From assembly GCA_910890315.1 (NCBI GenBank), contig CAJVGD010000042.1:2046001-2110000 (forward strand): a stretch of DNA of 64,000 bases, written 5' to 3'. The stretch's first letter is position 1. Every line of letters begins with the position of its first letter. This stretch comes from Serendipita indica DSM 11827. Lineage: Eukaryota > Basidiomycota > Agaricomycetes > Sebacinales > Serendipitaceae. The position numbers and the translations under genes are program-made. The notes beneath the pieces are model-generated. The model worked only from the letters and a program-made list of their open reading frames with translations. It did not search any database and had not been told where the DNA came from. Positions 1 to 64,000 of the stretch are shown piece after piece.

Positions 1-3000
1 AACCCTCATTTTCCAACTCCTCGCAGTGGTATGGCTTCCATCTCTGATTGACGCTGGTGACTGACCACCTTTTGTTAGTCACTCCTCATCCCCCTCACTT
101 TAGTCGAGCACACAAAATCGCTAGCACCGAGTTCACGTATAATCAACTACACGCTTATCAAGGGTCTCTTTGTGTCCGCAATACTACGGACCTACCTCCT
201 CTCTGGTACACTCGACGCGTACCCACGCGTCTTTCACGCCACCGCTCTGGTGGCCGGATCATACTACATTGTCCTTTTCACCGAACTCGTTCACAAACGC
301 TCAGGGTATCTCAAAGATGAATACAAATATCATCCTCAAGAAGCGAAAAGCAGCTTTCTTGTTCGCTCCATGTTTTTATGGTTGTTGCCTCTGCTATGGA
401 GAGGGCGCAATACTCGATTTCAACTCAAGGACCTCAATGAGATCCCACAGGATTTCAAAGCAGAAGAATCGCGCCAGCACCTTCTCATAGCTTTGGAGAC
501 TGGAAAGTGCGTCAAATTGTCCCATCAACTCGTTCGAGCGTATTAATTCGTCATTTAGCAAATCTTCATACTTCTACCTCCTCCATTCAACCATTAACAG
601 CTTTGGCATATCTTTCTTCGCACCAATCTTACCTCGTTTCATCCTCCTCCTCGCGACATTCGGACAACCGTTGCTCTTGAAGGATATACTAGGGTTCATG
701 TCGACTCCTACAGCTTCCAACTCTGTAGGATGGGCCATCTTCGGTGGATACGTGTGCATATACGGGCTGATGGTCATCAGTACGGCACTTTTCTGGGAAA
801 AAGTGATTTCCCCTCATTGCTGCGTTTGCTGTTCTGACCTTGTTGCTATAGCTCTACGCCGTCACAGTCAAGTATCGTGGTGCATTGGTCGGCGCCATAT
901 ACTTAAAAACGCTGAAGGTCGCCTCTCATACAAGTCGACCTTTGGGCACAGGCGTCGGCAGCAATTACATGTCTGTCGACGTTGAGCGCATTACGTTGGG
1001 TATCGAGAGTTTTCACGAGCTACTTGGCGCATTCTTTTCTCTGCCATTAGCATTCGCTATTCTCTACAGTCAGGTACGTTCGTTTTATTTCACCCCGCCT
1101 TTAGCTCATATTGTCGGAATCCATTGCGCGTTGGGGCGGTTGGTAGGCTCACTGGGTGGCGTTTCTACCCCTGGGTATAATAGCTATCGCATTGTGTGCT
1201 ACATCGTATGCGGCAAAGTTGGCAGGGACACGGCAGACTGTATGGTCTGCTAAAACGGACGAGCGCATCAAGTTCTTAGTATGTCGCTCACTCAATATCT
1301 CCTATAAGGGGCAAAGCAGCTAACTATGGTGTAGAGCTCTGTGATAGCCCAGCTTCTACCTATCAAATTCTTCGCCTACGAATCGTACATTGCGCGCAAG
1401 GCAGACCAACTTCGTAAGATTGAAATTCGTGCTCTCAAGCGTCTTTTGTGCGGTTATTCTTTCCATGTCTAGGCGTTTACTGATGAAACTTTGCAGCGTC
1501 GCGTTCCTCTGGGCCGCTACAATCTCCAACTCACTGATGGGTTTCACGCTCTTGGTCGTCATCGGTGTATATGCCGCCGTGTTTGGACGCTCGGGTGCTG
1601 GGAACACTTTGGACGTGGAACGAATATTCACCATCTACGCAACTGTACAGCTGCTTTCGTGGCCTTTAAATGTCCTTGGTACGTCTACCCGACTCTGTAT
1701 TGTATGATTGAAGATGTTTGTAGGCCAGTTTCTGCCCGACGTCATGGCAGCATATGCCTCTATGAAGCGGATAGAGAAGTATCTTCTCTTTGATGAGAAG
1801 CCTCAGTCGCAGAGTATTGCATCAGATCCGAACTCGGAGAAGCATGTCGATAGTGATATCACACTCCGTGGCTCGTTTGCCTGGAATAAGGAAGAGGAAC
1901 CAATTTTACCGAACGTCGATATCACGATTCCGACAGGCAAGCTCACCATCTGCACTGGACCTGTCGCAGCTGTACGTTGTCCGCTCACCTATGGGAGCAA
2001 GTTCTGAGTAGACCTAGGGCAAAACAAGCTTGCTGATTGCTCTCCTCGGTGAACTTGACGCAACATCTCCTCCGGAGAAAACGCACATGCCTACCCTCGA
2101 AAAGATAGGTTACACGTCGCAAGAGTCATTTATCATGCCGGGGTCACTTAGAGAAAACATTCTCTTCGGGAGCGAGTACGACGAAGCCTGGTATTCCAAG
2201 ACGATCAAGGCGTGTGCGCTCGAAGTCGACTTTGATAGAATGCTGGCGGGTGATGGAACGAAAGTCACAGACGCTAGGAGTCTGAGTGGTGGGCAAAAGC
2301 AACGGATCGTACGTACACAGCTCGTAAAGCTGGGAGAGAGAAACTGACTAGACTGTAGGCACTTGCTCGTGCAGTCTACTCCCGTGCATCGTTGGTTCTG
2401 TTGGATGATCCTTTCAGCGCACTTGACGGCGAGACGGCATCCCATGGTAGGTCCCTCACAATTCAAAAGTAGGATGCTGACTTTGAGTAGTATTCGAGCA
2501 TCTCTTTGGGCCTACTGGTTTACTAAGAGGCAGGACCGTTGTGCTCGTCACGCATTATGGCGCGTCCGTCTTCTCTTCGCTTGGCTCATCTCGACTGACC
2601 TCTCTCAGTGCACCACCTTCCGTCAGCAGACTGGGTGATAATACTAGAAAATGGATCTGTTACTCACAGCGGCACATGGGACGAAGTACAGCAATCCGGT
2701 TACAAGCTTAGCGATCTCTCTAAGACGATCGAGAAGTCGGAGAAATCGATTCAGAAGAAAGGAGAAGCTATATTAGAGGCGAAGAAGGCGGATGACGGCA
2801 AGAAGATTATGGATGAGACCGATGCAGTAGACGAGGTTGACGAGGAGAGCAAAAATCCGTACCTCCGTGGCCTCAAGCCGTACAAATTCTGGTTCGGAAA
2901 CGCTGGATATTTATACACCGTGTTTGCCTTGGTATGTCTTTCTCTGCTTTCCGTGCTCAGCGTTCCTAAAGCGACGTGTAGACAGTGTTCATCGTTTGGC

Positions 3001-5305
3001 CAATGACACGTTTGGCAATGCAAGTGAGCGTTTCACATAACAGGGTGAAGGTAGCCTTGGCTAACTGCATCAAGGGATATCTCAAAGAATGGTCGGATTC
3101 CGCGGACGCGAAGAACTATCCAGCCTGGATAGGGGGCCTCGCAGGGTTCTCATTTGGCCAAGTCGTCATATTGTATGCGCTCTTCTCCTACCTACCTCAT
3201 TGGCTAAGGTTGATGGTCTAGGTCCTGCGGGTTCTTGTTCTACTCCAATCACATGACTCCACGAGTCGGGAAGAACATTCATTATCAAGAAATTCGGGGA
3301 TTGCTACGTGCACCTGTCGATTGGATACAACGCACCCCTGCCGGACGAATCGTCAATCGGTTTTCTCAAGTAAGGGCCTGTTCGGCATCTACTTCACTTA
3401 CGCTAAGTAATAATAGGATATTTTCGAGATCGACTTCAACTTTCCTATCGCCTTCCTTAATGGGTCGAGTGCAGGGTTTGGTTTGAGTACGTTCGATAAC
3501 TCCAGGCGAGACTTGCTGTACTAACGGGCTATAGTCGGTACTATGGTCATCATCTACATCTCTGTAAGTTTTATCCTCCGATTTTGCCCATCTTACATTC
3601 TTTCAGAGTCCATGGCTCGCACTCAGTGCACCGCCTATGCTATTTGCGTACTGGATTCTACTAAGATTCTATCTCAAGTCATCCAAACAACTACAGGTAC
3701 TCTCAGAGCGAATTGAATATTCAGGCAGTTGACAAACTTATTTAAGCAATTGGAAGCTGCATCCAAGAGTCCGCTTTATACCGTCTTTGGAACGACATTG
3801 GCGGGGCTAGAGAATATTCGGTTCGACTAATACTTATACTGGAGCCCAACTCATCGCTTTCAGGGCCTACCGAGCACAAGAGTTTTTCCTTCACCAGAAT
3901 GACAAGCATCTCAATGCGAGTCAAGGGCCGTACCATTATCGCTTTGCGTCACTCCGATTCTTGTGAGCTTTTTATGCTCCGCGTAACCTAAAGGCTCTAA
4001 CATATCTAGGAAAACCGCGCTGTCATTTATGACATTTATCATCGCGGTCGCACTGGCGGGGACGGTCGTTGGCTTACGAAGAAGCACCTCGATTGCTTTG
4101 TGAGTGTATAGACTACATTGTGTACGAAACTGATCTCTATATATAGCTTGGGAATGGCATTATCAAATATCACCAACATGGCTATGCAGCTCTCGCAACT
4201 GCTGACGGTGCGCAATTCCTTGAATACTCACATCCCGCTAACGCCTTGAAGAACTGGGCTGCCATCGAAAACGGCACAATCAGCGTCGCCAGGTTGCAAG
4301 AGATGGTCGAACTACCGGGAGAACGCGATGAAGAGGGTCAGATAATTATTTCGAAGAAGAGCGATATCTGGCCCACGCGCGGGAGCATTGTTTTCGAAAA
4401 TGTTGAGCTCAAATACGGGTACGCAAACACTCGATGATTCCCATGCCGATGTTGATAGTCAACAGGGAGGACCTTCCAACGGTACTCAACAAGGTCTCGT
4501 TTACAATCAAGCCTGGCATGAAAGTCGGCATTTGCGGACGTACCGGGAGCGGGAAGAGTTCCACAGTTCAAGCACTATTTCGCGCCGTGGACTCTTCTCT
4601 TGTCAAAGGGAAAATCAGTATTGATGGCGTGGACATCCAGTCCCTCCCCCGACATACCCTGAGAAGTTCACTCTCGATTGTCACCCAAGAGCCGTTCTTG
4701 TGGCACGACACTATAAGGAACAATTTGGACGTCGAGGGCACGCAATCAGATGAGCGCATCTGGAGGGCACTCGATCAAGTTGGACTGAAGAAGACGATTC
4801 AAGGATTGAGCATGAAGCTCGAATCAATGATCGAGGAGGCAGGCTCGTTTTCTCGTGGCGAGGTAAGACGATTGCAACCTATACAACATGTCTTACTCTC
4901 TTGTAGCGTCAGCTACTCTGCCTTGCGAGGATACTTCTTCGGGCGCGCAAGATTGTTGTGCTGGATGAAGCGACAAGCAGGTATATAGCCAGCAGATCTT
5001 TAGCGCCTCTCTAAGCCTCATTTAGCATGGATCTCGAGACCGATGACCTTGTGCGTAAGGTCGTCGAATCGGAACTCAAGGACAGCACTGTATTGGCAGT
5101 CGCGCACAGAATCTGTGAGCACTTTCTCAATGATGAATAAGGTTTTTGACAAAATTTAGCGACAATTATCAACTTTGATCTCATCCTCGTCCTCGAGAAT
5201 GGCGTTGTTGTCGAAGCCGATGCACCGGCCGCACTCCTCGCATCGGGGGGACGGTTTGCGCAACTTGCCGCAAGTCAAGGCATTGCTTCAAATCAATACG
5301 TTTAA
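1..5305 (+). CDS. ABCC-type (MRP/Ycf1-like) ABC transporter, 5' end outside window
   Basis: Full-size ABC exporter of the multidrug-resistance-associated class, expected to pump conjugated or lipophilic compounds across the plasma or vacuolar membrane. About 20 short exons. An intron near 29-78 precedes the first readable exon and no convincing start ATG is visible, so the 5' end is missing. Order: membrane-rich N-terminus (end of a TMD0-like region, 79-480), TMD1 (about 590-1790), NBD1 (1850-2640) with Walker A GPVAAGKTS assembled across an intron near 1975-2020, signature LSGGQKQR and Walker B LVLLDDPFSALD; charged linker (2700-2870); TMD2 (2880-4240); NBD2 (4380-5300) with Walker A GRTGSGKSS, signature FSRGERQ, Walker B KIVVLDEATS and H-loop AVAHRI. 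The stop is TAA at 5303-5305. The family is certain; substrate is unknown. NBD1 Walker A has alanine where glycine is usual, still within GxxxxGK[ST]. Confidence 0.93.
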
Positions 5306-5429
5306 CTGTAGCTATTGTAGAATGGGCCTTCATGAAATAGGATCAATTTTCAGTCAGTCAAGGTCGATCGACCCCTCAATCAGACTTCACAAAGACAAAT
5401 ATTTCAAATAAGCACCCTGTAGATAGACG

Positions 5430-5718
5430 ATGAGCCGCCGCGTGAGTATTACTATATGAAGGCACCATTAGTTGGTGAGGAGGCTGCAGCTTCTATACAG
5501 TGCAGTTATTGCCACTAGCATTGCCCTCTGGATAGGAATCAAGTAGGTACTCCGAACTACCTGATTTGTAGCCGCTTATGTCACCTCACTCATGGCCTTT
5601 TTTACACCAGAGAGGAGCAATTCATCGAAATCTCGTTCTTGGATGCATTGAGGAGCATAGTGGCGGTGTATGGATCTTTTGAGGTAATCTCCTTCACATC
5701 TGTTGCAGGTTGCCCGTA
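5430..5718 (+). CDS. possible small hypothetical protein (about 57 aa), spliced
   Basis: Weak candidate found by following splice sites. ATG at 5430 opens a 12-bp exon (MSRR), a GTGAGT donor at 5442 and an acceptor before 5490 join it in frame to a hydrophobic stretch (LLYSAVIATSIALWIGI), then a second intron (about 5543-5610) joins in phase to EEQFIEISFLDALRSIV and onwards to a stop at 5716-5718. The result would be a short protein with one N-terminal membrane anchor. No family is recognised. It lies 125 bp after the ABC transporter stop, so it could also be transcribed 3' sequence without coding role. RNA evidence would be needed. Confidence 0.28.
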
Positions 5719-7085
5719 ACGGACTTGCAAAGGATTTGATCCGAAACACAGATTCTCAGCATGTCCACAAAATGAATGCGAAACAGACATGACCTACGTC
5801 AAATGGCTATCACCTGGTCGGGACTTTGGCGCGAATCTCCGGAAATGGACCCAGTGCCCCCTCAAACGGAAATCTCGAAAGTGGCCCCCACTTGTGAAAG
5901 ACCGAGACGTGGGTACAAATATCATGAGAACGACTCTGTTAGACGATATATCTGATGAAACAACAGGAGATTACTATCAAAGGGAGTCGGACTCTTGTAA
6001 GTTTGACGGTATGATAGCGCTCGTAAGCCTGCTATATTATCAGGTATCATCCCTACACTCATGTAGTGGTTCTTGGATGCGGATATATACTGAGAGTGTG
6101 TTATCATCCGGTCCCCTTGCTCGCTCTGATGTCAGTCCAGAGTGAAGAACTGTTTGCAGTCGTCTTCATGAGTTCTCACTGCACCCCACTTTGGTATCTG
6201 GATTGACTAGTACACCTACGCAGGGGCTCCTTATGTCTACAATGCCAGCTATTTGCAGTAACTTCAAGCCAAGGTAATAGGATTATTCAGACATATCCGA
6301 ATCGTTGCCTTGTCGAGAAGTTGCAATTCATTGCGCATGGTTGGATATAATTGCAGGCAGAACCGCTGAGCAAATATACCCAGTCAATTGAAGCGAGCCA
6401 CCACTTCAGAGACAATCTCGTGAGGAATGAACCGACACAGAAGCAGCCATTCACCACGCATTATCTTGCTGTGATCATTGCACAGCTGGGCTACAGTGAG
6501 ATCGAGCACAATCCTGACTAAGTGTGCGAGCGTCTCGGGGCATCTTTTGGCAGAGCACGACAAGGCAATGTCGGATACCTGATGAACATGGTTCCTCAGG
6601 CATCCGAGATGGATGATCGTGGGCCAGAAAACGCGCTCTGGAGAGCTAACGGCCTAGATAGCCGACGCGCCTCGACGTGACGAGTTATCAGGTATTGGAC
6701 TTTAAAGTCTCGAATCAATGTATTTCGTCACAGAACAAGGGAGCCCGGTCATGGTCGGGGTCAAGATGCGAGAGGGGTGCGTACCACCCGCCGCCCGCTT
6801 TATACCGCGAGGATGGTGATGCCGACAGAGAATATACCGTCCCATATTGCGCATAAATGTCTTGTAAACCACGGACGGAGGTTTGCCGGGCTGTCAAATG
6901 AGGGCGGGTGGATGCTCCGCTGGCGAGTGGTCATTCAAGGTTGGACTCGAACTATCATCAGAGTATATTCTTCTGTGATAAATCCGAGCGTTTGCAGGCA
7001 TCTGTGGTGGTGGCAAAGACCAAATCCCACTTGGACTCTGCCTTAATTTTGCCAGCAGCACTCACGCTTGCCCGTCGCGAGTTCT
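5719..7085. other. intergenic stretch, no recognisable gene
   Basis: About 1.4 kb between the small candidate gene and PMT2. Open frames here are short and show no domain, no codon pattern like the neighbours and no convincing splice sites. The distal part must hold the PMT2 promoter. I see no clear terminal repeats or transposon coding. Confidence 0.5.
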
Positions 7086-9912
7086 ATGCCTGGGCCAGTC
7101 GCAGTAGATATCGGAACACCTTCTCCTCGCTCGTCGTTTGAAGAAATCCAGCACCCAACTTACACCGCCGCTCGTTCAAATCCGCGCTACGACGCTGCCA
7201 GCCCGTCGTGGTCCTCGTCCTCTCACCAGCCACTCGTAGAAGAACTCCCTATGCACTACGTTACAGATGAAAAGGCAAGGAGGCGCATTATTCGAGCGCC
7301 GGGCTCTGTAGACCCTGGTTCCTCGCCGCTCACCAGCACCCGTGAGCATATGCCCTACGAAATGCATCCCCCGACAGACCACGTCGACGACATCGACGAC
7401 GATGATGGAAAAGAGGTCTACAGACGGATGCGCGTCGCGACCGCCCTCCGCCAGATTCCACGTCCACCCCCGACGACCTTTAAAGAGGACTTAATCGAAA
7501 ACCTACCAGCTGCCATTTACACTCTTTTATCATGCTGGACACGATTCTATCAGATTGGTAAAAATAACCACGTCGTCTGGGACGAGGCACACTTTGGAAA
7601 GTTTGGCAGTTACTATCTACGGGTAAGGACTGTTGGAACTGCGCGCTAAATCTATTTTTACACTCTTTCAGAGAGAATTCTATTTCGATGTACACCCGCC
7701 ACTGGGTAAAATGATTGTCGGTCTCGTTGGCCTTCTCTCGGGCTACAACGGTAGCTTTGAGTTCAAGTCCGGCGACGCCTATCCTGAAGATGTACCCTAT
7801 GTCGCCATGCGAGTCATGCTCGCCACCTTTGGCGTGCTCATGGTCCCCCTCGCCTGGTACACGTCTCGCGAACTCGGCTTTAGTCGACGCGCAGCACATT
7901 TGACCACCATCATGGTTCTTTGCGGTACGTTGTATTCAAAACTATGGAGAAACGCCGGCTCAATTGGCCCTGTCCCTAGACGTCGCCTGGCTTTGCATCT
8001 CCCGCTTTATCCTCCTCGACTCTATGCTCCTCTTCTTCACCTGTACTACCGTCTTTTGTCTCACAAAGTTTCATTCGGAACGACACGAGTAAGCTGACTC
8101 TCGGTCCTTGCCACGTCCTCATCATTTTCCATAGTCCGTTTGAGCCCGATTGGTGGATATGGCTCACCCTCACCGGAATTTCCATCGGATGCGTCACGTC
8201 TATCAAATGGGTCGGATTCTTCGTCACGGCGCTCGTTGGCGTATACACACTGGAGGATCTGTGGGAAAAGTTTGGCGACTTGAAAATGCGCAAGGTGAGG
8301 GCTTCTTTCATCTTTTTGAACACTTTGTATTAACCATCCAATAGCGAGATTACATCAAACATTGGATCGCCCGAGGCGCGCTCTTGATTGTGCTGCCGTT
8401 CATCGTCTACATGATTTCGTTCAAGATTCATTTCCTCATTCTCAACCATTCCGGAACTGGAGATTCACAAATGTCCTCGCTCTTCCAGGCAAACTTGGAA
8501 GGCAACGACTTTAGCAAGAATCCACTCGAAGTCGCCTTTGGCTCCAAAGTCACGTTCAAGAATATGGGATACGGTGGCGGTCTGTTGCACAGTCATACGC
8601 AGACCTATCCTGTAGGAAGTCAACAGCAGCAAGTGACCTGCTACCACTACAAGGACGACAACAACCACTGGCGCGTCGAAAAGCCATGGACCTCTGCCCC
8701 TGTCGACGACGAGGGTGACATCGAGTTCCTCAAGCACAATGACGTTGTCCGTCTCGTGCATACGCCGACCGGTCGAAACCTCCACTCTCACACTGTCGCT
8801 GCACCCGTCACCAAGCTCAACAATGAAGTGTCCTGCTATGGTAATACGACGACCGGCGATGCGGGTGACCACTGGATTGTTGAGATTGTCGACGACATGG
8901 TTCTCGGCAAGAGGCAGAATGTCCCGCATGTGCGAAGCTTGACGACAAAGTTGCGCTTCAAGCATCAGCAACTCGGGTGCTACCTCGTCGCGCCAAACAC
9001 CGTCTTACCACCGTGGGGATTTAAGCAAATTGAAGTCAGCTGTGACAAGGAGAATAACCCAAATGATCCACACACACACTGGAACGTGGAGAGCCACTGG
9101 AACGGACGACGTGAGTGCCCATTCAACATCTAGGTATATGACTGATAATGAATAGTGCCCGTTGGAGAGACGAAGTTTTACAAGTCGCCATTTTTCCGCG
9201 ACTTTTGGCATCTCAACGTTGCGATGATGACCTCGAACAATGCGCTCGTCCCCGACGCAGACAAGGAAGACATTCTCGCATCGTCGCCGACGGATTGGCC
9301 ATGGCTGCACCTCGGTCTACGCATGTGCGGATGGGGCGACAATCAGACCAAGTACTACCTGATTGGTAACCCGGCTGTTTGGTGGAGCGGCACTGCGTCG
9401 TTGGGCATTTGTGTGCTCGTTATTTGCGTCTACCTCATTCGTAATCAACGGGGGTATCGTGATTGGGGTGTCGGCGAGTGGGATCATTTCCTGTATGTGT
9501 GCAAGATTGCTGGGCTCGGATGGGTGTTCCAATACGGTGCGCATTTTGTCAATTTGTTATTGAATCAGAGACTAATGAAGATCCAGTGCCGTTCCTCATC
9601 ATGGGTCGAGTAACCTATATCCACCATTATTTGCCCACGCTCTACTTTGCCGTACTCATGGTCGGTCACTTGTTTGACCACCTCGTCTTCAAGTCGCGTC
9701 GCTTCTCCGAGAGGACGAAGTGGATCATCTTTGCTATTGCGTCTGGAATCGTCATTGGTGTCTTTTGGTGGTTCAGAGGCGTCGCGTTCGGTATCGACGG
9801 TCCCATTAAGGAGCACTGGGGGCTCTTGTGGCGCAAGGTACGTGGCTTGCTGATACTTAAACTAGTAACTAATGCGCTTCTACAGACTTGGAACATCTAC
9901 GAGAGTCATTAG
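7086..9912 (+). CDS. PMT2: protein O-mannosyltransferase, PMT2 subfamily
   Basis: Dolichyl-phosphate-mannose:protein mannosyltransferase of the ER membrane, which starts O-mannosylation of secretory proteins. ATG at 7086 follows a weak upstream in-frame TTG; eight or so exons. After a 130-residue Ser/Pro-rich cytosolic tail come the first membrane region and luminal loop with the family motif [13 protein letters not shown] and the next exon's HPPLGKM. Further helices follow ([28 protein letters not shown]), then a luminal MIR block at 8530-9110 with GGLLHSH and [11 protein letters not shown], then C-terminal helices with [11 protein letters not shown]. Stop TAG at 9910. The absence of the RYEDGR insert before the QQQVT motif, and the form of the MIR start, favour Pmt2 over Pmt1 or Pmt4 (from memory of the families). 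The intron around 7924-7980 has two possible acceptors. Length is about 830 aa, slightly long because of the N-terminal tail. Confidence 0.9.
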
Positions 9913-10059
9913 AGTGGACCATGACTGTGTTTTGACTGGCGGTTATTTACTCCCTCGTTTTATTCCGTTGTTAGACTTTACCCAAAAAGACTGGTTCTCA
10001 CCGCGAGTCCACGTGCTCATGCTGAACCTCTTTGATTAAAAAGCTCTAAGGACACGCTG

Positions 10060-12453
10060 CTATAGGGGCAGTCCGCACACTTCGCAATCACGCGCGCTCG
10101 CATCGTTCTCAAACGTGCAGTGAGGACACATCTTCGTGCCGCTGCTTGTCGACGCGCCAGGTCCGGTGTCAAGACGGCTACGAGGACGGCTGCCACTGTC
10201 CACGTCCATGCCCATCTCTTCGAGCAATTCCGGTGGTATCTCTTCAAAGCCGTCATTATCCATAGGTCGAGACAAGCTTCCGGTATTCCTCGATTTGGAC
10301 GCTACAGCTGTGTTAGTAGTATCAAACATAAGAAGCAGGCTACGCACGAGCTGATTCGACCGCGACCGCTGTGAGTGTTTGCCACCCGTCACGCTCGAGT
10401 AATGGATCCAAGACCGTTGCTTCCTCAAAGTTGGGACTAGTCGCCACTTTGGCAATCGCCTTTATATCTTCCCGACCGATAATTTCAACCTGGTTCCAAT
10501 ACGCGAGGAGATGCCAGTCACTCAGCCATTTCGCTACCTTTTCGCGTGCTCGTCTGGCCTCGAATGACGAATCAATTGGACTTGCGACGACAGATGCCGC
10601 GTCTATTTGATTAATTTCGGCGAGGAGCTTGTCCGTTGTCTGCTCTTCAATTCCGTGACGGTTCTCAATTGGGAAACCCTTTGGTGAACGGAACAGTGGC
10701 GAAGGTTGAAGGGGAAAGCCGTGAGTGATCTAAAAGGCGGTTAGTTTCCAATGACGGGTGGAAGCTGGAAACGCACGTTGACAAGAAGAAAGTCGACTGG
10801 GAATGTCGGTTTTGCACTCTCCTTTACTTCAATGCCATACTGATTTTTGCTTCGGTAAAAGACCTCAGGTATATATCGACCCTCGGTCTCCTTTTGCACG
10901 ATTATGACTTGCGGATTTCGCGAGGCTGTAATCATGTCGGCTTGGACCATTGCCACTGCCTGCTCCGAGACCTAACACCGTCAGTCACCATACTATGCTA
11001 AGTTGAACATACACACCTGGAATGATTGAATGTCCACGCCACCTTCTTCGGTTCCAGTCACGATGGCTGTTACAAAGCGACTGCCATACTCTCCCGTCCG
11101 ACTGCCCCTTGTGACCGTAGGATGCGCCGCTTGCATTTTTGCAGCAAATATGACCTCCAAGCTTGACATGTAAAAGCTTTGAGGGTGCCGCTTGTACACT
11201 AGCTTACTTCGGTCGTCAGGTTGAGCGGTGAGGTCTGTAAAGATTTGCCCCAAGACCTCGATTGGCCCCTTTCCATTCTTCTTCATCTCCTCGTCCAGAT
11301 AGCACCAGCTACCGAGCTCCTTGATCCGCTTCTCGTCTTCCCAAGGAAGAGCCACAGTTAGACCGTCCGGGTCGCCATGTTGGGGAGGCTCATGAATGGC
11401 TTCGACCACAGCTTTGATACCCATTGGGACCTCAGCATACGGCTCGTATCGTCCAATGAGGAACCCAAATCGTTGAACACCAGTCTTTCTCCAGCCATCA
11501 ATGAAGCGATCGACAACCTCCTTGGACGCAAACTCGACATGATCGACCATACGGAATGTCTGCGGCTGAAGCGTGATAGCTGCAGGCTGACAGGTTGTAC
11601 AGATTCCTTGAGGAAACGAAGGATGCGATGCGGTTGGACAAGGAACCTTTACCGAGTAGGACTCTGGCTGAAGCGGAGGGAGATTCGCGGTCGACGACGA
11701 AGAGGCAAGGGTACTTCCTTGCGCTGGTTGCAACTTTCGGAGGTGCGCATGGAAAGAAAGATGCTTGATGGCCTTGTCTTTATGGTATCCGGCATCATAG
11801 GGCTGAACAAGACTTAGTGAAATAAGTCATAATAAGTATCCGACATACCTCGAGAGGCATGCAATAATCGCACATTCCTTTGTCTCCGTGCTTGCAAAAC
11901 TTGGCATCACGCTTTCTCGGAATCTTTCCATCTCTAGAGCGCCAATAAACATCAACAGGCTCCTCGTTTACTAGCTCCCAAGGGCGCTTCGGTTCCGCCT
12001 TGTCGTCGGAGGCATTTGATGTTGATGCCGCAGTAGTAGTCGCACTCTGCCCTCTCGGACCTTGCTCATCATAGGTCTTATACTTGAGATATAACAAGTC
12101 GCCATGTCTTCACAAGAAGCATCAGTATTCTGTGGCTTAGACCACTCCAGCATGCTCACTTGATATTTAGCGCTTGTAGAGTGTATCCAACAAGACCAGA
12201 AAGCTGTTGCTCTGCACCATTGGGTTTGTCGCTCAGCGTAATCGAGGATGGATCCGCATTCTTGGTAATCTCGAGGATCTACAGGTTATATATCAATGAA
12301 TAACATCCAAAATTAGCAACCAAGCATTGAGGAGAGCGTGAATACGCGTGATGGTGAGCGTACCTTTGCCGCGAGCTCCCTGCATCCGCTGTGGGCTGCA
12401 AATCGAACCGAAACATTCCATCCTTTGACCTTATTCGGACAATCTAGAGTCAT
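10060..12453 (-). CDS. NPL4: Npl4, Cdc48/p97 cofactor
   Basis: Ubiquitin-recognition partner of the Cdc48-Ufd1 segregase, acting in ER-associated degradation and in release of ubiquitylated membrane proteins. ATG at 12453-12451 starts an ubiquitin-like N-terminus (about 90 residues over three exons, ending near ALNIKHGDLLYLKYKTYDEQ). A zinc-binding segment (CKHGDKGMCDYCMPLE at about 11850-11910; CPTASHPSFPQGICTTC at about 11590-11650) precedes the MPN-like core, with the hallmark VDHVEFASKEVVDRFI, FGFLIGRYEPY and WCYLDEEM. The last exon ends in an NZF/RanBP2 zinc finger, MCPHCTFENDASARDCEVCG, stop at 10060-10062. The C-terminal NZF is typical of animal Npl4 and is a useful feature to note in a fungus. 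It faces away from PMT2; the two stops are 147 bp apart, so they converge. Confidence 0.93.
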
Positions 12454-12797
12454 GATGGGAGATTTAGCACCTCGTGCATGTAAAACCGGCAGCGCTGACC
12501 ATAATGTACGTAGACGCGCAGGTCAAGTTGTGAGTGGCGACGCGTCATGAACCATTTCAGTTCATTCTCTTCCCCTCACGTCGACGCGCAATTTTGGACA
12601 TTGGCTTATATTCTCTAAACCTGTTACAAGTCCATACTAGCAGAATGTACGAAACCAGGATGACCGAAACGACAATAGACTCTCAAAGCCAGATAGCCAA
12701 GAGGGGGACGAAAACAAACGAGTTCAAAGCACCTTTTTGGTGAGACTTGCTGCTAGAAGAGGGTATGCATAGAAGCACATACGTGGTGCGTGGGTTT
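12454..12797. other. intergenic, NPL4 promoter side and tricalbin 3' side
   Basis: 344 bp between the tricalbin stop and the NPL4 start on the same strand. It should hold the tricalbin 3' UTR and the NPL4 promoter. I see no TATA box and no other feature. Confidence 0.5.
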
Positions 12798-15700
12798 TTA
12801 TTCTGCGAGGGCAGCCTTTGCCTTGCGCATACTGAATCGACTCGGACTACCGAGACTTGGTCGGTCAAAGCTTGCGATGCTAGATGCACGAGGGCCGAGT
12901 CCAGTCGACTGTTCGAATTCAAGTCGGACCGTCAAGTTGCCGACACCTTGACGCAGGTCGCTGGTCACAACCGTCGTCGAGACTGCATCGGGACCATTTG
13001 GATTTAGCTTTTCCCAGATTGAAATATCAGCCTGGCCGATGCTCTTGTCCTTGCCAATGGTGTGGTGGTCCATCACTTCGAGATGTAGCGTCTTGGTATC
13101 CGCAGATACTGGGAATGTGAACGACTCGTCCCTGAGGAAAGTTAGCATTGGGATGGTGCGTAGAGAAAGTCGTCTTACCATTCTGGCGCATTCGTCTTGC
13201 TTCCATGCTTCGTCTTGTACTCCTTGCCATTCAGCGAGAGCACCACGTACGGACGTACTTGGTCTCCATCCGAGTCTGCAAGATCTTGTCCCTTTTGCAC
13301 GACAACCCTCAACGTTCCATCCAAAGACACGCCACCGTTGCCACTCCTGGGGAACGTCTGCGAGTCATTGCCAACATTGTATCCCATGGGGAATCTCAGA
13401 CGGGTGACCTGGCGTAGGAGGATCGGTTCGGCTACGGTGGGTATTGGAGGAACATCAAACGTCGTCGTGGCAGCGGGAGGAGATGAAGACGATAGCTCTT
13501 CACCAGCACTAGACTTCTTGCCACCAAACAGACCCTTGACACCTGCACGACCACTGACATTGAACGTGCTCGAGCTCTTCAGACTCTTGTTCACTGCCTG
13601 TGGGTGAAGAGGAGGCGGACGCGGATGGTACCCTTGTCACCAAGTTTGGAAGAGGTGAGTGGCAGCGAGATTTCGGATGCGGTAGATGGCTGAAGCGATG
13701 CAAGATCGACACGAGCTTGTCCGATTGGCTCATCCTGACCAAGGGCATTCCAGTCGAGAACTTGAACAATCATCTCGGCAGCGGCACGAGACACGACTGA
13801 ACAGTCAAACGACTCGTTCCAGGTTGGTGTCAGAGTCTTCTTCTTCGTATCCGTCTTGTACACCTTGTCGCCGTTGAGCGTGACCACGACGTAGGGGTCA
13901 GACGTTCCGCCACGGTCAGCGGCGTGAAGATCTTGGCCGTCGATGATATCCATGCGAAGATTTCCTTGATCTACAAATAGTTAGACCTTCAAAGACGAAG
14001 CGAGTGATAACCAATCATGTACCGCCTGAAAGCTCTTCTCCACCTTCCACACCGGCAGACGACGGAGGAGCGTTGAACGACGTTGCTGTCGGAGGGGGAG
14101 AAGATACGTCGTCTCCACCCTTCTTGCCACTAAAGATGCCCTTGACACCTTTACCAACATTTCCAACACCGCCGACAACGCCCTTTCCGACGATACCGAC
14201 GCCACCAACGACACCTTTACCGACCGCAATGGGTGCGCCACCAACTTGAGTGACCGCTCGACCAGCAGTACTAAAGGTGCTAGTACTCTTGCGACTCTTG
14301 GCCACAATCTGGGGAGTGAAGAGCATACGGACGCGGATATAACCCTTGTCACCATGCTTGGTCGAGGAAAGTGGGAGGGACACTTCGTGGGGAGTAAAGG
14401 CTTCGAGAGAGGCCAAGTCGACTTGCACCTTGCCAATTGGCTCATCTTGTCCGAGCTGATTCCAATCAATGACTTGGAGGACCATATCCGCACCGACGCG
14501 CGACATGACCGTGCACTCAAACGCCTCGTTCCATACCGGTGTCAACGTCTTCTTCTTCCTTTCCGTCTTGTATACTTTGTCGCCGTTGAGTGTGACGACG
14601 ACATAAGGATCAGACGTTCCAGAACGGTCAGCACCGTGGATATCACGACCGTCAATGATCTCCATACGCAGGTTTCCTTGATCTATAGCACTATGAGTGT
14701 ACCTCGAAGAAAGCTACGGCAAATCACGTACTGGACATGCTCTCCCTCGCGGACAACGTGATAGGCACAGGAACAAACTTGGCAGCGACCAGAATCTTGC
14801 ACCTGCTCTCACCATCTTGATTCGAGAGGACAAATTCGGTAGGTCCATCAAGAGCCCTATCCAGAAACTCCTTTGCGTCGACTTTGTATTCCGCTATAAT
14901 ATCCTCCTTTTCGCCGTCACCATTGCCATTGAGACGGAACCAGACACGACCAAAGTCGAGCTCTTTGATGAACCCTTCGCCAACCATGTCCCATTGAGCC
15001 GAGGTGGCATTCGACTTTTGCGTCGAGAACACGGGCCAATAACCGTCGTCCATGAGAATCTCGAGACGTCCCTTCTTGGAGAGCTGACCAGAAATGATAT
15101 CAAACACGATAACACCAGAAGCTAAACAAACCCGTAAGCCATTGAGCGACGATAGGAGAAGAAAGACATACGTGAAGCGAGGATCTGCTCTTTCGTCATC
15201 GCAAGACCTTCATCATGATGAGTCTTGTGCGCATGCCCATTCTCCCCGGCTCTTTGACCTCCGTAGAGCCATTCGCCGGGGCATCCTTCGCAGCCGCACC
15301 ATTCGCCTCTCCATTCTTAGCAGTGCTTGCATGATTATACGTCAAATCCAGTGGCACGTCCTGATCTCCCTCGTCGTCTTCATCATGTACAACCACCTGT
15401 TCAATAGCGTTCTTCGTTCCAAAGCTCACGCCAGCAAGATGGAATGCCGGGATAAACTCTGCCGTATAATGAATCTGGCCCTTTGTCGAATTGTCCACAC
15501 GAATGGGCTCTGTAATCTCTTGAAGTCCGAGACTGCTGAAAGGGTACTTGTCGGCGTCGGGTGCGTCTTCTGGGACAGCCTGAGCGAGCTTATTCACATC
15601 GAGTTCAACGTGGCCGAGCGGACGGTCCTTGGTGAGATGTTGATAATCCATGACTTCAAAGTAAATCGTCTCCTTGAGCGAGTGAACGGGGATGTACATG

Positions 15701-18485
15701 AACTGATCCCAGACAGGGCTGAGATTATTGTTCACGACTTCTGTCCTCGCCAGAACCGTATTGTGGACGCTGGCACGAACATAGGGATCCGACTTGCCTC
15801 CCAAACCGCCTTCGACATTCTTGACGTCGACGGCACGATGCATAAGGACGCGGACGATACCGATAGGTGGGACATATTTGGCAGCACCGTGCAATGAGCC
15901 GGCCATATCCAGCGGCTTCCACTCGGTGCTGACGCGGATACGACCGCTGGAGCAACCAGAGAGCGGGAACCAATCGCGACCTTCCCTTTTGGCGGTGAGC
16001 ATATCCTCGAGCTTGATGTTGACATATCCGATGACGGGGTCCTTCAAAAAATCGCGATCGTCAATCACCTTGATGGTGATGATGCACTCTTCGCGATCCG
16101 AGCAGAGGAACTCTTTGGGTGACTCCCAAACGGGCCTGAGGGTGTGCTTTCCAACGTCGGTGGCATGGATATATTGGCCATTGACAAAGAGCTTGGCAAA
16201 GGCGTTGATATCCTTCGAGATGGTATTCTTGGACGGGTCGAGTTCCTTTGCTTGGTGAAGAACGATGCGCACGATGCCGACATTCGTCTCTGGAAGCGGC
16301 TCGGGCTTTCCATCGACAATAGCGGGCTTGAGGACAGGGAAGAAAGAGACGTCAAACTTGACCTCTCCACGCTCCTTGGCATCGAGGAAAAGCTTGCTAA
16401 CGATACCCTCCTGCGAAGCATCCTCGAGAAGGTTCTTGAGCTCGTAGCTGGCCATACCAAGCTCAGAGTCCTTGCGGTGCTCGTTAAAGTCCCACATAGT
16501 GAGCACGAGCTGACCAGAGAGCGAGCTGACGAGTACAAACTTGGTCTCGTTCCACACTGGTGTTCGCGTACCCATCTTGGGCGTCGTACGTTCGAGGGAC
16601 TGGGTGTTGTTGATGGAGATGGAGACATATGGATCGGGGGTGCCTCCTCCAATCTTGTTTGCCTTGATCCCAGACCCAGAGATGATGGTAACTTGCAAAA
16701 CACCAATGGCAGTGTCGAGCGGTACTCCCGACATCAGCTGCTCCAAATTGAGCGTAAAGACATGGGGCTCGTACATCATCGGTTCGAGGATCATATGAAC
16801 AGTATTTCGGATAAAGTCGGCTAGACCTGGGATGTTGGTAATATCGAAACCAAATGTCTCTCCACCAATTGGCTTGAGCACAAAGTCAAACCACGGCTTT
16901 TCGGTGAAGCAGAGGTCGACGGTTTGGATGTGAGGGAATGATCCAATGAGCTTCATCTTGATCTTCATGACACCCTTGAAGGTGATATCTTCCAAGAGGA
17001 TCGGCATAGAGGCGGTGAACCCTTTGCCGACTCGCACTCCGAGAATGATCTTTGGATTGGTTTTGCTCAAAGCTTGGCGGTAGGTCATGTCCATCACATC
17101 GTTGGGCGTAAAGCTAATTCCCCACTCCATAACGACAGTCTCGTCGTCCGTCTGAGGATAGGTGCGGACGTGATCGATATGCGGAGCCTTTGTGCCGAGG
17201 TTGAACGTTGGAAGTTCGAGTGCGTCAAGGAAGGCGGGTGTCGACGTAGACAGAACCTGGCTGACGGATGACATGATCGTAGCCGATAGAATTGGCTCGT
17301 AGATCAGCCAGAAGCGCTGCATGAAATGATTCATCCAGTCTGCCGATTCCGTTTCATCAATGAGCCGCGTCTTGGTGAGTTCGCGCTGCATATCGTCTTT
17401 GGCCCTCCGACGGAAGCGCTCCATTGACGTCGAGTAGTATGTGCAGCAAAAGGCGAGAAGGACGAGAATCCAACCCCATCCCATGCGGAGCAAAGTCATG
17501 AGGTGTGTCACGACGACAGCCTATAATTTGATTAGAAAGGTCATTCTATGGTTTGAAACCGACATACCACAATGATGATGGCGGCGTTATGGTACCATTC
17601 GCCATAGTACTGTTCGTCGATGAACTGGAACAGAATACCGCGGTCCCGTTCTTCGCCCTCGGCCATGGGTTCGTCGATGCCTGAAACCTGTCGCCATCCA
17701 ATCTTGTACCAATCTGGAATGACGGGAGCCTTTTTCGCTGGCAAGTCCCCTGGAGTAGTCGACGTTTCAGAAACCGCAGAGTGCGGAGACTTTTCCGCCG
17801 CCTTTGCTTCTGCAGTTTCCGTCGCATCGACGTCTTCGACTGTCAATGTCGGAACGATGGGCGGGGCCTTTGTAGCTGGAACAGCAAGGCCTAGAACTCG
17901 TTAGTACAATTGTGTTGATGTGCGAAACATAGGACCCGGAAAACGAGAATAGCAGTGACGTTCTAAATGCAGCTCGCCGCTAAGTTGAATCGTCACAGCC
18001 ACCGCTATGGGGGGATTCAAACTTGGATGAAGCGCGTTTCGCAGAATCCAAGCGTGAGCGCAGAGAGTCGTTGGGTGCTGTAGAGAGCGTCCGGGATGTT
18101 GCTGGAACATGCCAGCTCAGCGAAATGCCAAGCACCCTCGAGGTAAACACGACCAGAACAGTGAGCAGAGTAATAAGACAGGGGATGCGTAGAGCAGTCT
18201 ACAGGTCCAAATAAGAGGCTACTGCATACCTTGAGCTCCCTTGTCTGGGGGTACAACTTGGGGCAGACCCAACGAGGCCTTTGCCTTTGCCTTGAGTGCG
18301 TCAAAGTCCTCCTTGGTCGCGTCTGGTGGGATTATATATGTATTTGTGCCCTTTGCGTTGCTATCTGCGATCACGTCTGAGACGGTCGCATTCTGCAAGT
18401 CGTTGGCGGTCCCGGCGCCGTTGGCAATTTCTGGAACTGGCGGTGGGGGGACAGGACGAGATGGTGGGGGCGTACTCGACGCCAT
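12798..18485 (-). CDS. tricalbin-like SMP and multi-C2 ER-plasma membrane tether
   Basis: About 1,690 residues. Tricalbins anchor in the ER, bind plasma-membrane lipids with C2 domains and move lipids with an SMP domain. Exon 1 (ATG at 18485) is Pro-rich; intron 1 is unusually long (about 18217-17892). Exon 2 ends in a hydrophobic hairpin that continues in exon 3 (from 17520). SMP domain about 17300-16750 (WMNHFMQRFWLIYEPILS to PMMYEPHVFTLNLE). C2 domains follow: 1 (GVLQVTIISGSGIK), 2 (GIVRIVLHQAKELD), 3 (GIVRVLMHRAVDVK), a degenerate 4 (14724-15122, DIISGQLSKKGRLEI), 5 (14300-14682), 6 (13600-13969) and 7 (12870-13330). A GT-AG intron at about 15343-15257 restores the frame between exon 3 and the block HKTHHDEGLAMTKEQIL. 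C2-5 and C2-6 are a recent duplication, each with a Gly/Lys tail. The frame slips by one base near 13600 compared with the sister exon: sequence error or real damage. Confidence 0.9.
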
Positions 18486-18918
18486 GAACAGTCTTTGAGC
18501 GGCGTGGAGAAAGTGGTAAAGTCGACGAGGACAAAGTCAAGGATGGAGCTCAGGTCGAAGTGACGTTTGTGCCTTGGAATCGACCACGCTCTACCTCGGG
18601 AGCGAGCGTGATCAGCAAAAATCATTATAAATTTCATAGCCTCGTCACCGAACACGAGGATCACTCGACTTTTGTTCACCCGCGTGTTTTGGCGTTTGAC
18701 ACCCCCACTCGTTATCGCACCTCGATGTCGACGTTGCTGGCGGCATCTACGTTGAATACTGGAATACAACACGGATACATGTAGACAAGTTTAGCAGGAG
18801 CACAACCACTCGAGCGCGAGCGAGACAGAAGAGAAGGCTCCAGATGGCATTTGAGATGGCATCTTAGTCGGTTATGTACAAATTCCATGATAAATATAAG
18901 GCATCTAGCAGGTAACCA
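18486..18918. other. intergenic, tricalbin promoter region
   Basis: About 430 bp upstream of the tricalbin start and downstream of the receptor remnant. No gene, terminal repeat or strong promoter motif is evident. Confidence 0.45.
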
Positions 18919-20440
18919 TCAGTAGCTTGGCAAGAATCGCATCATATTACGCCGTAGGTCTGGACATGAAAGATGGCGTATGTGTGTAGTAAACCTAGTC
19001 ATAAATTCTATCAACGAGCACCTTTCTGAACGTTTGTCCAAGACGGGCCACACTGAAAATTGGGTGAAATCAACCTTAGTCTTGCGGCACCAACCACCCG
19101 AAGGTATAGCTAGAAGAAGTTCGGGGTAATGCCTTAATCCATGCCGATTGTCCAGTGGTACCCAGAAGAGATATCTGTCATCAGATCGCGTCCAGCCGTC
19201 ATGTAGAAGCCAACACTGTTCATATCCCGGGATGAGAGCCCCTAGTGGGTCCCCTCTAATGTTCCATGAGAAACGAATATGAATTAACAACAAGTGAAGG
19301 CCAAACTCACCATTCTCTGCATTCCATATTCGAATAGTCGCATCCTCCCGAGCCAGAGACGATTCGTGAACCTTCTGGAGAGAATGCGACGGCAATGACC
19401 TCACCTGTATGACCCAATAATGGCTGTCCTACCGGTCGACCAATGGTCGTGACCTTTGAACCCGAGACAGTTCGGGAACCGTCTGACGAGATTGCGACAG
19501 CACAAAGCGAGGATTGATGGCCTAGAAGCGGCCCTCCCAGTGGCTGGATAGTGGCTGCATCTCGTATTCGAATTGTACTATCAGTAGAGCCAGAAGCCAT
19601 TCGTAAGTTATCTGGCGAGAATGCGACATCCGATACCCAGTAGTCGTGACCACACAATAGCTCTCCCAACGGCTCAATAGTGTATGCATCCCAGATGTGA
19701 ATCGTCTTACTCAGTGAGACAGAGAAAACGCGTGAACCGTCTGGAGAAAATGCGACCATCATTACTGAGGTTTTGTAGCATTCGAGGGACCCCCGTAATA
19801 GTTTGCCAATGTATGCATCCCATATTCCAACCTTCCCACCCCACGAACCAGAGACAACACGTGCGCCATCTGGCGAGAATACGACAGCCGTTACCCAACC
19901 TCCATGACCTACAAGTGGTCCTTCCAAAAGCCGTCCATTGTCTGGATCCCAAAGTCGAAGTGTCCTGTTCGTCGAACCAGGGACAAGTCGTGAATTATCT
20001 GGTGAAAATGCAATTGCTTGCCCAATCCAAGTGTCCTCGAAGCGGCTGCTGCAACCGCTGACTAGTATCCGCATTCCGCAGTCTAATTTTCTCTCCCGCG
20101 AGCCAGAGGCGATTCGTGAGCCATCTGATGGGATTGCGACGGCAGTCACAGCATATTCACGACCTTGCACCACCGACGATTCATCGGCGCCTACATTGCG
20201 TACGATAGCCCAGAGGCCCGTGATCGCCCGCGGTACTCCTCCTGTAGAGCGTAGAATCTCTATCCAGTACAAAGAATGTGGGATTTGAATATCATACTGA
20301 AGTTCGTTCTCGAGTTTGCGCTGCTGATTGTCGGTCCCTACTGCATGGAACAACCAATGTGAATTAGCATATCGAAGCCTTCGCGAGATGAAACGTGATA
20401 CTCTTGCGGCAAGGTCGAGGATCTGCCTATTGAGGATCAT
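18919..20440 (-). pseudogene. truncated NLR: WD40 and C-terminal tail only
   Basis: C-terminal half of a NACHT-WD40 receptor. At 20440 it starts abruptly inside the post-NACHT linker (RQILDLAARVSRFISRRLRY, equivalent to the linker of the full receptor near 25060-25110), runs through PRAITGLWA and about seven divergent WD40 units (for example AVVFSPDGARVVSGSWGGKV, WVSDVAFSPDNLRMASGSTD), and ends in the same tail found in both other copies (IPGYEQCWLLHDGW, FWVPLDNRHGL). The P-loop and the N-terminus are absent: the sequence immediately upstream belongs to a phosphorylase gene. Its WD40 units differ strongly from each other, unlike the homogenised arrays of the other copies. It may still be transcribed, but it cannot encode a complete receptor. 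Confidence 0.75.
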
Positions 20441-20939
20441 TGGTCGATTGATGCGCGTGTACGCGTTTCGTCTGGTACATCTCGTCGAGGATGGCCATAA
20501 TGGGCATGGCGAGTTCTGCACTCAGCCTGTCCACCGCTTCCCGCACCCCTTCGCTATTCTCCACAGTACTCGATCCATCAACGGGGATTTCAGCGGCATA
20601 AAGGACATTCTTGTCCAGTCGCTTGATGTGCGCCGCGAATGGGAGTTGAGGAACAGCAAATCGGCGGGCTAAATATAGTCAACGCTCCTTCTTAGATCTA
20701 CCATTGAAATCAATTGCACGGACGCACCCTCATTTTCCACTGTGGCCGCCTTGACAAGCCGCTCAATCGGTGCTTGTCCAGGGAAGAATTGGATATGCTG
20801 AAGCGGCTGACTGGTACCGCTCAACACCCCACAATTGAAAAAAGGCGAAAAAGGGTCGGTTGCGAGTATGTGCAGCCAGGAGGAGCAAGTACTTTTGTAC
20901 GAGTTGAGACGGTGTGAGTGGATGAGCCTGCGATTCATA

Positions 20940-20968
20940 AGGCAGTCGTCAAACAAAAACGACCATCT
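20940..20968 (+). repeat. left terminal inverted repeat of the MITE
   Basis: Begins AGGCAGTCGTCAAACA and matches, in inverse orientation, the right end at about 21437-21466 with a few mismatches. Confidence 0.8.
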
Positions 20969-21436
20969 TGGCCGTCACCACCTGCCGGAAAAGTTGCGAC
21001 CGGTTCTCCTCGACCAGGAGGAACGTTGGGGACAAACTGCTCCATGATTTATAGATGTATTTCGAAGGAATATAATCATCCAAGCATTTGCGCCAAAGCC
21101 TCAGTGGTGGTGAGTTATAGCGAAAGGTCCCTGCACCAGCGCAACTACTTTTATGAATTTTTCAGACATTTTTCGTGAACATCTGGTTTTTTCGGACCTC
21201 CAAAATGGCAGCCTAAAAGGGAAATGTGGTGGTGCAAGTGGCTGTGCTTGGACAATCCGAACTTGTGTGCAACTATCTCATAGGAGAGAAGGGTGGGAGA
21301 AAGTAGGATTAGGGAGCATGAATGTAGATCTCCATGATTGCGTTGCAGTTGAGCTGCTTTCCTTTTTCTTTTCAAAATTGCGACCGCCATTTTGGCCGTG
21401 GCTGTGCATCCCAAAAGGAAAGTGGCTGTGTTTTAT

Positions 21437-21466
21437 GGGTCGTCGATTTTTGTTTGACAGCTACCT
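21437..21466 (-). repeat. right terminal inverted repeat of the MITE
   Basis: Read on the minus strand it begins AGGTAGCTGTCAAACA and pairs with the left end at 20940; the outer flank is TA at 21467-21468. Confidence 0.8.
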
Positions 21467-22325
21467 TATTCTATCCCCACCCATTCATCGATCCTCACAG
21501 CCGCTATACGTAAACAGCAACAGACGCACGTCTGATGACAAGCAAAAAGTGACCTTTGAGGAGCGCGAACTTGTTCAGCAGAACATTGTATCCTTCAACG
21601 CTATCATCTTCGAGTATGTCTCGCATTTCTCCAACGTGCAACGAGTTAAAGGGCGGCAAGAACGGGTCACTCCGCGTGATCGTTTGAACAACGGCTGTAA
21701 TATTTGACGCATCTGATGCGACATTGGGAGTTGGTGCGCGTTCTTTGTGCTTTTGCGCGAGTGCGGGGCATAGACGGATTTGATACTACTAGTAGCCGTT
21801 TAAGTCGTCGCGGTTCAGAGCATAAGAACCACCAGCGAACGAGTAGAGAGAAAGAGGTCAATACAAGCTTAGGAGAAGTAGTAAGACTCACTTTTATATC
21901 CTCATCAACGACATCTCCAACAAAACTCTCATACGACTCGAGATCTCCACTGATCTTTGCATTTTCCACAGCCTTTTCCAGTGAATCAATCACCTGGGAC
22001 GGGCTCAAGATGGCTACTCCTGACGTCGGCAGGTCATTGACGCCTGTGTCGCCTACTTGAGTCTGGCTCGTTGCAGGCATTCTGTTATCTGACAGTGTAG
22101 ATGAATAGTGTGAGATCTGCGGAGATTCCTAGGGATTATAATACAGATGGCTGACTCCAGGTCGATCGGTCCACTATGCAGATATCATGGCGAGGATTAG
22201 AACATCCATAAGGGCCATACATCTCTACATCTACACAAAGCTCAGTCCTCCGCTACTCGTTACCACTTCAGATGACTATATTATCGCCCAGATCAAATAG
22301 AATATACAGAGGTGATCACAATAAT

Positions 22326-25300
22326 TCACCGGGTGGTAGTTTTTCGAACTTTGGTCCAAGAGCGACCACATTGAAAATGGCTGAAATCGAGTTTGGTGAC
22401 ACGAAGAGGACTCGTCGTCGGCATGGTCAGAAGGGATTGTGGATATTGTAGTCCATGTCGATTGTTTGGTGGCACCCAGAAGAGGAATCTACCAGAAGAT
22501 TGCACCCAGCCATCGTCCACAAGTGAGCACAGTTTGAAGCCGGGAATAAGAGCGCTTAAAGGAATACCGTCCATTTCTTGGGTGATATCCGTACGTTGGG
22601 AGGTTCCCTCTGTCTCTTGAGAGGGGCTGTCCTCCCGATCTGCTGATACACATGAGTTCACATTGAAATCGGTAGCATGCACAGACGATACAGACCAAAT
22701 GCGTCTCGAAAGAGTGGACCCGCATCACTCGTTGAGGCAGATATGATTGCTAAATTCTCCGGCAAAGACGCCGCAGCGTTGTCCTGGTCGACACGGTGTT
22801 GGAACAAATGCTTTGACGGTAGAACAATATCCGCATCCCAAAGGTGAACAGTGTTGCCTTCAGAACCAGAGACTAATTGTGTGCCGTCTTGAGAGAATGC
22901 GACGGCGTTGACCCAGCTGCTGTGACCTCGGACTGGCTCTCCTATCGGCTCACCAGTCTTTGCGTCCCAAAGTCGAATTGTCTGGTCCAAAGAGCCAGAG
23001 ACGATTCGTGAGCCGTCTGGCGAGAATGCGACGGCGTTGACCCAGTCGCTGTGACCTCGGACTGGCTCTCCTATCGGCTCACCAGTCTTTGCGTCCCAAA
23101 GTCGAATTGTCTGGTCCCTCGAGCCAGAGACGATTCGTGAGCCGTCTGGCGAGAATGCGACGGCGTTGACCGAGTCGCTGTGACCTCGGACTGGCTCTCC
23201 TATCGGCTCACCAGTCTTTGCGTCCCAAAGTCGAATTGTCTGGTCGTCCGAGCCAGAGACGATTCGTGAGCCGTCTGGCGAGAATGCGACGGCCCAAACC
23301 GAGTCGCGGTGACCTCGGACTGGCTCTCCTATTGGCTCACCAGTCTTTGCGTCCCAAAGTCGAATTGTCTGGTCGTCCGAGCCAGAGACGATTCGTGAGC
23401 CGTCTGGCGAGAATGCGACGGCCCAAACCGAGTCGCGGTGACCTCGGACTGGCTCTCCTATTGGCTCACCAGTCTTTGCGTCCCAAAGTCGAATTGTCTG
23501 GTCGTCCGAGCCAGAGACGATTCGTGAGCCGTCTGGCGAGAATGCGACGGCGTTGACCGAGTGGCTGTGACCTCGGACTGGCTCTCCTATCGGCTCACCA
23601 GTCTTTGCGTCCCAAAGTCGAATTGTCTGGTCGCTCGAGCCAGAGACGATTCGTGAGCCGTCTGGCGAGAATGCGACGGCGTTGACCGAGCTGCTGTGAC
23701 CTCGGACTGGCTCTCCTATCGGCTCACCAGTCTTTGCGTCCCAAAGTCGAATTGTCTGGTCCCAAGAGCCAGAGACGATTCGTGAGCCGTCTGGCGAGAA
23801 TGCGACGGCGTTGACCGAGTGGCTGTGACCTCGGACTGGCTCTCCTATCGGCTCACCAGTCTTTGCGTCCCAAAGTCGAATTGTCTTGTCAAAAGAGCCA
23901 GAGACGATTCGTGAGCCGTCTGGCGAGAATGCGACGGCGTTGACCCAGTCGCTGTGACCTCGGACTGGCTCTCCTATCGGCTCACCAGTCTTTGCGTCCC
24001 AAAGTCGAATTGTCTGGTCGCTCGAGCCAGAGACGATTCGTGAGCCGTCTGGCGAGAATGCGACGGCGTTGACCCAGTGGCTGTGACCTCGGACTGGCTC
24101 TCCTATCGGCTCACCAGTCTTTGCGTCCCAAAGTCGAATTGTCTGGTCGCTCGAGCCAGAGACGATTCGTGAGCCGTCTGGCGAGAATGCGACGGCGTTG
24201 ACCGAGTCGCTGTGACCTCGGACTGGCTCTCCTATCGGCTCACCAGTCTTTGCGTCCCAAAGTCGAATTGTCTGGTCCCAAGAGCCAGAGACGATTCGTG
24301 AGCCGTCTGGCGAGAATGCGACGGCGTTGACCGAGTGGCTGTGACCTCGGACTGGCTCTCCTATCGGCTCACCAGTCTTTGCGTCCCAAAGTCGAATTGT
24401 CTGGTCCTCGAGCCAGAGACGATTCGTGAGCCGTCTGGCGAGAATGCGACGGCGTTGACCGAGTGGCTGTGACCTCGGACTGGCTCTCCTATCGGCTCAC
24501 CAGTCTTTGCGTCCCAAAGTCGAATTGTCTGGTCCCTCGAGCCAGAGACGATTCGTGAGCCGTCTGGCGAGAATGCGACGGCGTTGACCCAGCTGCTGTG
24601 GCCTCGCAAACTGTCAGGGAACCCAGGATACACCTCCTCGAGGCCTTGAATCACCCTCAACGTCTCACTATACTCCCTTAGACCTTCAATCCGTAGAATA
24701 GACTTTTTGGGCATAAACGGAAGCGCTGACACGTAAATATGTGGAGCGCTGTCCTGAATCGGCACCAAAAACGCTATCAAACACCTCAGGGTATCATTGA
24801 TCCGCCATCTTATCTTTTCTCCGAGCTAAATGTCATCTCAGCGGCTGGTACCCGTAGTCTAGAATACTCACTGCCATGTTATGTGAGAGCGCACGCAGAC
24901 CGTCGATTGCTCGTGGCACGTTTCTCGTGAAGCTGAGAACCTCCATCCAATATAGCACTTGTGGACTCTGAAGAATGTACTCAAAATCCTTCTCGAGTGG
25001 GCGCGGCTTCTTGTTGTCCATTCCAGACACATGGAACAACCAATGGGAGCTGGCATATCGAAGTCTTCTTGGAATAAATTTGGATATTTTCTCGTCGAGA
25101 TCTGGAATCTGCTTGTTCAGGTAGAATGATGACTCGAGTCGACATATGTTGAACTTGAGACCGTCAGTCGGCGACATGAGGTGTTGAAGACACCACGATG
25201 CAGCTTGACTGTGTGCATTGGCAATATTGATAGAAATTTTGTTGCGGCTGTCAGAGGCTGAGTGGATGGAGCAACGTTGAAGATATTCTACGAGCGTAGG

Positions 25301-27141
25301 GTGGCGAAACTGAATAAGATTTGTCGTTTTATCTGTGCTGAGCACGCTCCCGAGATTTCGTACCAACGCTTTGGCACTTCCGTGTAATTTTGCCTGCTTC
25401 AATATATCGTCCAGGTCGTCAACAGTGAGCGGTTCAAACGCAGCGAGGAGCAGTGCCAGCATTTCACACATGGCGCCTTGGTAATCGAGTTCTATACGCT
25501 CGAAGATGAGACTGTATACGTTGTCAATGGCACCAGCGCTCTCCAGGGAGATGAGACGGTCATATATCACCTCTGGAGAATGCAGGTTTGTTTCGCTCGT
25601 GAGCATTCGGCATGCGGTGCTCGCCCAGATGAACAACCCGTTAGCTTTTTTGATCAGACCTTGTCTCTTCTCCTTCGGTAGAATCTCGTACAGAGAATTA
25701 TGTACGTAGACGGCAATGTCACCAATATTGTCAGAATGTTCGATATTATGCAGGCGATCCTCTAGCTTTTCCTTGATTGACAGTGGTCGCAAAACTGCTT
25801 CGATGGCCGAGTCCGGTCGACTCGTGATGAAAATTTTGAGATTTGTGCTCTCGAGTAGCTGTGGCGAGAGTTTCGAGGAGCTCCTTTCGCTGCGTTCCAG
25901 ATTTGCACTCATCAATAGCGTCGATGACAAGAACAACTCGCCTCCTTCGATGGCGGAGTGGACGGGTGATGAGCGTGCGGAATTGTTCGCTCAATGAACT
26001 TCGCATGATAGCCGGGTTCTGCGTCACGGCTTCGGTGATATGTGGTGCAAGTTCTGGGATGTGGTGAACGAGTTCCCTGGCCATCGTCGAGCAGAATTTC
26101 TCGGTGGTGGATGCTTCACTGTTGCTCATAGAGAAGAAGAACTGGCCTCCTAGCGTTCCATCTGCTCTCCACATCTCCATGACGGACATTGCGACGGTGG
26201 ATTTGCCAGAGCCTGCTATATCGCATACCCAGAATATGGGTTTCCCCGACTCATCATCCTCGGCCCAGCGTGAGATGGTCTCAAGAACTGCTTGACGCGT
26301 TCCCTGTAAACATGGATTGTGAACTGACGACGCGACGAATGTGACCAATGGAAGCTGTAGTATAGCAGCAGATTTATCCACTTGAAACAGTCAGCAACAT
26401 CTTTGTGCACAAAATTTGGCTCACCATTGGCCAGGATAGCCTGGTTGGCTTGGACACGGGATGCAGTAAAGACGATCATTGCCTCCTGTCCTTTCGTGAG
26501 ATGAAGAATATAGCAGATAATCATCGTACCATGAATTGCCTATGCGCATCCTCGATATCACGATTGAATTTACGAATGGCTCCTGCATCGACTTTCACTT
26601 TCCCGATTCCAGTAAGCGCGTTGATGCTCATGCGGCGTCGTTTGTGAGCTTGGTTCACCACCGTACTAAAACCCTCCAGAACCTGAATCGATTAGCACAT
26701 ACAATAGCGCTGGATCCCAAACGCACTTCTGGTACCGAAGGAGACGGCTCAACACCTCATCTGGAACACTCTCAAAGGAGTTCTTCGGGAATGAGTCGAT
26801 TTGTTCCTTGATTGCTGACTTGTATTGCTCCATACGTTGCATCAGCTCGATCCAGTCCTCTTGGTTATCATCGATAGCCTGATATATCGATAAGATAATG
26901 GAATTATACCGGTCAGCAAGCTAACCTGCATGGCATCAATGATCGATTTCGTCGTTCGAGAGGCAGCTTTGAGAGGAGCAAGTATATCTGATGCCTCTGC
27001 TGCATTTGCAACCACCTCGAGGCCGAAGCTAGCTGCACTATTTACTCGAGCTCTCTTGCGCGACGATCCTCCAGCTGAACTGGATGTTCCTTGAGAATAT
27101 GAAGTTGCATTATTGGACGTGTTTGGCCTTTGGGAAGACAT
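22326..27141 (-). CDS. STAND/NLR receptor: helical N-terminus, NACHT, WD40 array (copy 1, frame-broken)
   Basis: HET-E-type receptor of the kind linked to non-self recognition and cell death in fungi. ATG at 27141 ([11 protein letters not shown]). Exons at 27141-26927 and about 26880-26540 encode a helical region ([57 protein letters not shown]) resembling MLKL/HeLo-like four-helix domains. The NACHT exon (from about 26380) has P-loop [10 protein letters not shown] and Walker [12 protein letters not shown], then [25 protein letters not shown] and [19 protein letters not shown] intron (about 24870-24825) leads to 13 near-identical WD40 units plus a degenerate last one, and a tail ([20 protein letters not shown]) that ends at 22326. 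Two frame breaks are seen: near 25860, where two bases seem missing between [10 protein letters not shown] and STNLKIF, and near 24404, one base short in a WD40 unit. Real decay or consensus error cannot be told apart here. Confidence 0.85.
22955..24600 (-). repeat. tandem array of 13 WD40-coding 129-bp units (array 1)
   Basis: Each unit is 129 bp (43 aa) and almost identical. Units recur every 129 bp from about 22970 to 24520. Fixed text on the protein side includes [27 protein letters not shown] and [10 protein letters not shown]. Differences concentrate in the residue before DQ (L, R, D, S, W or F) and in three or four residues after GH (for example HSDW, HSSW, HSDS, HRDS, HSHS) and N or W before AVAF. 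Confidence 0.95.
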
Positions 27142-28013
27142 TCCCGGAGGTGGATGGTTCCAAGTTGGCTCGGCGCCTGCCACTCTCCATTGATAAATGC
27201 GGTGAAGGATACAACTCGGTTCGATACTTGACCACCACTTGTTTCCGTCAATTCCTCTGGTCTTCTTGAAGACAAGTGAACTATGAGACCGGCTGGTTGG
27301 AATTAATACTTAGCGGACACTACCCGAAGCTGGCTTGGCCATGACGGATTGAGTAAGGAGCCAAGTTTACCAGCCACTAGAAGTCGAAAGCTTGCCCAAG
27401 CTCCGAGCCTCCTCAGCTGCAGTGACGAACCGCCGAAGCCGACCTCGAGTCTGCCTGATTATCCGGAGAGAGGGAGTGGAGCAGTCACAGCTGACCTTCA
27501 TCAGTGATTTCCGATTTAATTTACCGTAACGAAGAGACTGGCCCCTATACTTCGAGTACTGCCGCCCTATCGACTGGGCCCTTACAGCGTTACATAGTCC
27601 AGACGCACCTTTAATTGCTGACCACACAATGGCTCATTTTAAAATAAAAAGCTCGCTATCATCTCTATGGCAGACCCTAGAACCTAAGAGTTCGAGGAGT
27701 CCCGAGAACTGAGCAGCCTGAGATTCGAACCGGTGGCCTCTCGGACTAAACCCCCGTGGACGAGGTCTGGCGGTTTCCCACCAGATATTTCTATCGACTT
27801 TTTATTGACGAACGCAAAGAACACATGAAGTGGCCCGGCAAGCCCTTACCAAAAATAGTAAAGAGAGGGAGCAGTCCCATAACGCCGTTGAAAGTTATAT
27901 AAGCGAAACAAAGTTTACTAAGCAGAACGCTAGCTCATGCTTCAATCCTTGTACTCACGGTGGCCAAACAACGAGGCCGGCGTAGAATCCACCTCGACCA
28001 CCGCGACGAGCAA
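27142..28013. other. divergent intergenic region between NLR copy 1 and UGO1
   Basis: About 870 bp holding both promoters. At about 27718-27735, minus strand, a GGTTCGAATC box resembles a tRNA/SINE B box, and an imperfect inverted repeat (AGTTCG ... GAGAACT) lies at 27689-27710. No complete cloverleaf can be folded, so I do not call a tRNA. Nothing else is recognised. Confidence 0.4.
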
Positions 28014-29975
28014 ATGTCGTCGGATCCTAAGCCAGCGTCTTTACGAGACTTGTACACAAAACCAAGCACTTCATGGACATTTACTCCCCAATCCGCATCT
28101 CCAAACTCGTCGTCATCCGGCTCTTTCAACACCTCGTCTACGTTTAACGCCCCCCTCAGTGCGACAATGAGTAGTGTAAAGAAGATAGAATGGGGGAGTA
28201 GAAGCTCTGGACCGCCTACAGTACCGGGCTCATCGTTTGTTGGCCCGTCTTCATCCTCGTACGGCGGTGGATATGACTCGCCGGCACCAAGCGTCGCTCT
28301 CAAGGCACTATTGGCATCCGCTTTTCTGCAGTATACAACGACTGCGATAGCGATGCCGTGGGAAGTCGGAAAAGTCCTCTTGCAAGTCCAATGGGTTCCG
28401 AAGAAACTGGAAGAGGACGCCTACGACGTGCAACTCGAGTTGGAACTAGAAGAAGAGGAAGAAAATGACGAATTGGTGAGTTGTTATGAATGTAAACCCG
28501 ACAAAGCTAAGCCACGCCGCCTTGATTTGCAGAGCGAGTCGTCTACAGACGATTCCTATTTCCAAGATCCAACATCTCCCACACGCCAGTCGCGTCAAGC
28601 ACGCGCAAAACCTCTGAATGCGCGTAAGATGAGCACGGGAGTGCGTGTGACGTTTCCTTCGCTTCCCATACCCTAACACGGCTTAGCTATCGACGTCCAA
28701 GGTTGGCCTATCCCCATTAGTCATTCCATATGGTCCAGCAGATGGTGTCTGGGGCATGATGAAGCGAGTGGGTGGATGGAGAACAGAAGGCTGGCCAAGT
28801 CTTTGGAAAGGTACGCTTGTCCAGACCTTCCACAGCTTATCTAATATCTCTCAGGCCTTCTCACATCAGTCACGCTGTCGCTTGCCATGTCCACGATCCA
28901 GCCCTCGGTCTCGTCATTCCTCCGTCCATTTTTTTCGGCAAATGCGCCACCTCTTCTAGTCCCTCTTGCATCCCATATTCTCACCGGTATCATCGTTTCG
29001 CCACTAGACACCCTACGCACAGTGCAAATCATTCATCCTCGGCCGTCTCCATCCCCTTTTACCCACTTTTCACTCGTCTCCGCCCATACGTCCTCAAACT
29101 CTATTGGAGAGACCATCCGCCTACTTTACACTCATCCGACCCTCCTCTACCCGGCTATACTCGATAATACGATTCGACCATTGATTACCTTGTTCATGCC
29201 ACGAGTCATCGAACATTTTACTGGTGTGCGGGTGGGAGTGAACATCTGGATGTATCCCCTGCTGGAATTTGTTGGAGGCGTCTTGTCACTGGGAATTACT
29301 CTCCCGATCGAGACGATTCGGCGACGACTCCAAGCACAGGTTGTACTCCACGGACTTCCGGATCCTACGTCTCCGCAAGAGGAAGACAGATCAAGTCCAC
29401 GGTCTCCCAAGACAAAAGATGGACGCATCCCCAGCTGTGTACACCTCTCGCCACGGCCTTACAAGGGAATCTTGGATTGCTTCTGGCGAATTTTGACCGA
29501 AGAGCGATCAGGTCCGCCTCCAAAGCCACATCATCGACATGACAGAATCAAAGCCATGCGCTCGCCTCTAACGACACCTAAACCTCGGGGCGGCGCTGTT
29601 CGACCAAGCAAACAGCACAAACCGCGATTATCTGGTGGGAAGCGAGATGTACGAAATGTGTTTGATGCGGATAGTCCCGTGGGCCATCGACCGCGGATGT
29701 TGAGCGAAGAGATGCGTGCGAGCGAGTATCGTGCGCATACGAATGCACCTTCTGCGCATCCACAGGCTGGAGACGGAGGGTTGACTGAAAAGCTCGAGGA
29801 TCAGTATGAGCGTGCCAAGGCGGATATCGAGGCGCAGGGGATTGATGGGTGGTTGGCTGGGACGGGGGTGGGGCAGTTGTATCGTGGGTTTGGAATGGGC
29901 GTTGGTGCGCTTGCACTTGTCCTTGTTCTTGGGTTGATCACGGGCGATGAACCCGAGGGATGGGCGGAGCTTTAG
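28014..29975 (+). CDS. UGO1: Ugo1-like mitochondrial outer-membrane fusion protein
   Basis: Modified mitochondrial-carrier family protein that in yeast links Fzo1 and Mgm1 during mitochondrial fusion. ATG at 28014 (MSSDPKPASLRDLYTKPSTS) is the first good start. Three introns (about 28475-28531, 28640-28686, 28808-28853) are in phase. The order is a Ser/Gly-rich N-terminus, a first carrier helix with PWEVGKVLLQVQWVP, an acidic and Ser-rich loop, then DGVWGMMKRVGGWRTEGW and LWKG, typical of carrier repeats. Hydrophobic segments follow with PLDTLRTVQIIHP (a carrier signature variant, 29010-29050), LPIETIRRRLQAQ (29300-29340), a charged loop, and a C-terminal helix (GVGALALVLVLGLI). The degenerate PxD/ExxR/K signatures argue for Ugo1 over a classic solute carrier; a divergent carrier is the alternative. 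Divergent from NLR copy 1. Confidence 0.8.
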
Positions 29976-30379
29976 TTTGGATATACAAGTAGGATTTATT
30001 CGTGTGTAAATCACCTCTTTTCTCAATAATGTTCGTGCAGTACTGTGGCCGGGAGTCATATTTGAATAGACCAATCTTCCTTGGGATACGTAGGACAGTG
30101 ATCTGGTGACGAAGTTCAAACTGGTGGCTACGCATCTTGTCCTCGACCACGACTGGCAGTTCTCTTCAACAGCGAGCTCGACGTGCATCTCGCTTTCATA
30201 CCATTATTACTTTACAACACTACTCTAACTCGCCTAAACGCCATCACGCATCACCCTCGTTTCGACTGTCTACACTATACAGACGCTAATCACCGCAACA
30301 CACTATCATAATAGCCCCTCTATCTACATAATCGCAACTAATCGTGTCACTTGATCATCACATCACGCTTTGCCACCAG
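29976..30379. other. intergenic, UGO1 3' side and amylase promoter
   Basis: About 400 bp between two genes on the same strand. It is C/A-rich near 30230-30340 on the plus strand, as in many fungal promoters. No TATA box or other element is clear. Confidence 0.4.
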
Positions 30380-32448
30380 ATGTTGTGCTCGTCAGTCGCC
30401 TCCTTTCTTGCTTTCGCCCTCGTTGGAGGTGCCAGCCACGCCTTTGCTGCTACGGCAGAGCAGTGGAAAGAGCGTACAATCTACCAGTGAGTCACCCTCT
30501 CGCCTTGCATGCTCACCCTAACAAAGCCTCACAGGATCATTACCGATCGCTTCGCCCTCCCAACGTCCATAGATCAATCCACATCCTGCAACGTCACTGA
30601 CCAAACCTTTTGCGGTGGAACATGGAGCGGCATCACCGCCATGCTGGATTACATTACATCCATGGGATTCACTGCGATCTGGATCAGCCCCGTCCACAAG
30701 AATTATGATGGTCCACGCACGGCGTATGGTGATGCGTATCATGGCTATTGGGTTACCGACATTGGAGCGCTCAATGATCGCTTCGGTACCGCGGACGATC
30801 TCAAGACGTTGGTTGCTGAAGTCCATCGTCGTGGGATGCTAATCATGGTTGATATCGTTGTCAATCACGTCGCATCAGTCACGACGACTCCAACGGACTA
30901 TTCTCAATACTACTTCAAGGATGCGGTTGGTGCATTATCCGCCATTGTAATTGCCTGCTCACTTTGCTATAGTCCAAATATCACCCATACTGCCCTATTC
31001 AATACGGTGACGGTCATTCTGAGCAACAATGCTGGATGGGCGATACCAAGGTTGCACTCATGGACGTCAACACTGAGAACCCAGACGTCGTCAGCAGCTA
31101 CAACTCGTGGATCAAGGACTTTGTGCATGAATACTCTATCGATGGACTACGACTCGACGCGGCAAAGCACATTCGAGGCGACTTTTGGCCAGGCTTTTGC
31201 CAAAGCGGAGGAGTGTTCTGCATGGGGGAGGTCTATGAGTTTGAAGCTGCTTCAGCGGCACGGTGGCAGTATAACCCTGTGCAACCTTCTGCTGTGTCGT
31301 CGGCTACCTGGAGGAAGTGGCTCAGACCCAGTCGGCATGGATAGTATCCTCAACTTTCCGCTCTACAATGCCCTTGTTCAGGCTTTCGGTATCACGGGAC
31401 AATCTACCGACGGGACGTTGGATCTCACGGTACTGGAGCGCAAAGTCAACGATATGAACGGTGCTTTTGCGGACGTAGGTGTGCTTGGGATCTTCCTCGA
31501 GAACCACGACGTCCCCCGATGGTCGAACATCAGCGTGGATCCTCAAAGCCTTTAGTGCGTTACGAAAGCCGTTAAAGGCCATTAGCTGACCAGCTTTAGC
31601 AATGCACTCACGTTTCTGTGGATGACAGACGGCATTCCAATTGCGTACTATGGTATCGAGCAGGGCTTCCACGGCGGACCTGATCCATCGAACCGCGAAG
31701 CTCTTTGGCCTTCATCGTACGCCAACACTACGACTGTGCAGATCCTCACTAAGCTCAACCAACTCCGCAACTGGATGATCATCACCGCAAAGCAACGTCT
31801 TTCGAAGCGGGTCGAAGAAGGCATCGCGTGGCAGGATAACGAGAAGGTGTACAAGACCCACCATCAGGAAACCACTTTTTCAAAGGACGCTGATGTTCGG
31901 AGCTCGTATATCAGCACGCCGCCTGTCATTGTCGGGGCGACAAAAGAGGCAATGGCTATTACGAGGGGTGGAGTGATCGGGGTTGTGACCAACATTGGCT
32001 CTCCGGTGAGCTCGGTGGCTGAATCTGCCACTGTAGCTAACAACTTTCAACTCTCTCAGCCACAGAATATTAGCTTCCCGGTCTTGACACCATACGAGCG
32101 AAGCGTAGCGACGACAGAGTGCGTCCTTACTTACTTTTTTTTGGGGTATATCTGACTCTAATGTAGCATCTTCTCCTGCGTACAATATGCTGTCGGTAGT
32201 GATGGCATCGTCTCAGTCGAGTACTCTAAAGGTGGTCGCCCAATTGTGAGTTTCTGACTATTTAGCAAGAGAGATATTGAACAATGATTTAGATTCTCGT
32301 CCCAAGCGTCTGGCTACCTGGCTCCGGATTCTGCGGATTCAAGGCGGATTCAAACGCACTCATTGGCGTCGAGACTGACGGCGCTTATAAATGCGGTGTC
32401 TCAGTAGTCAACTTAGGATTGCTGGTACTATTGATGTTGGTGATGTGA
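30380..32448 (+). CDS. secreted alpha-amylase, GH13
   Basis: Endo-acting starch hydrolase. ATG at 30380 opens a signal peptide ([20 protein letters not shown]) ending near AFA. Catalytic-domain motifs in order: [22 protein letters not shown] (region I), the nucleophile motif [11 protein letters not shown] (region II, about 31140-31170), the acid/base GEVYE (region III, about 31225) and FLENHD (region IV, about 31496). Introns include about 30487-30534 and 30937-30983; the second joins to [20 protein letters not shown]. Between GEVYE and [16 protein letters not shown] the frame changes with no canonical intron that fits, and a third frame reads [13 protein letters not shown], so at least one base is likely missing there. 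The C-terminus (stop 32446-32448) is hydrophobic ([14 protein letters not shown]), suggesting a GPI-anchor signal. Substrate is inferred from the family. Confidence 0.88.
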
Positions 32449-32699
32449 AGAAGGGCTGCAGGTAATGGGTCGATGTACGTGCTGTATCTCAGTGCGCGAT
32501 GGACACTTTGAGAATGGACATAATTCGTTCAATTATTCTTCAAATTGCTCCATTATATGACTAAAAGATAGCTAGCACGTCGCTAATGGTCGAGATTTGG
32601 CCAGCGACAGAGAAAGGATAGATACTGGCCACCGCCTTGAGAGATCGCTCGTCCTAGTTCTGTAGGGTCCCTGTTAGCATAGGCTCACGAAATACGCAG
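32449..32699. other. convergent intergenic region
   Basis: Separates the amylase stop from the 3' end of the minus-strand paralog. A short last exon of that paralog may reach about 32650, because a GTAAGA donor lies at about 32708 and an acceptor at about 32660. Confidence 0.35.
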
Positions 32700-33158
32700 T
32701 CATCTTACGTTGAGGCTTCGCGCCATTCTGTCTTTGAACGAGTCGAAGAGCGAGAACAATGCGCTCTCTGGGATTCTATACCCTCTTTCTCTCAGCTCCT
32801 CTTCGATTAGGAGACCCTTTCTTGATTGGAGGAATAACATCCTAATGCCCACGCCAACGCCTACGAGGCTGAGCCCTCCAGTTGGACCGACAACGCTGAG
32901 CGCCCCACTCGTTCCCATCCAGTTGGAGATAACCCACATGACCTTGCGACGATGGCTATGGTGCAACGCGTCGTCTGGGATCGTTTGCAGGTATCGTGCG
33001 TATTCTCCATCATCAAAGGCAAACGTCTCTGATATTCCAGTGGTTCTGGAGATTTTGTTGACGGCACTTTGGAACGCTTGGATGAGTGGGTGCCCTTCGA
33101 GTGGATCGATTCGGGGAACTGTGATGACCTCGTGAATTTCGATGATTTCGTCTTCCAT
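32700..33158 (-). CDS. unknown protein, member of a head-to-head paralog pair
   Basis: About 152 aa from ATG at 33158 (MEDEIIEIHEVITVPRIDPL). I do not recognise a family. The central block FDDGEYARYLQ, then HRRKVMWVISNWMGTSGALS, then a glycine-rich hydrophobic stretch (about 30 residues, likely one or two membrane segments), then LFLQSRKGLLIEEELRER, is shared with the gene at 33401-33796 in the same order and spacing. The paralog lies 242 bp away on the opposite strand. The last codons may be replaced by a spliced exon ending near 32650. Likely a small membrane-associated protein; function unknown. Confidence 0.6.
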   Translation of the reverse strand: MEDEIIEIHEVITVPRIDPLEGHPLIQAFQSAVNKISRTTGISETFAFDDGEYARYLQTIPDDALHHSHRRKVMWVISNWMGTSGALSVVGPTGGLSLVGVGVGIRMLFLQSRKGLLIEEELRERGYRIPESALFSLFDSFKDRMARSLNVR

Positions 33159-33400
33159 GGTGGTGGTTGAGAGTCGAGGACGAGCGCCTTCAATATGCGT
33201 GAACTGATACAGGATGAGGTTGATAGCCTGTCAAGGGAGAATGGAGAGCTGGATGGTTGACTGTCGGCGAGCCGGCGAACGTGAGCGGCAGAGACTGTCG
33301 GACTGGCAAGTTGCTATCACTATAATTGTTAGTTCAGAGAACATAAAGAGCTTACAGAACCGCCTTCTCTGACGGACAGAAGCCCCACCGACCAACCAGG
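33159..33400. promoter_or_regulatory. shared divergent promoter region of the paralog pair
   Basis: 242 bp between two start codons facing away from each other. It must carry both promoters unless more upstream exons exist. No TATA box is evident. Confidence 0.4.
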
Positions 33401-33796
33401 ATGCAAGCCCTACGGACGCAGATCACCGACCTCTCCAAGCAAACTGGTGTGATAGAAGTATGGGAGTTTGATGACGGAGAATATGCGCGGCAGTTACAAA
33501 AGCTGAGTGACTATGAGCTCTACGAGCGCCATCGTCACAAGGTTATGTGGACAATCTCCAGCTGGGCTGGTGTCAGCTTTGGTCTGAGTTTTGCTGTTGC
33601 CACAGATGGGTTGGGAATTGTCGTCCCGGCGTATAGTGCTCGTCAACTCTTCGTCCAGACACGAAAAGGCTTGCTCATCCAGGAAGAGATGCGCGAGAGG
33701 AATCTCAAATTTCACGAATGTGCTACTTTCACCGGGTTTAGTTCTATTGTTGGACAGGCCTTTGGAAAGTTGAGACAAGGAGATGTTGGTGGTTAG
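33401..33796 (+). CDS. unknown protein, second member of the head-to-head pair
   Basis: About 131 aa from ATG at 33401 (MQALRTQITDLSKQTGVIEV) to TAG at 33794-33796. It shares with the opposite gene FDDGEYARQLQ, HRHKVMWTISSWAGVSFGLS, a hydrophobic middle and LFVQTRKGLLIQEEMRER. It lacks the first 30 residues or so of the paralog, so an upstream exon is possible. The conserved Trp/Lys and the basic-acidic end (RKGLLIxEExRER) suggest constraint across both copies. No known family or function is recognised. Possible donor GTGGTTAG near the end could extend it. Confidence 0.6.
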   Translation: MQALRTQITDLSKQTGVIEVWEFDDGEYARQLQKLSDYELYERHRHKVMWTISSWAGVSFGLSFAVATDGLGIVVPAYSARQLFVQTRKGLLIQEEMRERNLKFHECATFTGFSSIVGQAFGKLRQGDVGG

Positions 33797-34546
33797 TAAT
33801 ATTCGAAAGTATATGAAAGTAATGTAGACTGACTGTCATAGGCAAGCGATAAAAGCCATCCAACGGAGTGGTAGACGGAGTCAAGTTGGAGAGGGGCAAG
33901 TTGCACACTCTTTTAGACTCCGCGGCGATGGCCAGGAGTTCATCTCTCCCCGCGACGATACCAGGAGTTCATGTCCTCCACGACTACAATCAAAGAGTTG
34001 TATAAATCATATTCGAAGACTTGTGTACTCTACTCCTCGTCTGGTTTCGACCCCATTGTTCTGGCAAGAAACATCCTAAGATCGAAATCGCGCCGGGGTT
34101 GACCGGAAATGCGTCCAAGAATGGAATTAACCGGTGTGTAAGCAGTGCTAGCGGGCAATTTGGATGGTCGAAACTGAACATTGGTCCCCAAAGGTGACAT
34201 GCTTTGGACCAGGACGCCAATGCAAACGTCTCTTTAAAGAACTAGATCATGGGCATAGCTATCCAGGAGCCGCAGAGGGCGATGCATCACCCACACGCCC
34301 AAGCCATCGAAACACGAGGCCCGTCCATGCCCTCTGTGCGCGCATCCAGGCCTCTCTCAACAACATTCCACGGCCACTCGCTGCTTGCTCGTCACACTGC
34401 CCAACCTCCGTGGAGTTTCGCTACGGCCCACGGGTTTACCCCCCCTCTCCCGCGCAGGATATAAAAGGTCGCGCCGCAAAGTCGTCCTCGACCCGCCATT
34501 CGACTCGTTTACAAACGGTCAAAACATCATTTCTTCTGAAGCAATC
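33797..34546. other. intergenic with TATA box near its right end
   Basis: About 750 bp. The right part is a CT-rich promoter with TATAAAAG at 34460-34467. Nothing else is recognised. Confidence 0.45.
34460..34467 (+). promoter_or_regulatory. TATA box of the gene starting at 34547
   Basis: TATAAAAG, 80 bp before the ATG, within CT-rich DNA. Spacing fits a fungal TATA promoter with a short leader. Confidence 0.55.
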
Positions 34547-37536
34547 ATGTTTCTCCTTCGTCGTCGTGTCGCTCCCACCACGCCCCAGGCGGGCAACGGT
34601 GTCAGTAACGACGCTGCTCCGGCAGCCGTTTCTTCTTCCAGTAAATCGGCATCCCGACAAAAAGTCGTCAGACGCCTCTCAGAAAGCGAAAAGGCCCGCG
34701 TATCTATTTATCTTCGCGTTCTCAATGCCGTCTCTGCGGCTTTGTACACGACAACGTGTATCGCAAAGGACCAGGCTTCTCGTGCGGTCGAAACCGTTCG
34801 GGATAAGAACACGAGCGAAATGCTCTATTTGGTACGATCGTTGACGATCGGCTCCGAGCGGGCTGACGAACAACGCCTAGATCTTCAGCCTTGCTGTAAC
34901 AGCTGTATTCCTTACTATTTCATTGGCCCTGTACGGTATTGTACTTGCGCACCAGTCTCTCGTATGGGTAAGCCTTGTCCTGCTTTGGACCGTGTTCATT
35001 CGCTGATGGTGCCCAGCTCTGCGAGCCCGTTCTCCTCTGTAACGTTTCCTTCTTCTCTCTCCAACCGTATCCACCTCAGACGCCAATTGACGACGTCAAG
35101 CCAAGTCGTGGTCGAGGCGCCTCACAAACAGATTCATCGTTTGCGTCTGCCGCTCGGGATGGACAATCCCTCATCGACCTCTCGTCTCGCTCCTCTGAGG
35201 CTGGTGATACTCCCCCATCACTCGCTCCGCAAGTCTTGTCCCCGACACAGCTTGCCGTTCGCTCGCTTTCTCCCGCCTTTGGCGCGTCCATCAACGCGGA
35301 TCGCAGCGTTGAGATGGAGGAAATTCTCTCCCTCCCTACCAAGGCGCCTTCTCCTCCACCGTTGAGCCTCGGCTCCATCCTCGCCAAGCGCAATGGCCTC
35401 GTAGGTTCTGGCTCGGAACGACCAATCAAACTCAGGGAGATGTCGACAGTCAGCTACCCTGATATCAACACGAGTGCTACCTTTGGAAGCTCGGACGATG
35501 GTGACGACTCGGACTCTAACCAGATGATGGACAAGCGCACCTACCAGAGCGACGACATCGACGAGGTTCCAGCTTTGTACGAAGAGGATGAAGAGGAAGA
35601 TGTCACATTCCCTCTTCCAAGCGTCGAAATTGGTGATGTCCCTTATACGTCATCCCCAGGGCAGGAGAATGTACCCCTTGGTCCGGAGACGATTGACGTT
35701 TTGGACCCGGCATCTCGCCAGGCATCGATGGACGTTGCAGCGACCGCCAGGCGTGTGCAAGAGCCTCAGCTGGTCATGCCCGATCCCGTCAGGATGCCTG
35801 AGCCACAGCCGCATGTCCGCACGTCCTCCGAGTCGTCTACGACGTTTGCATGGGTTCCACCAGCATCTCGTGTCGCCACTATCATCTCATCGGAGCAAGC
35901 ACCAGATTCTGAAGACTCGCCTCGCGACATCTTCTCGCCAACCCCCGCAACGTTCCCTCAGCCTCACGGTGGAATGACATTCCCCTTCCTCCGCGACCAG
36001 CTCCAGAGTCTTGCCAGTGCTCTTCATTCGGAATCTATGGTACAGGCTACTGAAGAACAGAAGAAGGATCATCGTGACGAACCGTTCGTCGAGCCTACTC
36101 CGTACCCGTCACCACCATTCACACCGCCTTCCAGCCGCCCACCGACCATGTACAGCAGTATGGCACTTCAAATGCCCGTGCCCTCTACGAATAACCTCAA
36201 CCTCGCCACCCCAGATCCGTTTGTCATCGAGAAGAGCCAGCTCAGCGCACTCTACGAAGAGGCAAAGACAGACCTAGAGGCGTCGAAGCGGGATGAGACG
36301 GCCGCCGAGAAGGTGCAGGAGGTTGTGGCGCCTGTTGAATCTAGCGTTCCAGAGCCTGTCGTTCCCGTTCCCGTCCCCGTCTCCGAACCGGAACCGACCG
36401 TCGAAGAGGCTATCGCACCCGCGGCTGTGAAGGAGATTGAGGAGATTATCACACCTGGTGTCCTAGAAAGCGGGTCTGCTCCTGTCGAACCCGCCCGAAG
36501 CGTGAGCCCGGTTCTCAGTGTTGGACGTGGTGGAATGCTCGACGGCTCGAGGATTCATGTTGAAGACCTCGCCTCGAAGGAGAAGACGCTCGTTTCATCG
36601 CTAGCTGAAGACACCTCGCTCAACGAGGTCGGAACCTTGGCTGACGTTTCGCGTGATGAGGATGTGTCGTTTGACAAGTCCAACGCCGAAACGATTGAGC
36701 GCATGCGCTCTGGCTGGGCGAGTGGTGCCGACGACGAGAGCACCGGGCCCCAAGGAAACCTCGACGTGAAGAAGAAAAAGAAGAAGAACAGGTCCAAGCG
36801 CCCGGGTGCGAAGAAGGGTGTCTCGTTTGACGAAGTACCGTTTGTGATTGGATCCGACAAGGAGCAGACCAACGACGAGGACGATGTGGACAGCAGCGGA
36901 CCAGGACCATCCTTTACGCAACGAGGTCGCATCGCAGAGCTGATGCTCAACGAGCTTGGATATGCTCCTCAAAATACGCCCTCTCCTTCCGTCTCCCGTG
37001 CCATCCCAGTCCCGAAGACGTTTGAGATTGAGGACGAAGAGGAAGAATCGCCGCCAGCACTCATTCCAAGCAACAATACCTCGACCGCCGTGGTTACAGG
37101 CAGCCCTGTCCCAATGAGGAGGGCTAGTCTGATCTCGGAGATGACCATGTCGCCGCGTTTGACGGCTGACGAGATGTCGGATTCGTCTTCGGTTGTGCTT
37201 GCTCCAGGCGAGTTCTCGGCCAAGCAGGTTGATCATTACGCTCGATGGTTTGCGCGTGCGCATCGTGGCAAGTCGGTGAGTTTCTTTTTTTTTACCTACC
37301 TATTCTATGATCCCACGACTAATGCCGCTTCGTAGTTGCCCACGATACAGATGCTTCGCGATCAGATGAAGGAGTGCTCCGAGGCTGACCTAGCAGCGCG
37401 TCTCAAGCTTGGTTCGCGCTCGGAGGCTACCAAGCTCACGCGTACGCTCACTGGAGACGATAGCGCCAAGGGCTATAGCAGCTCTGGTGGAAGTGTTCCA
37501 CCAGTCCGCCGTGCATCTTACCGTCGCCGTCGTTGA
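34547..37536 (+). CDS. large unknown protein with N-terminal membrane segments and acidic disordered body
   Basis: About 930 aa. ATG at 34547 (MFLLRRRVAPTTPQAGNG). Introns near 34829-34878 and 34967-35017 keep frame. The first 170 residues hold a possible helix with Ser/Lys flank (VSIYLRVLNAVSAALYTTTC), a clear membrane helix (IFSLAVTAVFLTISLALYGI) and a third hydrophobic segment (LCEPVLLCNVSFFSL). The rest is Ser/Pro/Glu-rich and probably disordered, with acidic clusters (YEEDEEED), a PVPVPV stretch, and a Lys-run before KKGVSFDEVPF, a fit to the RVxF docking motif of PP1. The last exon (from about 37336) ends in a short conserved-looking module (YARWFARAHRGK, then MLRDQMKECSEADLAARLKL) and an Arg-rich end. 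No domain is recognised; location in the ER or nuclear envelope is a guess. Confidence 0.7.
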
Positions 37537-37723
37537 ACCAGCGCCGACTAGTCGGTGTTGTTCTGAAAATGATGCTCGTGTGAGCTTGTACATATGTACT
37601 TTATGATATGTGATATCATTCTCCGAATTGTTGTGTGATCAAAAGGACCGTTAGCTTCAAAGCTCATCCGTGGTCGTGGATTTAGCTCAAAGCAGAGGTT
37701 TCTCGGTAATATATCACTGTTTT
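37537..37723. other. short intergenic region
   Basis: 187 bp between genes on the same strand. Contains 3' sequence of the first gene and the MYND gene promoter; no motif stands out. Confidence 0.35.
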
Positions 37724-39199
37724 ATGCTTTCTGGTTCCGCCATCGATACATGGAAGACTGACGCCCTCGAGTGGCGCAAAAATCTACTTCCGATCACAAG
37801 GATGCCAAGACAGACGCAGAAAGCGGAGAGTAGTAAAGACCCAGTCATACCTCTAGAGGGCCTGGATTTCCCTGGCTTCGTGAAGGAGTCGGTTCTTCAC
37901 GATATAAGCACGCTCGCTCAATTGATTCCAGTCCGAGAGGAGACTCTCGCCCACAAATGGTCAACAGATACAAATCAAAAGCTTACCCTGTTGATGTGGT
38001 CCATTGGTCGCTGGATGAGCGAGTTTCCAAAGGATACATCCTAGGCATCCTGCCGGACATCGTTGAATGTCGGGTTATCGAAAAAATATTCAATCTCCTA
38101 CACGTTCCCACAGTCACAGAGAATCACGTTTGCCAATATTCATAATTAAGATACCAATCGCTCACGTCGTCTTTGCAGGCCGCCTATTTCGACACAATTT
38201 ATGCTCCAGCATTCATGACTCACTTGAAGGGGATACAGAAGCTGAGACACACGCATGGAATATTTTCGCAAATAATTGGGGTTGTGCATCACTTATTGTT
38301 AGCTTTTGCTTCCGCTCGCACAATCCTATACTCACCAGCCAAGTAGCTGTTTGCGACCTACGACAAGAATATATGGCCAATTGAGAGGCACTATAGCTCC
38401 TTCAACAAATTTGCAGAACCTTGTCGAGAAACGCGGTAGGGTATTCTCGGTACGGTTCATCTTAATTTCTTCTATTGGCCGAAAAGCACTTGAGGGTCGT
38501 GCACCTTCAATCACTAACCTCATTCTTATTTCGAATGACAACCGTCGACAAGATATGGTCGGAGAAGACTTTGGTGACTTGGGTTGAATCTGGATTCTTC
38601 AAGTACTTCGATTACATCTTAGCAACATTCGGTGCGGACGAGAGTAACATAAGTACGTCGCTTTTCTCAACATTTCTCTGTTACTTATCTTACCGGAGGG
38701 CATATCACTTCTCTTTTGAAGGGGATCACCCGTTCGACGGGCTTGTCCGCATGACGTGTTAGGCGCTCTTTAGGTGGCCACTTCCCTCGCCTGCGTACAT
38801 TTTCCTCGCCCTTGCCCACCTGGATCTTGGATGCTGGCGACTTCCAGGAGGGTGGGGGTGCGAATGTCCCGGACCTTTTGACCATGAGTTCTCGACAGGC
38901 CCCTGAGATGAAATTCTGGATGAACTTCCTCGATCTTCAATTTCTTGTCATGCAAAACAATCGGTGCTCTCGGCGCGGCTGCAGGAAACGGGGCAGCATG
39001 GCCTGCGGTGCCTGCAAAACGAGATATTGCTCCGTTGGCTGCCAGTCGAGGTGATTGCGTGGCCTTTACTTCTAGTCAGACTCACTTATTGCTTCCCAGT
39101 GATTGGCACAAGCATCGCTCCATTTGCCAGGTTGCACCCATCTTGCAAGCTGTGCGCAAATGGCATAGAGAAGTACGCTGTGAACATGATGCTCTTTAA
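37724..39199 (+). CDS. MYND-type zinc finger protein, first of a tandem pair
   Basis: Fragmented by several short introns. ATG at 37724 (MLSGSAIDTWKTDALEWRKN). Recognisable blocks are LEGLDFPGFVKESVLHDIST, LFATYDKNIWPIERHYSSF (38350-38410, after an intron), TWVESGFFKYFDYILATFG, and the C-terminal MYND finger: CSRRGCRKRGSMACGACKTR (38964-39023) YCSVGCQ, then across an intron (about 39051-39097) DWHKHRSIC. This gives the C-C-C-C-C-C-H-C ligands. The gene ends at 39199. The overall layout (helical body, MYND at the end) matches many basidiomycete MYND proteins, which are thought to bind partner proteins; the partner is unknown. The exact splicing of the middle third is not resolved. Confidence 0.7.
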
Positions 39200-39383
39200 A
39201 ATATACGAAAAATGACTCGAAGTACCGACCGACCGATTTCTTGCTACATAATTAGAGCCTCTCCACAGGCAGCTTTATATGTATTCATGAATAAAACCTC
39301 CTTTACATTTAGTAGGACAGCTTGAGCCGAACAAAACAACTCGACGTCGAGCTGAGGTTTTAACCTTCACTTAGACCGGTACC

Positions 39384-41261
39384 ATGTCGAAGAATCAAGA
39401 TCAAGCAGCGATTGGCAAGCTAGAAAGAATACAAGATGAAAATAGGGCTTTACCCTTAAAGATGTCAAAGCAATAACACAGCGGGTTCGCAATCTGCACG
39501 AGCAACGACCGATTCACGGAGGCTCCATACAATTCGAGGTTGCTTTAGGAATAATGTTTGGAATCGCAGCGGCTATTTCAACCTGCACGGAATCTACAGC
39601 ACTCCGGCTAGCAGAGGAATTCCGCAAACATTCACTGCTTGACGCCCTCTTCAATATCATTGACTATTCACATCACGACCCCTCCAAAGTTTGTTCTGAT
39701 GGCCAATACTCCTTTTATTGACATTTAATAGGGCTTTATATTCTATTACGAAGCTCTCTTCGCTATATCCCAGATGTTCAAGGCTTTGAGTCGCCTTTCA
39801 AAAGTCAAAGAAGATCTTGCAACCAAGCTGATAGAAAGATGGCCTAGAACGACTGCGATGATACGTTCACCAATATCTCGAGAGAGCAATATTCCTTGAC
39901 AATTACAGATGTGGTACACTCGGTATTACACGCCTTGGCCAAGTCCACTCTTTCACTGCCGCGCATTGGGAAGTATATGTTTTGATATACTCAACAGTGG
40001 TTCGACCGGGTTTTTGGAGTATGGTGGCTTCCTGTAATAGACCAAAGAAGGCTAACTATCTGTAGAATGATCACACAAGAGGGCAACTTTACAATACCAT
40101 TGCTCATATACTATTGTAAACTTGTGCCAGACCTTGTATCCCGACGACAGTTGGAATTTGCCATCGCGCGTGTTGCCCTGCCAAGACACGATCTCACAAA
40201 GCCAGAACCATATATGCGTCATAAAGCTCTTCGACGTCTCTTTCAATTCATAGAGCTTGAGTTTGGGAAGAAACCTGGACCTGTCGTTGTCAAACTACTC
40301 CTCAGGGGTCTAGGAGAGGACTCAGATGAGCCAAGCGAAAAGGCAGAACTTCTTATTTGCACGGGTATGGTCCTCTCTGTACTGGGTCTCAAATTGGTCT
40401 CTCCACCAGAAGTAGCACAAGCGAGCTTGATTCGCGCGCTCGCCCGGTCCGCTATATTTTGGAAGCGGTACTTTGCGAGCGTAATGGAACAACGGAAAGA
40501 TCCGCAGAAGTCTTCCACTGTGCTGTTGAGCAAGGATGTCGAACCGTTATATCAGCTTTTGTACACGGCCAGTCAGTTGGATCCTGAGTGTGGCGGCCAG
40601 TTAGCCTCGAAGATGATTCGGGGACAACTATTACAGTACCTCGAGTACATAATGGTCGAATGTCAACCAGATGATTCGAAAACGGTACGTAGTCTCTACG
40701 AACGAGCCTTCTTCTGAGGTTGACGCGATAGACGTGATCGATGCCATTCTAAACGAGCTAGGATATGTCCTGGCGAGTACAAGGTCAGGCATACGATATG
40801 CTATGGGAGTGGAGGTACCCAGAACGCGCCTTATGCACGCACTGCTCCAGCCATATCTTTCGGTTCCAGTCATAAAGCAAATCATTCATTCGCCATTCAT
40901 TCTATCAAAAAGGTCTTTTAAAGACTTTCCTTTCGACGTGCTCAACCTCCAGCGCACAGAGGACGTCCAAATCTGGGCGTCACTGCTAGCTATTCAGGAC
41001 GCAACAGTGCACTATCGACGCTGTACGCGACGTGGATGCAAGGAATTGGCAAAGCAGGCATGTGCGAGATGCGCGACGAGGTATTGTTCTCGTGTATGTC
41101 AAGGTTTGCTTGTTCTCTCACTTGTACTCATTATATGCAGGGACTGGAGCGAACACAAGCTCTTGTGCGAGATTCTACCGGCGATACATCACATTAGCAA
41201 GCTATATCGAGGAGAAGAACCCTTCAAGGTGCTGAGCTACAAGCCGGTGCATTTGAAGTAG
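39384..41261 (+). CDS. MYND-type zinc finger protein, second of a tandem pair
   Basis: Paralog of the upstream gene. The 3' part is clear: a long helical exon (40067-40717) with LIYYCKLVPDLVSRRQLEFA, then VDVIDAILNELGYVL-like sequence and RSFKDFPFDVLNLQRTEDVQ, then the finger CTRRGCKELAKQACARC (41022-41072) YCSRVCQ, an intron, and DWSEHKLLCEILP; stop at 41259-41261. The intron at about 39977-40065 joins IGK to MITQEGNFTIPLL in phase. The 5' part is less certain: ATG at 39384 is out of frame with the next coding block (GFTLKDVKAITQRVRNLHEQ at 39446), and another break occurs near 39865-39895 between RTTAMIRSP and SREQYSLTITD. Either the true start is different or the 5' third is damaged. Function beyond protein binding is unknown. 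Confidence 0.68.
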
Positions 41262-42209
41262 AGCTTACGGCTCATTTTCTTGGCTTCTTGGTGATTAATA
41301 CCGTTGGCTTGTTTCTTGATCAAATGATACCCTGTAGACGAATGTACGAATATTTATTGCCGATAATACACACCCTAAAGAGCCATGGGCGTCGTCACCG
41401 TCGACATCATGAGAACCCCATAAACGAGCTAAGCAAGGGTACGGCGGGTCCTAGCGACGGGTGACCAGCGACAAATGAACATGATACTTGATAGATGCGC
41501 ACAGGGTCGAAAGAGCGCGACGCTGTCCTTGAAAAGGCAAAATTGGGGAGGCCTAGTGCTGACGTGTTGGGCGCTGACGCGGACTATAGTTTGTGCTGAT
41601 GCGCAAAGCCGACGGTAGTAGTGATTGCGCCCGAGAGGACTGGAGGGGGCCTGTTCCCTCTACACTTTATGCGATCACAAAAAAGAATAGTTCCTCGAGC
41701 TGTCAGTACCCTTAGAATTTACAATTCACTACGCTTTTGATCCACTGCTGGATCTGTTTAATGACTTTCGTGAGATCTGCTGCCCATCCGCGGCCCTATT
41801 CCCTCAAGCGTGGCTCCCTCTCCGGTACGGTTCCCGATACTTCGTCTCACGCCTGCCCGAGCGTAAATCTCTAAATGTAGGCCAGGATGTGACACCTTCA
41901 GGGTACAGGTTCCTTGTAACAATATGAATATATGGGCCATTTTCGATTGCAGAGCTCTCTGAGCCAAAGTTGAGGTCAGCTAGGGCGACGAACCTTCGAC
42001 CTTTCCACCGCCGCCTTTGCTCGGAACCGGGCACAGACATCTTCGACAACCCCGTTAGCAAACTTTTAGGACCCTCAAAGCTCTCATTTGACCCTGTTGC
42101 TTGCTCTCTGCCATAGACCAACCCCGCGTGTTGGTCGAGCAGCTCCAGGTAGACCCGCCATTTGGATTTATTTGAGCAAAATCTACATCACCAATCACTA
42201 GAACGCGCC
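41262..42209. other. intergenic stretch, no recognisable gene
   Basis: About 950 bp. Short open frames on the minus strand (41758-42121) have no domain and overlap nothing known, so I leave them out. The right side must carry the promoter for the downstream gene. Confidence 0.45.
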
Positions 42210-43163
42210 ATGTTCACCATCAGCGCGGACTCGTCGCCGCAAACGGCGCCGACAACGCCCTCTTCCGTGGAAGACTCGAACAATTCCGACGAATATCTAC
42301 AGCCGGCCTCGACAGACCTCTGGAATAACCCCTATGGTACCCACGGCCAGGTCCTCTCGTCCACTAGCCTGGACAATACCGCAGACTTTGTCAGTGGTCC
42401 GAGCGATTTTGAGATGGCGCTTGGAAACGGACAAGCGGATATGTGCTCTCTGCCACTGCAAGATTTAATACATGACAGTGTCATCTCGTAAGTCTCGATT
42501 TTCTCGCTATTTTCTGCACCCAAGACTGCGGCTTGGCTTCTCTGCTCTGCGCTATTCCGGTCTCGGGTATACATTCAGCACTGCAACGATGTCATTCCTC
42601 TCAGACGGAGAATTTGTGCTAACAAGATTTGTTTAATCCCCTATAGGAACTCTCCAGTAGCCACTGTAAATACGCCAAATATGGTCTCTCTCTCGACTGC
42701 ATGGTTCAACAGACTATCGCCCTCATCGCCCTCTCAAAATCTACTCATGTCTTCTCTGGCTTCACTACCCTCACCACCACCGTCCGCAACGATGGACACG
42801 AGTGCGCTCTTCATGCCACCGCCGACCCAGCAACAGCAGCAGCAGCAACAGCAGCGTCAGCTCCATCAACCATTCTCCCAACAATCTGTATCAGCACAGC
42901 TGGCGTCGGGTCCGATGACGATGGCGCCCGACGCCTTTATGATCAAGCCGCAAAACTCCGCAGGCACCAGACCGCCAATCCAGACGACGACCAATGAACA
43001 CCCAAGCAGTCGAAATTCTTTGAAAATCGAAGGAAATAATATGGGTCTATCGAGGTTAGTGCTTTACTTTCAATCCCCCGAGGCTATCCGGTCCTCCTCG
43101 ATCACATGCACGGGCTTCACGCCACCGAATCTCCATCCTCGCCTTGTTGCACTACACAAATGA
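42210..43163 (+). CDS. Ser/Gln-rich N-terminal region: activation domain of the next gene or a separate gene
   Basis: ATG at 42210 (MFTISADSSPQTAPTTPSSV). An intron (about 42489-42646) joins to NSPVATVNTPNMVSLSTAWF, followed by a polyglutamine run with 10 Gln at about 42828-42858 and Pro/Ser-rich text. This looks like a transcription-activation region. Sequence after about 43055 (a GTTAGT donor) is less clear; read straight through, it stops at 43163. It is either the 5' exons of the SPT23/MGA2-like gene at 43520-47670, joined by a long intron, or a separate small gene. A TATA box at 43417 argues for two transcription starts. Confidence 0.5.
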
Positions 43164-43416
43164 CGCCTCGTTTCTCGGAACGGGTCCGACATTGCTGGTT
43201 GCTGGAAGACACTCTTTGGCATTTTGGACCCAGAGGAACTATCGGTTCTATTGCTATCCGCCAAACACCTCGCACGTTTCGCCTTGGGGGCGGGTTATGT
43301 CCGTTCATTTGATTCCAGCCTGGTCACTCTCTACTCTGGGGGAGAGAATCCTGTGATAAGAGCGAACAGGCGCACCCACCATTACAGACTTATTCCCCAC
43401 ATTCGAGTGTCAGGGG

Positions 43417-43425
43417 TATATATAA
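43417..43425 (+). promoter_or_regulatory. TATA box, possible internal or gene-specific promoter
   Basis: TATATATAA lies 95 bp before the ATG at 43520 and is followed by a CT-rich leader. It supports a transcript starting close to 43450. Confidence 0.5.
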
Positions 43426-43519
43426 TCCCTCTTTTCATTTCCTTGGGACGCTAGTGCCCCTTCTCTTGTCCTCTTGTCTTTTCGCGTTCTGTCCAATTGG
43501 TTTCAACTCTTTGCTGACC

Positions 43520-46500
43520 ATGGCTCATCGTTATCCTTTATACCAATATCCTCTTCATCATTTTCCACGCCACAATCCGAATTGCCACTGTAACATCTTG
43601 CATCCGTACGACCAAACGACAAACCGCGGCGACTTCCACCATTTACGTTCACGGACTTCCTCGTCTTCTTCCAACTCTTCGACTACTTCTTCTCAAACGG
43701 ATTCGTCTTGGGTGTACATTGATGGCACTGACCCAAACCATCTTAACCCGCCTCTCGCGCGTGACCACACCATGCGTATCACATTCGCCGATCCCCAACC
43801 TGCCATTCCACCCTCTGATGACCAACTGGTCGAATCGATGGCTTCCTCTACTGTCACGATTCGGCCTGATAATGCGGTCACTTTCCCTTCGATAACGGGC
43901 GGTTTCCCAACCGTCCATATCCAAAATTATGCACACCCCGTGTCCGCGATGTCAATCTGCTCGTTGGACGAACTGTACTTCCCTATCGAATGGGAACAAC
44001 GACCGCCGCCACCACCACCTCAACCCACGCTCGTCGTTCAACCCGGCTCTTCATCCGCATCTAGATGGCTGTTGCAAGTCCATGATGTGCCGCGCAAGTC
44101 GAGGACAGAGACGCAAGTCAAACTCCGAGTGCAGCTTGTCGACGTCTCAGCATCAGCTTCTCCATACCCTGACGGTACGTTACTGCTTCTCTTGATCGGC
44201 CTGTCTCTTCTTTGTATGCTGAACTGGCCCTACCAGGCTCCACTGGTGAACCCGTCACTCAGTATAGTCACATTTTGGTACCGAATACCCCCAGTGTCAA
44301 GACAAAGACTCGAGGCGTCGGAGGTGCGTTTTGTTTTGCCATTGGTTCCTTCCCCTTTCAGAATTCGCACCCGTCATGCGGCGGATGTCGATCCTTCTCA
44401 ACTGGGATGGGATCTCTACTCCCTTTAATGAAGCTACGCGGCCTCCATTGGAAGCTGAACGCTCGTTTCTTATAACCTTACTCGAGTTTCTGGCATGGTC
44501 AACGTGTGAACGCTACCCATGATCGTATTGATACTGACTGCCTCTTCTTTCGAAGATCCGGACCCCTCTGCTTTGCTGACGCTACATGCGTACATCGTCT
44601 GCGCCACGGTCCCAGAATACCAGAACAAGCCAGTACCATGCTGCGAAAGTTGCCAAAAGAGGGAGCGAAATCGCAATTCAAAGAAGAAGACTGGCGCTGG
44701 GACCGCGAGCTTGAAGGGACGCTCCGCCGCCAGTTCAAAGAATGTCACCCCAGCGACCTCGACGAACGCCACCCCGGCCACGTCTGATGCGGAGATGTAC
44801 TCTGCCCCATCTGGATCCCACGCTCATGCATATCCCTTTCAGAGGGAGGGCTTCGAAGAAGCTGGAGAGGGTTATGTCTCCCCGATTGACTTTACGTGCA
44901 ATCGTCTAGTCGACTTTTCCTCTGGGACTGCGTCGCTCAGCTTTAGGATTGTGTGCTATTGCCGGCACTATAAAGAGAAGAATGGGTTTTGGTGAGTAGT
45001 CGTCTGTGAGGGAGAGAACTTGGTTACTCAAGCTTTTGTCTAGCGTGCAGCTCCAACTCAGGGATAGTGCCAATCGCGTCGTGGGCAAGGTCAAGACGAC
45101 GCCGATTATGATCATGGACGATCACAAGTCGGTCTCCAAGCTCACGCCGGCGCATACCGCCGATGAAGAAGAGGTCGACACGGGCGCTGCTAAAAGGAGG
45201 ACCAAGCGAATTGTTGCGCGCTACTCGGAGAGTGAAGCTCGTATCAAGGAGGAGGATGGGGATGATTTTGAGGAAGGAGGAGTCGGGGCGATTAGGAATA
45301 AGCACCGGCTTAGTCGCCACTCTGTGCTTTCCCAATCGGCTGGCAGCCTTACGAAGCTCACTTCTTCGAAACCGGCCTCTGCGAGTGTCAATGGGCCTAC
45401 CATTTCCAATGCACCGTCGACTAGTCGATCTGGACAGGGTCATGCACACCGCCACAGCCAGTCGTACACGCATTCCGAGAGTCCTCTTCCCACTACGGCA
45501 CCATCCTCGCCATCCGTTGGATTCTCTCCACAACCATCCCATGCGACCGGCGACACAGGTGCAAAGTCAGAGGCCGAGCTTAATGCATTCGCGCCCCTTC
45601 AGCCTTTTGGCTCATCGATACCCCTTTCGGCCAACGACAATCTCCTGCTCAACAATCCTCTCATGCAAGCCATGCCCAGCGTGAACATGGCCCTGTCTGG
45701 AATGACGCTCTCTTCGCCCGCTACGGCCATGGCGCCTCAGCCCAACCCATTCCCACATATCACGCGAGTTATGCCAGCCTCTGGTCCCGTCCAAGGCGGG
45801 ATTGAAATCACGTTGTTGGGCGCCAACTTTTCGCCTGAGGCGCTAACGACGGCGTGCATTGCGTTTGGCGAAAATATCGTTCCGTTTGGTCCGACTGTGC
45901 AAATCTTTAGCAATAGTGCGCTCATTTGCTCGCTTCCTCCACGCTCCGTTGCTGGGCCCGTCGAGGTGAAGCTGGTGGGTGTTCGAGAGATGGCGCCTGG
46001 AGTAGCAAGTCCTGCGCCCATCTTCACTTATACGGATGAAGGTGACAAGGACTTGTGAGTATTGTTACTATCGACCGACAATTGCTGACTTTTCTTTCAA
46101 TAGGATGATCCATGCTCTTCAGATTCTTGGCTGGCAAAACTCTGGTCAATGGCAGGATCCGCGAAGCGTTGCCATGGGTATCCTTGGGGGTGGAGGATCT
46201 GGTGGTGGTATGAGCGGTCTTATGCAAAGCGATGCCGATATGGGATTCGGTGGCGGTGGTTTCACATTTGCTGCTGCTAATCGTAATGGTGTCAACGTTC
46301 GTGGACCCCACCAAGCGACTCAGCCTGGTGGTCGACGGAACGTGGAAGCACTCGTCCTCAATGTTCTACGATCCGCTCGCAATCCCGAAACAGACACGAT
46401 CAACCACCTCTCTGCGCCACATCCTGCAACGGGTCAAACAATCCTACATCGTGCTTGTGCGCTGGGGTACCAGACTCTTGTCTCGGCACTCATTGGTTGG

Positions 46501-47670
46501 GGTGCCGACGTGGACTTGACAGATAAGAATGGCTTTACGCCTGTCCATTTTGCGTGCTTCTATGGTCATCTCAAGTGCATCGACATTCTCGTTCGCCAAG
46601 GCCGTGCCCATCTTGAAGGTCGCGATCACCAGGGACGTACACCGCTGGACGTTTGCGGTACGGAAGGAGCAATCGAGGTTATACGTGACCTCGAGGAAGA
46701 AGTCGAGACGAGAAGGCGTCGTTCGACTGCTCCTAGCGAAATCGAAAGCGGTGGCGAGGGTGACGATGAAGGACTATCATGGTCCGAGGCAGACGATGAC
46801 GAAGAAGAGGAAGAGCCTCCTAAACCTGCGTCGAGGCGTATATCTAGGGTCAACTCGGTGGCGTCTATCGTCTCGAACCGTAGACTTGCCAAGCCTACCA
46901 CCCCATTCGCCCCGGAGCCATTCACTGCGATTCATCCTTCGGTTTCTGCGCATTCTTCTGCTCCAGTTGCAGCTCCAACTCGTCAACCCTGGTGGTCGAT
47001 GCCTCTTCCTGGTCGAGGAGGGGCTACGGCGACACCGGTACCGGAAAAATTCCTCAAGAGTAGTGCGGAAGCATCCCAGACTGAACAGGAGCAAATGTTC
47101 CGATGGTTCCGCGAGATGAGGGAGAGTTGGACCATTTGGCGTCAACAACAGCAACAACAGCTGGACCTTGAACCCCCACCAAGTTATACTCCATCCGACC
47201 CGGTGTCAAAGCTTCATCTGATCGCCCACGAAAAGGTTGCTACTGGGGCCGCTGGAACCCCCGCCGTGCCCACCGAGTTGGAGGAACCGCCGTCTCCTTT
47301 ATCGTTGGACTCGCAATTTGAACATGTTCCAACAAGGACTATCTCGCGTTCGACATCGAATATTCGTTTACGTCAACAGCAAATTGTTTACCGTCGACGG
47401 GCTGACCGCGAAGTGCTCGGCGAGCAACCACAAATGCATGCCGCAGATGTTGGGCCACGACGGGCAGCGAAGAAGCGGGACACTATGCTCATTTACTTCT
47501 GGATACCGGTTCTTCTTGGTATGTTTACCCTACGAGCTACGAACTATGCTGACACTCCTTTAGCTGTGTTTGTGTGGATGACCTATAAATCCGTCGGACT
47601 TGTCTATCGCTCCTTTACATCTCATCCGCTCATGCAGAACTCGGCAGCGTTCATTCAAGAAACCGTTTGA
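43520..47670 (+). CDS. SPT23/MGA2: Spt23/Mga2-type membrane-anchored transcription factor
   Basis: Family role, from yeast: an ER-anchored precursor senses membrane lipid packing, is ubiquitylated, partly processed by the proteasome and released by Cdc48-Ufd1-Npl4 to activate OLE1. ATG at 43520 (MAHRYPLYQYPLHHFPRHNP) is preceded by a TATA box. Order: Ser-rich N-terminus; a conserved block with VHDVPRKSRTETQVKLRVQL (about 44080-44140) and RMSILLNWDGISTPFNEA; a long linker with Lys/Arg clusters; the IPT/TIG domain (PHITRVMPASGPVQGGIEIT to PAPIFTY, 45752-46030); two ankyrin repeats (GQTILHRACALGYQTLVSAL, NGFTPVHFACFYGHLKCIDI, 46430-46600); an acidic stretch; a Gln-run; and a C-terminal membrane helix split by an intron (LIYFWIPVLL ... 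AVFVWMTYKSVGLVY). Stop at 47668-47670. The set and order of domains is diagnostic. CDS may extend upstream to 42210. Confidence 0.88.
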
Positions 47671-47935
47671 TGACGCGCACATCGCGTGTGTCGATTGGTC
47701 ATTTTTGTAGTCTCTGCTTTCTTAAACTGAACTTTGTAGTCGTTTCCGTGACTGCGCCCTTGGCCTGGCGAGCTCGAAGGGTGCTGTTGTTCAAGCTTTG
47801 TCATAGACAAAATGTATGCTATCCTAATGGACCAAAAACGTTCTCGATCACTCAATCAGCTGTACTTGAACCATGAACATCTGTCGCTGACCTCTTCTCT
47901 TTGTGCAAATACGGACCGGCAACTCTGAGCCGGCC
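47671..47935. other. short intergenic region before PEX5
   Basis: 265 bp, T-rich around 47690-47740. It should hold the upstream gene's 3' UTR and the PEX5 promoter. Confidence 0.35.
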
Positions 47936-50147
47936 ATGTCTTTCTCTACGCTGATTTCCGGTGCAGAGTGCGCAACGTCCTCGAATCCACTCTCCCAAGT
48001 CTTGAAGCACACGGATGTTGATAACAGTCTCCAACGAGTACATTAAGCCATCCATAATCGTTTGGACGAGCTCTCATCCCTTTGCAGGACCGCATAGGAG
48101 TGCCGGGAGGATCGTCTGTATGTTTTCAATACTGGATACTGGTGTAATGTGTCTCATTCAGTTGCAAAGCTGCAACATCTGCCTCGAACGGCGATTCCAG
48201 CGGTGAACCAAGCCGACATGGTGGCTGCGCGGCAGTTTTTCCAACACAATGGCCCAATTCCTCAAGGTGGTCCAATGATTCACATGCCCCCAACCCTCTC
48301 GACACCTCCACTCCTGTCTCCGGGTACGCCCACAGCCGATTTTGAGAACTGGCGCGAGCAGCAACACCGAGCAAGCGGGAGCGCGACACCCGAAGTTCTT
48401 GCTGGTCTACCTGCTCCGTCTAGATGGGCAGCTGATCTCGAAAAGTTTAAGAGCGGGTCTATACAGGCGCCCATGACTAATCAGATGATACGTGCGTCCT
48501 TGTCGTTTACTTCTTGGGACATTCTGATATGATGGAACAGAGCCTGTACATGCTGAGATGCCAGCGTATATGCATCACATGCCTATGGCTGGTTACCAGC
48601 CTCTAATGCCGCCCATGGCGCTGATGCCCCAAGTCAAAGGCAAGGGTAAAGCAGTCGACCAGGAGCTGGACGCTGCGTTTCAAGAACTGGCACTGCAATC
48701 AAAGTCCGGTACAACTGGAGAAGCGAACGATCTGGACCAGGTGATGGACCGGCTTCTAAAGGAGCAAGAAGCAAAGGCTCAAGAACAGCAAACTTTGAGT
48801 GACTTTCAACGGTAATACATTCTCCAGCTTAATTCTATTCTCTAATACCTTTCAGGGTATGGCGCGATATAAATGCACAACCGTCAAACGAGACACTGGA
48901 GGAAATGGCAAAGTGGGAAAAGGAGTTTAACGAAGCTATGGCCGCCGAACGAGAGGAGTTTGATCAGACCTTTGAACCGCAGATGAACGCCTCTCTTGCT
49001 GGAATTGACAGGGATTTTGGACTGGCCACTGAAAGCTTCAAGGTGGACGGAGACGGAATGCCCGTCCTGGGCCTATACCCTTTTGGTATGCCGTTTCTCT
49101 CCGTTTCATTGCCGCTGATCGTCGCATTAGATGAGAAGAATGAGCATGCCCGAGACTCTAAATCCTCGCTGCAAGCAGCAAAGGATTTACTAAATGCTGG
49201 GGGGTCTCTCAGTGAAGTGGCACTGATGCTTGAAGCCGCTATACAGAATAAAGACTTGGGAGAAGGGGGATACGAAGCTTGGATCTTACTTGGAGAGGTT
49301 CGGAGTATGGACGAGAGGGAAGAATTGGGAATGTTAGCCCTACGCGAGGGAGTACGAATTGCCTCTGAAAATGGAGGTGCTGGTGGGGTGGGAATGCTGG
49401 TACGTATATCCATCGAACAAGGACGACGTTCAAACGATTGGATAGTCACTAGCCATATCGTACACCAACGAAGGTTATGATCGACCTTCTCAACTACTTC
49501 TTCTCAACTGGCTCAAGACACGGTACCCAGAGCATGCAGCGGGAGTAAACCTACCCAGCACATTTACCGAGCCATGGGCTGTCCACGACGTCGTGCAAGA
49601 GGCCTTTCTCTCGGTCGCACGTGCTCAACAGCATGCACCAGAGCCAGATCCCGAACTTCAAGTGGGCCTTGGTGTGCTCCTTTACATCAACGGCGAGTTC
49701 TCTAAAGCAGCCGACTGCTTCGGTGCAGCCCTTTCGATGAGACCAGAGGACTATGTGCTCTGGAATCGATATGGCAGCTGTCTGAGCAACGGCAATAAGC
49801 CGGAAGAGAGCTTGGCGGCGTATCGAGAAGCTCTAAGGCTAAGACCACAGTACACACGGGCAATGTACAACGTTGGTGTTGCGTGTCTCAATCTTGGAGC
49901 ATTGAAAGAAGCAGCGGAACACTTCTTGAGCGGCCTCGCATTGCAGGGAGACGAAGGGAGCAGCGGCCCGACCAAGCGCAGTGAGCAGCTTTGGGCGACG
50001 CTACGTCGTACATTGATCGCAATGGTACGTTAGTCCCACTTGGTATTCACATCGGTCTGAGACATTGTTTAGGATCGCGCAGATCTCGCGGACAAAGCGA
50101 GAGATGGGAACTTGCAATTGTTCAAGGCAGAAGGTTTCGAGTTCTGA
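47936..50147 (+). CDS. PEX5: Pex5, peroxisomal PTS1 import receptor
   Basis: Cytosolic receptor that binds C-terminal SKL-type signals and cycles through the peroxisomal membrane. ATG at 47936 opens MSFSTLISGAECATSSNP: the conserved N-terminal cysteine used for monoubiquitylation, then LSQVLKHTDVDNSLQ. An intron (about 48038-48088) leads to DRIGVPGGSS, and another to LPRTAIPAVNQADMVAAR. The middle carries short Trp motifs (WREQQ; KWEKEF is a WxxxF-type Pex13/Pex14 site). TPR repeats start around 49140, including SLQAAKDLLNAGGSLSEVAL, DPELQVGLGVLLYINGEFSK, YVLWNRYGSCLSNGNKPEES and YTRAMYNVGVACLNLGALKE, as in all Pex5. The last intron precedes DRADLADKARDGNLQLFKAE; stop 50145-50147. The whole architecture is complete. 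It converges on the helicase gene with only 35 bp between stops. Confidence 0.93.
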
Positions 50148-50182
50148 TATGTATAGTTTGAATACATTTCGCTGTATTTGGG

Positions 50183-53100
50183 TCAGACGTTGCGATTCCA
50201 GCCCCATGGACTTTGAACGGCCCCCTGAGATTCGGCAATCCTCTCTAGATTGACCGCTTGTTGGACTCCTTGAACGGTTGCGTGACCAGTTCCTCCAATT
50301 ACCGCACCACACTCGTGGCACTGACTGGTCATGGTTGCGCCGCCACAATCGGCAATGGTGAAAATATGGCCATTCGGACATGTGTACCAATGGCCACGAT
50401 GTCCTACAGGGAGTCAGTATCAGGTAATGGGTAATAGATTCACGCACTATATTCCGTAAATGATCCAATGACAGCATACAGCTCGTCATCTGACACTGGT
50501 TGGTAGAACACCGAAGGTCTGCTCAGGTGATCGCCCAACTCTTGCCACTGCTTGAAGACCTTCTCCATTGGTGCATCAAACTCCTGTGAGATCATCGCAA
50601 AATTGACGCCTGATTTTGTGCTACAGGCATTGCGAACAGTGCGAGCCGCTAATCTCGCCTCTTCCAACCGCTGCAAGACATCTTTGCCTCTAGCCACACG
50701 CCCCTCATTTGTCTCTTGACCAGGAAGAGAGCCTTTTTCGACCCGCACGAGTCTCCAGGTAGTCTTGATTTGCCTCATGCTCGAAAGGAGCTCTTGCCGA
50801 TATGCATCACTAGATTGAGCAATCTTTATTGCCGCATTTGAGTCCAACTGGCATGAGTGATAGATGAAAATGATGAACTGTTGCAATGCTTCCAGCTGTT
50901 GCTGACTATGCGAAGCTTGGCTTGAGAGACGAGAATGGATTTTTTCCGCCAAGCTCCCTAGGACGTGTCGAATATCTATGGTCATCCAAATGGCTTCCAC
51001 CTTGAAGCGTGTGTCTGCGCGAGGGGGTGGCATTCCAATCTTGGTCTTTGCTGATTGAAGTGCCACGCGCTCTGGATATTTCGGAGCAAATGGCCCCTTT
51101 TGCACACGCGCAAGCTCGTGTTCATAGAGCATGGAGTAGGATGCCTCATACGCAACCATGTGCGCTGCACGCCCAGCGAGGATATCAGAGGCCCGCTTAT
51201 AGATGTCAAGATAGGGTTTGACTGCTTCCGACCATCGCCTCGCATTTGGTGCTTGCAGGCTGCATACCTTCCGCATCTGGAGACCCAACAGCCGCTCATT
51301 AACGATAGGTAGCGCTCGGCCAGGAGTTAGAATCTTTGTCCTATAGTCCTTTTGAGACAAAAATCTTTCTTCGAGGACATTGAACGGCAGGAGAACATCG
51401 ATGTCTGTCCCCGCAGTGCTGATTGTAGACAACTCCTGTTGCATGGATTGAAGTTCCCGCGCCATAGTGGTCGCAACGTTCCGTTCGAGGATATCGAGGT
51501 TTCCACGCTTGAGGGCTCGGCCATAACGCTGTGCTTCGATGGGCCTGCGGCACGTAGGACAGCATGGCGTTTTCACAAACGCTTCCAAGCGTTGGATAGG
51601 AGACAGCCATCGACCTGTCACCTCATGCTTGCGATAGTACTGTCCAAGTTCGCACACACCATCCAACGTCTCCACAGTAAACGTGTGGCCACATCTCAGT
51701 GTGATCGTGACATTGTCCAACTCCTGGGAGGTGGGGTCCAAGTCCGCAATAGTAAGCCCAAGGATCAGATCAACGACTACTTGGGATTGGTCTTGAGTTG
51801 CGCATAAGTGGCACATTTGACGGTCACAGGGCTCCCCACATAATGACGGACAAGAATGTCCGCATCGAAGTTTTAATGGGCACCGCAGATCGCACGGCAG
51901 ACGAACACATGGCTAGATCAAATATCAGGGCGTGGCATGAAATCAGCTGTTGAACGTACCGAGCCACAGGGAACATCACACTTGCTATGTTCGCAGGTCC
52001 AATTACACGCCATCATGCATGGAGTGCAGGGTACGGAGCATCCTTCCTTACATTCGTGATGATCGCAACTCTGTCGACACGGTTGCTGGCAATCTTCAGA
52101 GCCACATATTGCCCGATGCTCCTCAGTACAAAGAGACGCACATTGATGTTGGCAATGCAGCGTACGGCCGCAACGGTGCTTGAAGTGAGCACTTGCTCCA
52201 TCGTCTATGACGGAGGGTTGCTTACAGGCCCCGCATCGACCCTGACAGGACTTTTGGCAGCAGGCCATAAGAGTACCACAGACATCCTGGCAGGAGTGCC
52301 GAAGAGGGTCAAGGTGACACTCTATAGATGCAAAATGACCGCACTGTGGAAGCAGCTTTTCCACAGTTTCTGTACAATTGTATTCAGACAGGTCATCTTC
52401 AATGTAACTATCACGATCGTCAATGGTTTTTCATTTGCGTTCTGAAACTCACCATGGGGCATCTCGCAAGATATGACCGCAATCAAGCGTAATCTCCCTG
52501 AGGGGGAATATGCATTGTCCACAAGATTCCCAGCATGGGCGACTACAAGGATGTCCTTTGGAGCATACCTTACGACATCGTTCATAACATTTGACGAAAC
52601 GATGCTCAGTATCGTCGGCATGGCACTAGCAAAGGGTCAGAGATCTGTTCTGTCCCTCAAGTATCCTTATCCACCTTTGATGGGCAAGTGTGGCCACACT
52701 TCAAGCGAGCATTACAGGGGCGCAGACATCCACCTGAGAGTTGTAAGTAGCCTCAAAGTGACATAATGCGATTCGCACCGTCGGGAGAGATTTGACGAAG
52801 CTGCATCGCGTTCTCAACCAGCCGGACGTCGTGTGGGTGATTATGACACGCGATTGGGAGCCCAGTCCCGTAGCAATCCTGGTCTCGGAAGTACTGGACG
52901 ACCTGATTCCATAGTCCGGGGTTTGAGGCGAGGAGATCTCCATTTCCCATAACATACAAGCCATGCCGAGCTCTCGTCAATGCAACATTTGCGCGATTTG
53001 GAGACTGATCCGCGTCAGTATGAACATAGAACGCCGCAGGCTCCTGACCTTGAGGAATCCGATAGATCCCAGCTTATCTGGGCCAAAGTTCCGTACAGTG

Positions 53101-56100
53101 TTGAGTATGACAACGTCGGCTTCCTCCCCTTCTAGAGATGAGCTACTATTACGATGTGATGATTGACGTACCTTGGAAGTTGTCAACCGTGCGGATGAGA
53201 ACCTAACTAGTGTCAGACAGTTCCTAATCAAGGACTTGTGTCTAACCTGGTCGGTAATTCTCACTTCCTGTAGCTCGACTCCGTGATCCGCCGCGTCCGA
53301 GTCTACATCGATACCATTGTCTCTCAACGCATCCAAATCTCGTTCGTCGAAGACGACGTTGATTCGACTATTCCGAAGTTCATCCCTTACTTTGACGAGC
53401 TGTCCAAGGTACATGCACAGGATGACAATAGATCCTGATCTTGTATACAATCCTTGGCTATACTAGAGGTGAGCGGTAACGGGTACCAACTGTTGGAACT
53501 TACCGTAATAGGTGCTGAACCAATGCCTTTGTCATCGCAGCCTAGGGGAGTTAGAAGACGTATATCAAATGTCTACGAGGCCCACCTCGTATTGATTGAA
53601 CTTTGAGGTGGACTCGTCGTTCGTTCCACCGCCCTCTGCATTGGTGTGATGTAGGAAGAAGATATTTTTTGCCATCCCTTTCACATTTGGATAACGCGAG
53701 ACCGACTCATCATCTATCAGCTGAGGATAAAGCGTCGTTCTTTGCTGGATCAGCCTATAGACTTGGTGCAATGCATGCGACACACCGTGCCAACGTCGCT
53801 ATTTGGCCTCGCATCCTCCTCTGTACGTGGAGTTTCGACATGGTCATTCCCGACTCGCTCAGTCGTTCCATTGTGGATTGGTCGAGCTTGTAGATTTTGC
53901 CTCCAAGTGGATGATCGCACGAAAGAGCTATGTGAAGGTAAGTAGAAGCGGTCAAAATGCGTAAAGTTGTACCATAATTGGTGATTGTGGGTCGTAACTG
54001 GAGAGGGTCTCCAATCTCAATGACATGTTCAATCGACTCGACCAATGCACCAAGGATATGCGCCTCGAGGACTTGTCCAGCTTCCTCTACCAAAAGAATA
54101 CGAGGCTTGAAGCTCTAAACCAGATTAGAGCATGTAATTGAGAGTCAACTTGAACTTACGAAGAGCAAAGATGCCAGTTTAGCCGCTCCAGTAGTCGTAC
54201 ATCCGACGATGTCTGCCTTCCTTAGAAGCCGACTGCGCATCTGGGTTGTGTAGGTTAGCCACAGAAGTAGGTAAATGGTCGACTCACTTGATCTCGTACT
54301 TCATCATATCTCTGCTTCGCACTCTCAAACTGGTCCTTGCAGTGGGAGAAGATATCGCGGTGCCGTTGAATGAAATGCTTCTTTGCTTCTGTCTTCCAGA
54401 AGCGAGAGATGCGCGAACGTTCCGAAATTGACATTTGCCATACTTTTGGCTCTTGGATGAGTTGATCAAGAGGTCGATTTGAGGTCGGTAGAGGAGGTAG
54501 CGAGCGGAGACCAGCATTTTCGAGAAGCACACGTAGATTATACTGCTCTTCAGTTTCAAAGATGAGATCGTCGTCATCCTTGGATTCGTCCGACTCGTCT
54601 TCTGATCCGTCCCTCTCGGGCTTAAGGAGAGCGAAGCGATTCGCGGCAACAGGGACTTGCTTTCTTTGAATTTCTTGGCAGTTCGAGATCCATTGAAGAT
54701 CCTTAGAATGCGCCCAATACTGATAGAGCGTGTCTTGAGTACCTCGAGCCCTGGTTACTTCTGTCCAACCTTCCTCGTGGGGACGAATAAGACGAATAAA
54801 TTGACTAGGGTGTCTAATCTCGTCAACGTGCTCTGGGTAGAAGAGCTCCAGATACTCGATGAGATCCTCTTCCGACGCTTCGTCCGCGTGAAGCTGCTCG
54901 AGATGCTCTTTGAGCTCCGACTCGACGCTTCGCATCTCCCCGTACGCTCGATATAAGCTCCGATTATCAGAGTCAGACGCTGGATCCATCTTTTCCAGAT
55001 TCTCGAGCGCGTATTCTCCAACTTCTTCATCGCTCGAGCGTGAGCCCAGACGAACAATCTTTGACGTAATATTTGCTTTGAGCACTGAGAGAAGGAGGTG
55101 GTCGAGAGCATGGTTTGTGAACGCAATGAGTAGAATTGGACCTCGGTGGTTCGCAAGGAGGACACGCATCAGCTCGACGCCAGTAAAGCTCTATTACGTG
55201 TGGTCAATAGGACATCGCAAATGGATTACCACACGACACACCTTTCCCGTTCCTGGCGGTCCTTGTATCAGGACAAATGATTTTGTTAGGCAATCCACCA
55301 TCGCGTCCACTTGGCTGCGATCAAGGCGACTGTGCGAACAAAGTATCTGTCTCGCATTCTCTGTGGAGCCAGGATCACGGGGGTTGAGACGAAGCGCTGG
55401 ACGGTCTGGGTGTTCTAAGCGCACCAGGCTCTTGAGGTCCCAGGAGAACTGAGGGTCCGCTTCGATATACCGAGGAAGTCCGGCGACGCGTGGATGGCCC
55501 CCATGAACGAGGATTTGAGCGAATGGGACGGAAGTTGGTTCTCGCTTGAGTCCTTCTAGGAATGGCCGAATGGATTCATACATCACAGGCGACTCGACCA
55601 GGAAAATTCTAGTCTGCAGTCTATCCCGCGAACTGGTCTGGATCCAATCCATCACCTTGAGATTGACGATGGGATCAAAGAACCGGACGCGTATCACAAG
55701 CGACTCGCTGGATGCTCGTGCGTTTGTTTGTATCTCGTCCGGAGTCGATGAGAGAAGTCCGAAATAAATCTTGACAGACTGACCCGTCTGCCAGATCAAC
55801 GCGACCAGTCCTCCTGGCATCAAGCGCTTCCTACAAGCATAGCGCCAATACTCGGCTCGTCGCTCTATCGAGGTGGCTCGAGCTGGTCCTGGAGGTGTAG
55901 CGACGCTCATCGCCACCGATATCCCTCTTTTATCGCAGACGACTTTGATCGGGTCGACAGAGGTGTAAAGATTGACCATGACAGAGTCATTCCCACCGGA
56001 ATGCGCAATATATTTGCCACCCTCAGAGGCCAGAAGGGTCTCCAACGCATTATTGGGAGCCGGATTATGGATGTTGTGAGTGATAGATTGAAGAACGACT

Positions 56101-57494
56101 CGTAACGCCGCCCTAATGTGCATCAGCACAGCTCGAATGGAAGCAAAATACTCACAGAAGCTCCTCGCGCAAGAGGCGAAACTGAATGTCCAGCAACCTT
56201 TCCATCGAGTTGTCGTCCAAATAGTGGGGTCCACTTGGAATGTTCGCTGGGAGAAAAGGTGCGATTCTGCACAACATTTCTTGTTCCGTTGGAGGAATCG
56301 AGATGTCTCGAATGTTCTCCAGGTCGTTGTCATGTCGCCTTACTCCTCGGAGTTGACCAGGAGGATCGTAATACATGTCGAGGACCCTACGAAGAGTATC
56401 ATCTTGATTCTTTTGTTTCCGTCCAGAGTCACCTCCTGATGAAGATGGAGTCGTTTTGCGTCGAATCGCCGAATTCTCTCGCTCGATGATATTCGCCAAT
56501 CGCTCAATACTCTTGCCCAAGTTGGACAATGCGATTTGCTTCTGTTGTTCGCCCTCAACAACCCAACCGTCGATATAGCCTCCTTCGGACCACATAGTGT
56601 GCCAACTGAACAGAGTGTGGCAGAAAGAGTAGAGGACAGGATGGTCGCGTAGCGCGTTTTGATAGCGAATCACATATCTGAGGAGATGAATGAGAGGAAT
56701 ACACTGGGAGGATACGAGCACTTACTGGATAAGAATCTCGACCAGCGTGCTAAAGACGGTGAAGCCAGAGCTTAGGCCGGGTCGGGTTTCGAAAGACTTG
56801 CGAGACACTATATCGTCCATGCACTCGTTTATGATCACATGGATGCGATCAAAGTTGTTGTGAATCAGCGTACAGCGAACTGTGTAATCTTTAGAGTTGC
56901 ACGAGCTGTTATAGTGACTACCTACTTGACGCGCTGCTTGAGGGTACTATGCAAAACGGCCTCTGAAACAAAGTACTGTGGAACCGTGAGAAATCACGTG
57001 TGGCATGAAGAGGAGTACAAACCGATAGACAATTGATATACGTCGAAGAGAACGCAATGGCGTCACGAGGGTTGTTTAGCACGGTGACTACGTTGTCGAA
57101 TGTCAAGATCGCCTCGATGCGAGCCAACCCATGACTCTATCAACGGAATTAGCTTCCAGAAAGCGAACTCGGAGTACATACCTGCGTGAGTGTTTCCAAA
57201 AACTGCCTCGAATCGGAATTATCCTAAGACTAGTTAGCATGGCAGAGTTGAAACTATGTCGGTACAGACCCACGAGCGGTGCTTTGATGCAGCATTGACG
57301 AGTAAATTGACAAACGAGACGATTTGAAACGGCTTGGAGAAGGTGAATGTCGGACTGCAAAAGACACTCAAATGCTGGAGCGCTTCACTCGCCGTAACAT
57401 TTGTCGATATCGTCGGTTGGGGAGCACTTTGTCGGGCAGCCGCTGCGAGGACAGGGCCAAAGCCAGTAGTGAATCGGTCGGTGTCTGGAGTCAT
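50183..57494 (-). CDS. ZNFX1/Hrr1-type UPF1-like RNA helicase with NFX1 and RZ zinc fingers
   Basis: Superfamily 1 RNA helicase of the NFX1-type zinc-finger family. Relatives include ZNFX1 in animals and Hrr1 in fission yeast, both tied to small-RNA pathways. ATG at 57494 (MTPDTDRFTTGFGPVLAAAA), but the frame is open upstream to a CCCH-like motif (CRNTVCSFKH), so the start may be near 57640. An all-helical N-terminal part (57490-56150) precedes the helicase: Walker A IQGPPGTGKS (split by an intron near 55240-55195), motif Ia IAFTNHALDHLL, DEAD-box variant LLVEEAGQ (about 54085), GDPLQLRPT, and C-terminal motifs GEEADVVILNTVRN and NVALTRARHGLYVMG. Then NFX1-type Cys/His clusters (52690-51960, for example CQQPCRQSCDHHECKEGC), a helical region, and a C-terminal RZ finger (GHWYTCPNGHIFTIADCGG, QCHECGAVIGG; 50250-50400). 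Stop 50183-50185. The set is complete and diagnostic. Confidence 0.9.
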
Positions 57495-58309
57495 ATTACC
57501 AGCCTCGACGTGTTTAAAGCTACAAACTGTGTTTCTGCAACTTCCGTAGTTCCAGTAGTACCTGCAGATACCGAGAGGGGAAGTTAGCTGGTCGGGTCAA
57601 GCAGCAAGCAGCAGCGACTCTGCCTTGGATACTCTGCGGCGCCATGCCAGTCTCCTATGTGGGCACTGCTGGATACACGCGGATATCAGCTCATTGAATT
57701 GATGGAAAATGTAGTGGACATACCTATAGGTGGGTAGTATCTGATTAGGATACATGTGGCGAATCCAAGTAAATCTCCACCCAGCTTATGACGGCCACTC
57801 CAGTGCTGGGATCGCTCATTGGATTGTAGCTACTACAATATGGCAAGGGAAATGACTGAGAGCAGAACAGTAGCACAATGACATTTGGCAGGAGGAGAAT
57901 ATGGAAACGTTCTTACTGGCGGAGTAAATGGGTGACGAAAGAGAAAGGAAAAGGGGATAGGAGCCGAGAGATAGGAGAAAGCGCTGCTTCAAGTTGAGTA
58001 CAGGTTGAGCCAACAGGCGGACAGTCTGACAGATGCAGACTGCTACAACAATAACGGTGATTTGTCTACGGCGATCGAGGCCAAGTTGGAGACAAAGTGG
58101 ACCGACATTTCAACTGTTAGCGAGTGATTCAGGGCGCGCAAGAGTAAAGCCAATGAGAACAATTTGAAAATTGAATGCTATATTGTTGGCACTGCGTACA
58201 TTCGATATATGACCTCGTCCACGACGAGGCGTCGGGCCAAGCAGTATGGGACACCGGATGCATTACATTTCAGCAAAGGAGACGATCTTGAAGACGACAA
58301 GACGCTGAT
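57495..58309. other. upstream region of the helicase gene, possible first exon
   Basis: The minus-strand frame continues from 57494 to about 57567 as YYWNYGSCRNTVCSFKHVEA, a CCCH-like finger preceded by an acceptor (CAG). An ATG-led frame near 57643-57600 (MAPQSIQGR) could be the true first exon, but the splice phase does not fit well. The rest of the region to 58309 shows nothing recognisable. Confidence 0.4.
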
Positions 58310-58721
58310 ATGGAATACGACGTGAATGGCTCCGTCGAACGTTCTGCGGAACAAGTATCAACGGATTGCCATGGTCTGCCGCTATTGGCTGGTCCAAACC
58401 GTCCTGGTACGTCTATTCTTTCAGACCAAATGGATGGATAGATCGCCGTGTTCTGAACCATCCCCAGAGCCGGCCAATATTTCGCGCGGATACGAGATGA
58501 TCACCTCACCGGCGTCCAAGATGATTATCCCATTCGACCACAATGCTGTCAGTACTTCCACTACAGGCCACGAGGACGACGAGGGTTGGGAGAACGTCCA
58601 GTTTGACATGGACATGGACGACGTGTATGAAAACGTGCTCTCCGAGTCGACGACCATGAGCGTGCACGTTCATGCCGACAAGACAAAGCATGCGTATGCG
58701 GATATTGTCAAACGCGTTTGA
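58310..58721 (+). CDS. possible small acidic hypothetical protein
   Basis: ATG at 58310 (MEYDVNGSVERSAEQVST), an intron (about 58409-58467, with CTGAAC then CCCCAG) and a second exon reading in frame through PANISRGYEMITSP, GHEDDEGWENVQFDMDMDDV and ADKTKHAYADIVKRV to a stop at 58721. The product would be about 117 aa and strongly acidic. No family is recognised. The opposite strand carries an open frame downstream of phosphorylase copy 2, which is probably its shadow. Evidence is only splice consistency and codon appearance. Confidence 0.35.
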
Positions 58722-58959
58722 ACATTTGGGGTCTATGACGGAGGGAGAAGAGGGAACGAGTCTGCAGTCGGAGGGATTCAAAGTAGTCGATGTCGGACTT
58801 GCCATGTGTTCGTCTCTATGCGGATATGCTCTGAATGAACAACTTGCAGCACTCTTGAAAATTGTCCTCCATTCCATGTCCAATTGCAAACCTACACGCC
58901 AATGTCCTGTTCTACCCAAGGTCCGCAAACACGTCGTCGCATCCCTTATTATCCTCTTC

Positions 58960-60348
58960 CTTGGAGGCTCCATACCGACTCTACGAAGGATACTCGTAAT
59001 CCCAATCCCCTTTACCAAAGCCCTTTCTTCTTCGCTCTTGACGAGTAGCATACCCACAAATCCAAGCGAGTCGATCGAGAGGGTGAGATTTGCAGACGAT
59101 GAAGTAGGCGTATACTTTTCAGCTGTACGTAGGAAGAGGTATATGTGCTCGAGCGTCATCACGACATTGTAGCTCGGCGTCGATGGTCCGCCACCTTCAA
59201 ATGCCGACGCAACTTCGAGGTTTGCGCCATTTCCTACGGTACTGTTCCCATCGGCGGTCGAATGATGCGCGTGTACGCAGTTCATCTGGTACATTCGTCG
59301 AGGATGGCCATAAACGACATGGCGAGCTCCGCACTCAGCCTGTCCACCGCTTCCCGTGCCTCTTCGCTATTCTCCTCAGTACTCGATCCGTCGACAAAGA
59401 CGTCAGCAGCAGCAGAACGAACATTCTTGTCCAGTCGCTTGATATGCGCCGCGAATGGGAGTTGAGGAAAAGCAAATGGGCGAGCTAAATATCGTCAGCG
59501 CTCCATCTTAGATCTACCATTCAAATCAAGTGCACAGACGTACCCTCATTCTCGAATTTGGCCACCTTGGCAAGCCGCTCAATTGGTGTATGTCCAGGGA
59601 AGAACTGGATATGTTTATGCGGCTGACTCGCACCGCTCAATATCCCACAATTGAAAAAGGCGAGAAAGGGCCGGTTGCGAGTATGTGCAGCCAGGAGGAG
59701 CAAGTACGGTTGTACGAGTTGAGACGGTGTGAGTGGACATGCCTGCGATTCGTATTGTATCCCCATCCCATTCATCAGTCATAACAACCGCTATACGTAA
59801 ACCGCAACAGACATACCTTTGGTCACGAGCAAAGAGTGACCTTTGGCGAGCACAAACTTGTTCAGCAGAACATTGTATCCCTCGACGCTATCTCCTTCGA
59901 GTACATCTCGCATTTCTCCAATATGTAGCGAGTTGAAGGGCGGCAAGAACGGGTCAGTCTGTGTGATTGTTTGAACGACGGCTGTAACTTTTGACGCATC
60001 TGGCGCGATATTGGGAGTCGGTGCGCGTTCTTGATGCTTTTGGGCGAGCGCAGGGCATAGACGGATTTGATACTATGAGTAGCCATTGAAGTGGTGCGGT
60101 TCAGAACATAAGAACCACCAGCCGAACGAGTAAGACAAAGAGGTCAATACGAGGTTAGGGAAAGTAATAAGACTCACTTTTATATCCGCATCGACTACGT
60201 CTTCAACAAAACTCTCATACGACTTGAGATCTCCACTGATCTTTGCATTTTCCACCGCATTTTCCAGTGAATCAACCACCTGGGACGGGCTCAAGACGGA
60301 TACGCCTGACCTCGATAGGTCATTCATGCTCGTACTCGCTGCTGGCAT
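58960..60348 (-). CDS. Ap4A phosphorylase (ATP adenylyltransferase), copy 2
   Basis: APA1/APA2-type enzyme of the GalT/HIT superfamily, which converts diadenosine tetraphosphate plus phosphate to ATP and ADP. ATG at 60348-60346 (MPAASTSMNDLSRSGVSVLS). Introns at about 60180-60075, 59812-59741 and 59543-59486 are all in phase. Key blocks: KYQIRLCPALAQKHQE, GYNVLLNKFVLAKGHSLLVT, the catalytic motif in FFNCGILSGASQPHKHIQFF (nucleophile is the second His of HKHIQ), FAAHIKRLDKNV, SYNVVMTLEHIYL and the C-terminal LGFVGMLLVKSEEE with ILRRVGMEPP. Compared with copy 1, one base is missing near 59296 (MAILDE then MYQMNCVH in the next frame), and no stop is found in the expected place after GMEPP: the frame stays open to 58506. 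So the gene has a complete domain set but may be frame-broken at the 3' third, or the consensus is wrong. Confidence 0.82.
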
Positions 60349-60607
60349 TCTGTTATCTGACAGTGTAGATGAACATTATAAGATCTGAGGAGATTCCTAG
60401 AGAATATAATACAGGTGGCTGACTCCAAGTGATCGCGCCACTATGCAGATGTCATGGCGAGGATTCAGAACGCGCATAAGGGTCATATATCGCTACATCT
60501 ACACAAGTCTCAGACCTCCGCTACTCGTTACCACTCTCACTTGGTTCACACTCAGTCTTTTAGATGACTGTATTCTCGCCTAGGACAAATAGTATATACA
60601 GAGGTGA
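60349..60607. other. spacer between NLR copy 2 and the phosphorylase gene
   Basis: 259 bp, homologous to 22081-22325 in block 1 (for example ACAGAGGTGAT at 60599 and 22310). It holds the receptor 3' end and the phosphorylase promoter. Confidence 0.6.
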
Positions 60608-63600
60608 TTACAATAATTCGCCAGTGGCAGTTGTTCGAACTTTGGCCCAAGAGGGACCACATTGAAAATGACTGAAATCGAGTTTGGTTACACGAAGAGA
60701 ACTCGCCTTCGGCATGGTTAGAAGGGATTGCGGATATTGTAGTCCATGTCGATTGTTTGGTGGCACCCAGAAGAGAAATCTACCAGAAGATTGAACCCAG
60801 CCATCGTGCACAAGTGAGCACTGATTGAAGCCAGGAATAAGAGTGTTTAAAGGAATCCCGTCCATTTCCTGGGGGATATCAGAGGGTTGGGGGGTTCCCT
60901 CTGTCTCTTGAGAGCGGCTGTCTTCACCACCTAGTGATACGCGTGAGTTGACATTGAAATTGGCAGCATGCACAGACTATACCGACCAAATGCGTCTCGA
61001 GAGACTGGACCCATGTCACTCGTGGAGCCAGATATGATTGCTAAATTCTCCGGCAAAGACGCCGTAGCATTGTCCTGGTCGACACGATGTTGGAATAAAT
61101 GATTCGACGGCAGAACAATATCCGTATCCCAAAGGCGAATGGTGTTGTCTTGAGAACCAGAGACTAATTGTGAGTCGCTTTGAGAGATAGCGACGGCGGT
61201 GACCGATCGCTGTGGCCTCGGAGTGGGTCTCCTACCGGCTCACCAGTCTTTGCGTCCCAAAGTCGAATTGTCTGGTCCCAGAGCCAGAGACGATTCGTGA
61301 GCCGTCTGGCGAGAATGCGACGGCGGTGACCGAGCTGCTGTGGCCTCGGAGTGGGTCTCCTACCGGCTCACCAGTCTTTGCGTCCCAAAGTCGAATTGTC
61401 TCGTCCTCGAGCCAGAGACGATTCGTGAGCCGTCTGGCGAGAATGCGACGGCGTTGACCGAGTGGCTGTGGCCTCGGAGTGGGTCTCCTACCGGCTCACC
61501 AGTCTTTGCGTCCCAAAGTCGAATTGTCTGGTCCAAAGAGCCAGAGACGATTCGTGAGCCGTCTGGCGAGAATGCGACGGCGTTGACCCGAGTCGCTGTG
61601 GCCTCGGAGTGGGTCTCCTACCGGCTCACCAGTCTTTGCGTCCCAAAGTCGAATTGTCTGGTCGTCAGAGCCAGAGACGATTCGTGAGCCGTCTGGCGAG
61701 AATGCGACGGCCAAGACCGAGCTGCTGTGGCCTCGGAGTGGGTCTCCTACCGGCTCACCAGTCTTTGCGTCCCAAAGTCGAATTGTCTGGTCGCTCGAGC
61801 CAGAGACGATTCGTGAGCCGTCTGGCGAGAATGCGACGGCGTTGACCCAGCTGCTGTGGCCTCGGAGTGGGTCTCCTACCGGCTCACCAGTCTTTGCGTC
61901 CCAAAGTCGAATTGTCTGGTCCCAAGAGCCAGAGACGATTCGTGAGCCGTCTGGCGAGAATGCGACGGCGTTGACCGAGTTGCTGTGGCCTCGGAGTGGG
62001 TCTCCTACCGGCTCACCAGTCTTTGCGTCCCAAAGTCGAATTGTCTGGTCCTCGAGCCAGAGACGATTCGTGAGCCGTCTGGCGAGAATGCGACGGCGTG
62101 ACCGAGTGGCTGTGGCCTCGGAGTGGGTCTCCTACCGGCTCACCAGTCTTTGCGTCCCAAAGTCGAATTGTCTGGTCCAAAGAGCCAGAGACGATTCGTG
62201 AGCCGTCTGGCGAGAATGCGACGGCGGTGACCGAGCTGCTGTGGCCTCGGAGTGGGTCTCCTACCGGCTCACCAGTCTTTGCGTCCCAAAGTCGAATTGT
62301 CTGGTCCCAGAGCCAGAGACGATTCGTGAGCCGTCTGGCGAGAATGCGACGGCGTTGACCGAGTGCTGTGGCCTCGGAGTGGGTCTCCTACCGGCTCACC
62401 AGTCTTTGCGTCCCAAAGTCGAATTGTCTGGTCCCAAGAGCCAGAGACGATTCGTGAGCCGTCTGGCGAGAATGCGACGGCGTTGACCGAGTCGCTGTGG
62501 CCTCGGAGTGGGTCTCCTACCGGCTCACCAGTCTTTGCGTCCCAAAGTCGAATTGTCTGGTCGTCGAGCCAGAGACGATTCGTGAGCCGTCTGGCGAGAA
62601 TGCGACGGCGTTGACCAGCCGCTGTGGCCTCGGAGTGGGTCTCCTACCGGCTCACCAGTCTTTGCGTCCCAAAGTCGAATTGTCTGGTCCAAAGAGCCAG
62701 AGACGATTCGTGAGCCGTCTGGCGAGAATGCGACGGCGGTGACCGAGTGCTGTGGCCTCGGAGTGGGTCTCCTACCGGCTCACCAGTCTTTGCGTCCCAA
62801 AGTCGAATTGTCTGGTCCCTCGAGCCAGAGACGATTCGTGAGCCGTCTGGCGAGAATGCGACGGCGTTGACCCAGTGGCTGTGGCCTCGGAGTGGGTCTC
62901 CTACCGGCTCACCAGTCTTTGCGTCCCAAAGTCGAATTGTCTGGTCGTCGAGCCAGAGACGATTCGTGAGCCGTCTGGCGAGAATGCGACGGCCAAGACC
63001 GAGTCACTGTGGCCTCGCAAACTGTCAGGCAGCCCAGGATACACCTCCTCGAGGCCTTGAGTCACCCTCAACGTCTCACTATACTTTTTTAGACCTTCAA
63101 TCCGTAGAATAGACTTTTTGGGCATAAACGGAAGCGCTGAGATGTAAATATGTGGAGCGCTCTCCTGAATTGGCACCAAAAACGCTATCAAACACCTTAG
63201 GGTGTCATTGATCCGCCATCTTATCTCTTCTCCGAGCTACATTTCATCTCAGCGTCCGGTCCCCGTTGGATAGAATACTCACTGCCATGTTATCTGAGAG
63301 CGCGCGCAGACCGTCGATTGCTCGTGGCACGCTTCTCGTGAAGCTAAGAACCTCCATCCAATATAGCACTAGTGGACTTCGAAGAATGTACCCAACATCG
63401 TTCTCCAGCGGGCACGGCCTCTTGTTGTCCATTCCTGACACATGGAACAACCAATGCGAGCTGGCATATCGAAGTCTTCTCGGAATATATTTTGATATTC
63501 TGATATCAAGATCTGGGATCTGCTTATTGAGGTAGAAAGATGACTCCAGTCGACATATGTTGAACTTGAGACCATCAGTCCGCGACATGAGGTGTGCAAG

Positions 63601-64000
63601 ACACCACGATGAAGCTTGACTGTGCGCATTGGCGACATTGATAGAATTTTATTGCGGTTATCCGCGCCTGAGTGGATGGAGCAACGTTGAAGATATTCTA
63701 CGAGCGTAGGGTGGCGAAACTGAATAAGGTTTGTCGTTTTATCCGTGCTGAGCACACTCCCCAGGTTTCGTACCAACGCTTTGGCACTTCCGTGTAGTTT
63801 TGCCTGCTTCAGGATATCGTCCAGGTCGTCAACAGTGAGCGGTTCAAACGCAGCAAGGAGCAGTGCCAGCATTTCACACATGGCACCTTGGTACTCGGGT
63901 TCTATACGCTCGAAGACGAGGCTGTATACGTTGTCAATGGCACCAGCACTCTCCAGGGAGATGAGACGGTCGTATACCACCTCGGGAGAATGCAGGTTTG
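60608..64000 (-). CDS. STAND/NLR receptor, copy 2, 5' part outside window
   Basis: Paralog of the receptor at 22.3-27.1 kb. The right edge cuts it in the NACHT-proximal region, so the P-loop is not visible. Seen here: [48 protein letters not shown] (near 63700), [31 protein letters not shown], an intron (about 63290-63240), [20 protein letters not shown], then a 14-unit WD40 array and the tail [20 protein letters not shown], stop at 60608. Compared with copy 1, one base is missing near 63650 (SINVANAHS-equivalent) and about twelve single-base indels lie in the array, so the frame is heavily broken if the consensus is right. The order and tail are otherwise unchanged. Confidence 0.82.
61205..63010 (-). 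repeat. tandem array of 14 WD40-coding units (array 2)
   Basis: Units of 127-130 bp, mostly 128-129, almost identical. Fixed text: [37 protein letters not shown]. This differs from array 1 ([10 protein letters not shown]) in every unit. Differences between units sit in the same two short windows as in array 1, and so do the indels. Confidence 0.95.

Follow-up and report, generated by a model that had tools for sequence, protein, structure and literature searches.

Array 1, a tandem array of near-identical WD40 units, lies at the end of an NLR-type NACHT-WD40 gene in Serendipita indica DSM 11827. Taking all evidence together, we consider it likely that this array is a diversified NACHT-WD40 sensor and that the indels found in arrays of its type are most likely consensus errors of the assembly.

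Layout of the Array 1 Gene

The analysed window, a stretch of 64,000 nucleotides, corresponds to bases 2,046,001–2,110,000 of contig C40, and the array 1 gene lies on its minus strand. The following features were assigned.

22802–24606, minus strand: WD40 array 1, consisting of 13 near-identical units of 43 residues and of a 14th, degenerate unit (22802–22930), from repeat finding and unit alignment
24406–24407, minus strand: shortened G run in variable codon 24 of unit 2, one base missing and frame shifted, a probable consensus error
22661–24496, minus strand: open frame of 612 codons with units 3–14 and the tail; its first approximately 30 codons are unit 2 out of frame
25749–26390, minus strand: first part of the NACHT exon (NPHP3_N 1.4e-25, NACHT 8.5e-12)
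25848–25852, minus strand: GA run two bases below that of the paralogues A2 and L043 in the alignment, shifting the NACHT frame
24836–25990, minus strand: open frame with the remainder of the NACHT exon, from the match to PIIN_10987
24826–24871, minus strand: 46-bp intron between the NACHT exon and the array exon (GTGAGT...TTTAG), from the sequence compared with gene model P0121
22329–22724, minus strand: open frame with the probable C-terminal exon, from P0002, the model of the paralogous array 2 gene
26524–27309, minus strand: stretch in which the N-terminal exons probably lie, with no family scoring above the cut-off, from likeness to P0198

The open frame at 22661–24496 matched the Pfam WD40 family with 6.5e-163. 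In the protein search with the array, 7994 candidates were scored, 7977 of them with E ≤ 0.001, and the best 120 were WD40-rich proteins from many sources, which contributed only a few gene models. Upstream of array 1 and on the same strand, the NACHT family scored 45.7 bits (cut-off 26.7). The protein PIIN_10987 of S. indica DSM 11827 showed 99% identity over 64% of the frame 24836–25990 and is part of the array 1 gene; the corresponding model P0121 joins the later part of the NACHT exon to array 1. The model P0198, which was used for the N-terminal region, reads as the gene model of the paralogue L043. No match to the HET domain was found in the frames 26845–27309, 26669–26920 and 26524–26691 or in P0198, a result on which it bears that the N-terminal exon structure of the array 1 gene is only partly resolved. 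Likewise, no effector family scored above the cut-off in the N-terminal frames scanned or in the paralogue model.

For the WD40 NLRs of the high-internal-conservation (HiC) class a repeat identity of more than 85% over at least 100 residues is used (PMC4986451). The array 1 gene possesses the NACHT domain and shows this degree of repeat identity; its reading frame is not intact. As assembled, it is broken by two frameshifts, one or both of which may be assembly errors.

Several other genes were observed in the window. A further WD40 frame of 404 codons lies at 19307–20521 on the minus strand, and a gene with C2 and SMP domains at 15196–17511 on the same strand. The plus strand carries a piece of an alpha-amylase gene (30509–31555) as well as TIG and ankyrin frames with weak matches to SPT23/MGA2 (45006–47670).

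Unit Structure and Diversified Codons

The program TRF detected the repeat at 22866–24606 with a period of 129, 13.5 copies and 96% matches. The 14 units start on the minus strand at 24606, 24477 and 24349 and from there at intervals of 129 bp as far as 22930, where the degenerate unit begins. A first-pass annotation of this DNA had placed the array at 22955–24600, which we correct to 22802–24606. The unit length of 129 bp given there holds for all full units except unit 2, which has only 128 bp (the G run at its variable codon 24 is one base short), and the units are consequently not all in one frame. The central observation of that annotation, 13 near-identical units which vary at a few codons, is real. 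Only 15 of the 129 columns vary among the 13 full units, and the mean pairwise identity amounts to 95.6% for the DNA (minimum 89.9%) and to 94.0% for the amino acids (minimum 88.4%).

Codons were numbered from the R-G-H of the unit, and the frameshifted codon of unit 2 was left out. With this numbering, the amino-acid changes of the 13 units are confined to codons 4, 5, 6, 8, 24 and 26, and four further codons show silent variation only. The residue in front of DQ had been described as variable; indeed R, W, S, F, D and L were seen there, followed by DQ or DK. The residues after GH vary in the way described, with HW and a leading S or R as additional forms. N and W both occur in front of AVAF as had been reported, but with 11 N and 2 W this position is not freely variable. 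The two units with W (codon 8) agree at all six variable positions and have R at codon 4. Units 10 and 11 are identical in their six variable residues, and so are units 3 and 7.

The pairwise difference per base was 0.252 in the six codons versus 0.0043 in the unit body, the latter figure omitting codons 7, 23 and 25. The unit alignment and per-codon selection count that had been proposed for this array were run in the form of pN/pS by simple counting. This revealed a pN/pS of 5.6 in the six codons, and elsewhere a pN of 0 with a pS of 0.039. Across the seven of 21 arrays for which it was computed, pN/pS in the six codons ranged from 1.2 to 9.7, with merely 1.2–1.8 in L041, L058 and L048; this counting takes no account of unit relatedness or recombination.

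Based on the Podospora papers and on homology, codons 4, 5, 6 and 8 would be located in the d-a loop and at the start of strand a, and codons 24 and 26 in the b-c turn. All six would thus be part of the ligand-facing top of the propeller.

Paralogous Arrays and Possible Exchange of Units

A DNA search with one unit yielded 407 matches in the genome, and 20 regions were taken from the matches listed. Arrays 1 and 2 of the window and 19 of the 20 fetched regions make up the 21 arrays compared here. When all 21 are taken together, the six codons occupy ranks 1–6 by amino-acid difference, with a mean of 0.54 versus 0.05 in the remaining codons. The top six codons of each individual array overlap the six of array 1 by four to six, where in arrays with just five variable codons one place among the top six goes to a codon tied at zero. 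All six codons could be read in 205 of the 250 full units, and 168 different six-codon combinations occurred among these 205.

Array 2 (A2; window 61127–63017, minus strand, 15 units) is a second array of the same gene family. A NACHT match was found on its strand just past the end of the window (C40:2110208–2110627). Apart from the six codons and codons 7, 23 and 25, its 14 full units are free of base differences, and every one of its 12 one-base indels is situated at or beside variable codons. Fixed differences between arrays 1 and 2 are restricted to codons 39, 41 and 43, and the two arrays have five codon variants in common at codon 24 and three at codon 5. Such shared variants, like the repeated units within array 1, would be expected if units were copied within as well as between arrays.

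The paralogue L043 (C40:2116000–2122500) is encoded on the strand opposite to array 2. Its NACHT exon resembles that of array 2 up to approximately alignment column 1030 and that of L040 thereafter, with many small indels before the switch; it is either a mosaic gene or a misjoined stretch. The array of L040 (C40:167000–174500) comprises 23 detected units. The maximum in the survey of PMC4986451 is 21 units; however, the 23 units of L040 are no record because a NACHT protein of Penicillium with 47 blades has been described (PMC9218822). L040 and L042 have array units near-identical to those of array 1, array 2 and L043, yet their N-termini are seemingly different. In both, a hydrolase-like stretch was observed, presumably of the SesB type, and the two frames scanned gave no Pfam match; array 1, array 2 and L043 possess a different stretch there. 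These differing N-termini would fit the domain swapping described in PMC4986451.

Arrays 1 and 2, L040, L041 and L042 are referred to below as A1-type arrays; together they contain 77 full units. At the six codons, C or G is the last base of 33 of the 39 distinct alleles of the five A1-type arrays, against an expected 51%, and of 76 of the 112 of the 16 other arrays (expected 51.5%). In the unit body the corresponding values are 28 of 56 and 100 of 197. The alleles are not independent, and the excess over the codon usage of the family may reflect the third bases of the founders and few silent changes.

Assembly History and Indels at Variable Codons

The genome of S. indica was resequenced with MinION R9.5 (324 Mb of reads), assembled with Canu and subjected to eight Pilon rounds with MiSeq reads, resulting in 57 contigs and 24.7 Mb (PMC8385953). 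The MinION and MiSeq reads are public under study PRJEB45884. The assembly analysed here contains 55 contigs with 24,708,602 bases and fits the published one, as judged by size, contig number and species. A Nanopore depth of approximately 13-fold is calculated from the 324 Mb of reads. The strain was judged to be most probably heterokaryotic (two distinct nuclei, 2.6 SNPs/kb; PMC3192844).

The five A1-type arrays contain 20 one-base indels, 16 of them in codons 4, 5, 6, 8 and 24 and four in codons 23 and 25. One of the 20 belongs to the degenerate last unit of array 2, the other 19 to full units. In the alignment of the full A1-type units, 0 of 7854 cells in the body and 19 of 2079 cells in the variable stretches were gaps, codons 23 and 25 having been joined to the variable stretch only after the indels had been inspected. 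Sixteen of the 19 indels are one-base homopolymer changes of a segment which is found intact elsewhere in the A1-type arrays; of the remainder, two are other insertions and one has no intact parent. The body of the reference unit contains 16 homopolymer runs, corresponding to approximately 1232 runs over the 77 units, and none of these was changed in length. The TTTGGGACGC stretches of the A1-type arrays, 77 in number, were altered in no case. Selection fails to explain this placement because a frameshift is equally harmful wherever it occurs in the unit.

Probably, the one-base indels of the A1-type arrays are consensus errors of an assembly from low-depth Nanopore and short reads, because reads from different units or nuclei disagree at those codons. 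In the unit body all reads would agree, and polishing would remove the errors. At the variable codons there would be conflicting reads, derived from other units, from other genes or from the second nucleus, and raw errors would persist. In an R9 Nanopore assembly, a one-base homopolymer deletion in a het-d repeat was judged to be a misassembly (PMC12222747). The reads might moreover disagree if the heterokaryotic, multinucleate mycelium held many array versions, with nuclei differing in unit order and variable codons and thereby providing a somatically or allelically diverse repertoire within one individual. This extension we consider unlikely.

Frame-breaking unit spacings were counted in 17 of 77 cases in the five A1-type arrays versus 11 of 177 in the other 16 arrays, and array 2 alone supplies 11 of the 17. 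Body indels are present in some of the 16 other arrays (L044, L045), and seven of the 21 arrays show no broken spacing at all. A rise of frame errors with the number of near-identical foreign units, which was also considered, was not upheld, given the share of array 2 in the broken spacings.

The gene models were compared with the assembly. At codon 24 of unit 1, P0121, the model of PIIN_10987, has L and the assembly has R, and the unit 2 part of this model is garbled; the PIIN_10987 tag belongs to the series of the 2011 assembly based on 454 reads (PMC3192844). The array 2 model P0002 is a patchwork in which some stretches are skipped and others read out of frame. The unit order, the variant codons and the gene integrity of array 1 are not reliable in the assembly.

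Alternative Explanations

It is possible, if on balance doubtful, that the array 1 gene is a true pseudogene. The frameshift in the NACHT exon, perhaps also that in unit 2, would then be real, and the homogeneity of the units would be due to exchange with live paralogues. Compared with five aligned paralogues the NACHT exon shows a 2-bp deletion, the GA run at 25848–25852 being shorter than in A2 and L043. The sequence around this deletion is distinguishable, with 92.6% likeness to the closest of the five paralogues, and the deletion may be a true mutation since short reads should be able to correct an error in such surroundings. The neighbouring paralogues A2 and L043 likewise contain frame-breaking NACHT indels, and the NACHT frames of L040, L041 and L042 are open over 531, 535 and 518 codons, respectively. 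Furthermore, NWDp1 and NWDp2 of Podospora have kept their WD arrays nearly clean as dead genes (PMC1805685). The deletion in unit 2 bears the signature of a consensus error, which speaks against a pseudogene. The start of model P0121 lies downstream of the NACHT deletion, and a protein search for an independent copy spanning this deletion yielded no near-identical protein (best identity 76%).

We regard it as quite unlikely that array 1 is a recently amplified propeller without a recognition role, the blades of which are alike only through recent copying, with the Nostoc protein 2YMU as an example. Propellers with near-identical blades occur in many bacteria and fungi (PMC9218822), and 2YMU was the best-scoring solved sequence for units 8–14 of array 1. 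However, recent amplification predicts variation across the whole unit, whereas the amino-acid changes of array 1 sit on the six codons only.

Real indels generated by a process that acts on the variable codons, such as an error-prone repair of mismatched heteroduplexes when units are exchanged, would account for the coincidence of indels with variable codons in five arrays and for the three of 19 that cannot be derived from an intact parent by a simple homopolymer change. This explanation is very improbable, as the majority (16 of 19) are homopolymer length changes such as expected of Nanopore errors, the frames are not restored and the assembly history predicts the pattern. The differences in units 1 and 2 between P0121 and the assembly might suggest that the variable codons themselves are mostly assembly noise, but many of the variants are clean codons that lie two or three bases apart, and the six codons are also the leading ones over the 21 arrays, seven of which have no frame-breaking spacing, which renders this idea extremely improbable.

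Proposed Function

As a diversified NACHT-WD40 sensor, array 1 would represent the sensor domain of an NLR-type receptor with each unit forming one blade. The invariant unit body would maintain the propeller fold, and codons 4, 5, 6, 8, 24 and 26 would create the surface facing the ligand. Unequal crossing-over or gene conversion may homogenise and reshuffle the units, and selection may retain variants that change the bound ligand. The changing surface might sense a protein of another individual, of a microbe or of the fungus itself. Binding of the ligand would lead to oligomerisation of the NACHT domain, upon which the N-terminus would trigger a defence or cell-death response.

Comparison with Known Systems

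The WRAP protein of Nostoc punctiforme (2YMU) resembles array 1 in possessing 14 near-identical WD40 units, and its structure was solved as two seven-blade propellers (PMC8458387). In the alignment, the position of codon 8 is occupied by R, W or N among its blades. In contrast to the array 1 gene product, 2YMU is a bacterial protein without known function, and it is not reported as a diversified receptor in the accessible part of PMC8458387. The arrangement of array 1 as two seven-blade propellers, which the first-pass annotation had put forward, is plausible in view of the 14 units and the 2YMU precedent. The blade number itself is not fixed because between 5 and 23 units were detected per array among the 21 compared; five arrays have 14 units and another five have 15. 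Divergent units may have escaped these counts.

The NLR repertoire of Serendipita (Piriformospora) indica comprises 274 NLRs, the largest number in a 2014 survey (PMC4986451), and 99 NACHT-WD (NWD) ORFs were counted (PMC3192844). This repertoire shares species and strain name with the array 1 gene, of which PIIN_10987 is a part. The array 1 gene is a further genuine member of an NLR kind already known from S. indica. The per-codon pattern and the indel pattern were not found in the accessible parts of PMC3192844 and PMC4986451. The new point is that the variable codons in the assembly are not to be taken at face value. A hybrid assembly of Nanopore and short reads is likely to err in such arrays exactly at the residues of interest, and gene models such as P0002 can hide the resulting frameshifts.

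The HNWD and NWD genes of Podospora (het-d, het-e, het-r and nwd) likewise combine a NACHT domain with an array of highly alike WD40 units, and in the HNWD proteins this array decides recognition (PMC12222747). Their repeats are classed by positions 10, 11, 12, 14, 30, 32 and 39, which were picked for high dN/dS (PMC12222747). The Podospora numbering was matched to that of array 1 by equal spacing and not by aligning HET-E; with an offset of six, codons 4, 5, 6, 8, 24 and 26 correspond to positions 10, 11, 12, 14, 30 and 32. All six variable codons hence fall within the seven Podospora positions (hypergeometric P 1.1e-6), and the counterpart of position 39, codon 33, is invariant in array 1. 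This agreement bears out the likeness to Podospora HNWD receptors, a homogenised body with diversified codons, that had been noticed at first sight. The strongest codons of Podospora, 7, 9, 25 and 27, form two pairs flanking conserved residues (PMC1805685), and codons 6 and 8 around V7 and codons 24 and 26 around D25 of array 1 display the same spacing. The variable residues of the Podospora repeats were placed on the top of the propeller (PMC1805685). The array 1 codons include the counterparts of these four strongest sites, which supports the earlier suggestion that they would face the top as well.

Nevertheless, there are differences. In the N-terminal frames scanned, the array 1 gene shows no HET match, and it is broken as assembled. 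Its units consist of 43 residues versus 42 in Podospora. Usually 11 conserved and three cryptic units are present there, and HET-E was modelled accordingly as two seven-blade rings (PMC12222747), whereas array 1 has 13 conserved units and one degenerate unit. The basidiomycete S. indica shares with Podospora the same six diversified WD40 positions, which lead in 21 arrays of one genome. This correspondence supports a common evolutionary route for the sensors of fungal NLRs.
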